Assembly (NCBI GenBank): GCA_014379585.1
Contig: JACMLN010000021.1
Coordinates: 1-41,683 of the forward strand
Length of the DNA stretch: 41,683 bases
Direction: 5' to 3'
From: Gloeobacterales cyanobacterium ES-bin-313
Lineage (GTDB): Bacteria > Cyanobacteriota > Cyanobacteriia > Gloeobacterales > Gloeobacteraceae
In this document: piece after piece, positions 1 to 41,683 of the stretch
How the letters are laid out: each line of letters opens with the position of its first letter
Numbering within the stretch: the first letter of the stretch is position 1
Made by a program: the position numbers and the translations under genes
The notes under the pieces: model-generated
Told to the model about the DNA's origin: nothing
What the model saw: only the letters and a program-made list of their open reading frames with translations
The model's database searches: none

Positions 1-50
1 CGGACGCGCCCGTCCCCCGCACCCCTGCACCCCTCAGCGAACTTTTACGC
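1..50. repeat. Possible partial copy of a C-rich dispersed repeat
   Basis: The first bases of the window (TCCCCCGCACCCC, then AACTTTTACGCTTGATA after a short spacer) resemble the right arm and flank of the palindromic repeat near 39391-39435 (TCCCCCACACCCC, then AACTTTTCGCCTGATAA). The left arm, if present, lies outside the window. The match is imperfect and judged by eye, so this may be a decayed member of the same family or coincidence. Confidence 0.3.
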
Positions 51-76
51 TTGATACTAAGAATTGCATTGAGCCG

Positions 77-217
77 CTACGCGTGGTGGAGCGGAATTGG
101 AGGGGGATTGGGAGAGGTCTGAGTGGCCAATGGGATGGTAATTCCTGGCTGTCCATCAACGAAAAATGTGACTGGCAAAGAAATTCGTCCTCCACGCACA
201 GTTCCAGCGATTACCAT
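77..217 (-). CDS. Possible 46-residue remnant downstream of the small orphan gene
   Basis: A short minus-strand frame starts with MVIAGTVRGGRISLP, continues through VTFFVDGQPGITIPL and ends in a proline-rich tail. It begins about 40 nt after the stop of the 259-468 gene. In cyanobacteria, small acidic proteins of that kind are often followed by a clan AA aspartic-protease-like gene that opens with a G-T-V beta strand. This frame has the opening strand but no D-T-G, and it stops early. It could be the truncated start of such a partner or chance coding. The start has only a weak Shine-Dalgarno sequence. Confidence 0.25.
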   Translation of the reverse strand: MVIAGTVRGGRISLPVTFFVDGQPGITIPLATQTSPNPPPIPLHHA

Positions 218-258
218 TCGGAGCGCTCTAAAGCTCCACTGAAAGAAGCTGCTGTTTT

Positions 259-468
259 TTACCCAATTCTAATGCCATAGAGTGGTGCCCCAGGATGAAG
301 CGCCTGCAACTTGTGCGCAGATTCGATTCCTAGCTTGTCAATTTCGTAGTCTCCAGACTCAACTTCAATGATGAGCATTTTTCCAATATTCTCTTCAGTC
401 TCAACCAAATGCCGTAGCCGCTCTGCATAGATGGCTTCTGCACGCTCACTCAATTCAGATCGTTCCAT
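259..468 (-). CDS. Small orphan acidic protein, antitoxin-like
   Basis: Conserved-looking 69-residue protein of unknown function. The N-terminal half is a charged helix (residues 1-28, rich in E, R and A). The C-terminal half carries the IEVESGDYEIDKLGIESA stretch and ends with GAPLYGIRIG. This pattern recurs in short cyanobacterial proteins encoded beside toxin-like or aspartic-protease-like genes. The start is well supported, because GGAGGT lies six nucleotides upstream of the ATG. The 5' end overlaps a possible truncated upstream frame (450-554), and a short possible partner follows (77-217), so this may be the surviving gene of a decayed two- or three-gene cassette. An antitoxin-like role is inference from context; no DNA-binding motif is visible. 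Confidence 0.65.
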   Translation of the reverse strand: MERSELSERAEAIYAERLRHLVETEENIGKMLIIEVESGDYEIDKLGIESAHKLQALHPGAPLYGIRIG

Positions 469-554
469 CTTGCTACCTCCAATCTTTTACAATCATACCA
501 ACGAAGATAGGTGTACTTACTGACCAACCAGTTTACAAAATCGGCGGGATCCAT
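450..554 (-). pseudogene. Possible truncated gene remnant upstream of the orphan gene
   Basis: Minus-strand frame of 34 residues from an ATG, reading MDPADFVNWLVSKYTYLRW and then a basic stretch. It overlaps the start of the 259-468 gene by about 19 nt. The frame stays open upstream to about 610 (IEVWERQL just before the Met), where a TGA interrupts it. The W/Y/R-rich composition looks like real coding sequence rather than chance, which suggests the 3' end of a gene that lost its front. No family is recognised. Confidence 0.3.
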
Positions 555-822
555 CAGTTGCCTTTCCCACACTTCAATCCTTAGCAAAGCACTTCGGGCA
601 ATATAGCAGCTTATGTATCACCCCTTGAACCCCGACGTTCTCACTTTGAACCGCTTACTGAAGCAACCTCCGACCGACCTGATAGATCACCCAAATCGCA
701 GGTGGCAATAGCGGAATGACAACCAACTACGCAAGGGTTTCCAGGGTTTTGGCTTTCGAGTACTTCACAGGAACCCCTGGTTCTGCCTTCGGCAATGGAG
801 CTGCTTGTTGAAAGCTGAATTT
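469..822. other. Gap without an intact gene
   Basis: Apart from the 3' gene remnant ending at 450 and its upstream extension to about 610, I see no credible gene, RNA or repeat here. A 61-codon minus-strand frame at 641-826 has the low-complexity composition of a chance frame. Confidence 0.5.
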
Positions 823-1086
823 TCAAGTGGCCGATGTGTTGAGGTGATCAGCTTCTTTAACAAGGGCAATATGTTCGCACCAATTGTTCGGTAGTAGTGC
901 CCAATGATCAACTTGCCTGCGTCCAAGGAGTTCTTGAAAGTTATCTAGTGTAGACCATTCACCCTCGTCCCACAAAGCTGTACCGATGTAGATACCATGC
1001 TTGATGAGATAGACTCCACTGTGGTACGGTGCGGCCTCAGCGAAATCGTACCATACTCCTTTCTTGAGAGAACTGTCTGTGGTCAT
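823..1086 (-). CDS. Small DUF551-like protein of unknown function
   Basis: 87 residues. The spacing of hydrophobic and Trp residues (VWYDFAEAAPYHSGVYLI, then IYIGTALWDEGEW, then VDHWALLPNNW) resembles the short DUF551 fold, in which a beta strand plus a GEW turn is followed by a T/D-H-W-x-x-L-P motif. DUF551 proteins are best known from phages and bacterial accessory genes and have no firmly assigned function. There is no signal peptide or membrane segment, so the product is probably cytosolic. No clear Shine-Dalgarno sequence precedes the ATG at 1086. The gene stands alone between a remnant-rich region and the symporter gene, which fits accessory DNA. The family link is by eye only. Confidence 0.5.
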   Translation of the reverse strand: MTTDSSLKKGVWYDFAEAAPYHSGVYLIKHGIYIGTALWDEGEWSTLDNFQELLGRRQVDHWALLPNNWCEHIALVKEADHLNTSAT

Positions 1087-1160
1087 AGGAGCTATCTAGA
1101 TCGTCAGATCAGAGACCACCATACTTAGCAGTTTGCTTGCAAGTCAAGCTTGTCTAGCGT

Positions 1161-2540
1161 TCACGAAGCTTCTTGAGTGCGTTTGCGTTCGGCAAGTTGG
1201 GCTAAGACGACTGCATGTGTCGCTTTGGTGATTGGGTAGAACCAGGTAAGTGCCATGCTGATGATGATAATTATTGTTGGTACGGGGCCAATAAGAATCC
1301 TTAGAGCAAGTTGAGCGGATTCGGGTTGGGCGATGGCAGCACCCGTGGTCGTGCTTAGGAAGCCTGTGCGATCCAAAGCTTGGCCAACGATGAAAAGGCC
1401 CAGGGCAATTCCAACTTTTTGAAAAAGTACCATGGCTGCATAGAAAATACCTTCGCGCCTCTGTCCAGTTTCCAATTCATCCAGTTCGATGACATCTGGA
1501 AGCATCGACCAAGGAATGAGATAGGCGACGGAAACGCCCATTCCAGCTAATACAGCGAGGACAAGCATCAAAGTTGTCTGACCGGGTTGGAGGGTGAAAA
1601 GACCCACCTGCGCAACGATCCAGATCACCATGCCAATCAGGTAAACTGCTTTTTTGCCGATCTTGTCGCTGACTGGTGTCCAAACAAAAAGCATCAAAAA
1701 TGCTGTTCCCTGGACGGCCAAAATCGTGTAGGAAACCCATTCACCAGGCAAGCGCATCCAAAACGTAATGTAGTTAGGAATGAGCGTGGCAGTCATCTGA
1801 ACAGCCAGCCAAGAACACAAATAAATGCCAATCACAAACAGGTAAGGGCGATTGCTGAGGGCAGTGCCGATCTGTTGAAGAATTGGTAGGCTTTTTTCGT
1901 CGGACTGATAGGCTTCACGGGTGCCCAGGAAGCACCAGAATAGGGGCAAGACAGAAAGCACAGTCCAGAGCGCAGCAGAGGCAAAGTAGCCGAGCGCCGG
2001 ATTGGTTGGAAACTGCTGGACGATCAGGGGATGGCATACTCCCGAAACGAGGCTGCCACCGATGGAAAAGGCAAACCGGAAATTGGAGAGGCTGGTGCGT
2101 TCGTTGTAATCCTGGGTGAGTTCTGGGGTGAGGGCAGTGTAAGGCAAGTTGACCGATGAAAAGGCCGTACTAAAGCAAATGGATAGCGCCAAGTAGTACC
2201 AAAACATCGCTGTCAGGTTGCCAGGGAAAGGAATGACCCACTGGGCCAAAAAGATCAATCCAAAGGGAATTGCACCGAAGAGTAGCCAAGGACGGCGGCG
2301 ACCCCAACGACTTTTGGTTCGGTCGCTGAGTACACCAATAATCGGGTCAGTAAGGGCATCGTAGATTTTGCTAATGGCGAGGATACTGCCTGCGACACCA
2401 GCGCTAAGACCGACCACATTGGTTAAAAAAGGAAACCAGAAAAAGACCAATAGGTTCGAGGTGATCGCTGGCCCCATGTCCCCGGCACCGTAGGCCAGTT
2501 TTTGAGAGAGGGTGAGCGGTTGAGTCGTCGGAGTGGTCAC
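1161..2540 (-). CDS. GPH-family sugar:cation symporter (MFS)
   Basis: A 12-helix inner-membrane transporter of the glycoside-pentoside-hexuronide:cation symporter family (MelB-like). Hallmarks are the opening LSQKLAYGAGDMGPAI, the TM2-3 loop DPIIGVLSDRTKSRWGRRRP and repeated hydrophobic helices throughout. The family moves sugars or related solutes with Na+ or H+; the substrate cannot be read from sequence. I place the start at a GTG (2540) giving 459 residues, because GAGG lies five nucleotides upstream and family members usually begin just before the LSQKLAYG helix. A longer frame opens at 2669 but adds a 43-residue hydrophilic leader with no family resemblance. The gene is divergent from the lipoxygenase gene with about 250 nt between, so the two may share a control region. 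Confidence 0.88.
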   Translation of the reverse strand: MTTPTTQPLTLSQKLAYGAGDMGPAITSNLLVFFWFPFLTNVVGLSAGVAGSILAISKIYDALTDPIIGVLSDRTKSRWGRRRPWLLFGAIPFGLIFLAQWVIPFPGNLTAMFWYYLALSICFSTAFSSVNLPYTALTPELTQDYNERTSLSNFRFAFSIGGSLVSGVCHPLIVQQFPTNPALGYFASAALWTVLSVLPLFWCFLGTREAYQSDEKSLPILQQIGTALSNRPYLFVIGIYLCSWLAVQMTATLIPNYITFWMRLPGEWVSYTILAVQGTAFLMLFVWTPVSDKIGKKAVYLIGMVIWIVAQVGLFTLQPGQTTLMLVLAVLAGMGVSVAYLIPWSMLPDVIELDELETGQRREGIFYAAMVLFQKVGIALGLFIVGQALDRTGFLSTTTGAAIAQPESAQLALRILIGPVPTIIIIISMALTWFYPITKATHAVVLAQLAERKRTQEAS

Positions 2541-2793
2541 AGATGCCTCGCAGTTCGCAGTGATCTCTATTCTGCGGTTTCCAGGGAAAGTATCAGGTTT
2601 CCCAATGGACAGTCTTTGAACTGTCCTCAGTTCTGAGTACCCGATTGCATGATCAAGAAAGGACATCATTTAGTCTTGCATTTTGTCTACAATTTTTCTC
2701 AGTTTGCAGCACACCAGTTGGAAGCGCGCATATTTTTCGGTATGAGTAGATAAGAATAAGTACCGCCTTACAGTCAATGGAGTGTCCAGAATC

Positions 2794-4479
2794 ATGCCTT
2801 TGCCTTGCCTGCCACAGAAAGAACTCGAAGCCAATCAGTCCATGCGCCAAGACTGGTTAGATCGCAATAGTGATCACTATCATTTCGACCACAATTATTT
2901 GCCAGGTATGCCTTTACTCCTCACCACAGATCAAGGCTTGCCATTTTATGAAAATTTTTCGGTGAAATACATCACTGAAAGGCTGGCAGAAACAGCCGAT
3001 TTGAGCATCAATATGCTGGCTGTGCCCTTCACGTCCTTTTGGGATCCCTTCGATGAGGTCAAAGATTATGAACGCTTTTTCCCGATACTCCATCGACCGG
3101 GGATCATCCAAACTTTTCAAACTGATGCCGCTTTTGCAGAGCAACGCCTCTGTGGAGTGAATCCTGTCGTTCTCAAAAAAGTTGAAAAGCTGGAGGACTA
3201 CTTTCCGAATACACCTGACTTATTCAAAAAGTTGCAAACAGAGGGGAAGTTACCTAGCAATCACAACCTCGATCAAATGTTGAAAGATGAGGTACTTTTT
3301 GTCTGCGATTACCGCGTTCTTAAAGCCGTCAAAGGTGGAAATTATGATAAGGGCAGGAAGTTTCTGCCAAAACCTGTTGCGCTCTTTGCTTGGATCAGCT
3401 CCGGATTTAGTGATCGTGGCCAACTCGTTCCGATCGCTATCCACGATCCTGAAATTGACCGACTATATACACCGTTTAACTGCGATGCCAATACTTGGTT
3501 GTACGCAAAGCTTTGTGTTCAGATTGCCGATGGAAACCATCACGAAATGATTACTCATCTGTGTCGAACTCATTTCGTCATGGAACCTTTCGCAATTGCA
3601 ACAGGGCAACATCTTGCTGAGAATCACCCCCTCGGGATCTTGCTGAGGCAGCATCTGCGGTTCATGCTTTTTAACAACCAATTAGGTCGGCAGCGCCTAA
3701 TCAACCGCGAAGGGCCAGTGGATCATCTTTTGGCTGGGACTCTCCCCGAATCTCTACAACTGGTCGTCGATGGCTACGAAAGTTGGAATATCCAAGAATT
3801 CGCTTTTCCGACAGATATCCAAAACCGAGGAGTAGATGATGTTAACAAATTGCCCCACTATCCCTTTAGAGATGATGGCCAACTTCTTTGGGAAGCAATC
3901 CACAAGTATGTCAAAGAATATCTCAGCATCTACTATCAGATCGACAATGATTTGAGCCTTGATTTCGAGTTGCAAGATTGGGCAACAAAGCTTACCTCCC
4001 CAGGGGGTGGGAAAATGAAGGGAATGCCATCGACATTCACAAGTTTAGCCGACTTGCCAGCTTTAATCGAGCTTGTGTGTACGGTCATTTTTATTTGTGG
4101 TCCACTCCATTCAGCAGTCAACTACGCCCAGTACGAATTCATGGCGTTCGTGCCAAATATGCCCCTCGCTGCCTACAGCAACGTCGGCCAGGATGCAGAG
4201 AAGAAGACAATCTCACAAGCCGAACTGATGCAAATCCTGCCACCACCCAAACGCGCGTCAGAACAACTCTCATCGATTTATATTCTTTCTGCTTATCGTT
4301 ACGATCGGCTAGGTTATTACGACGATATTTTTCAAGATCCACAAGCAAGGGAAGTTGCAGAACGCTTTCGCCAAGAGTTAACAGTGATCGAAAATCGCAT
4401 CGATGAGCGCAATGCCCGAAGACTGATTCCTTATCCTTACTTGAAGCCCTCGCTCGTGCTCAATAGTATTTCAATTTGA
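2794..4479 (+). CDS. Lipoxygenase (non-heme iron fatty-acid dioxygenase)
   Basis: Lipoxygenases insert O2 into polyunsaturated fatty acids to make hydroperoxides. All canonical iron ligands are visible. Numbered from a GTG at 2782 (565 residues), they are His254 and His259 (HEMITH), His443 and Asn447 (HSAVN), and the C-terminal Ile565 in NSISI, the same last residues as in plant enzymes. The substrate-channel block FVMEPFAIATGQHL is also present. There is no N-terminal PLAT domain, so this is a catalytic-domain-only bacterial form. I prefer the ATG at 2794 (561 residues), which has GGAG 11 nt upstream; the GTG at 2782 overlaps that GGAG. No signal peptide is seen. Regiospecificity and R/S stereochemistry cannot be assigned safely here. 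The gene is divergent from the symporter gene and convergent with the aldo/keto reductase gene. Confidence 0.93.
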   Translation: MPLPCLPQKELEANQSMRQDWLDRNSDHYHFDHNYLPGMPLLLTTDQGLPFYENFSVKYITERLAETADLSINMLAVPFTSFWDPFDEVKDYERFFPILHRPGIIQTFQTDAAFAEQRLCGVNPVVLKKVEKLEDYFPNTPDLFKKLQTEGKLPSNHNLDQMLKDEVLFVCDYRVLKAVKGGNYDKGRKFLPKPVALFAWISSGFSDRGQLVPIAIHDPEIDRLYTPFNCDANTWLYAKLCVQIADGNHHEMITHLCRTHFVMEPFAIATGQHLAENHPLGILLRQHLRFMLFNNQLGRQRLINREGPVDHLLAGTLPESLQLVVDGYESWNIQEFAFPTDIQNRGVDDVNKLPHYPFRDDGQLLWEAIHKYVKEYLSIYYQIDNDLSLDFELQDWATKLTSPGGGKMKGMPSTFTSLADLPALIELVCTVIFICGPLHSAVNYAQYEFMAFVPNMPLAAYSNVGQDAEKKTISQAELMQILPPPKRASEQLSSIYILSAYRYDRLGYYDDIFQDPQAREVAERFRQELTVIENRIDERNARRLIPYPYLKPSLVLNSISI

Positions 4480-4522
4480 GTTTGAGAATTCCATTTTATG
4501 AAGGGGAGCAATCGGCAGGTTC

Positions 4523-5503
4523 CTAGGTGGTGGCAGTTCCAAATGCACCCACAGCTTCGTCAATAAGTTGCAGCAACTCAGAGTCAAGTTGTGGAATGAG
4601 ATCAACCGCCTTCATATTCTCGATGACTTGCGCTGTGCGACTCGCTCCAGTGATCACCGTACTGACATGGGGATTACTGGCACACCAAGCAATCGCCAAC
4701 TGAGAGAGAGTACAGCCAAGTTCATCACTCAATGGCCGGAGGCGCTCAGTAGCAGCAATCCAGTCAGGATTTGTGACGGTCTCCTGCAGCCAGCCATAGC
4801 CAGGTAATGTCGAGCGACTTCCTTCAGGAATGCCATTGGCATACTTACCAGTTAGTACGCCGGAGGCGAGGGGACTCCAAGTAGTCAGACCCAATCCCAA
4901 ATCTTCGTAGAGTCGGGCATATTCCTGCTCCACCCGCTGACGATGGAAGAGGTTGTACTGGGCTTGTTCCATGACAGGTTTATGGAGATGATGGCGCTCG
5001 GCAATCTGCCATGCGCTGACGATTTCTGCCGCTGACCATTCTGAGGTTCCCCAGTAAAGAGCTTTACCGTTCTGAATCATGTCGTGCATCGCCCAAACTG
5101 TTTCTTCAATCGGCGTATTTGGATCGGGGCGATGGCAAAAGACCAAGTCAACATAGTCCAGTTGTAAGCGCTTGAGGGAACCGTCAATGGCATGGAGCAA
5201 ATACTTGCGATTGAGTGTGTTTTTCCGGTTGGGTCCCTTATTGATTCCCCAGTAAAACTTGGTGGAAATGATATAGGCGTCTCGATCCCAACCCAGACGC
5301 TTGAGGGCATTCCCCATCAGGGTTTCTGACTTTCCACCCGCGTAGACTTCTGCGTTGTCAAAAAAATTGACTCCCGCATCCCAAGCCGCAGCCAGGGTCT
5401 CGATGGCAACACTTTCGTCTACTTGATTGCCATAAGTGACCCAAGATCCTAAAGAGAGTTCACTGACTTGCAAGCCTGAACGTCCCAGTCGTCGATATCT
5501 CAT
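4523..5503 (-). CDS. Aldo/keto reductase, Kv-beta-like
   Basis: NADPH-dependent (alpha/beta)8-barrel oxidoreductase of 326 residues, normal length for the family. The catalytic tetrad is intact: Asp49 and Tyr54 (DNAEVY), Lys82 (STKF) and His124 (CHRPD). The opening [20 protein letters not shown] and [11 protein letters not shown] match the subgroup related to potassium-channel beta subunits (AKR6) and to bacterial glyceraldehyde-type reductases. It reduces aldehydes or ketones to alcohols; the physiological substrate is unknown. The ATG has a good AGGAG six nucleotides upstream. It converges with the lipoxygenase gene, separated by 43 nt. Reduction of lipid-peroxide-derived aldehydes would be a reasonable shared role, but that is inference from position alone. 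Confidence 0.92.
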
Positions 5504-5593
5504 GATTTCTCCTGCTTATTTTCGAGCCAAGGATTGAATGCCTGCCTAGCGCAGGTCAAGGATTCGCCAAAATCAAATAGTCCCCAAAAGCCA

Positions 5594-5631
5594 AAAGCAG
5601 AGGGCAGATCCAGCGATCCACCCTCTGCTTT
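5594..5631 (-). terminator. Rho-independent terminator after the PspA-family gene
   Basis: A perfect 11-bp inverted repeat (AAAGCAGAGGG pairing with CCCTCTGCTTT, 16-nt loop) begins 17 nt beyond the stop of the PspA-family gene. On the minus strand it is followed by TTTTGGCTTTTGG, an imperfect T tract. It insulates this gene from the aldo/keto reductase gene downstream. Confidence 0.7.
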
Positions 5632-5647
5632 CAAGTTTCGAATCAGA

Positions 5648-6355
5648 CTAAGAAGGGGTTTGCGACTCAGGCAGTGCTTTTTGGGCCGCAGGAGGCAGGG
5701 TGCCCATCTGCGCTTTGAGAGCGAGGAGTTCGTCCTCGACACCACCACCAGCTTCCAAAGACTTGAACTGATCTTCGAGATTATCGGTGCTCAGTTCAGC
5801 GACGGCCTGGGAGCGGGCTTCGAGCTCGTTGACCTTTTCTTCCATACGCTCAAAGGTCGAGAAAGAGCCAGTCGTGTTGATCTTGCCAAGGGTTGTGTTG
5901 ATCTGTTCGGTGGCCTTTGCAGAGCGGGCGCGGGCAACGAGCAGATCTTTTTTCGCCTTTGCTTCGGAAATTTTGCCTTCGAGGGCTGTGAGATTAGTCT
6001 TTAAAGTACTAACAGTTTTATTCTGTTGTTCTAAAGAGGACTTGAGACCAACAGCAGTTTCCGAAAAAGACTTTTTGCGGGAAAGGGCTTCGCGAGCCAA
6101 CTCGTCGTTATTTTTGGAAACGGCGAGGGCGGCACGACGCTGCCATTCATCGGCTTGGGATTGTGCTTGCTGGTACTGTTGCTCAAAGCGCTTCTGACTG
6201 GCAATTGCTTGGGCAACGGCCTGACGCAGAGACACCAAGTCCTCTTGCATGTCGTTAACGGTCTGATTCAACATTTTTTCTGGATCTTCGGCCTTGGTGA
6301 CCGCAGCATTGATGTTGGATTTCAGGACATTGGTGATGCGATCAAAGAGTCCCAT
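5648..6355 (-). CDS. PspA/Vipp1 (IM30) family membrane-maintenance protein
   Basis: 235-residue member of the PspA/IM30 family, ESCRT-III-like coiled-coil proteins that polymerise on the inner face of the cytoplasmic or thylakoid membrane and protect it. The start MGLFDRITNVLKSNINAAV is the typical amphipathic membrane-binding helix. A long Q/E/K/A-rich coiled-coil hairpin follows (about residues 25-150), then further helices ending near ALKAQMG (residue 217). Only about 18 residues remain after that point, shorter than the extension carrying helix alpha-7 in typical cyanobacterial Vipp1, so PspA versus Vipp1 is undecided. The ATG has GGAG eight nucleotides upstream. The gene is monocistronic: divergent from the CHAD gene and followed by a terminator. 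Confidence 0.9.
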   Translation of the reverse strand: MGLFDRITNVLKSNINAAVTKAEDPEKMLNQTVNDMQEDLVSLRQAVAQAIASQKRFEQQYQQAQSQADEWQRRAALAVSKNNDELAREALSRKKSFSETAVGLKSSLEQQNKTVSTLKTNLTALEGKISEAKAKKDLLVARARSAKATEQINTTLGKINTTGSFSTFERMEEKVNELEARSQAVAELSTDNLEDQFKSLEAGGGVEDELLALKAQMGTLPPAAQKALPESQTPS

Positions 6356-6439
6356 ATCGTTCGCTCCAGTGAAGACCTGTCTTTGTGTCGTATTGTAGCT
6401 ATTCAGAGGCTACCTAGGCTAGCGACTTAACGATTAGAT

Positions 6440-7912
6440 ATGGACAAAAAAGAAAAAATCCGGGCAAGCAGTACTTGGGGGGAGGCCGCTCTCCACGTTT
6501 TTGCCCAGGAAATTCGGCGGATTCTCAAGCATGAGGCGGGAACTCGCTTGGGAGAAGACTCCGAAGAATTGCACCAAATGCGGGTCGGCACGCGGCGGTT
6601 GCGCTCGGCACTGCGCCTCTTTGAACCAGCGATGAAGCTGCCCAAACACGCTCGACGCAAAGCAATTGGCGACCTGGCCCAAATTCTTGGCACTGTGCGC
6701 GATTTGGATGTGCAGATCGAAATGTTGCAGGGCTATGCCACCAAAAGTCTTCCAGAAAAAGAAGAAGTGGCTCTGACGAATTACATTGCCCACCTGTCCG
6801 AAACCAGAGATCAGCAGCGCGCCATCATGACTGCCTACTTGGACAGCGAAGACTATCGACAATTTAGATCCGCCAGCGAAGCCTATATCGAATCACCGCG
6901 CTTTCGGCGCTCCGGAGAAGAATCCCTTTACGGTTTGTTGCCCGCTCTCCTCAAAGAACAATTTGAAACCCTCTGGGCACATCCTGGTTGGGGTGAACCC
7001 GATTCAGAGACGCTCCATGCCCTGCGTATCGCCGTGAAGCGCGTACGCTACTTTTTGGAATTTTTCTTAGACTGCTACGGTAAAGGGATGCGCTCTTTTT
7101 ACCAGGAGTTGAAGCGTCTACAGGAAGACCTGGGGATCATTCACGACTGCGATGTACTGACTGGGGTGCTTCAACAGACGGGCAAACCCTTTCCACGGCT
7201 GAATGCCAGGATTCGTCAAGAGCGGCGCAATGCTCTGAGGCGCTTTCGTCGCCTGCGCGAAAAACTCACCAACCAAAAATCCCGCAGTGCCGTTGGTGCT
7301 TGGGCAGGGTGGCCAGGAACCCAAGAAGACACTGCCCTCTTCGCCTACAACCGCAAACCCCTGGGTGCCCTCGAACTAGAACACAAATATCGATTGGCCA
7401 ACTGGCCGGAGATCGAAACCAAACTCAAAGCCCTGCACTTTCGGGTCGGTGAACCTATCCTCCAAACCGATCACTATCTGGAAGTTCTGAGCGCCAACAC
7501 CTATTTACGCCTACGCAGAGAAGTCGTCGGCCATCAGGTGCGCTACTTGCTCTGCCACAAAGATCAAGGCCCGGAAGGCACGCGCCACGCCATCGAGGAA
7601 CCGATCAGTGCCTTCGCCTACGAGGCTCTACTCGCCCGCTCCAGTTCCGCTCCGACGCTGCATAAACAGCACCAGTGCTGGGGGGGATTCTTCGAGCAGG
7701 TACCCTTTATGGTCAGCGTAGACCGCATTGAGGGGATTGGGGAGCAGAGCGGCGAATACCTCGAACTTGAAATCATGGTTCCAGATCCCACATTGCTCAG
7801 TACTGCCCAAACCAGCCTGGAACGCTTCTCAACGCACCTTGGACTGACTGCGCGCGCTGAACAGAGCAATGTTGCCATGTTGTTACAGTGGATGGCACAC
7901 GCTGAGGCATAA
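6440..7912 (+). CDS. CHAD-CYTH domain fusion, polyphosphate-related
   Basis: 490 residues with two domains. Residues about 12-285 are a CHAD domain, a helical bundle of conserved His, Arg and Lys residues that binds polyphosphate. Key pieces are LHQMRVGTRRLRSALRLF (44-61), VRDLDVQ and the second repeat LHALRIAVKRVRYFLEFF (192-209). Residues about 308-485 are a CYTH (triphosphate tunnel metalloenzyme) domain with the ExExK signature ELEHK at 312-316, followed by RLRREVVG, LCHKDQ and EYLELEIMV. CYTH enzymes hydrolyse triphosphates or handle polyphosphate. Fusions I recall, such as E. coli YgiF, have CYTH first; here CHAD comes first. The protein is soluble. The methyltransferase gene begins 3 nt after its stop, so the two are co-transcribed. 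Confidence 0.9.
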   Translation: MDKKEKIRASSTWGEAALHVFAQEIRRILKHEAGTRLGEDSEELHQMRVGTRRLRSALRLFEPAMKLPKHARRKAIGDLAQILGTVRDLDVQIEMLQGYATKSLPEKEEVALTNYIAHLSETRDQQRAIMTAYLDSEDYRQFRSASEAYIESPRFRRSGEESLYGLLPALLKEQFETLWAHPGWGEPDSETLHALRIAVKRVRYFLEFFLDCYGKGMRSFYQELKRLQEDLGIIHDCDVLTGVLQQTGKPFPRLNARIRQERRNALRRFRRLREKLTNQKSRSAVGAWAGWPGTQEDTALFAYNRKPLGALELEHKYRLANWPEIETKLKALHFRVGEPILQTDHYLEVLSANTYLRLRREVVGHQVRYLLCHKDQGPEGTRHAIEEPISAFAYEALLARSSSAPTLHKQHQCWGGFFEQVPFMVSVDRIEGIGEQSGEYLELEIMVPDPTLLSTAQTSLERFSTHLGLTARAEQSNVAMLLQWMAHAEA

Positions 7913-7915
7913 GTC

Positions 7916-8668
7916 ATGTACAGCCAGTCCCCGCTGACGCGCTTTTCGGATCGCTCGCACGACTACGCCCGCTATCGTCCCAGCTATCCCACAGCCGCCA
8001 TCGATGCCATTGTCCAGGGCTTTGTCGGTGGCGCAGTGGCAGCGGACATCGGTGCCGGAACTGGGATCAGTGCCCGCCTTTTGGCAGATCGCGGACTGAG
8101 AGTGATTGCCATCGAGCCAAATACCGCCATGGCAGAAGCCGCTCTTCCTCATCCAAACGTTCACTACCAAGCTGCCACTGCCGAGCAGACAGGACTAGAA
8201 ACTGCCAGTATCGACCTTGTGGGCTGTTTCCAGGCATTTCACTGGTTTGAACCCGAAGTGAGCCTCGTCGAGTTTCACCGCATCTTGAAACCCCAAGGCA
8301 GACTCGTCCTCGTCTGGAACGATCGCGAGCGATCCGACCCTTTCACCCAAGCCTACAGCCAACTGATGAAAGCGGCTTCTGGGGATCATCCAGCCAATCG
8401 CCATATCGAGAGTGCGCGTCCCCAAGACGTTTTAGAAAATAGCCTTTACTTTGAACAGCTACACCACGCAGAATTCCCCTATGCCCAGGCACTTAGTTTT
8501 GAGGCACTGCTTGGTCGAGTGCGCAGCAGTTCCTATATTTCTCTCGAAGAAAACGATCTAAAAATCTTGCAGGATCAACTCCAGGAACTTTTCGAACAGT
8601 GGATCAATCAAAATGGTGAAGTCGATCTCAAATATCGCACCCACGTCTACAGGGTCGTCGCCCGCTAA
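7916..8668 (+). CDS. Class I SAM-dependent methyltransferase
   Basis: 250-residue Methyltransf_11-type enzyme. Motif I is ADIGAGTG (residues 43-50) with the acidic SAM-ribose residue Glu67 in IAIEPN. The block CFQAFHWFEP and the strand GRLVLVWNDR follow in the usual order. The opening LTRFSDRSHDYARYRPSYP is characteristic of a bacterial group of unknown small-molecule methyltransferases. The substrate is not predictable. The gene starts 3 nt after the CHAD-CYTH stop codon, and its GAGG ribosome-binding site lies inside the end of that gene, so translation is probably coupled. The product is soluble with no signal sequence. Confidence 0.88.
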   Translation: MYSQSPLTRFSDRSHDYARYRPSYPTAAIDAIVQGFVGGAVAADIGAGTGISARLLADRGLRVIAIEPNTAMAEAALPHPNVHYQAATAEQTGLETASIDLVGCFQAFHWFEPEVSLVEFHRILKPQGRLVLVWNDRERSDPFTQAYSQLMKAASGDHPANRHIESARPQDVLENSLYFEQLHHAEFPYAQALSFEALLGRVRSSSYISLEENDLKILQDQLQELFEQWINQNGEVDLKYRTHVYRVVAR

Positions 8669-8770
8669 GTGATTTTTTGCTGGAATAGGCAACTTGTTTT
8701 CGACGAGACTTCCACCTGAAGCAATTTTGCGCTATTAATTTCTAATGTCCTTCCTTGGGAGCAACGGATT

Positions 8771-9889
8771 GTGCGTACAGGAATATGGGTCGGATTACTG
8801 AGTGCATTGGTAGCAATGCCTGCCCAAGCAGTCAATCTGCGCCTTGCCATTGTCAAAGATGGTTCTGCACTCATTGTCGGCAGTTCGATTGTGGCAACGG
8901 TGACGAATGAGAACAATCAAGTACTTGGCAAACTCCAACCGCTTCAACCACTTCCCGTTAAATTAACCGGAACCCAAGTGGAATCCGCTGGCGTAAAAGT
9001 GCAACATCTCCACGTCATTCCCGATACACCGACTGGACTCGTTTTTATTGGGGATCGCTGGTTTCGGGGAACCATCGATGTTTCAGTCAGCAACGGCAAG
9101 CTCCTCGCTCTCAACCTCGTCGATATGGAGAGTTATCTCTACGGGGTGGTCGGTGCAGAAATGCCCTCCAAATGGTCACTTGAAGCCCTCAAAGCCCAAG
9201 CAGTCGCCGCCCGCACCTACGCCCTCTACAACTGGACACTGCACCACGATCAGCCCTTCGACCTCGGCGATACGACCCGTTGGCAGGTCTACAAAGGTGC
9301 CCAAGAAGAAGCCGATTCAATCCGCAAAGCTGTAGATGCAACGTCAGGCTTGGTCATGACCTACAACGGCCAGTTGATCAACGCCATGTACCACGACACG
9401 AGCGGCGGCCACACCGAAAATGTCAAAGCCCTGAATGGCGAAGATATTCCCTATCTCTCTGGGGTGGAAGACTTCGATCAAGACTCGCCCTACTACCGCT
9501 GGCGACTCACGCTCCCGATCGCCAACGTGATGCGCAGCCTCGCCCTCAACATCGGCAATCTCCTCCAACTGCGTCCCCAACAACAGACAGAAACAGGCCG
9601 CCCCCTCACCCTCGTCGCTGTCGGCAAGAAGGGCACCCAGACCCTCAAAGCCTCCGATATTCGTTCGAAATTGCACCTCAAAAGTGAATTCTTCGAAATT
9701 GCCCCTGTACTCACCTCCACAAAACCAAATGCCTCATTAGCGGCTCTGGTTTTTAATGGGCGGGGCTTCGGCCACGGTTTGGGCATGAGCCAGTACGGAG
9801 CGCGCGCTTTAGCAGCCGGTGGTTGGAACTATCAACAAATTCTGAAGTACTACTACCAAGGCATCGAAATTCAACGCAAAGACTTTTGA
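8771..9889 (+). CDS. Secreted SpoIID/LytB-domain protein, likely peptidoglycan lytic transglycosylase
   Basis: 372 residues. The GTG start has GGAG nine nucleotides upstream. A signal peptide ends at ALVAMPAQA (residue 20), so the product is periplasmic. The SpoIID domain shows the catalytic Glu130 in YGVVGAEMPSKW, the QAVAARTYAL motif (143-152), the DTSGGHTENV segment and the closing GRGFGHGLGMSQYGA. SpoIID cleaves glycan strands stripped of stem peptides. In non-sporulating bacteria the domain is linked to cell-wall remodelling and amidase activation. It is encoded alone, convergent with the protease gene. Residues 20-100 form a beta-rich N-terminal region common in cyanobacterial versions. 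Confidence 0.92.
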   Translation: MRTGIWVGLLSALVAMPAQAVNLRLAIVKDGSALIVGSSIVATVTNENNQVLGKLQPLQPLPVKLTGTQVESAGVKVQHLHVIPDTPTGLVFIGDRWFRGTIDVSVSNGKLLALNLVDMESYLYGVVGAEMPSKWSLEALKAQAVAARTYALYNWTLHHDQPFDLGDTTRWQVYKGAQEEADSIRKAVDATSGLVMTYNGQLINAMYHDTSGGHTENVKALNGEDIPYLSGVEDFDQDSPYYRWRLTLPIANVMRSLALNIGNLLQLRPQQQTETGRPLTLVAVGKKGTQTLKASDIRSKLHLKSEFFEIAPVLTSTKPNASLAALVFNGRGFGHGLGMSQYGARALAAGGWNYQQILKYYYQGIEIQRKDF

Positions 9890-9952
9890 TCAACGCCCCA
9901 AAAGCGAGGCCAGCGAGATAGAGTATCCCGCCGACCTCGACCCAGGCAGAGC

Positions 9953-12295
9953 TTACGGTACAGCGTTCGTCGCTGCTAGGGCATCCACAAGTCCAAATCC
10001 GTCGTACACCGTGTAACCGAGGCCGATCAGATTGGCGAAGGTGGCCGTCACCGTCGAATTGTCCGAGAACGTCGCTGTCACAATGCTCTGGGCAAGCAGA
10101 TCCGCTGAGTTCCCAAAACCATTGATCGAAGCAATATCCCGGTCGATGCCGAAGGTGAGCGTATTTCCTGAGGTGAAACCTGAGAAGGTCAAGTTCAAGA
10201 CCTGCACAGGAGTCGTTGGCGCGGGCGAAGTGAGCGTCGGGCCGGTTGTGCTACCCACAGTCAGCGGGAAACCAGATGTGGCATTCGCATCGAAAACCAG
10301 GCCAGCGGGAGTCGCGTCGATGGTCAGGGCAGTGAGGGTCTGACCTGCACCGCCCAACTGGATCTTGAAGGCATTTGGATCCGTGGGGATGTCGCCGCTG
10401 ACGCTAACACTCAAGTTGGCAACGACTGCCTGACTGAAGACCGGATCGATGTCCCGTGGTGGGGCGGTGTTCTGGAGCGTGGTGCGGATGGCCAAGGGGG
10501 TCAAGGAGAGCGGCCCACCAGCTTTCTGGAGCAACAGAGCCGCGATGCCTGCGGCGTGGGGAGCAGCAGCACTGGTTCCGAAGAAGTTGGGGAAACCGTC
10601 GCCTTCGTAGTCGGTGCTGGAGAGGGGGCCGGGTGGGAAGAAGGTGGTGTTCACGCCATCCGTAGCCGCCAGATCCGGTTTGTTGCGAATCTGGGCAGTA
10701 CTGAGGCGATTGCCTGCTGTGTCGAAAACAATGGTGACTGGGCCGGGGGAGGAGAAGCCCTCGATACTTGGGGTGAAGCCAGCAATCGGGGGAACATCGT
10801 CGTAAACGTAGGCAGCGACGCCATTGCCGTTGGCCGCTGAGTTGTGGCCGTAGGTAGCCGCGAAACTGCCAGTTTCGGTGTTGTACTCACCCAGCAGCGA
10901 ACCGCCGAAGAAGACGTACTTGAGGCGGCTGGCCAGTTGACTACCAGTGCCAGTGCGGGCGATCACGATTCGGTAGGTGGTATCGGCAACCAGATCCGTC
11001 GAGGAAAATTCGAGGGGTTCATCGGTGGCGAAATTGTTGTCAGTCAGGCTGAGGGTGGAGACGTAGTTTCCCGAGGCATCGAAGACAAGGAAGTTGAAGT
11101 CTGTCGTGATCCCGCCCACATCGAAAGGATCGTCCCACTGGAAGACCACTGTGCAAGCGCCCCCTGAGCAGGTCACGGTCTGAGAGATATCCGTTCCTGA
11201 GCCGGGATCGAAGTCTTGGAAACCGCCGGTTGTGTCAATGGAAGCCGGGATGGTAGCCAGGTTAATCGTCGGATCGATCGGGTCGATTTGGGTACGGGCG
11301 ACGCTGTTAGAAATTAGGCGGAAATCTGAGGTATAGCCCTTGCCCCGGTTTCCTGCGGAGGAGAAATAAGCAACTTTTTTGCCAGCCAGGGAGGAACTGG
11401 TGACGACATCATCGACGGCTTGGGCAACAACACCATCGGAGAACATCGGCTCGGCAAGGAAGATGATGTCATCGACGATCACGTCGGCTAGACAGGCGGA
11501 GTTGGTGCGCAGGGAGCGGATATTGCTGGCAAAGGCCGCTTCGCTCACACCTGCGGTTGCAAAACAGAGATCAGCACCCGGCGCGATGTCATAGACGATC
11601 TGCGCCATGCCTCTGCCTTCGTCGGAGCTACCCCTTGTCCCTTCGATCAAAAATTTGACACCGGGACTGAGGCGATTGCTATTTCTCAGTCTGGGTAGAT
11701 CGCCATTCTGGACATCCTGAATGGCAGTGGTCGTCGGTCTCGTGCTGACGTTGTAGCTATCGGAGAGAAGACCAACCGTGATCCCGGCACCAGTAAAGCC
11801 AAGGGCATTCACTTGATCGGTCTTGAGGACTACAGCACCCTGGGATGTGGTGAGCCCAACGTTGGTGCGGGGTTTGGGAGCGAGAATCACCGAACGAACA
11901 CCGGGGAGACGGGCGATGGTATTTGCCTGAGCCATGGGCATCCAGGCGGTGATCAGACCCTTGCGCCAAGTCGGGGCTTCGGTAATTGTCGTCAGACCCA
12001 ACCCTTGCAACTTCTCTTTTAACTGGGGCATACCCACGGTGCCATCGAGGTGAATGTTGACAGCAATGCGGTTCGCACCGTCACGTTGGATGACCTTCGA
12101 TGCATCCAGAGCAGGCTGCAGGGCGGCGGGTTTATTGAAGTAAAGATCGACCAGAGGTCTTAGACCTCCACCGAGATTTTGGGGAACAGCGACGGGAGCG
12201 GCGAGGGCAGGAGTGATCGCCGTACCTAGGCATAGACTTGCAGCGAGGGGTGCAAGCCATAGGCGGGCAGAAGTGTACAAACGCTTAGACTTCAT
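9953..12295 (-). CDS. Secreted subtilase/sedolisin-like serine protease
   Basis: 780-residue exported protease with a signal peptide (cleavage near residue 32, after PALA). The catalytic core has Asp179 (VGLLSDSYN), Glu226 where subtilisins have catalytic His (SSDEGRGMAQIVYDIAPGA), Asp236, Asn316 (FSSAGN) and nucleophile Ser575 (FFGTSAAAPHAAG). DVIVDDI (271-277) and the DEGRGM motif match the group described as S53-like within the subtilase clan. A beta-rich insert resembling a PPC domain occupies about 355-500. A second beta-rich segment (about 630-757) separates the core from the closing helix FGLVDALAATNAV, which normally follows Ser directly. Secreted peptide degradation or processing is likely; the target is unknown. 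The gene is convergent with the SpoIID gene and divergent from the PilP-like gene. Confidence 0.9.
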   Translation of the reverse strand: MKSKRLYTSARLWLAPLAASLCLGTAITPALAAPVAVPQNLGGGLRPLVDLYFNKPAALQPALDASKVIQRDGANRIAVNIHLDGTVGMPQLKEKLQGLGLTTITEAPTWRKGLITAWMPMAQANTIARLPGVRSVILAPKPRTNVGLTTSQGAVVLKTDQVNALGFTGAGITVGLLSDSYNVSTRPTTTAIQDVQNGDLPRLRNSNRLSPGVKFLIEGTRGSSDEGRGMAQIVYDIAPGADLCFATAGVSEAAFASNIRSLRTNSACLADVIVDDIIFLAEPMFSDGVVAQAVDDVVTSSSLAGKKVAYFSSAGNRGKGYTSDFRLISNSVARTQIDPIDPTINLATIPASIDTTGGFQDFDPGSGTDISQTVTCSGGACTVVFQWDDPFDVGGITTDFNFLVFDASGNYVSTLSLTDNNFATDEPLEFSSTDLVADTTYRIVIARTGTGSQLASRLKYVFFGGSLLGEYNTETGSFAATYGHNSAANGNGVAAYVYDDVPPIAGFTPSIEGFSSPGPVTIVFDTAGNRLSTAQIRNKPDLAATDGVNTTFFPPGPLSSTDYEGDGFPNFFGTSAAAPHAAGIAALLLQKAGGPLSLTPLAIRTTLQNTAPPRDIDPVFSQAVVANLSVSVSGDIPTDPNAFKIQLGGAGQTLTALTIDATPAGLVFDANATSGFPLTVGSTTGPTLTSPAPTTPVQVLNLTFSGFTSGNTLTFGIDRDIASINGFGNSADLLAQSIVTATFSDNSTVTATFANLIGLGYTVYDGFGLVDALAATNAVP

Positions 12296-12660
12296 AACTT
12301 GGGTGACCTTTCACTGAGATAGGTTGTCAGAAGTGTAGCTATGGTTACATCCTGAAATCCCAGAGAAGTCGAGATTTCCAGGAAAGAATGCATAGCTCCG
12401 GTTGACGCCTTGAGGGGTCGGGACGAGGGTATCACACCTCTTCGAAAGTTTTCGACCATGCTCCAAAAAGTCTTTGCATTAGACCACCATGGATAAAGGC
12501 CACGGATCCATTTTGTAAGGCGCAGTACAAAAGAGTGTCTCGTGGATTCCGCTTCGATCTCAAGCACGGCAGGGAACCAAAGGCGAACTCGGGTATTCTT
12601 GGGAGGATATATTCTCGCTTAGAAGTCTGTTAGTTTGGAGCCGGAAAGCTAAGGTTTTTT
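12296..12660. other. Divergent intergenic region, protease / PilP-like pair
   Basis: About 365 nt between divergent genes. It must hold promoters for the protease (minus) and the PilP-like pair (plus), but I cannot point to a convincing -35/-10 pair. A small inverted repeat, GAAATC...GATTTC, lies near 12354-12378. A 91-codon minus-strand frame here overlaps the protease start and looks accidental. Confidence 0.4.
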
Positions 12661-13458
12661 ATGGTCAAGTATCCCTGGGAGAAAGACGAGTCGGAAGAAG
12701 TACCAGAAGACGAGGAGTCTGCTGAGGTTGCTTTTCCATGGCTGAAAGATGAAGCCACAGAACAAAGTGCTCCCACTCTCGATACGCCGCTCTCCCCACA
12801 GGAAGAAGCTGTGGTGCAGACGATGGTCGTCAACGCCCGCCGCAAACCGCGCAATGTCAATGCCCAGCCTCCTACTCTCAGCTATGTCAATACAGAACCA
12901 GAGCCAATTGATTGGAAATTACCAGCCGGCATCTTGGCTGGAACCGCTTGTTTGGGTGCCCTGGCTTTCTTTTTAATCAATCAACAACCTGGAACAACAG
13001 TTTCGACCACCAGCTCAATCACGACCACAACGGCTGAAACTTTGCCTCTACCAACAACAAGCACTATCCCTGAGAATAGCGGTGCCTTGATCCCCACTGC
13101 CGATTTAAATGCTGTGCGTGAAAACACGAGTAAAGGCAGATCTAATCCGTTTAAAGATGCATTGCCGCCGCCGCCACCGCCACCGCCACCCCCCTCACTG
13201 CCAGTCGCCCAAACGGCAGTGGCTCCTAAACCTGCCAAACCCTTGCCACCACCCCAGCCAATTTTCAGTGGGATCAGTGTTGCTGTGTCCGGGAATGACC
13301 GCGTGGCCATTATCCAAGTGAGTGGTCTGACCCCAGCGCCGACGATTCACGAAGTCACCATCGGCGACCAAGTCGCTGGTTGGTCTGTGAAATCAGTCAC
13401 CACCGAGCGCACCGTCCTGGTCAAAGGCAACAAGATGCTCAATGTTCCCTTTCTATGA
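12661..13458 (+). CDS. PilP/PulC-like single-pass membrane protein
   Basis: 265 residues. The N-terminus is acidic and cytoplasmic and holds two copies of a [YF]PWxKDE motif (residues 4-10 and 25-31). One membrane span covers about 88-107 (ILAGTACLGALAFFLIN). A Ser/Thr-rich periplasmic linker, the motif GRSNPF (159-164), a run of about ten prolines (169-178) and a small C-terminal beta domain (about 201-265: IFSGISVAVSGNDRVAIIQV, then IGDQVAGWSVKSVT) follow. An R-x-NPF motif followed by a compact beta domain with G-D-x-V-x-G-W-x-V is the plan of PilP and PulC/GspC, which link inner-membrane assembly platforms to the secretin in type IV pili and type II secretion. Its stop overlaps the next start in ATGA, so the pair is translationally coupled. 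The assignment is structural inference. Confidence 0.6.
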   Translation: MVKYPWEKDESEEVPEDEESAEVAFPWLKDEATEQSAPTLDTPLSPQEEAVVQTMVVNARRKPRNVNAQPPTLSYVNTEPEPIDWKLPAGILAGTACLGALAFFLINQQPGTTVSTTSSITTTTAETLPLPTTSTIPENSGALIPTADLNAVRENTSKGRSNPFKDALPPPPPPPPPPSLPVAQTAVAPKPAKPLPPPQPIFSGISVAVSGNDRVAIIQVSGLTPAPTIHEVTIGDQVAGWSVKSVTTERTVLVKGNKMLNVPFL

Positions 13459-14072
13459 AGCGCCCACTCGTTGGCATTTTGTTACTATGCACTCTGCTGA
13501 CGGGTTCCGTTTGGGCCGCATCCTTGACCACCATCGAAACCATCCAAGAAGAAAAAGAGCAAGTGCTCCGGATTCGCGCCCAAGGTGCCCTGCCCTATCA
13601 AGTACTCGAACAGACCAGCAATTCCTTGGTGCTCTTTTTGCCCCACGGTAAGCTGGGAAACTTATCCAATTACTTTTCTTTCCAACCTTTAGCAGATGTA
13701 CGCCTTGAGGAGAACCCGATCGGCCTGCGGTTGCGCCTCGAAAATATTGAAAGACCCTTTCGCATCCGACCGATCACAAAAGCTGGACAGTTGGATATTG
13801 TTTTTAAACCACTCCCACCTGTCATCAGTCCAACTGCTTCTACACCTTCGACGGGATCAACGACGAGCACCGTTGCGCCCCAACTTGCCCCTCCCCTCCC
13901 CACCTGTCCAGTCGGCCCTGATGGAAAACCATTAACGATCAGTACATCCTGTCAGCCACCGGGGTCGTCGTCGGTTGGGACAACGGGCAGTATTTCTGAC
14001 GATGCCGTGGAAGACGCAGATCCAATTCGCCCTGGAGTACCAGCGGTACCGAAACGACCTGTGAAACCCTAA
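13455..14072 (+). CDS. Exported AMIN-like protein, PilQ N-terminus-like
   Basis: 205 residues from the ATG of the ATGA overlap with the upstream gene. A clear signal peptide (MKRPLVGILLLCTLLTGSVWAA) is followed by a domain of alternating beta strands (about 25-120: VLRIRAQGALPYQVL, NSLVLFLPHG, LRLRLENIERPFRI). This matches the AMIN pattern found in PilQ secretins and cell-wall amidases, where it localises proteins to the envelope. The last 80 residues are a Pro/Ser/Thr-rich tail with two cysteines (PTCPVG and STSCQ) that could form a disulfide. No secretin domain is attached. With the PilP-like partner it suggests a small envelope-spanning complex. Stop codons of this gene and the convergent 14069 gene overlap in CTAA. 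Confidence 0.6.
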   Translation: MKRPLVGILLLCTLLTGSVWAASLTTIETIQEEKEQVLRIRAQGALPYQVLEQTSNSLVLFLPHGKLGNLSNYFSFQPLADVRLEENPIGLRLRLENIERPFRIRPITKAGQLDIVFKPLPPVISPTASTPSTGSTTSTVAPQLAPPLPTCPVGPDGKPLTISTSCQPPGSSSVGTTGSISDDAVEDADPIRPGVPAVPKRPVKP

Positions 14073-14464
14073 GCAGCAGCACGGCGATCCACATCGTCGA
14101 GGGTTTGAAGCAGGAGTCGGCGGGCTTGTAACTGCCAGCCCCAACGCTGAAGCAAGAAACCAGCATAAGCTCCTAGAATCCCCACACCGAAAGCCCAAGT
14201 CGTACCGAGGGCACCGAGCAACAAACCGAGACCGAAGATCCCCCAGAACGGCAGGGCGGCAGCTTGACGGTTTTTTTCGACGATCCCACTCCAGGGGGCA
14301 TTTGCAGCCAGTTCGGCGGTCAGTTCTTCGCGCAGCCGTTGACGATCCCCTGGAGTCATCCGCAATGAAACCTTAGGGCGCAACTTTTCAATTTTGCGCA
14401 GATCCGTACTGTACTGAGTGAGTTCGTCTTCGGCAGCGCGGATCAGCTGATCTTTCAGGTCCAT
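14069..14464 (-). CDS. Small two-helix membrane protein of unknown function
   Basis: 131 residues from the ATG at 14464, beginning MDLKDQLIRAAEDELTQY. An in-frame ATG at 14491 would add nine residues, and neither start has a convincing ribosome-binding site. The N-terminal 75 residues are a charged helical region. Two adjacent membrane helices follow (about residues 73-93 and 95-112; PFWGIFGLGLLLGALGTTWA and GVGILGAYAGFLL). A basic tail ends DDVDRRAAA. No family is recognised. The gene is convergent with the AMIN-like gene, with overlapping stop codons, and divergent from the MscS channel gene by about 110 nt. Confidence 0.7.
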   Translation of the reverse strand: MDLKDQLIRAAEDELTQYSTDLRKIEKLRPKVSLRMTPGDRQRLREELTAELAANAPWSGIVEKNRQAAALPFWGIFGLGLLLGALGTTWAFGVGILGAYAGFLLQRWGWQLQARRLLLQTLDDVDRRAAA

Positions 14465-14577
14465 GGATACTCTACAAAGCCCTGATCCCATTGAACAATG
14501 CTTTACAAAGGACGCTGACTTTTTCTCTTTAATACCGATTCGTCATCCAAATGAGTGGCTGAGGTATCAGAAACCCA

Positions 14578-16521
14578 ATGCGCTTTGCAGTGGAACCGGG
14601 ACTTGCAACGGTTAGCCTTTGCTGTATGGCTGCATCGGTTGCATTTCTGGCTGGTGTAGCGAATCGTCTACGGTGGAGGAGTACCTATCCTGATTATCAA
14701 CAGCCTATGTTTACAGAAAGTGATGCACAAACAGCGTTTTTTTGGAGCTGCTTACAGAATTGGAATTGGCGGCAGTCTCGGCAGCACTTGGCAAGAGTCG
14801 GTGTCATCGGACTACTCTTAGTCTTTGGACTGATTCTGCAAGCCTCTGTTGCTTTTGGACAAATACCGGGTCTCACCTCTACTGAAGTACAAGTTCCCCA
14901 AGGTGTAGAACGCTTCGGTTTTAACGAATTACTCTACATAGATTTTAACGGTAAGAGGCTCTTCAAGATTGCTTCACCTTTGGTTCTCAACCGAAGCGAT
15001 CCAGGGAGTCAAATTCCTGTTGAACTGCGGGCAGCCCAGATTAAAAGCAACCTCGATCAACTGATTGCCAATACAGTTTCCGACGAATCAAGAAGCTATT
15101 CAACGTTCATCGATCCAAAGACATTGCAGATCAAAGTCGAAGTCATTAATGGCCAACCTGTTCTGCTTGCCAAAGATGCCCACTTGGTGGAACCTAGAGT
15201 GATCTTGACGGTCACCGACTCCGATGCACAGTACTACGGCACCTCCAAAGAACTTTTGGCCAAGCGTTGGCAGACTTTGCTTGAAGCGGAGTTACACGAG
15301 GCTTTAGAGAGTCGTCAACCGGAAGCCTTCAAGCAACAAATAAGAGACGCCGCCCTTTATCTTATCGCCACGCTCTTTTCGTCGCTTGTAGTGGTTTACA
15401 TTTGGTGGCTTTTGGGTAAGCGCAAGCAGTCTCTTGAAGAACTCCAAAAAGATCAGGAAGCGGCTCTACCGAGTACTGAGACACCTCATCTATACCAGGC
15501 AAAACTCCCTGAATATTTACAACCAATATTCAGTTTAAAAAGCCGACTACAACTTGTCTATTTTCTACGTTGGTTTTTGTTCTGGGCTTTTCTTTTAATT
15601 TGGACAGCTGGCGTAGCTGCGACCTTGTATCAGTTCCCGCAAACCCGACTGTTCGCTGTGCGTTTGATCTCGACGCCTATTTTGGTTTTGTCGGCTTTGT
15701 TATTGACAGGTTTGGCCGATTCGTTGTCCACTGTTGCCATCGATAAATTCATCAAAGCCTCAGCCTCTAGTGAAGTGATCTCACTTGAAACTTTGCAGCG
15801 CAAATCCCAGCGCATCCTGACGATTGTTGGTGCTGTGCAAGGGCTGAAGACCGTTTTGATCTACATTGTCGGTGTCATCTTCATCCTCCAAACCCTCCAA
15901 ATTGCCCCTGTTTCGATCTTGACCCTGGGAGCTGTATTAGCTCTGGCGGCATCCTTTGCAGCCCAAAGTCTCGTCAAAGATTTGACCAATGGCCTTTTGA
16001 TTTTGTTGGAAGACCAATACGCTGTCGGAGATTTCATTTCCATCAATTCAGCCTCAGGAACGGTTGAAAACCTGAACTTACGGATCACCCAACTACGCAG
16101 CAATGCTGGAAACTTGATCACGATCCCCAATAGCCAGATTCAGCAAGTCGAAAATATGGGCAAACATTGGTCTCGGGCCACTGTTCTGATTGAAGTTGCC
16201 TACGAAACGGATATCGATGCAGCGATCAAAATTATTCACGAGACGATCGAAGCTTTATCACAAGACCCCGAATGGCAACCGCAGATCTTGAACCCCGAAG
16301 AATTGGTGGGTTTAGAGAACATCTCACACGCCGGGATGACCATCCAAATCTGGATTCGCACCCTACCCCTCAAGCAATGGAATGTTGGACGAGAATTTCG
16401 TCGTCGCCTGAAAATTGCTCTCGGTAGCAACGGGATTCAAATTGGCACGCCACAGCTGATCTCGATTCAGCAACCAATAATCAGCCCCCCACCGTTTGGG
16501 CAAAGCAATCCAGGCAAATAG
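14578..16521 (+). CDS. Large MscS-family mechanosensitive channel
   Basis: 647 residues. The MscS core is in the C-terminal half. The pore-lining TM3 is VLALAASFAAQSLVKDLTNG (453-472), followed by LILLEDQYAVGDFISI and the cytoplasmic beta domain (SGTVENLNLRITQLRSNAGN, then IPNSQI), with the alpha/beta vestibule ending near GIQIGTPQ. Other membrane spans lie at about 257-279, 328-350, 359-381 and 416-437. A hydrophobic segment at 71-93 may be a signal anchor, leaving about 160 residues (95-255) outside the membrane. The protein is larger than E. coli MscS (286 aa), like many cyanobacterial paralogues. It should release solutes on hypoosmotic shock. The ATG at 14578 is uncertain, since upstream GAGG is 13 nt away and internal Met codons exist. 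Confidence 0.88.
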   Translation: MRFAVEPGLATVSLCCMAASVAFLAGVANRLRWRSTYPDYQQPMFTESDAQTAFFWSCLQNWNWRQSRQHLARVGVIGLLLVFGLILQASVAFGQIPGLTSTEVQVPQGVERFGFNELLYIDFNGKRLFKIASPLVLNRSDPGSQIPVELRAAQIKSNLDQLIANTVSDESRSYSTFIDPKTLQIKVEVINGQPVLLAKDAHLVEPRVILTVTDSDAQYYGTSKELLAKRWQTLLEAELHEALESRQPEAFKQQIRDAALYLIATLFSSLVVVYIWWLLGKRKQSLEELQKDQEAALPSTETPHLYQAKLPEYLQPIFSLKSRLQLVYFLRWFLFWAFLLIWTAGVAATLYQFPQTRLFAVRLISTPILVLSALLLTGLADSLSTVAIDKFIKASASSEVISLETLQRKSQRILTIVGAVQGLKTVLIYIVGVIFILQTLQIAPVSILTLGAVLALAASFAAQSLVKDLTNGLLILLEDQYAVGDFISINSASGTVENLNLRITQLRSNAGNLITIPNSQIQQVENMGKHWSRATVLIEVAYETDIDAAIKIIHETIEALSQDPEWQPQILNPEELVGLENISHAGMTIQIWIRTLPLKQWNVGREFRRRLKIALGSNGIQIGTPQLISIQQPIISPPPFGQSNPGK

Positions 16522-16531
16522 GAGTCTCCTT

Positions 16532-19500
16532 CTAGATCAGTGCTTCTATGGTTTGGATGAGTTGATCGAGATTTACAGGCTTGTTGATATGTTGCTGATA
16601 GCCACAGTTCAAAGCCTTCTGAATGTCCTCTGTTCTTGCATAAGCACTCAAGGCAATCGCTGGAATCTGCCCGCCTTTTTCGGGCGAGAGAGAACGCAGC
16701 GCCTGCAAGAAAGCATATCCGTCCATCTCTGGCATACCGATGTCACTTACCAAAACATCGACTTGAAAGGTCTGTAAACAAGCTAAAGCCTCAGCAGCAG
16801 ATGCAACATGGATGACTTCTGAACCGTGTAGCTCCAATACCGTTGTGAGCAATTCGCGGCTATCTAGATCATCATCGACCACAAGCACGCGAACTCCAGG
16901 CAGTTGCATTCCCTGTTTGCTTAAATGTTCTGGTTGTTCCCCCGGTATTTCAGCGTTTAGTAAAGGCAATTGGACTGTAAAAGTCGCTCCTTGCCCCTCG
17001 CCTTTGCTGAAAGCAAAGATCGTGCCCCCATGAGCCTCAACCAGTGTGCGAACGATGGCAAGCCCTAAACCTAAACCACCATACTTGCGCGTCGTTGAAG
17101 CATCTTCTTGGCGAAACGACTCAAAAATGTAGGGCAGAAAACTAGGATCCATGCCTTTACCAGTATCACGAACCGTAATTTGTGCCTGATTCTCTACCTG
17201 TTCTAATCGAATGTTGATTTGCCCATGGCTAGGCGTAAATTTGACTGCGTTAGACAGCAAGTTCCAAACAACTTGCTGGAGTCGCGCTGCATCCCCAGAA
17301 ACTTGACAAATCGCCGACAAATCAGTGTGAATCAGGATCGATTTAGCAGTGGCTGCTGACCTCACAGTATCTAGCGCTGCCTGGATGACAAACACCAGAT
17401 TGACAGTCGCCACATCCATACCGAGTTTGCCACGGAGGATTTTAGAAATATCGAGGAGATCATCAATCAGTTGAGCTTGTAATCTGGCACTGCGCTCGAT
17501 GATGGCGTAGGCTTCTGCTGTTTTCGTTTCATCAAGCTTCCGGATTTGCAACAACTGTGTCCAGCCCAAAATGGGATTGAGTGGCGCTCTTAGCTCGTGG
17601 GAGAGAATGGCAAGAAACTCATCTTTAATGCGATTGGCGGTTTCAGCAGTTTCCCTCGCTCTTTGTTCACGGTGTAGAAGCTGTTCACGCACAGTTTCGA
17701 TTTGCTTAAGCTCCGTCACATCTCTAAAGTAAATAGTGATACCAGATGCAGCAGGGTATGTGTGGACTTCGTACCAACGATCGTGGTCAGGATAGAACGA
17801 AACGATCACCGATTCAATCTGCTCATTGGCAGTCCGATAGTACGCTTTCTCGAATTCGCTTCCGAAGAGGCCAGCATATTCTTCCCAGATGATCTTGCCA
17901 AGTAAATCGCCTGGTGTGCGATTCAGTAAGCTTTCTGCCTGCTTGTTCACGTAGGTAAACTGCCATTCATGATCTAGAGCAAAGAATGCTTCGCTAATAC
18001 TCTCTAAAATATTGCGACTCTGCTCTTCACTCGCCTGCAGAGCTTGCTCAGAGCGCTTGCGATCAGTAATATCTTTAAAGACAACAGCAACTTTTCGCTC
18101 CTCTGGTCTTCCAGTCCGACAGGCATCGACATCAAACCAACGATGCATTGCCTCTGCACGATTCTCAAAACGAACCGATTCACCTGTCAGAGCAACTTGA
18201 CCGTAAGTCTTTACCCAGTGTTCTTCAAGATCGGGCACTAACTGACGCGCTGTTTTACCGATAGCTTGACGAAGCCCCGTTTGTTCTTCAAAGACAGGAT
18301 TGACTTCCAAAAACCGATAATCGTACGGTGTGTTGTTCTCATCAAAAAGTACTTCGATAATGCAAAAGCCTTCATCGATCGATTCAAATAGTGTGCGATA
18401 GCGTTCCTCCGATTGGCGCAGGGCATCTACAGCTTGGATTCGCTCAGTAATGTCAATACAAGAGCCGATATAACCCAAGAATTCTCCTTCTGGTGTAAGT
18501 CTGGGTGTACCCGCATCCAAAACCCAACCGTATTCGCCATCAAAGCGCCTAAGACGATAATCCATCTCAAAAGAAATACGCTGATCAAAAGCAGTCGTGT
18601 ATGTGTCAAAACAGCGTTGCAAGTCATCAGGATGTACCCCTTCTACCCAGCCATTGCCCAATTCTTGCTCCATCGTCCGTCCAGTGAAGCGCAGCCAAGG
18701 CCGATTGAAGTAGTAACAGAGCTTATCGATGCCTGACATCCACACGAGCATTGGTGCTGAATCTGCTAACTGCCGAAAGCGTTCTTCACTTTCTCGCAGG
18801 GCGGCCTCGGCTTGCTTGCGATCAGTAATATCCATGACAGTGCCGGCCATGCGGCAGGGTTCACCTGCTGCATCATAAAAACCGCGACCACAAGCCAGGA
18901 TCCACCGCACTGTACTGTCGGGGTGGATGGTGCGATACTCCTGATGAAATTCAAGATGATCGCGAAGAGCAAGCCTCCCTGCCTCATAAACTTGCTGGCG
19001 ATCATCTGGATGCAAAGCTTCTACATGCCACTCATAAGTCACGGCAAAGTCATGCGGCAGCCCAAACATCTCCTTGCAACGATCATCCCACGTAAGAATT
19101 TCGTTCTTCAAATCCCAATCCCAGATGCCTTGCCTCGCACCTGCCAATGCCATTTGCAGGCGCTTTTCACTCTCTAAATAAGAATCCTCAGCGTGTTTAC
19201 GAGCGGTTTCAGTGTGCTTTGCTTCAGTAATATCGGATCCAAAGACTGTTAGCCCACTGTTTGAGGGATAAATGCGATGGCTATACCAACGATTCCAAGG
19301 TAAATAAAAATATTCAGCCTGAATAGGCACTTGCTCAACCATGGCCTGATGAAATTGATGATAAATATCGGTATCTACACTATCTGGAAAAAGTTCCCAA
19401 ATGTTGTGGCCGAGAATCTGTTCACGCTCCATGCCAATAATTTCGTACAGACGATCATTTGCGTAGGTGAAGCACCAGTGGCGGTCAATGACGTAAAAAG

Positions 19501-20128
19501 CCTCACTAATGCTCGATAATATCGTTTCAACTTGCTGTTTAGCGGCTTCTGCTTCCAATTGAAGTGCTTGCTCCCGCTGCATTTCCTTCTGCTCTTGTTG
19601 TCCCTGTCTCCCATTGACCTCTCCATGCACATTGGGAATTTGCCGTTGTGGATCAACATTCCGGTGAATCTGTAAACTCTCTGTCACATCCTCAACTTGC
19701 TGAATGATGTGCGTTATCTCTTTGTTCTCATCGCACAAAGGAAAGCTGATCGACGTCCAATAACGCTCCTCGAAGCCATCTCCATCCGTCGCAAGGCGAG
19801 GAATGCGATACTTTTGCGCCTCCATCTTTTCGGGCTGATGGTGCTCTAGCACGGACTCTAGAGACGCAAGTAAAGACTGCAATTCATTCCCACTAGAATC
19901 ACCAAAATAGGCTGGAAAGATTTCTAATAGATTGCGGCCTACAATTTCTTCTCGCTTTGATCGGATTGCTTGGAAATAAGCATCGCTGCCTCCAACAATA
20001 GCCAAATCGAGCGAGTAGACGACGTACAGCCCTGGCAGTGACTCGAATAAAGTTTGGAAGTTCAGCTTCGTATTCACCGTCATGTCTTGAGTTACCGTCT
20101 TTACTTCTTCATTTTGAAAAATACGCAT
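16532..20128 (-). CDS. Soluble hybrid histidine kinase with about six PAS domains and a receiver
   Basis: 1198 residues without signal peptide or membrane spans, so a cytosolic sensor. About six PAS/PAC units fill residues 20-800, several ending in D-I/V-T-x-x-K/R linkers such as VMDITDRKQAE, CIDITERIQAV and FKDITDRKRSE. HisKA carries the phospho-acceptor His844 in ILSHELRAPLNPI. The HATPase domain has the N box NLLSNAVKF (Asn960), DTGKGM and GLGLGLAIV. A C-terminal receiver (1079-1198) has the DDD pocket and phospho-acceptor Asp1129 in VSDIGMPEMDG, with Lys in NKPVNL. Phosphate should pass from His844 to Asp1129 and on to an unlinked partner, since no separate response regulator is nearby. 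The third and fourth PAS units resemble PAS_3. The ligand is unknown. Confidence 0.93.
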   Translation of the reverse strand: MRIFQNEEVKTVTQDMTVNTKLNFQTLFESLPGLYVVYSLDLAIVGGSDAYFQAIRSKREEIVGRNLLEIFPAYFGDSSGNELQSLLASLESVLEHHQPEKMEAQKYRIPRLATDGDGFEERYWTSISFPLCDENKEITHIIQQVEDVTESLQIHRNVDPQRQIPNVHGEVNGRQGQQEQKEMQREQALQLEAEAAKQQVETILSSISEAFYVIDRHWCFTYANDRLYEIIGMEREQILGHNIWELFPDSVDTDIYHQFHQAMVEQVPIQAEYFYLPWNRWYSHRIYPSNSGLTVFGSDITEAKHTETARKHAEDSYLESEKRLQMALAGARQGIWDWDLKNEILTWDDRCKEMFGLPHDFAVTYEWHVEALHPDDRQQVYEAGRLALRDHLEFHQEYRTIHPDSTVRWILACGRGFYDAAGEPCRMAGTVMDITDRKQAEAALRESEERFRQLADSAPMLVWMSGIDKLCYYFNRPWLRFTGRTMEQELGNGWVEGVHPDDLQRCFDTYTTAFDQRISFEMDYRLRRFDGEYGWVLDAGTPRLTPEGEFLGYIGSCIDITERIQAVDALRQSEERYRTLFESIDEGFCIIEVLFDENNTPYDYRFLEVNPVFEEQTGLRQAIGKTARQLVPDLEEHWVKTYGQVALTGESVRFENRAEAMHRWFDVDACRTGRPEERKVAVVFKDITDRKRSEQALQASEEQSRNILESISEAFFALDHEWQFTYVNKQAESLLNRTPGDLLGKIIWEEYAGLFGSEFEKAYYRTANEQIESVIVSFYPDHDRWYEVHTYPAASGITIYFRDVTELKQIETVREQLLHREQRARETAETANRIKDEFLAILSHELRAPLNPILGWTQLLQIRKLDETKTAEAYAIIERSARLQAQLIDDLLDISKILRGKLGMDVATVNLVFVIQAALDTVRSAATAKSILIHTDLSAICQVSGDAARLQQVVWNLLSNAVKFTPSHGQINIRLEQVENQAQITVRDTGKGMDPSFLPYIFESFRQEDASTTRKYGGLGLGLAIVRTLVEAHGGTIFAFSKGEGQGATFTVQLPLLNAEIPGEQPEHLSKQGMQLPGVRVLVVDDDLDSRELLTTVLELHGSEVIHVASAAEALACLQTFQVDVLVSDIGMPEMDGYAFLQALRSLSPEKGGQIPAIALSAYARTEDIQKALNCGYQQHINKPVNLDQLIQTIEALI

Positions 20129-20632
20129 GCATAGACTCTAGTCAGTTTGTGTCCGGCCACTCCTGGCAGATCCTTCGCCATCCCCTTTCAATGGCTCAGA
20201 AGCTAAAACGCCTCCACTTTCCTAATAACTTATTCTAGGCATTGCTTCAACGATCTTGCACCAGGAAGAAGATGTATTGTTTTAGGTTTAATGAATTAAA
20301 TCCGCAATTTCCACTGGTACCGATTCACCTCATGTTTTAGGACGATGTATTCATGGTGCTGAACGAAACATAGGCTAAATAGCATAACGCCTGTACTATC
20401 TCTAGATAGATATTTTGAGCGGGTCTTACCTTAGAGTGGCATTGTTCATACCCAAATGGACGAGAGCTGAATGCGCCAACCCTTCAGCACACCATCGAGG
20501 GAAATTTCTGCATCTTCACGGGAGGGTGTTCAACTTGGAAAATGGGACTATGACACTCCTTGCATCAGGCACGAGCTACCAGTGGAGCAAGAGTAAAATC
20601 GACCCCTATCGCTGTATCTTGCTGATGCAGGG
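20129..20632. other. 500-nt gap without a clear gene
   Basis: Lies between the permease stop and the start of the hybrid kinase gene, both on the minus strand, so it should contain the kinase promoter. A 73-codon plus-strand frame (20415-20636, TTG start) overlaps the end of the permease gene and resembles no family I know. I see no RNA gene and no strong hairpin. Confidence 0.4.
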
Positions 20633-21412
20633 CTAAAACTCGCGGCGGGAAAAGATAGTAATCGCTAAACCCAGCAAGATCCCTGTGTAGAGAAGACCAT
20701 AAATCCCGTTGTTGAATAGGTCTGCACTGACTGGCACTTGGCCGAACACCGCATCATTGCGCAGATTCAATCTTTCAAGATCTGGCAAAACAATGTACAT
20801 GGCGCGAGTGAACTGTTCGACGGACGCACTCTTGGAAATTGCTCCCAATTTGAGCAAGTCCTGAGTAAAGTGACCGACTAAGTAGAGCGAAAAAGTGAAG
20901 ATCGAAGCCATGACGGAGCTTGCGAACGTTCCGAAGAAAAGAGCCGCAGCGACGATTAGCAGGAGTTCGAGGTAGGCGAAAAGCACGGACAATAGTAGGG
21001 GGCCGACGATGTTATCGATAGGGACATGCTCAAGGGCAATCACGCCGAAAAAGCAAAGACTCATCAACATGAGTAAGACACCAATGACCGCCGAGAGCCC
21101 CAAGTGCTTGCCAACGATGAATTCGGCGCGACCTAGGGGTTTCGCCACCAAGATAAAGATCGTTCGCTTGTCGATCTCCTTACTGAGCAGACTCGTTCCT
21201 AAAAAGACGGCGACGACGAGGCCAAATAGATGGATGACCCCTAAGCCCAGATCGAGGATCAGTTTGTACTCTGCTCCAGCGCTCAAGTCCGGCAAAAGCC
21301 TTGCCCCAAGCAGAAGTAGGACAGCAAAAAAGACGATCAGCAGCAAGATCCGGTCGCGGATCGTCTCCCGGAAAACATTCGAAGCAACAGCCCAGACGCG
21401 AATCGCGTTCAT
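20633..21412 (-). CDS. ABC-2 type transporter permease, NosY-like
   Basis: 259-residue inner-membrane protein with about six spans, from ILLLIVFFAVLLLLGARLL (residues 22-40) to GLLYTGILLGLAITIF near the end. The cytosolic motif SKEIDKRTIFILVAKPLGRAEF after TM2 is typical of ABC-2 permeases of the NosY / multicopper-maturation group, which export unknown substrates or lipids. The cognate ATPase is not in this window, so it must be encoded elsewhere. The gene follows the zinc-ribbon gene by 57 nt on the same strand and may be the last member of the alpha ribosomal transcript. The substrate is unknown. Confidence 0.85.
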   Translation of the reverse strand: MNAIRVWAVASNVFRETIRDRILLLIVFFAVLLLLGARLLPDLSAGAEYKLILDLGLGVIHLFGLVVAVFLGTSLLSKEIDKRTIFILVAKPLGRAEFIVGKHLGLSAVIGVLLMLMSLCFFGVIALEHVPIDNIVGPLLLSVLFAYLELLLIVAAALFFGTFASSVMASIFTFSLYLVGHFTQDLLKLGAISKSASVEQFTRAMYIVLPDLERLNLRNDAVFGQVPVSADLFNNGIYGLLYTGILLGLAITIFSRREF

Positions 21413-21469
21413 CGTTTTACAAACAACATCTCTCTTTAGGGTGCCGCACTTTTTGCGAAAGACAACAGA

Positions 21470-21844
21470 CTAAGAGATCAAGTAGGTGACAAAAAAGTTC
21501 TTTACGTTGGCCAACAAGCCTTTTTGGCGGAGGCGATCCAACTCCCCACCGTCGAGCCAACGCCCTGCACAGGTAGGACAAATATCAATTTCAATATCAG
21601 CAGCCTTGAGATCTTTGATCATCACCAGAGTTTTGCCGTCGCGAGGACAACTGAGGGGCACAATGGTGCGCAAGCCACCGGGTTTGCCAGTAATTTTGAG
21701 GTCGCCTAAGTTTGTTTGTTCGACGAGGGCTTTCATTTCACCGATATCGCACCAGATCCCCAGACATTCTTCGCACTGATCGACTTCGAGATCCTCAATT
21801 TTGACTGTCTTTAGGTCATAGATTGTGCAACGTGGACATTTCAT
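21470..21844 (-). CDS. Duplicated TFIIB-type zinc-ribbon protein
   Basis: 124 residues with two zf-TFIIB-like modules. The first has Cys3, Cys6, Cys24 and Cys27 (MKCPRC and VDQCEECLGIWCDIGEM). The second has Cys66 and Cys89/Cys92 (CPRDGKTL and DICPTCAGRWLDGGEL). The C-x-G-x-W-x-D-x-G-E-[LM] tail after each module is the family signature. The molecular role of this bacterial family is not established; metal binding is very likely. Its ATG overlaps the truA stop (ATGA), so the two are translationally coupled at the end of the ribosomal cluster. Confidence 0.85.
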   Translation of the reverse strand: MKCPRCTIYDLKTVKIEDLEVDQCEECLGIWCDIGEMKALVEQTNLGDLKITGKPGGLRTIVPLSCPRDGKTLVMIKDLKAADIEIDICPTCAGRWLDGGELDRLRQKGLLANVKNFFVTYLIS

Positions 21845-22671
21845 ATATTGCGCTCCTCGCGATTGCCAGCACTAGTATGCCATCCCTTTTCCTTTTCTAA
21901 GAAGGGATCTTGTGGGTACCCAACTGCGATTAAACTCAATCCCTGGGGTGGGGCTGCGTACTTGACTGCATCGCGGTTTCCAGATTTCCAAAGTTCGGCA
22001 AAAGCCTCAGGACTCCAGCGCCCACTGCCCACTTCAGCGAGGGATCCGACTAAGAGGCGCATCATCCCATACAAAAAACTGTTGGCGCGCACCTGGATAA
22101 AAATCCTGTCTTCCTGGGCGGTGCAGTGTGCGAAGTGGACATGGACGAGGGAATGGGCGCGCAGGGATCCAGTCCGTCGAAAGGCGCGCAGGTCATGATC
22201 GCGGCCTTCAAGACTAGAAAGGGCAAGATCCATGGCTTCCACGTCGAGGCGGCAATACGGATAGAACCAGCTATGCCCGCGCACAAAAAGTTCGGGTGTT
22301 TTGCTGTTGTGGATCATGTAGCGATATTCCCGCCAGATCGCCGTAAATCGGGCATGCCAGTAATCATCGACGTAAGCAGCAGCTCGAACAACGACATCAT
22401 CAGGCAAGACTCCATTGAGAGCACGCACCCAGATTTCGGCGGGTAGGAGCTTTGTCGTCTTGAAGTGAATGACTTGCCCACTGGCATGAACACCCGTGTC
22501 CGTGCGACCCGCACCGTAGCAGCGCACAGGATGGCGCGCAATCTTGGTAAGCGCTTCCTCCATGACCAGTTGCACAGTGCGCTGCTTGGGTTGCCATTGC
22601 CAACCAAAAAATCCAGTACCGAGATACTGGATCTTGAGGGCGACCCGCTGAGGTTCTACAGCCTGGTCCAT
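21841..22671 (-). CDS. truA: tRNA pseudouridine synthase A
   Basis: Converts uridines at positions 38-40 of the anticodon arm of many tRNAs to pseudouridine. It is 276 residues, normal length. The catalytic aspartate is Asp58 in GAGRTDTGVHASGQV, and FFGWQWQP and NSFLYGMMRLLVG are conserved TruA segments. It sits 12 nt after rplQ, the common cyanobacterial position for truA, and overlaps the zinc-ribbon gene by 4 nt. The rplM-rpsI genes that usually follow truA in cyanobacteria are absent here. Confidence 0.97.
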   Translation of the reverse strand: MDQAVEPQRVALKIQYLGTGFFGWQWQPKQRTVQLVMEEALTKIARHPVRCYGAGRTDTGVHASGQVIHFKTTKLLPAEIWVRALNGVLPDDVVVRAAAYVDDYWHARFTAIWREYRYMIHNSKTPELFVRGHSWFYPYCRLDVEAMDLALSSLEGRDHDLRAFRRTGSLRAHSLVHVHFAHCTAQEDRIFIQVRANSFLYGMMRLLVGSLAEVGSGRWSPEAFAELWKSGNRDAVKYAAPPQGLSLIAVGYPQDPFLEKEKGWHTSAGNREERNI

Positions 22672-22683
22672 AAATGGCAGTTC

Positions 22684-23034
22684 TTAGACGAGACGGATAA
22701 CAGCCATCGGCGCATTGTCGCCGCGACGGTTCACCGTGCGCAAGATGCGCGTGTAGCCACCAGCGCGGGAGCCGTAGCGTTCAGGCACCGCTGCGAACAG
22801 CGATTGCACCAGCTCTTGATCGTAGAGCACAGCCCCTGCCATGCGACGGGCCGAAAGTGTACCGTCCTTGGCCAAGGTAATCATCTTCTCGGCTTCAGAA
22901 CGAATCACTTTGGCGCGGGTGAGGGTCGTGGTGATCTCGCCGTGGCGCAACAGGGCAGTGGTCAAAGCCCGGATTAGGGCTTTGCGCTGGTCGGCTGCTC
23001 GACCAAGTTTGGGAACACGACAACGGTGTCTCAT
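22684..23034 (-). CDS. rplQ: Large-subunit ribosomal protein L17
   Basis: 116 residues, starting [29 protein letters not shown] with the conserved H-x(4)-LGR region of bL17 near the peptide exit of the 50S subunit. [23 protein letters not shown] is the usual C-terminus. It begins 2 nt after the rpoA stop, so the two are tightly coupled. Confidence 0.98.
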
Positions 23035-23036
23035 AG

Positions 23037-23981
23037 CTAATTCCTTGAGGGTTTATCTTTGGGCAGGCTCAAGCCCAATTTATCTTGGAGTGCTTCGATC
23101 ACTTCTTCTGCGGACTTCTGGCCGAAGTTTTTGATCTCAAGGAGATCTTCTTCGGTGTATTCCAGTAAGTCAGCAACAGTATTGATTTGGGCACGCTTGA
23201 GACAGTTGTACGCGCGGACAGACAGTTGCAATTCTTCGATAGGAATCTGGCTTGCTGTGTCTTTGGGGCGTTGGGTTGGTTCAATCGGCGCTTCAAAGGT
23301 GATCTCTTGGAGCGGGCGCAGTTGGTCTACCAAGATTTTGGCGGCTTGGGAGAGCGCTTCTTGGGGACTCAAGGAACCACACGTCCAAATTTCGAGGGTG
23401 AGATGATCTTGCTCGATATTGCTGGCGTTGCGGGAGTTGTGAACCGTCGAATTGACCTTGCGCACAGGCATGAAGATTGCATCAATGGAAAGATAATCGA
23501 TTGCCGCTCCGTCTTCGCTGCCGCGATCGAGAGCACGATAGCCTTTGCCACGCTCGATTTGAAACTCCATTTCCAGTTCGCCATCTTCTGCAAGAGTCGC
23601 GATGTAGTGGCGTGGGTGAATCACCTCAACCTCACCAGGTAATTCCAGATCCGAGGCGGTAACCCGCTTCGGGCCTTGCACTGAGAGGCGACCAATTTGA
23701 ACTTCATCGCTGTAGGAACGCAAAACCAGTTCCTTCATGTTCAGCAAGATATCTAAAACATCCTCGCGGATGCCCTTGATCGTGGCAAATTCGTGGTTTA
23801 CGCCAGTGATCCGCACTGCTGTAACCGCAGCACCTGTCAAATTAGAAAGCAAAACCCGACGTAGAGCGGTTCCCAAGGTCGTGCCCTGACCACGATCTAG
23901 CGGCTCAAGAACAAATTTGCCATATTGGCCGTTGTCGGCCTCGGTTCGTGTCTCCACGCACTCGATTGTGTACTGTACCAT
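23037..23981 (-). CDS. rpoA: RNA polymerase alpha subunit
   Basis: 314 residues. The N-terminal assembly domain (about 1-228) includes [26 protein letters not shown], where alpha dimerises and binds beta and beta'. After a linker (about 229-245), the C-terminal domain ([28 protein letters not shown], then [16 protein letters not shown]) forms helix-hairpin-helix contacts with UP elements and activators. It lies between rpsD and rplQ in the alpha cluster. Confidence 0.98.
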
Positions 23982-23992
23982 CGTGCGCCTCG

Positions 23993-24613
23993 CTAACGGG
24001 AGTAGAACTCTACGATCAACAGTTCTTGAACTGGTGTATCGATATCTTCGCGCTCAGGAAGCCCCTTGACGGTGCCTGTGATCGTCTCGCGATTGCCCTC
24101 AAGCCATTTCGGCGCTGGGGGCATACTGGTCATCTCTAAGGATTCCTTGAGAAACTGGCGAGAGCTTTCTACTGCTGAGATCACATCCCCAGGACGAACT
24201 CGAAAGCTTGGAATCGAAACCCGCTTGCCATTCACGGCGAAGTGGCCGTGATTGACCCATTGACGGGCTTGGGCACGGGAAGTCGCAAAACCGAGACGAT
24301 AAACGACATTGTCTAAGCGACGTTCGAGCAATTCCAGGAACTTTGCCCCTGTGTTGCCGCTTGAGCGAGAAGCATCGGAAAAGCTGCGGCGGAACTGCTT
24401 TTCGAGCAGACCGTAGGTCCAGCGCGCTTTTTGCTTTTCTTTGAGACGAATGGCGTACTCGCTCAACTTCTGGCGAGATTGGCCATGGACACCAGGACGG
24501 AAGTTGCGCTTTTCGATGGCGCACTTTGAAGAAGAGCAGCGAATGCCCTTCAAGTAGAGTTTCATGCCAACAGCGCGGCAGAGTTTGCAAACGGGACCAG
24601 TATAGCGAGCCAT
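23993..24613 (-). CDS. rpsD: Small-subunit ribosomal protein S4
   Basis: 206 residues from MARYTGPVCKLCRAVGMKLYLKG; a longer frame opens at 24670 but its first 19 residues lack family resemblance. S4 nucleates 30S assembly by binding 16S rRNA. The S4 RNA-binding domain lies at about 95-155 (ERRLDNVVYRLGFATSRAQARQWVNHGHFAVNG). The N-terminus carries four cysteines (VCKLCR, then RCSSSKC), a zinc-binding C+ version. In E. coli S4 represses its own operon by binding a pseudoknot near the rpsM start; whether that applies here cannot be seen. Its place between rpsK and rpoA is unusual for a cyanobacterium. Confidence 0.98.
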   Translation of the reverse strand: MARYTGPVCKLCRAVGMKLYLKGIRCSSSKCAIEKRNFRPGVHGQSRQKLSEYAIRLKEKQKARWTYGLLEKQFRRSFSDASRSSGNTGAKFLELLERRLDNVVYRLGFATSRAQARQWVNHGHFAVNGKRVSIPSFRVRPGDVISAVESSRQFLKESLEMTSMPPAPKWLEGNRETITGTVKGLPEREDIDTPVQELLIVEFYSR

Positions 24614-24635
24614 GGAGAGTCGATTCCTAAAATAC

Positions 24636-25028
24636 TTAGACGCGGCGGCGCTTGGGAGGACGGCAGCCATTGTGCGGGATGGGAGTCACGTCGCGAATCA
24701 AGGTGATCTCAAGACCGACGGTTTGAAGGGCGCGGATCGCAGTTTCGCGACCAGCGCCAGGGCCACTGACCATTACTTCACACTGGCGCATTCCAGAATC
24801 AGTGGCGCGGCGGCCTGCTGACTCAGCCGCTTGTTGAGCTGCAAAGGGAGTACCCTTCTTGGCTCCTTTGAATCCGCTCGAACCCGCAGAGGCCCAGGAA
24901 ATAACATCCCCGGCAGTATCGGTGATCGTGACGATCGTGTTGTTGAAAGTGGACTGGATGTGAGCTACGCCGCTCGGGACATTGCGACGTACTTTCTTTT
25001 TCTGACCACTGCGGGTAGGTTTCGCCAT
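24636..25028 (-). CDS. rpsK: Small-subunit ribosomal protein S11
   Basis: 130 residues, normal length. [20 protein letters not shown] is the standard uS11 opening and [18 protein letters not shown] its universal C-terminus, which lies in the platform of the 30S subunit near the mRNA exit. It starts 12 nt after rpsM ends and precedes rpsD by 22 nt in the alpha cluster. Confidence 0.98.
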
Positions 25029-25040
25029 TCTAAAAAATCC

Positions 25041-25424
25041 TTACTTCTTCGCTGCTGCCTTCTTCTTACCTGCCACTGTCTTACGACCACCGCGCCGAGT
25101 CCGGGCGTTGGTGCGAGTGCGTTGACCGCGCACGGGCAGACCGCGCCGATGGCGACGACCGCGCAGGGAGTTAATGTCCATCAAACGCTTGATGTTGATC
25201 GTGTCGAAGCGTCTGAGATCGCCCTCAACTTGGTACTTCGCCTCGATCTCTTCGCGCAGGCTACTTACCTGCACGTCAGTCAGTTCGCGAACCCGGATGT
25301 CCGGATTGATACCCGTGGAGAGCAAAATCTGAGTGGCTCGGGCCGGACCGATGCCATAGATATAGGTTAGAGCGACCTCTACCCGCTTCTCCCGTGGAAT
25401 GTCTACACCTGCAATACGCGCCAT
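25041..25424 (-). CDS. rpsM: Small-subunit ribosomal protein S13
   Basis: 127 residues. [26 protein letters not shown] with the helix-hairpin-helix region, then [17 protein letters not shown] and NARTRRG, are diagnostic for uS13 of the 30S head, which contacts tRNA and the 50S subunit. A Lys/Ala-rich tail ends the protein. It is the second gene of the cluster, 21 nt after rpmJ. Confidence 0.98.
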
Positions 25425-25445
25425 GGATGAATAAATTCCTTACAG

Positions 25446-25559
25446 TTAACCTTGCCGTTGCTTATGCTTCGGGTTCTCGCAGATCACCATGACCCGACCT
25501 TTGCGACGGATGACCCGGCATTTTTCACAGATTTTCTTGACGGACGCACGGACTTTCAT
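25446..25559 (-). CDS. rpmJ: Large-subunit ribosomal protein L36
   Basis: A 37-residue protein beginning [20 protein letters not shown] and ending NPKHKQRQG. Zinc ligands Cys11, Cys14, Cys27 and His32 are all present, so this is the zinc-binding form of bL36. It is the first gene of the alpha cluster in this window. No infA, adk or secY precedes it, unlike the usual cyanobacterial arrangement. Confidence 0.97.
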
Positions 25560-25585
25560 GATCTGACGTAAATTGTGCAGATCCT

Positions 25586-25614
25586 AGTTTATGTAGTATC
25601 GCTTCGAGTGTCAA
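25586..25614 (-). promoter_or_regulatory. Sigma-70 promoter of the alpha ribosomal cluster
   Basis: On the minus strand a perfect -35 TTGACA (25609-25614) is followed after exactly 17 nt by TAAACT (25586-25591), a 4/6 match to the -10 consensus. Transcription would start near 25579, giving a leader of about 20 nt before the rpmJ ATG. This supports independent transcription of the cluster. Confidence 0.65.
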
Positions 25615-25675
25615 GCAATCAGCCAAAATCGCTATGGTTGCGACATGTTAAGATCTAGTTTTACCGTGTAACCCT

Positions 25676-26341
25676 ATGGCACTCTTCGGACTTGGATTTG
25701 GCAAAAAGTATACCCTACCGACTGCCCAAGAAGCACTTTCTGGACGGTCTGAGCAGATACGCGTTCCTGAAAAGCACTTTGTCAATGGCACTCCCCTCAA
25801 GCCTCCTTTTCCTGGGGGCATGGAACAGGTGATCGTCGGTCTCGGTTGTTTTTGGGGAGCCGAGCGCAAGTTCTGGCAGCAGCCAGGTGTCTATACGACA
25901 GCCGTCGGTTATGCCGCTGGTTTGACCCCTAACCCCACCTACCAAGAAGTCTGCTCTGGGCAAACAGGCCATAACGAAGTGGTTCTGGTCGTCTTCGATC
26001 CAAAAGTGATCAGTTTCGAGCAAGTGCTAACTGTTTTTTGGGAGAGCCACAATCCGACCCAAGGAATGCGCCAAGGCAACGATTCTGGCACCCAATATCG
26101 CTCCGGTATTTACGTCACCAGCGAAGCGCAACAGAAGATGGCTGAAGTCTCTCGCGACGCTTACCAAAAGGCGCTGACTGCTGCTGGTTTCAAGCAGATC
26201 ACCACAGAAATCCTGGCAGCACCGGAGTTCTACTACGCTGAAGATTATCACCAGCAGTACCTGGCCAAAAACCCGAATGGCTACTGCGGTCTTGGCGGAA
26301 CCAATGTTTCTTGCCCAGCTTTCGCCGCACCATTGGTTTAA
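25676..26341 (+). CDS. msrA: Peptide methionine-(S)-S-oxide reductase
   Basis: Repairs methionine-S-sulfoxide in proteins and free Met. 221 residues. The nucleophile is Cys58 in [13 protein letters not shown]; candidate recycling cysteines are Cys204 (GYCGLGG) and Cys213 (NVSCP), placed like those of E. coli MsrA. An extension of about 50 residues ([19 protein letters not shown]) precedes the core, as in many cyanobacterial and plant MsrA proteins. The gene is divergent from the ribosomal cluster across a 116-nt region. Confidence 0.97.
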
Positions 26342-26391
26342 TTTAGCCCTGGCTCAAGGTAGAAAACTTTTACCTGAAATCGGGTAGTCCT

Positions 26392-26433
26392 TCCCCGTTG
26401 CAACCGCTAGGCCATAGCCCCTGGCAACGGGGA
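26392..26433. terminator. Bidirectional hairpin terminator after msrA
   Basis: A 10-bp perfect stem (TCCCCGTTGC pairing with GCAACGGGGA) encloses a smaller GCTA/TAGC hairpin. On the plus strand it is followed by TTTTGTTTGCTTATTTT, a good T-rich tail for msrA. It overlaps the 3' end of the convergent PhnD-like gene, so it may serve both. Confidence 0.7.
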
Positions 26434-27312
26434 TTTTGTTTGCTTATTTTCCTGACTGTACAGGCGCGCTGGCTTGAGGCGGATGGGATCGGGAACGTCT
26501 GGAAAAATCAGGCGCACCCGTTTTACGACAGCAAACATATAGGAATAGTCCGGTGGAAGACTGTTGGGGAGATATCCGACTGTGCGGGTGATTGTTTCAG
26601 GTATTTCTTTCAGAATTTGCCTTATTTGCTGCTCACGGTTGCGCTCAACATCAGGGCCAAGAAGCAACACACCGGGCGGAATAAAGTGGCTATCTGCAAA
26701 CAGAATACGCAGATCGCTGCCCACCTCCGAGCTTTCTAACTCTTGCTGGGAGAGGGCTGCAGCTGCAGCCCTTCCTGAAATCACTTGCTCAAGCCCGATT
26801 TTAGGTGTGGCGGCAAAGGAGAGTTCCGCCAGGGTTAGACCATAGAGATTGAAAAGCGGGATATAGTAGCCCGTGGCCGATCCAGGCAGGCCCAGCACAA
26901 CAGATTTACCAGTAAGATCTCGAAGGCTTTTGAGGGGGCTATCTTTACGCACCACAATCATTGAGCGTAGGTTAGCAAGTCCTTCAAGGGAAAAAAGCGG
27001 CTGATACTGAGCTTCTTGAATCGCAATAGCAGCGAGGCCAGGATCCGCGAATACGAGAGACCAAGCGCGACTGCGAATCCGTTCTAGGGCGCGATTTTCA
27101 TTAAAGGCTGGATCCACTTCAACGAAGGTTTGCGCTTGCTCTGCAAGATATTTTTGGAAACTTGCATACTGTTTTAAAGTTTGATTCCCGTTGGTATAGC
27201 TGACAACGCCAATCGTCAACCTTTCGCCGCGTGGCGCAGAAGAATTCTCGGCGCAAGCAGATAGAAAACTTGTCAAAAAAAGTGCTTGAATAAATTCTTT
27301 TCTCGAAAGCAT
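26407..27312 (-). CDS. PhnD-like periplasmic substrate-binding lipoprotein
   Basis: 301 residues from an ATG at 27312; a GTG at 27339 would add nine residues. The start MLSRKEFIQALFLTSFLSAC is a lipoprotein signal with lipobox LSAC, Cys20 being lipidated. The mature part is a type 2 periplasmic-binding fold of the phosphate/phosphite/phosphonate (PhnD) family: LTIGVVSYTNGNQTLKQYASFQKYL, then VFADPGLAAIA, then MIVVRKDSPLKSLRDLTGKSVVLGLPGSATGYYIP. Despite the name, many members are not phosphonate binders but ligand sensors feeding histidine kinases. No ABC permease or ATPase gene is nearby. The gene is divergent from the Tll0287-HAMP gene by 125 nt, which suggests a sensing partnership. Confidence 0.85.
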   Translation of the reverse strand: MLSRKEFIQALFLTSFLSACAENSSAPRGERLTIGVVSYTNGNQTLKQYASFQKYLAEQAQTFVEVDPAFNENRALERIRSRAWSLVFADPGLAAIAIQEAQYQPLFSLEGLANLRSMIVVRKDSPLKSLRDLTGKSVVLGLPGSATGYYIPLFNLYGLTLAELSFAATPKIGLEQVISGRAAAAALSQQELESSEVGSDLRILFADSHFIPPGVLLLGPDVERNREQQIRQILKEIPETITRTVGYLPNSLPPDYSYMFAVVKRVRLIFPDVPDPIRLKPARLYSQENKQTKSPLPGAMA

Positions 27313-27437
27313 TGGAATCGTCGTGAGGACTTCCTGCACAGTGTATCACTGGATTTCGCACCAAATTAAGGTCAAGCCATCCAGTTTGGTAGACTATTGG
27401 GAATCACCTCGATTAAATAGAAAAAAAATGGACTGCC

Positions 27438-28337
27438 ATGCTTAAGAACCTCAAACTTGGAGCAAAGTTTACACTTATTCTCGTGATTGTCTTTGCTGGG
27501 GGACTCGTCGCCAGTGGAACTGTTCTCTATCAAGTGCTCCAGCAACGTGCCCAGACAGAAGTATCCGCTAAGGCTGCAATACTGATGGAGACGATGAATT
27601 CGGTACGCGCCTACTCCAACAGCAACCTCAATCCGCTGATAGCACCCATCGCGAAGGTATCTCCTGTTTTTATTCCTGAGCAAATTCCCACTTATTCTCT
27701 GAATAGAGTTTTTGAAAATCTGCGCAAGAACGACGAATACAAGAGCTATTTTTACAAAGAAGCTTTTTTGAATCCCACCAACCTTCGCGACAAAGCAGAT
27801 GACTTTGAAACAGATCTCATTAAGCGCTTTATTGCTGAGCCGAATACCAAAGAGATCACTGGGTTTCGCAGCCAGCCCGGTGGAAAAACTTTCTATGTTG
27901 CCCGTCCCTTTATCATCAAGAAAGCGAGTTGTTTGCAGTGCCACAGCACGCCAGAAGCAGCACCCAAAAATATGATTATCGCTTACGGTGCAGAGAATGG
28001 ATTTAACTGGGAATTGAACAAGGTTCTTGGCAGCCAAATCATTACGATTCCTGTCGATGAAGTTTACACCAGCGCCAATAGTGCCTGGTGGATCGTGTTT
28101 GGAATATTGGCAGTTATCTTTCTGTTGTTGCTGGTGGTGATCAACTTACTGCTTAAGCGCAATGTCACCCAACGCCTTAGTCGCATGGCGCAGACGGCTG
28201 ATGCAGTCAGTACCGGCAGTACTGAAGCCAATTTTGTTGAAGATGCTGCGGATGAAATCGGCACCCTCGCTACCGCTTTTAATCGTATGAAGTCGAGCCT
28301 GGACATCGCTCTCAAGATGCTCTCTCAGCGAGACTAG
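27438..28337 (+). CDS. Membrane heme c sensor: Tll0287-like domain plus HAMP, no output domain
   Basis: 299 residues. TM1 spans about 10-31 and TM2 about 215-240. Between them is a periplasmic Tll0287-like (DUF3365) domain with a c-type heme motif, Cys165-x-x-Cys168-His169 (SCLQCH). After TM2 a HAMP domain runs to about residue 290 (LLLKRNVTQRLSRMAQTADAV, then DEIGTLATAFNRMKSSLDIAL), and the protein ends at 299. Tll0287 domains are thought to bind heme for redox or gas sensing. HAMP normally relays to a kinase, cyclase or methyl-accepting domain, but none is attached, so output must go to a separate protein. Its stop overlaps the stop of the convergent kinase gene (CTAG). Confidence 0.88.
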   Translation: MLKNLKLGAKFTLILVIVFAGGLVASGTVLYQVLQQRAQTEVSAKAAILMETMNSVRAYSNSNLNPLIAPIAKVSPVFIPEQIPTYSLNRVFENLRKNDEYKSYFYKEAFLNPTNLRDKADDFETDLIKRFIAEPNTKEITGFRSQPGGKTFYVARPFIIKKASCLQCHSTPEAAPKNMIIAYGAENGFNWELNKVLGSQIITIPVDEVYTSANSAWWIVFGILAVIFLLLLVVINLLLKRNVTQRLSRMAQTADAVSTGSTEANFVEDAADEIGTLATAFNRMKSSLDIALKMLSQRD

Positions 28338-29653
28338 CTCAGCCGTTTACGAAAAGTTTCTGCTTTGGTAGGGTCGATGATCTGCGTGGCTAGGCTCTCA
28401 ACCAGACTGGCTTGGGAATGCGTAGTATTTTTGAGTGCTCCCTGCACCAAGAGTCGAGCGATGGGACCAAGACTTTGGGCTAATTCCCGTTCACAGCGCT
28501 GGATAAATTCTTCTGGTAATGAACTAGGATTTGAAGCCTGAATTGTCGGTTGGCTGAGAGCTTTTTGCGCAAAAGCTTCGCGTTGCCCAAGAGGAAGATC
28601 CTCGCAAAGCAATTCCATCAGGTGGTTTACATCGCGTGCGCGGGATCTTGCTCTTTTGATCAGCGTTAGTGCAATCGGGCCAACGAGAGCGCTAAGACGC
28701 TTCTGCAAGTTCTCTTCTTCTTGGGGGGTAAGCACAATCTCCGAGGAGGCCATCATGGTCTCTCCCCGTGGAATGATCGCACTGCTCACTTGCTGAAGCG
28801 CTTGAGACACTTCCAGGACACTTTCAGGACGCATCTGGGGCTCTTTGGCAAGGCAGCGTTGAATGATCTGCTCAACCTTTTCAGGCACTTTCAAACCCAT
28901 GGGAAGGGGTGGGCGTTCAAGGTGAGCCTGACACCAAGCGTAAAAGCTTTGATCTTCCATGGAGAAGGGCATCGCCCCTACCATCAATTCATACAAGATC
29001 ATGCCCAAACTATAAATATCGGAGCGTGGAGTCACTTCTTGGCCACGTAACTGTTCAGGAGAGGAATAGTGGGGGGTGCCCAGATACCCCTGGGTTGGTT
29101 GCCTTTGAGCACCTGCTTCGACTACCTCACTCACCAGTTTGGCGATCCCGAAATCGAGAATCTTGACCCGTTCGCCAAAGGGAGGATCGGGCACCAGAAA
29201 AATATTTGTTGGTTTTAAATCGCGATGGATCACCGATTGGGCATGGGCAACCCGCAACCCTTCGCAGATTTGATACGCGATCATCAGAGCTTTGTCCAAA
29301 GGGGTTTCAACAAAAAGCACATCTTCTAAAGTTCGTCCCTGCAAAAATTCCATCACAAAGTACGGCAGATTCAGATCTGCCAGAATGCCGTAGTCGCGGA
29401 TCTGCACAATATAAGGGCTACGATCCCCAAGTCGAGCGCTAATTACTGCTTCATCGCGAAATCGTTGTCTTAGGTCACTATCCGCAACCGCACGCTCAGA
29501 GAGTACTTTCACTGCCGAGACCAAATCAGGGATTTCTGCGTGTACTGCTTTGTACACTGAACCCATTCCCCCCTCACCGATCTTCGCAACGATGCGATAC
29601 TGACCGACCATCCGGCCAATCACGAGGTCTTGAAAGCGGGGGATTTCAGCCAT
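28334..29653 (-). CDS. Ser/Thr protein kinase with a duplicated C-terminal helical domain
   Basis: 439 residues with no membrane span, so cytosolic. The Hanks-type kinase domain (about 19-290) is complete: glycine loop GEGGMG (26-31), Lys49, HRDLKPTN (143-150, catalytic Asp145), DFG (167-169), TPHYSSPEQ in the activation segment and [10 protein letters not shown]. The C-terminus holds two copies of a roughly 55-residue helical unit (about 311-365 and 380-438), each with a GPIA core ([16 protein letters not shown] and [16 protein letters not shown]), an L-x-E-x-L segment and a final R-x-x-F-x-K-x-L. I recall similar units on bacterial kinases and cyclases, but their role is unclear. It starts 4 nt after the upstream Cys-motif gene, forming an operon. 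Confidence 0.93.
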
Positions 29654-29657
29654 CGCG

Positions 29658-30062
29658 CTACCAAAATTTTAATTTAGCGATCAGACGCGCAAACGGAGAA
29701 TCTGGAATTGACTCTGCGATTTTTTCGGCTTCAATCCGCTGCCGCTCTGCCTCTAGATCCGCTTGTGTCGGCATGACAGCCCTTCCAATCGTACGACCCA
29801 GAAACGGCGGCAAGGGCGGCGGTGCAGGAACCGAAGTTGTGCAGTCCCGGCCATTCTCTAGGGGAACAGTGGCAGAAACGCAGACTTGTATCGGTGACTT
29901 GGCGGCTGTTTCAAAAACAGCGAGCCGTGCTTCATCGTTCAAGACATCAAGGTTAATCACATCAAGGCCGCAAGCAGAACAGTGGCGCTTCAGTTCACCC
30001 TCCCCTTCAAGCTCCGAAAACTGCTTGGGACAGACAAAAGAAAAACGCACATCGATGTTCAT
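29658..30062 (-). CDS. Four-Cys small protein in an operon with the Ser/Thr kinase
   Basis: 134 residues. The N-terminal module has Cys11 (FVCPKQFSELEG), Cys28 and Cys31 (KRHCSACGLDVINLDVL) and Cys61 (PIQVCVSA), a spacing that suggests a metal-binding ribbon. I recall a C-P-x-x-W/F ... RxCxxC-x-x-x-V-x-x-L module heading uncharacterised bacterial proteins. A proline-rich linker (APPPLPPF) follows, then a charged C-terminal helix (ADLEAERQRIEAEKIAESI). No membrane helix or signal peptide is visible. It is the first gene of a two-gene unit with the kinase (4-nt gap), so it may be a regulator or substrate. The function is unknown. Confidence 0.75.
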   Translation of the reverse strand: MNIDVRFSFVCPKQFSELEGEGELKRHCSACGLDVINLDVLNDEARLAVFETAAKSPIQVCVSATVPLENGRDCTTSVPAPPPLPPFLGRTIGRAVMPTQADLEAERQRIEAEKIAESIPDSPFARLIAKLKFW

Positions 30063-30104
30063 AGTATTCGGTGACTTGCGCGGTACAAGCCATATCTAGC
30101 ACAA

Positions 30105-30129
30105 AGCCGTGCCCATTTTGGACACGGCT
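30105..30129 (-). terminator. Hairpin after tRNA-Asp
   Basis: Read on the minus strand, a 10-bp stem (AGCCGTGTCC pairing with GGGCACGGCT, one T-G wobble) with a 5-nt loop begins 6 nt beyond the tRNA 3' end. A short T tract (TTTGTG) follows. It probably terminates the tRNA transcript. Confidence 0.55.
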
Positions 30130-30135
30130 GTGAAG

Positions 30136-30209
30136 CGACCCCGAACGGGCTCGAACCGTCAACCTCCGCCGTGACAGGGCGGCGCTCTAACCAATTGAGC
30201 TACGGGGTC
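30136..30209 (-). tRNA. tRNA-Asp (anticodon GUC)
   Basis: 74 nt on the minus strand. The acceptor stem GACCCCG pairs with CGGGGTC. The D arm is AGCTCAATTGGTTAGAGC, the anticodon loop CTGTCAC gives anticodon GTC, and the T arm contains GTTCGAGCC. The discriminator is G, as expected for tRNA-Asp. CCA is not encoded. Confidence 0.97.
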
Positions 30210-30223
30210 AATCGGCGATTTCC

Positions 30224-30253
30224 ATCTTGGCGCACTTGCAATGAACCTGTCAA
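30224..30253 (-). promoter_or_regulatory. Probable tRNA-Asp promoter
   Basis: A perfect -35 TTGACA (30248-30253) directly follows the tatC stop codon. After 18 nt comes CAAGAT (30224-30229), a weak -10 (3/6). Transcription would start about 8 nt upstream of the mature tRNA. The -10 box is the uncertain part. Confidence 0.45.
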
Positions 30254-31030
30254 CTATTTGCCAAGAAATCGCACGGTGAAGGCACCACCGAAGAACAAAA
30301 CCGTCACAGCCGCCGCGAGAAAAGTTTGGGTAATCGGGTCGGTAGAAGGAGTGATCACCGCCCCCAAAACCACCGCCCCAAGGGTGACGTAGCGCCAGAC
30401 CGAAAACATCTTGGCGGAACTGACAATTCCTGACACACCAAGCATCACCTGCAACACGGGCAGTTGAAAAACCAAGCCCGTACTGAGCAACATCACAAAG
30501 ACCAAATCGAAGTAGCGCTCGATAGTCCAAGTCTGGGCAACGATATTTGCCCCATAACTAATAAAGAAATTCAGAGCCGCAGGGACAAGAATAAAATAAG
30601 CAAAGACGATACCGAGAACAAACAGAACACTAGAGCCGACAACAATTGGTAGAACAAATTTACGTTCTTTGCGAGTCAGTCCCGGCAAAACAAATCGAAC
30701 AACGTGATACAAAATCACAGGTGCAGCGATCAGAAATCCTGCATACCCTGCCACTTTAAAAGAAACAAAGAAGAACTCCCCTGGCACAGTCTGGATGAAC
30801 TTGACTGTTTCTCCGGCGGGCTTTTGGAGAATCGTAACGATCGGGCCGACAAAGGCAAAACAGGTGGCCACTGCTGCAGTGAGGGCGACTAGGGAATAGA
30901 GAAGCCGAGAGCGCAGCTCTTCAAGATGCTCAGTGAGTGTCATTTCCACTTCATTGGGAAACTCGTCCGCTTCCTCCTCAAGTTCTGTGTCGATTCCCTG
31001 CTTTGGGGGTTCTTCCTGAGAAATAGTCAT
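30254..31030 (-). CDS. tatC: Twin-arginine translocase subunit TatC
   Basis: 258 residues, six membrane helices. TatC is the receptor for twin-arginine signal peptides and the core of the Tat export channel. Diagnostic parts are LTEHLEELRSRLLYSLVAL at the start of TM1, the segment FFVSFKVAGYAGFLIAAPVILYHVV, the FVLPGLTRKERKF loop and ITPSTDPITQ near the last helices. The acidic 30-residue N-terminal extension is poorly conserved, so an internal ATG before LTEHLEEL is an alternative start. It lies 22 nt after yidD and upstream of tRNA-Asp. No tatA gene is in the window. Confidence 0.96.
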   Translation of the reverse strand: MTISQEEPPKQGIDTELEEEADEFPNEVEMTLTEHLEELRSRLLYSLVALTAAVATCFAFVGPIVTILQKPAGETVKFIQTVPGEFFFVSFKVAGYAGFLIAAPVILYHVVRFVLPGLTRKERKFVLPIVVGSSVLFVLGIVFAYFILVPAALNFFISYGANIVAQTWTIERYFDLVFVMLLSTGLVFQLPVLQVMLGVSGIVSSAKMFSVWRYVTLGAVVLGAVITPSTDPITQTFLAAAVTVLFFGGAFTVRFLGK

Positions 31031-31052
31031 CGGTGTTTGCTCACGGTTCTTC

Positions 31053-31286
31053 CTATCTTACCTGCTCCAAACTTTCAGGCACCGGGTCATAACCACCGGG
31101 ATGAAAAGGGTGGCAGCGGCAAATGCGCTTTGTGCCCAGCCAAGCCCCTCGCCCAACTCCGTAACGCTCGATCGCCTGGAAAGCATATTGCGAGCACGTC
31201 GGTGTAAATCGGCAGGTTGGTAGAGTCAACGGCGAAATAAACCGCTGATAAAAACGGATGAATCCCAGTGCAGATTGCTTGATCAC
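31053..31286 (-). CDS. yidD: YidD membrane-insertion efficiency factor
   Basis: 77 residues with a GTG start. The YidD signature is complete: [33 protein letters not shown] with its cysteines, [25 protein letters not shown]. YidD is an amphipathic inner-membrane-associated protein that helps YidC and Sec insert membrane proteins. In many bacteria it sits in the rpmH-rnpA-yidD-yidC cluster; here it precedes tatC instead, a plausible membrane-biogenesis pair. Two DnaA-box-like repeats lie 25-45 nt upstream of its start. Confidence 0.95.
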
Positions 31287-31310
31287 ACCCTCATTCTAAA
31301 CTCTGGGCAC

Positions 31311-31331
31311 TTTTCCACAGGGTTTTCCACA
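31311..31331. promoter_or_regulatory. Two tandem DnaA-box-like repeats
   Basis: TTTTCCACA occurs at 31311-31319 and again at 31323-31331, in direct repeat with 12 bp between starts and GGG between the copies. TTTTCCACA is the DnaA-box form reported for cyanobacterial origins. The repeats lie in the 86-nt divergent region between yidD and sipA. Two boxes are too few for a full oriC by themselves; they may regulate one or both genes. Confidence 0.5.
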
Positions 31332-31372
31332 GGTCGGCGCGATAGACTGAGGGCAGTAGATGGTAATCGTTC

Positions 31373-31588
31373 ATGGTAGAACCTGAAGTCGGCAAAAAAA
31401 TTCGATTGGTGCGCGTTCCTCCCTTCGTGAAAACAGCGGAGGCGATGCCAATGTTGCGCTCTTCCGATTTTTTAGAATTCGGCCAAGAAGGCATTGTGAT
31501 TGATCGCCGCCCCGCCAACTACTGGGCGATCCGGTTTAAGCAGGGCGCTTATTTGATCGATGGCAACGATCTAGAAGCCTGTTCGTAG
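31373..31588 (+). CDS. sipA: SipA, NblS-interacting regulator
   Basis: 71 residues; the DUF3148 pattern is plain: KKIRLVRVPPFVKTAEAMPMLRSSDFL, then EEGIV-like GQEGIVIDRRPANYWAIRFKQGAYLID. SipA is a small SH3-like beta-barrel protein restricted to cyanobacteria. It binds the histidine kinase NblS (Hik33) and stimulates its activity towards RpaB-type regulators that control stress and photosynthesis genes. NblS is not in this window. The gene lies 31 nt before purC on the same strand, so the two may be co-transcribed. Confidence 0.92.
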   Translation: MVEPEVGKKIRLVRVPPFVKTAEAMPMLRSSDFLEFGQEGIVIDRRPANYWAIRFKQGAYLIDGNDLEACS

Positions 31589-31619
31589 TGATAATCTGTG
31601 ACTGGAAGGGGGAACGACA

Positions 31620-32330
31620 ATGCGTGAGAAACTGTACGAAGGCAAAGCCAAAATCATTTACAGTACGGCTGACCCCGCGATCATCGTTGCCCACTTTAAG
31701 AACGATGCGACGGCCTTCAATGCCCAAAAAAAAGGCACGATTGCTGAGAAAGGTGTGGTCAACGCCACGATTTCAGCCCGTCTTTTTGCTCTGCTCGAAC
31801 ACACCTGCATTGCCACCCACTATATTGATCAGATTGCTCCCAACGAACTGCGCCTGCGCAAGTTGCGCATGATTCTGCTCGAAGTAGTCGTCCGCAATAT
31901 CGTCGCAGGCAGCCTCGTCAAGCGCACGGGGCTAGCCAGTGGAACGCTCCTTGACGAACCGTTGATCGAGTTTTATTACAAAGATGACAGTCTCGGAGAT
32001 CCTCTGCTCAACGACGACCATGTTCTGAGTGTTCTGAAGTTAGTGACCGCCGAACAACTTGCCGAACTACGCCGACTCGCGCTTCAGATCAACCAGCTTT
32101 TGAAGGATTTTTATCTGCGCTGTGGCATCAGTTTGGTGGACTTCAAGCTCGAATTTGGTTTTGACGGTGCCGATCAGATCCAATTGGGGGACGAACTTAG
32201 CCCTGACAACTGCCGACTCTGGAATCTTGAAGATGGGCGGATTCTAGACAAAGACCGCTTCCGCTTCGATCTCGGCTCAGTAGATGCAGCCTATCAAGAA
32301 GTGTTACAGCGGGTCGAATCAGCCACCTAG
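31620..32330 (+). CDS. purC: SAICAR synthetase
   Basis: Phosphoribosylaminoimidazole-succinocarboxamide synthase joins CAIR and aspartate with ATP in purine synthesis. 236 residues, normal length. LYEGKAKIIYSTADP is the nucleotide-binding start. IVAGSLVKRTGL, IEFYYKDDSLGDPLLNDDH and LVDFKLEFGFD are conserved active-site segments. A strong ribosome-binding site (AAGGGGG) precedes the ATG by seven nucleotides. It is convergent with and directly abuts the penicillin-binding protein gene. Confidence 0.97.
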   Translation: MREKLYEGKAKIIYSTADPAIIVAHFKNDATAFNAQKKGTIAEKGVVNATISARLFALLEHTCIATHYIDQIAPNELRLRKLRMILLEVVVRNIVAGSLVKRTGLASGTLLDEPLIEFYYKDDSLGDPLLNDDHVLSVLKLVTAEQLAELRRLALQINQLLKDFYLRCGISLVDFKLEFGFDGADQIQLGDELSPDNCRLWNLEDGRILDKDRFRFDLGSVDAAYQEVLQRVESAT

Positions 32331-34445
32331 TTAAGGCGGCGCTGGCTCTGAACTTGGAGCAGGTTCAGACGGTGCGGAGGGTTCTTCGGCTGCGGGTACA
32401 GGGGTCTCGATCTGAGGTTCGGCGGCAGGCTTGAGGATGACATCGTTGGTCTGCGCGTCTTCTTTCGCCACAGAACGCCGACGACGGCGGCGGGGTTGCA
32501 CCGCTTCGCCCGTTGTTGCTGTGCCATCGGTGCCTGAAGCGGAGGATGCAGATGCTTTGATCGGTGGTGCATTGTCCCCTGGGAAAGGCAGAATCGGCTG
32601 ACCGACAAGGGCACGATCCATAAAGCTTTTCCAGACTGGAGCGACGTAGGTTCCCCCTGCAGTCGAGCGTGCGAGAGGCTTCCGAAAATCGTCGTTGCCC
32701 ACCCAAATCACGGTGACTAACTGCGGAACGAACCCTGCAAACCAGGCATCGCGAAAGTCCGAAGTCGTCCCTGTTTTGCCAGCTACAGGTCTGCCATCGT
32801 TGAGTTGGGCACGGGTACCTGTGCCACCACTGACAACCGCTTTCAATAAGCCATTGAGCATCCGCACTGAATCGACTTTGAGGGTGCGTTCGCGCTGGGG
32901 CAAATTCTGTTCAAGAATGTTTCCCTGCTGGTCAGTGACTTGTAAAATAGCAGTCGGTGCCACCCGAAAACCACCGTTGGCAAAGGCACTGTAGCCCCGT
33001 GCAAGTTCTAAGGGTGAGACAGCGCCTGCCCCGATCGCTGTTGCCAGCACCGGATCTAAGGTGCTGGTAATTCCAGCGCGGCGAGCAGACAAGATCACCT
33101 GATCCATGCCCAACTTGTAGGCCAGCTTGACCACTGGAATATTCCGCGACTGCACAAGGGCTTGCCGGAGGGTGATCGTTCCTGAATAGCCTAAGTCGTA
33201 GTTCTTGGGGCTGTAGCCATGGATAGTGACAGGTTCATCTTCGATTGTTGTCTCTGGAGTATATTTTCCAGAAGCAAACGCTGTGTAGTAGACAAAGGGT
33301 TTAAAGGTAGATCCTGGCTGGCGGCGAGCCTGGGATGCTCTGTTGAACTGGCTTTTTTTGAAATCCACCCCACCGACCATCGCCTTGATGTAGCCTGTGC
33401 GGGGATCCATGGCGACAAGCGCCATCTGACTGGCATTGCGTCCCCGCAGTTCGTTCATTGCACTGGCGACGGTTTGCTCCGCAATATTTTGCATTTTCAA
33501 ATCGAGGGTCGTCTGAATACGTAGGCCACCTTTCAGCACAGACTCTCGGCCATATTTGCGGATCAGCTCTTTAACCACATAGGTACTGAAGTAAGGTGCT
33601 TTGTTGACAACAAGGGTGGTATCTTTGCCTCGGAATTTCAGTTTTTCGTTGCGTGCTTTTTTCAATTCAGCTTCACTGATCCAACCAAGTTCGCGCAGGC
33701 GATCTAGGACAACGCGTTGCCGCGCAGTTGTTTTTTGGGGATTGCGCATTGGCGAGTAGCCAGGAGCGCGGAGCATCCCAGCCAACATTGCACTTTCTGC
33801 TAGGTCTAATTTTTTTGAAGGCTTACCAAAGTAGGTCTGGGCAGCCGTTTCGATCCCGTAGGCGCTCTGTCCCCAGTAGACTTGGTTGAGATACATCTCA
33901 AAAATGGCATCTTTTGTAAAAACTTGTTCGAGCCGGAGAGAAAGAACGGCCTCAGCCACTTTGCGGTCAAAAGAACGTTCTGGCGTTAAGAAAAGATTTT
34001 TAATGAGTTGCTGGGTAATCGTTGACCCACCCTGAACCGTGCGCCCTTCTTGAAAATTGGTGATGGCAGCGCGCACTAACGTATCGAAACGAATGCCAGG
34101 GTGTTGATAGAAACGGTCATCTTCAATGCCGAGGATTGCTTCGCGCACATAAGGGGAAACATCTCGTAGAGCCACAACTTTGCGGTTGGCTTCACCGCGA
34201 ATCACCGCCAGGGTGTCACCATTGATATCCGTGATCTTGGTCGGTTCATTGGGGGTAAAGTTCCTGAGGGCGCGCACATCCGGCAGATTGCGAAAACTGA
34301 TCGCCAAACCGACCAGGCTTCCGGCAGCAAGCGCACCCACTAGCAAAATTGAGGCGAGGAGCAGCCAACCCAGCCAACGCCAAACACTCCAAGCAGGACG
34401 TTCAGCAGGAGCATCAAGGATCGGTTCAGCACGTTCTGTAGACAA
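32331..34445 (-). CDS. Class A penicillin-binding protein (PBP1A type)
   Basis: 704-residue bifunctional cell-wall synthase. The N-terminal membrane anchor is residues 23-48. The GT51 glycosyltransferase domain (about 65-245) has catalytic Glu108 in EDDRFYQHPG and GGSTITQQLIKNLFL (139-153). The transpeptidase domain has S379-T-F-K382 (PGSTFKP), S433-R-N435 and K557-T-G (AGKTGTTSDFRDAWFAG). The C-terminal tail (about 635-704) is disordered, with an RRRRRR cluster and P/E/A/S-rich repeats. The product should polymerise and crosslink peptidoglycan in the periplasm. The start is a TTG at 34445; no nearby ATG fits. It is divergent from the TetA-like exporter gene. Confidence 0.95.
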   Translation of the reverse strand: MSTERAEPILDAPAERPAWSVWRWLGWLLLASILLVGALAAGSLVGLAISFRNLPDVRALRNFTPNEPTKITDINGDTLAVIRGEANRKVVALRDVSPYVREAILGIEDDRFYQHPGIRFDTLVRAAITNFQEGRTVQGGSTITQQLIKNLFLTPERSFDRKVAEAVLSLRLEQVFTKDAIFEMYLNQVYWGQSAYGIETAAQTYFGKPSKKLDLAESAMLAGMLRAPGYSPMRNPQKTTARQRVVLDRLRELGWISEAELKKARNEKLKFRGKDTTLVVNKAPYFSTYVVKELIRKYGRESVLKGGLRIQTTLDLKMQNIAEQTVASAMNELRGRNASQMALVAMDPRTGYIKAMVGGVDFKKSQFNRASQARRQPGSTFKPFVYYTAFASGKYTPETTIEDEPVTIHGYSPKNYDLGYSGTITLRQALVQSRNIPVVKLAYKLGMDQVILSARRAGITSTLDPVLATAIGAGAVSPLELARGYSAFANGGFRVAPTAILQVTDQQGNILEQNLPQRERTLKVDSVRMLNGLLKAVVSGGTGTRAQLNDGRPVAGKTGTTSDFRDAWFAGFVPQLVTVIWVGNDDFRKPLARSTAGGTYVAPVWKSFMDRALVGQPILPFPGDNAPPIKASASSASGTDGTATTGEAVQPRRRRRRSVAKEDAQTNDVILKPAAEPQIETPVPAAEEPSAPSEPAPSSEPAPP

Positions 34446-34550
34446 GAGTTCGCCGTGAGCTGTAGCACTGCTGATTATACCTGGGTCGCTTCCGAGCCGA
34501 ATGCCCTAAATGGGCGATAGCATTGTAAAGTTCGCTTCATATTTTGTGGA

Positions 34551-35759
34551 ATGGTAGCTCTACGCCGACCTTCGCCCTTAATTTTTATTTTTTTGACCGT
34601 CTTCATCGATCTCATGGGTGGGAGCTTATTGATCCCAGTCCTCCCTTTTTTGGTGGAACGTTTTCGTTCCGACGCGTTAACCATTGGTTGGTTAACCGCC
34701 AGTTTTTCGATTGCCCAGTTTTTGGCAGCGCCGGTGCTTGGTTCGCTCTCTGATCGCTACGGTCGCCGTCCGGTGCTGTTGATCTGCGTCCTTGGTACCG
34801 CTTTGGGTTACTTCGTCTTTGGCTGGGCCAAAAGTCTGTGGGTGCTTTTCCTGGCACGGATCATCGACGGGATTACCGGTGGGGTGATTTCCACGGCCCA
34901 GGCATATATTGCTGATATTTCAACCCCGGAAGAGCGCACCAAAAACTTTGGACTGATCGGAGCAGCCTTCGGCCTAGGCTTCATCTTGGGACCAACCATC
35001 GGTGGCGTACTCGCCCGCATTGACCTCAACTTGCCCGTATTTTTTGCGGGGGGGATTTCCTTGGTCAACTTGGTGCTCGGCTACTTCACCCTCAATGAGT
35101 CCCTGCCCCCAGAACGTCGCCGTCCGATTTCGGCAGTGGATTTCAATCCTTTACGCTCTTTGGCCAATTTGCTCGATCAGAAATCTCTGCAGGGAATTTT
35201 AATTGGCTTCTTCCTCTATAACTTCGCTTTTGCTGGGTTCACAGGTATTTTTACTCTGGCAATTCGGGATCGATTTGGCTGGGGGCCAGATCTTGCCGCT
35301 TGGTTGTTCGCCTTTATTGGAATTATTTCAACCATCGTTCAGGGGGGCTTGATCCGTAAACTTGTGCCTGCCTTCGGCGAGACCCGGTTGGCCATCAGCG
35401 GTCTTGCGCTCATTGCCCTTGCCTATGGGTTGGTCTGTGTGATTCCAAGTGGCCCCTGGCTCTACTTAACCCAAGGCATTCTGGCTGTTGGCATTGGGCT
35501 TACAGCACCGAGCCTACGTGGTGTTCTTTCTAACCGTACAAGTCCTGAAAATCAAGGCCGCGTGCTTGGCGGAGCCCAAGCTTTGGCCAGTCTTGGTCAA
35601 GTCGTTGGCCCCCTTTGGGCTGGTTGGAGTTACGACTATCTAGGCAGACTGGTTCCATTTTGGGTTGGAGCGATTTGGCAGTTGGCAGCCATTGCTTTGG
35701 TCGTGATTGGACTGAGAGTAAAACCTGAAACTATTGGCGAGAACAAGAGTCGGTTCTAG
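34551..35759 (+). CDS. MFS drug:H+ antiporter, TetA/MdtG-like
   Basis: 402 residues and about 12 membrane helices, DHA1 family. Motif A after TM2 is GSLSDRYGRRPVLL. TM1 holds the D in FIDLMGGSLLIPVLPF, and TM5 motif C is seen in GAAFGLGFILGPTIGGVLA. RIIDGITGGVISTAQAYIADI is the TM4 signature of TetA-type exporters. The protein should pump drugs or metabolites out of the cell using the proton gradient; the substrate is unknown. No regulator gene is adjacent, so resistance-gene status is not implied. Confidence 0.9.
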   Translation: MVALRRPSPLIFIFLTVFIDLMGGSLLIPVLPFLVERFRSDALTIGWLTASFSIAQFLAAPVLGSLSDRYGRRPVLLICVLGTALGYFVFGWAKSLWVLFLARIIDGITGGVISTAQAYIADISTPEERTKNFGLIGAAFGLGFILGPTIGGVLARIDLNLPVFFAGGISLVNLVLGYFTLNESLPPERRRPISAVDFNPLRSLANLLDQKSLQGILIGFFLYNFAFAGFTGIFTLAIRDRFGWGPDLAAWLFAFIGIISTIVQGGLIRKLVPAFGETRLAISGLALIALAYGLVCVIPSGPWLYLTQGILAVGIGLTAPSLRGVLSNRTSPENQGRVLGGAQALASLGQVVGPLWAGWSYDYLGRLVPFWVGAIWQLAAIALVVIGLRVKPETIGENKSRF

Positions 35760-35992
35760 AGATTTTGGCAGGGCTTGTCGAACCTCCTAGCTCAAAAAAG
35801 AGAGCAAATTGCAAACTGCGCCGTTTACAGGGGTGAGCTATGGGTTGCAGATGCTTCTAAACAATACTCTTTGATTATCAAATCAATAACAATTTGCAAG
35901 AAATTCGTTATTTTGTACTTTCGTATACATTCTCAGGTCATCGAAAATTGTTCCATAATTCTGATTAAGCTGCGTGCTACTCGATTCAGGAC

Positions 35993-37795
35993 ATGGAAAT
36001 GACAGAGAAACCAAGCTGTGCCGAACAAGAAACGCTTTCGAGTGGCAAACAATCGCTGCTGAAAGCAGGAACAACAAAGGCAGGATCTTTGCCTCAAAAT
36101 GCTGTGCAAAGAGATGGGGAAAGCGGTTGCACGACCCAAGCAATGCGCCAGCGTCCAAGGCCAACTCATACATCGATTCGTCTTGCTGAAGGTCGTATAT
36201 TCCCATCGTTTGCAGTTGCTCTTCTTAGCTTTATGGTGAGCACAGTTTCCGCTCAGGCAGCAGAAGAATCGCAAATCCCTCAAGTACAAGTAGGGGAACT
36301 AGCGCAAACTCAAACACCTCAAGTACAAGCACTACAAGCGCCTCAAGTGCAAGCAGGGGAACTAGCACAAGCACCAACGCCAGCAGTGCCAGCAACAACA
36401 CCAGCACCAGCATCAGTTCAAGTTCAAACCACTCAAGCGCCAGCCGCGCCAGCGAAGCCAACACCGCTACCTGCTTACAGGCCGCTACGTTACGACGAAG
36501 ACTACCGCTATCTACGTACCAACACCAATACGCGCGCAAAAGACCTCTGGGATCCGCTCAAATATATCCCTCTAAATGAAAGCGGTTCGAATTACCTTTC
36601 TATTGGTGCAGACGTTCGGGAGCGCTATGAATCTTTTAACAATCCCTTTTTTGGTTTGCGCGGAGTTGCTAACGATAACTATCTCTATCATCGCTTCATG
36701 CTGCATGGGGATCTTCACCTTGGCGACAATTTTCGCGTATTCCTGCAGTTCAACAACACCCTCGTTACAAGTCGGCAACTTCGAGTGACTGGGATTGACC
36801 AAAATCCGTTCGATATTTCTCAGGCTTTCTTCGATGTGAAGATTGACTTGAATAATCCTGGTGATTCACTGATCTTTCGGACTGGTCGTCAAGAAATTAG
36901 CTTAGGGGCTGGTCGTTTTATCTTCGTTCGTGACCCAACCAACACACGTCTTAGTTTTGACGGCCTGCGCACGATCCTCAACATTGGCCAGACAAGGGTA
37001 GATGCATTCCTCGTGCGGCCGATTTTGCTTGGAATTTATGCCTTAGACGATCGTCCAAACGCCAACGACCTGCTCTATGGAGTCTATAGTAATTTCCCTG
37101 CACCGTTCTTAGGTGATGGGCGCGTTGATCTCTACTACCTAGGGTTTGATCGTCTTGGGGCATTGTTCAGCAGTGGTCGGGGTCACGAGAATCGGCACAC
37201 TTTCGGTGCGCGGCTTTCTGGTCGGCCAGGTGCCTGGGATTACGACGTAGATCTCTCCACGCAAGTTGGTACCTTCGACGAGCGGAAGATCGAAGCCTCC
37301 GCTATCTCCGGGAACTTTGGCTACACCTTGCGGGAGCTTCCCTGGCAGCCGAGATTAGGCTTAAAGGCCAACTTCGCGACAGGGGATAAAAATCCAAGTG
37401 ACAACCTTCTGCAGACTTTTAACCCGCTCTACCCAGCGGCACCTCTGTTCGGCAGCGAGGCTCTGCTCACCAATCTAAGCAACGTGATCGAAGTCCATCC
37501 CACGATTACCGTGCGTCCGATCGATAATCTGAGCGTTATCGCTGAATATGACTGGCTGTGGCGCGAAAGTAGTCGGGACGGCGTCTACCTGCCCAACGGT
37601 CAACCCCTTATCTCGGCCATTTCTACCCAGGACAGCCGATTGGGAACCCTGTTGCAACTCAAATTGGACTGGCAACTGGAACGGCACATCGCACTTACGG
37701 CTGTGTACACACAGTTTGCTGTGAGCGACGTGTTGCGCAGTGCTGGAGCTAAGACGGTCGATTTCTTCGGTACTTGGTTAACCTATCGGTTCTAA
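35993..37795 (+). CDS. Alginate-export-type outer-membrane beta-barrel
   Basis: Up to 600 residues. The first 50 codons may be untranslated: a Met at 36143 (MRQRPRPTHTSIRLAEGR) starts a classical signal peptide ending STVSAQA. A low-complexity Q/V/P/A linker with repeats follows (36278-36470). The barrel domain (from about YLSIGADVRERYESFNNPFFG) has alternating strands, FRTGRQEISLGAGRFIFVRDPTNTRLSFDGLRT and the C-terminal F of WLTYRF needed for BAM assembly. Its order and motifs match the alginate_exp family (PF13372), which includes AlgE-like porins. Many members export or import other sugars or small molecules, and no alginate synthesis genes are nearby. The substrate is unknown. Confidence 0.85.
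   Translation: MEMTEKPSCAEQETLSSGKQSLLKAGTTKAGSLPQNAVQRDGESGCTTQAMRQRPRPTHTSIRLAEGRIFPSFAVALLSFMVSTVSAQAAEESQIPQVQVGELAQTQTPQVQALQAPQVQAGELAQAPTPAVPATTPAPASVQVQTTQAPAAPAKPTPLPAYRPLRYDEDYRYLRTNTNTRAKDLWDPLKYIPLNESGSNYLSIGADVRERYESFNNPFFGLRGVANDNYLYHRFMLHGDLHLGDNFRVFLQFNNTLVTSRQLRVTGIDQNPFDISQAFFDVKIDLNNPGDSLIFRTGRQEISLGAGRFIFVRDPTNTRLSFDGLRTILNIGQTRVDAFLVRPILLGIYALDDRPNANDLLYGVYSNFPAPFLGDGRVDLYYLGFDRLGALFSSGRGHENRHTFGARLSGRPGAWDYDVDLSTQVGTFDERKIEASAISGNFGYTLRELPWQPRLGLKANFATGDKNPSDNLLQTFNPLYPAAPLFGSEALLTNLSNVIEVHPTITVRPIDNLSVIAEYDWLWRESSRDGVYLPNGQPLISAISTQDSRLGTLLQLKLDWQLERHIALTAVYTQFAVSDVLRSAGAKTVDFFGTWLTYRF
36278..36370 (+). repeat. Short imperfect repeats coding the barrel linker
   Basis: CCTCAAGTACAAG begins at 36278 and 36317, and CCTCAAGTGCAAG at 36341. 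The first and third copies continue with GGGGAACTAGC. The units encode PQVQ(V/A)GELAQ-like peptides in the periplasmic linker, so copy number could change without frameshift if units of this size recombine. Confidence 0.6.
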
Positions 37796-37934
37796 AGAAA
37801 GCGCAAAGCTATTCTCTCCTAGATGGGCTAAAACCTATCCGGGAGGGAAGAGCGTGTCGCCCTCGATGGACTGATCTGTGCGATTCCAAGTGCCATAGAG
37901 TTCCTCACCAATTTTGTAGGCTTACCAGAAAAGT

Positions 37935-38435
37935 TTACTTTCTGCTGTCGTAGTACTCGCGGCTTAACATTGACATGAGGATTAACGACTCAAATGTTTT
38001 TCCATTCCATAAACATTCGCGCAGAAGTCCTTCTTCAACAAAACCGACTGAACTGTAAAGATGCCTTGCTCTTTGATTTTGTTCTTTGACATCTAACCAG
38101 AGTCGATGCATATCGAGTGTGATGAATGCCATGTCTTTGAGCAATTCGAGGGCTTCTCGACCAAAGCCTTTGCCTTTCTCAGTGATGACAATTTTACGAA
38201 ATTCTAAGCATCGGGACGGATCTTCCAGTCCACAAACGATCAGAAAACCAACCGAGCGTGGATCGTCCAGGGTTTCAATGATGCAATGAGCCATATTTGG
38301 ATTGGTCAGAGCGGTACAGTGCTGCTCGCGCGTCCCAGGCACAATGAAAACGAAGTTTTCTTGAATACGTTCAGCCGACAAGACAAAGTCTAGATCTGAC
38401 TCTGTGGTAGGCCGAAGTTGGATAGCTTTCAACAT
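37935..38435 (-). CDS. GNAT-family N-acetyltransferase
   Basis: 166 residues with the GNAT acetyl-CoA fold. IQLRPTTESDLDFVLSAE opens it. RKIVITEKGKGFGREALELLKDMAF carries the Q/R-x-x-G-x-G/A pyrophosphate loop (here EKGKGFGREA), and RLWLDVKEQNQRARHLYSSVGFVEEG is the RimJ/RimL-like C-terminal strand and helix. It transfers acetyl from acetyl-CoA to an amine; the substrate (protein N-terminus, antibiotic or metabolite) is unknown. The product is soluble. The next gene downstream on the minus strand lies outside the intergenic region, so it is probably monocistronic. Confidence 0.88.
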   Translation of the reverse strand: MLKAIQLRPTTESDLDFVLSAERIQENFVFIVPGTREQHCTALTNPNMAHCIIETLDDPRSVGFLIVCGLEDPSRCLEFRKIVITEKGKGFGREALELLKDMAFITLDMHRLWLDVKEQNQRARHLYSSVGFVEEGLLRECLWNGKTFESLILMSMLSREYYDSRK

Positions 38436-38487
38436 CGCTAGTTCCGGGTAAAGTAAACCACAGAACCATGATCTTCGATAAGAACAC

Positions 38488-38676
38488 TAAGGCACCATGG
38501 AGGTGCCAGCAGATCAAGGTGAAGGAATATACGATGCCGACAGGGTCAGAGACTTCGCTGAGGCTGGCTTTGCCACTGGTGAGTGGACGAAAACTTTCGA
38601 AGGTCATGTTGACCATCTTGCCGAAACCATCGTTGCTGGCTTGAAAGAGTTCGCCAACATCTTTAGCTGGGCGGGT
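38488..38676 (-). pseudogene. Truncated partial duplicate of rseP with an internal deletion
   Basis: Positions 38531-38670 align without gaps to 39971-40110 in the intact rseP gene (11 differences in 140 nt by my count). The stretch from 38488 to about 38530 matches the 3' end of rseP (39682-39725) with a 2-nt indel. The two parts are fused, so about 240 nt (roughly 82 codons) are deleted between VSGPVGIV and SFTLI. The minus-strand frame still reads MVNMTFESFRPLTSGKASL, then FTLICWHLHGALV. It has no active-site HELGH region and cannot be functional. An internal Met-led frame here is an artefact of the duplication. Confidence 0.85.
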
Positions 38677-38724
38677 AAAATAGCACTACAGAAATTCACT
38701 GCTTTTCCTGAGGAAGCGATTCTT

Positions 38725-39282
38725 ATGGTGCAAGCCTCCGCCAAATCATGGACTTTAGAAGCCTTTTTGCAACTGCCGGAAACAAAGCCAGCCAGTGAAT
38801 ATCTCGATGGTCAAATCATTCAAAAGCCCATGCCCCAAGGAAAACACAGTGCAATTCAAACAGAGCTTTCTGGGTTTATTAATAGGCATTTGAAGACCCA
38901 GCAAGTCGCTAGAGCGTTTTGTGAATTGCGCTGTACCTTCGGTGGGCGTTCGACGGTACCGGATATTGCTGTGTTTGAGTGGGAGCGCATTGTTCGCGAT
39001 GAAGATGGCACCATTGCGAACACGTTTAAGAGGGCACCTAACTGGACGATTAAAATTCTTTCTCCCGCACAAAGCCAAACCAAAGTCACGAAGAATATTT
39101 TGCACTGCCTTAGATACGGTACGCAGATGGGCTGGTTGATCGATCCTGCCGAAAAAACGGTATTTGTTTACTCGCCGAAGCGGGAGATTCAGGTTTTCGA
39201 TGAACCAACAGCGAAATTGCCGATCCCTTTTGCACTGTTGGAACTGTCTTTAGGTGATTTGTTTGGGTGGTTGCAGGAGTGA
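38725..39282 (+). CDS. Uma2-family (PD-(D/E)XK-like) protein, probably degenerate
   Basis: 185 residues from MVQASAKSWTLEAFLQLPE. A frame open from 38497 adds 76 codons, but these are antisense to the rseP remnant, so the internal ATG is the likely start. The Uma2 (DUF820) layout is visible: EYLDGQIIQKP, then PDIAVFEW, then NILHCLRYGTQMGWLIDP and VFVYSP. The family has a restriction-endonuclease-like fold and is abundant in cyanobacteria with no settled function. The usual PDWTIEILSP motif reads PNWTIKILSP here (D to N, E to K), so a predicted metal ligand is lost. The gene lies between the rseP fragment and intact rseP, surrounded by repeats. Confidence 0.85.
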   Translation: MVQASAKSWTLEAFLQLPETKPASEYLDGQIIQKPMPQGKHSAIQTELSGFINRHLKTQQVARAFCELRCTFGGRSTVPDIAVFEWERIVRDEDGTIANTFKRAPNWTIKILSPAQSQTKVTKNILHCLRYGTQMGWLIDPAEKTVFVYSPKREIQVFDEPTAKLPIPFALLELSLGDLFGWLQE

Positions 39283-39336
39283 AACTCAGTTTTGGACTTT
39301 TTGGTGGGTTGCGATAGATATGGCGAACGGCACCAA

Positions 39337-39359
39337 AGGGAAGGGGCGAGCCCCTCCCT
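39337..39359. repeat. GC-rich imperfect palindrome
   Basis: AGGGAAGGGGC and GCCCCTCCCT are inverted copies with one bulged A, separated by GA. It is the first of two adjacent hairpins downstream of the Uma2-family gene and may also act as that gene's terminator, although no T tract follows. Confidence 0.55.
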
Positions 39360-39374
39360 CTGGACTCCCACCCC

Positions 39375-39401
39375 GTGGGGGACAGACTGCCTGTCCCCCA
39401 C
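39375..39401. repeat. Perfect GC-rich hairpin
   Basis: GTGGGGGACAG and CTGTCCCCCAC form a perfect 11-bp inverted repeat around the 5-nt loop ACTGC. Its right arm and flank resemble the first bases of this window, which suggests a dispersed family. Confidence 0.7.
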
Positions 39402-39587
39402 ACCCCCTTGGCAACTTTTCGCCTGATAACCGTACCCATTCATGGCGCAACGCTGCCCAGGTTGCGGCGGGTCAGGTACGTGAGACGCCGAGTTTGAGAG
39501 TTTGATTGACATCCATCCAATCAAATTGGAAGAGTATGAGTGCCACGATATGGCAGAGGTTTTTTTGTTCTGTCTGACGTTTCGTCG

Positions 39588-39617
39588 TGTAGGGGCGCAG
39601 CATGCTACGCCTCTACA
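39588..39617. repeat. REP-like near-perfect palindrome
   Basis: TGTAGGGGCGCAGCA followed at once by TGCTACGCCTCTACA. The halves are inverted copies with two differences, both allowing G-T pairing. The core GGGGCGCAGCATGC resembles short palindromes scattered through cyanobacterial genomes. Confidence 0.7.
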
Positions 39618-39681
39618 TGTCGATGTCGATGTTAGTGGCGTTGATTTCTCAACGAAGAATCAACGGTTTTTAAATTGCCTG

Positions 39682-40770
39682 CTAAGGCACCATGGAGCCG
39701 CCATTGCGGATCAAGGTGAAGGAATCTTTGAAAATCAAGAGCAGAGCAAGACCAAGAAGAACGACGAGTCCCGTCTGCATCACTTTTTGCTGAATGTTGT
39801 TGGGGAGGGGTTTGCCACCACGCACTGCTTCGATCAACAAGAATGCCAAGTGGCCACCGTCGAGGGCAGGTAGGGGCAAGATGTTGATGAAGGCGAGGTT
39901 GATGGAGATCAAGACCGCAACTGTGAATAGGCTAGAGGCATCGGTCTCAGCTAAGTTCGCAGTCATCGCTACGATGCCGACAGGGCCAGAGACTTCGCTG
40001 AGGCTGGCTTTGCCACTGGTGAGCAAGCGGAAACTCTCGAAGGTCATGTTGACCATCTTACCGAAACCATCGTTGCTGGCTTGAAAGAGCTCGCCAACAT
40101 CTTTGGCAGGACGGCGGAAGTAGGTGCGGTTCGGTGTGAGAACAACGCCAATCTTGCCCTTGGCATCGGGGGTGAGGCTAAATTTCTGGTTGGTTTTGTC
40201 GCGCTGAACCGTTATGTCTAAAGGCTTACCAGCATTTGCCTCGATCACTTTTTTGAGGCGGTTTAAGTCGGCCTCACTACCCATCAACTTTTCGTTGCTG
40301 ACTGTCAAGATTACATCGTTGGGCTTGAGGCCAGCACGACTTGCAGCGGTGTTGGGGAAAACTTGGGGAATGGCGATACCAGGACGTTCGTTGACTTGGG
40401 GTACGCCAGCAAAGATCGACATGCCGAGGATAATCGCGTAGGCGAAGACCAAGTTGGCGATCACGCCAGCACTAATGACGATGGCACGGTCTAAAATTGG
40501 ACGGTTTTTGAGCAAGTCAGGATCGTCAGCGGGAATCTTACTCTCTGGATCGTCGTCAGGAAAGCCAACGTACCCGCCTAAGGGCAAGGCTGCGAGGACG
40601 AATTCAGTCTTTGGCCCTTGGTAGCGCAGGAGGGTCGGTCCAAAGCCGATGGAGAAACGGCTTACGCGGATTCCCTGAAGTCGGGCAGCCAAGAAGTGGC
40701 CAAGTTCGTGGACGACAATGAGCGCACCCAGTACACCGATGGCTGCAAGGACAGAGAGGATCTTAATCAC
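39682..40770 (-). CDS. rseP: RseP-type site-2 metalloprotease
   Basis: 362-residue inner-membrane zinc protease (M50B) that cuts transmembrane substrates, classically anti-sigma factors, in the membrane. TM1 carries the zinc motif H21-E-L-G-H25. The third zinc-ligand segment is NILPLPALDGGH in the C-terminal membrane core. A single PDZ domain lies at about 125-210 (PQVFPNTAASRAGLKPNDVILTV). LGGYVGFPDDDPESKIP and the MVNMTFESF segment are typical. The length matches cyanobacterial RseP/SppP proteases. A partial duplicate of this gene lies 1.4 kb away at 38488-38676. No ribosome-recycling or lipid genes accompany it here. Confidence 0.95.
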   Translation of the reverse strand: MIKILSVLAAIGVLGALIVVHELGHFLAARLQGIRVSRFSIGFGPTLLRYQGPKTEFVLAALPLGGYVGFPDDDPESKIPADDPDLLKNRPILDRAIVISAGVIANLVFAYAIILGMSIFAGVPQVNERPGIAIPQVFPNTAASRAGLKPNDVILTVSNEKLMGSEADLNRLKKVIEANAGKPLDITVQRDKTNQKFSLTPDAKGKIGVVLTPNRTYFRRPAKDVGELFQASNDGFGKMVNMTFESFRLLTSGKASLSEVSGPVGIVAMTANLAETDASSLFTVAVLISINLAFINILPLPALDGGHLAFLLIEAVRGGKPLPNNIQQKVMQTGLVVLLGLALLLIFKDSFTLIRNGGSMVP

Positions 40771-41075
40771 GCCGCTACTGCTCCCGTCACAAAAGTTGTT
40801 CTGTTCATTGTAACTGTTCAGCTAATTTGATGTCTTTGTTATCACTTCCTGAAAGTAGTAAGCATCAAGCGGTGAAGAGCTATTGGTAAACCTTACTAAA
40901 AATCTTTACCCTCAGGGTTTCAGGCTTTGCGAAGGAGAAACGACTTGCGGCATAAATCAAAAATAGGGACTTTTGACCTCAAAGGTGATAAGTTGTTCGA
41001 GCAGTGCCCTAGGGAAATCTGCGGATATCCTCGGATTGGGTAGCTTGCTGAAACATTCTGAGACAGGCAGAAGTG
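40771..41075. other. Divergent intergenic region, rseP / WGR gene
   Basis: About 305 nt between divergent genes. It must include both promoters, but I see no convincing -35/-10 pair, RNA gene or strong hairpin. A 77-codon minus-strand frame (40920-41153) overlaps the WGR gene start and looks accidental. Confidence 0.4.
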
Positions 41076-41683
41076 ATGAGCGAACGTATTTTTCAGTTTG
41101 AAGACGAGAAATCCAAAAAGTTTTGGGCGGTCAGTCTGGACGACAAGAGCCACACAGTGCGCTATGGACGAACAGGAACAGCTGGCCAGACCCAGACCAA
41201 AGACTTTCCTAGTGCAGAAGCAGCGAAGCTTTCCTACGACAAACTTGTCGCGGAAAAAGTGAAAAAAGGCTACGTCGAGTCTTCCGATGCTGCACTACAA
41301 ACACCACAAGGTTTCGCCACTCCAAAAAAAGAGGCTGTGGCCAAACCCGAAGCTTCTTCACCTTCCTCAGAGCAGAACACAGAAACAGAAATTTCCTCGT
41401 CATTGTCAAACCAATCGACAGAAACGATTCAACGGCAAACGGCAGAGATTGATCTTGACTCTCTTCAGGTTGAAAGACGAATAGACCTTGACCCACTTGA
41501 CTATCTTTGGGTCAGTGGCTCACCCGAAAAGCCCTGGCCACGTCCCCAACCTCCTGCTTTTGATCGCGCAAATTGCGAAGCGAGATTGGCAAAGGCACGG
41601 CCAGATACGACGAGTGCGTCCAGTTGGTACTATTGGCGTTGGGATAAAGCCAGAATTGCCAAGGTGCTCACCCAAGAAGAGGC
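41076..41683 (+). CDS. WGR-domain protein, MolR-like, cut by window end
   Basis: Open from the ATG at 41076 through the end of the window (about 202 codons seen, no stop). Residues 1-75 are a WGR domain: RIFQFEDEKSKKFWAVSLD, then HTVRYGRTGTAGQTQTKDF, then AKLSYDKLVAEKVKKGYVE, with Tyr in place of the signature Trp (YGR). WGR domains occur in PARPs, where they bind DNA ends, and in bacterial MolR/YehI-type proteins. A Ser/Glu/Gln-rich linker (about 78-120) follows, then a second region (LDYLWVSGSPEKPWPRPQ) of unknown fold. MolR-like regulator is the best guess; the missing C-terminus would decide. Confidence 0.8.
   Translation, partial: MSERIFQFEDEKSKKFWAVSLDDKSHTVRYGRTGTAGQTQTKDFPSAEAAKLSYDKLVAEKVKKGYVESSDAALQTPQGFATPKKEAVAKPEASSPSSEQNTETEISSSLSNQSTETIQRQTAEIDLDSLQVERRIDLDPLDYLWVSGSPEKPWPRPQPPAFDRANCEARLAKARPDTTSASSWYYWRWDKARIAKVLTQEE

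Follow-up and report, generated by a model that had tools for sequence, protein, structure and literature searches.

A decaying partial copy of rseP beside a Uma2-family gene in a Gloeobacteraceae genome

The window, the 41.7-kb stretch of DNA analysed here (contig C175 in a draft assembly of 4.26 Mb and 198 contigs), was found to carry an intact rseP gene and, some 1.2 to 1.4 kb away in the same orientation, a decayed fragment of the 3' part of that gene. This arrangement is probably an ordinary partial duplication of rseP that is decaying beside an ordinary Uma2-family gene. The order of features on the window was GNAT gene, rseP fragment, Uma2 gene, 130-nt repeat, REP-like palindrome, intact rseP and WGR-domain gene (Table 1). 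Beyond its bearing on annotation, the duplication has little significance and would count as ordinary genome debris.

Table 1. Features of the region around the rseP fragment (positions on the window)
Feature	Position	Strand	Evidence or remark
GNAT acetyltransferase gene, flanking the rseP fragment	37935..38435	-	PF13302, E = 5e-10
Decayed second rseP 3' tail, reaching exactly to the stop codon	38487..38528	-	Aligned with 39682-39725
Spurious 76-codon extension of Uma2, running antisense through the rseP fragment	38497-38724	+	Similarity starts only at 38725
Decayed copy of rseP codons ~216-266, 154 nt	38530..38683	-	90% identical to 39970-40123
Block separating the two copies, with Uma2, repeats and noncoding DNA, 998 nt	38684..39681	.	
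Uma2-family gene, 185 aa from ATG 38725	38725..39282	+	PF05685, E = 8.5e-34
Copy of a dispersed two-hairpin repeat of ~130 nt, 16 nt past the Uma2 stop	39298..39428	+	At least 51 copies in the genome
REP-like palindrome GTAGGGGCGCAGCATGCTACGCCTCTAC, GTAG-headed	39588..39618	.	Sequence; related 28-nt copies elsewhere
Intact rseP, site-2 protease (M50 peptidase with PDZ domain), 362 aa	39682..40770	-	PF02163, E = 1.5e-60; PDZ domains
Part of intact rseP missing from the fragment, 244 nt	39726..39969	-	One base, 38529, in its place
WGR-domain gene	41073 onwards	+	

Extent of the rseP fragment and the neighbouring Uma2 gene

Homologous blocks were delimited by a repeat search and a MAFFT alignment. 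Two blocks of the fragment matched intact rseP, the larger with an E value of 1.3e-53 in a search within the genome. Direct repeats of 40 nt or more in the window were confined to the rseP duplication and to internal repeats of one sensor kinase gene; as the only long direct repeat besides those of the kinase gene, the larger block has a similarity far beyond chance. The smaller block, the 3' tail, comprises 42 nt against 44 nt in the intact gene, with three substitutions and a 2-nt deletion. Both outer boundaries were sharp, and identity between the copies dropped to 16/50 past the rseP stop codon and to 7/40 past positions 38683 and 40123. The homology covers only part of the nearby intact gene, as is expected of a partial duplicate. 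A preliminary description of this DNA had reported a second rseP copy of about 140 nt at about 92% identity plus the 3' tail of the gene, in the same orientation and with about 240 nt deleted between the two parts; the alignment of both regions bore this out, with a slightly longer and more diverged block and with a deletion of 244 nt, in whose place a single nucleotide stands. As a small correction, the fragment starts at 38487 and not at 38488.

The same description had placed a Uma2-family gene and three palindromes between the copies and had regarded the first 76 codons of the Uma2 reading frame as a false extension created by the fragment. All of these features were recovered: the gene was identified by its Pfam match, two of the palindromes proved to be the hairpins of a single 130-nt dispersed repeat, and the third was the REP-like palindrome. 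The PF05685 match extended over residues 87 to 242 of the long open reading frame and over profile positions 1 to 159 of 172, and hence over the whole domain. DNA similarity to other Uma2 genes set in at the ATG at 38725, with the Pfam domain starting ten residues further on; both begin downstream of the 76 codons, and the extension is therefore false. For annotation, this means that the start of Uma2 belongs at 38725 and not at 38497. Homologues in other cyanobacteria were 71 to 72% identical. The gene resembles other members of the family in its full-domain match, with no difference found at the sequence level, and is an ordinary multicopy cyanobacterial gene.

Divergence and decay of the fragment

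The intact protein aligned over its full length with RseP of other Gloeobacteraceae at 66 to 70% amino acid identity; those with names were from a MAG of Gloeobacterales and one of 'Aphanocapsa lilacina'. The closest relatives compared were five genomes of one family. A single full-length RseP match was present in the source genome and in one family member (G002). Four other family members (G001, G003, G004 and G005), which form one genus, probably Gloeobacter, had a second full-length paralogue with about 55% identity to the query.

Comparison with relatives was used to see on which copy the changes had fallen. The intact copy was nearer than the fragment to all 11 relatives (for example, 92 versus 85 and 100 versus 92 of 154 nt), and GC content was equal in both halves of the intact gene; on these two grounds the intact copy looks native. 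At five rseP positions that are invariant in Gloeobacteraceae (nt 654, 655, 665, 740 and 784), the fragment had the odd base and the intact copy agreed with the relatives. Two further sites, nt 659 and 680, showed the base of the fragment in most Gloeobacter sequences, and so the intact copy itself has probably changed there. Both copies have thus moved away from a shared ancestor, in the simplest case within the source lineage.

The decay of one copy, as had been proposed, was borne out by a divergence of about 10%, changes at conserved sites, the 244-nt internal deletion and a 2-nt frameshift. Such conserved-site changes, indels and frameshifts are those of a sequence under relaxed selection, and what is read on the minus strand across 38487-38683 is a pseudogene fragment. 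The same marks indicated that the duplication event was not recent.

Substitutions in the larger block fell at third versus other codon positions in a ratio of 11:5 (n = 16), and those in both blocks, tail included, in a ratio of 11:8 (n = 19). Purely neutral change predicts a proportion of one-third at third positions (P = 0.004 for 11/16 and 0.024 for 11/19), and one selected copy plus one free copy predicts a ratio of about 1:1 (P = 0.11 and 0.32, respectively). The pattern agrees with selection on one copy and none on the other. The excess in the larger block (11/16, P = 0.004) leaves room for a fragment whose divergence took place while it still had a function in another setting, such as a sister strain. 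As evidence for a foreign fragment, the third-position bias was undecisive because a bias is also expected with one selected copy; a foreign origin of the fragment, though possible, is not needed to account for it.

Copying of an rseP piece versus insertion at rseP

While the homology, its boundaries and the decay are observed directly, a copying event and its direction are inferred. Illegitimate recombination would have placed a copy of part of rseP, roughly codons 213 to 362, in a pre-existing spacer that separated the GNAT gene from Uma2, in the same orientation, and this copy would then have decayed without function through substitutions, the 244-nt internal deletion and a frameshift. The Uma2 gene and the 130-nt repeat would be separate from this duplication, neither of them belonging to a cassette that uses the end of rseP. 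The fragment, and not the block between the copies, lies between two direct copies of a 5-nt sequence, CACTA (38485-38489 and 38684-38688), which, as microhomology or a target duplication-like trace, weakly suggests insertion of the rseP piece next to Uma2. Homology of the tail begins at the CTA that it has in common with the left CACTA; this CTA is the rseP stop codon as read on the plus strand, which would account for an apparent end of the homology exactly at the stop. The repeat is short, which counts against this explanation; by our own rough estimate, a match of this type has a chance probability of about 4% when a few nucleotides of slack are allowed. In its short, truncated and decaying copy, in the same orientation near the intact gene, and in the short microhomology at its border, the window resembles partial gene duplicates that arise by microhomology-mediated recombination; no difference from these was found, with the mechanism here being the presumed part of the comparison. 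Among the relatives examined, none had a GNAT-Uma2 arrangement that lacked the fragment and none had rseP with the block missing, and the direction of copying is unproven.

The preliminary description had proposed that insertion or recombination at the 3' end of rseP duplicated the target, and that the segment could be a recently acquired cassette with the rseP end as its landing site. Partial duplication of the 3' end of rseP survived as an element of this history, but insertion of a cassette there was unsupported. A recent acquisition was not supported by a fragment with 10% divergence, altered conserved sites and indels, nor was any integrase linked to it. The landing-site proposal found no support in other cyanobacteria, in which Uma2 is not next to rseP: it was the immediate neighbour at 0 of 104 rseP loci and within reach at only 2, both times at a distance of about 2 kb or more. 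The rseP fragment was absent from five family members, none of them congeneric with the source, whose rseP neighbourhoods differed from that of the source genome and had no other tested gene in common with the window. When the whole block was compared with these five genomes, rseP and Uma2 matched separately and no synteny was shared.

Integration or recombination at the 3' part of rseP could still have brought in the Uma2 block, regenerated the gene end and displaced the original 3' end, although we consider this unlikely. Displacement of the original end is known for elements whose integration targets gene 3' ends, the model being e14 in icd of Escherichia coli. The window has a similar order of intact gene, intervening DNA and 3' fragment, the fragment has the orientation of the gene, and the homology stops at the stop codon; an excess at third positions would also be in line with a donor copy whose divergence occurred under selection. 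In contrast to e14 and similar elements, however, the intervening block measures just 1 kb and is without an integrase. No integrase or transposase domain was present in the tested open reading frames around the block, no integrase or target duplication bracketing 38684-39681 was found, and the window contig had no tyrosine recombinase, all PF00589 matches of the genome being on other contigs. The segment of homology would span about 440 nt and have its upstream end in the middle of the gene, and at that boundary (38683/40123) no att-like block of identity was detected beyond chance (7/40). The native appearance of the intact copy argues against its end having been regenerated, and the relatives do not share rseP as an insertion point. 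It is very unlikely that the block is what remains of an integrative element which enters the 3' part of rseP and rebuilds the gene end; if true, rseP would be an insertion point not recognised before in deep-branching cyanobacteria.

A longer tandem duplication that included rseP, followed by deletions that left the 3' part together with an inserted Uma2 gene, would agree with the same orientation and the short distance of the copies. This history seems rather improbable: nothing upstream of rseP (the WGR gene and the spacer) has a second copy in the block, and a genome search showed the rest of 38684-39681 to be single copy, dispersed repeats excepted. The GC content of this block was 49%, compared with 51% for the window. 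An assembly artefact or strain mixture, for which only the draft state of the genome speaks, is extremely unlikely, as misassembly would yield near-identical copies, whereas the copy here is 10% diverged, has lost an internal stretch and is cleanly bounded on both sides within a contig of 41.7 kb, and contamination was estimated at 1.5%.

A dispersed two-hairpin repeat behind Uma2

The result worth keeping from this region is a dispersed hairpin repeat family with compensatory changes in its stems. A 26-nt signature of the 130-nt repeat gave 51 matches in the genome and none for a reversed control, and no copy was present in the eight nearest genomes. Aligned copies were nearly identical. Overall, pairing was possible in 99.2% of cells, and three pairs changed on both sides, compared with 0 to 1 when the structures were slid by 1 to 3 columns as a control. 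Among 34 copies, one pair of the first hairpin was A-U in 29, C-G in 4 and U-A in the remaining 1. Where a long open reading frame (mechanical calls of 510 nt or more) ended within 100 nt upstream of a repeat, it ran in the same direction in 12 of 13 cases, indicating that the repeat lies mostly behind genes, like the copy behind Uma2; the gene on the far side was usually convergent. In an Rfam search of the region, the repeat was unmatched and the sole result was a chance miRNA match. No link between the repeat and the rseP duplication was shown, and the two are treated as independent.

The family resembles REP and BIME-type repeats in being dispersed, intergenic, hairpin forming and mostly next to the 3' ends of genes, and in the GTAG-headed palindromes near some of its copies. 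It differs from them in its conserved unit of about 130 nt with two hairpins, in the absence of an adjoining REP-associated transposase and in the lack of an Rfam match. Neither of the two Y1_Tnp genes of the genome (frames of 136 and 144 aa, IS200 sized) was flanked by 130-nt repeats. The 28-nt relatives of the REP-like palindrome adjoin two other copies of the 130-nt repeat (C106:192 and C42:3859). Related palindromes were located about 70 nt upstream of some copies (loci L152 and L169), compared with about 170 nt downstream in the window.

The other copies of the repeat lie in loci L144 to L182, and roughly a third of all copies were within about 200 nt of contig ends. At two contig ends (L160, C11:1-118, and L180, C63:24274-24373), tandem copies of its 5' part (ATGGCGAACGGCATTCAGAAAGAGTTTTGGTTGGGTGTTGTAAAT) were present, which suggests a longer array at which the assembly broke. 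The family seems modular, in that the downstream part comes in at least three alternative forms. The copy at C9:32471-32677 (L144) and that at 39298-39505 of the window share a 3' half, extending to about 39505, that is unlike that of most copies.
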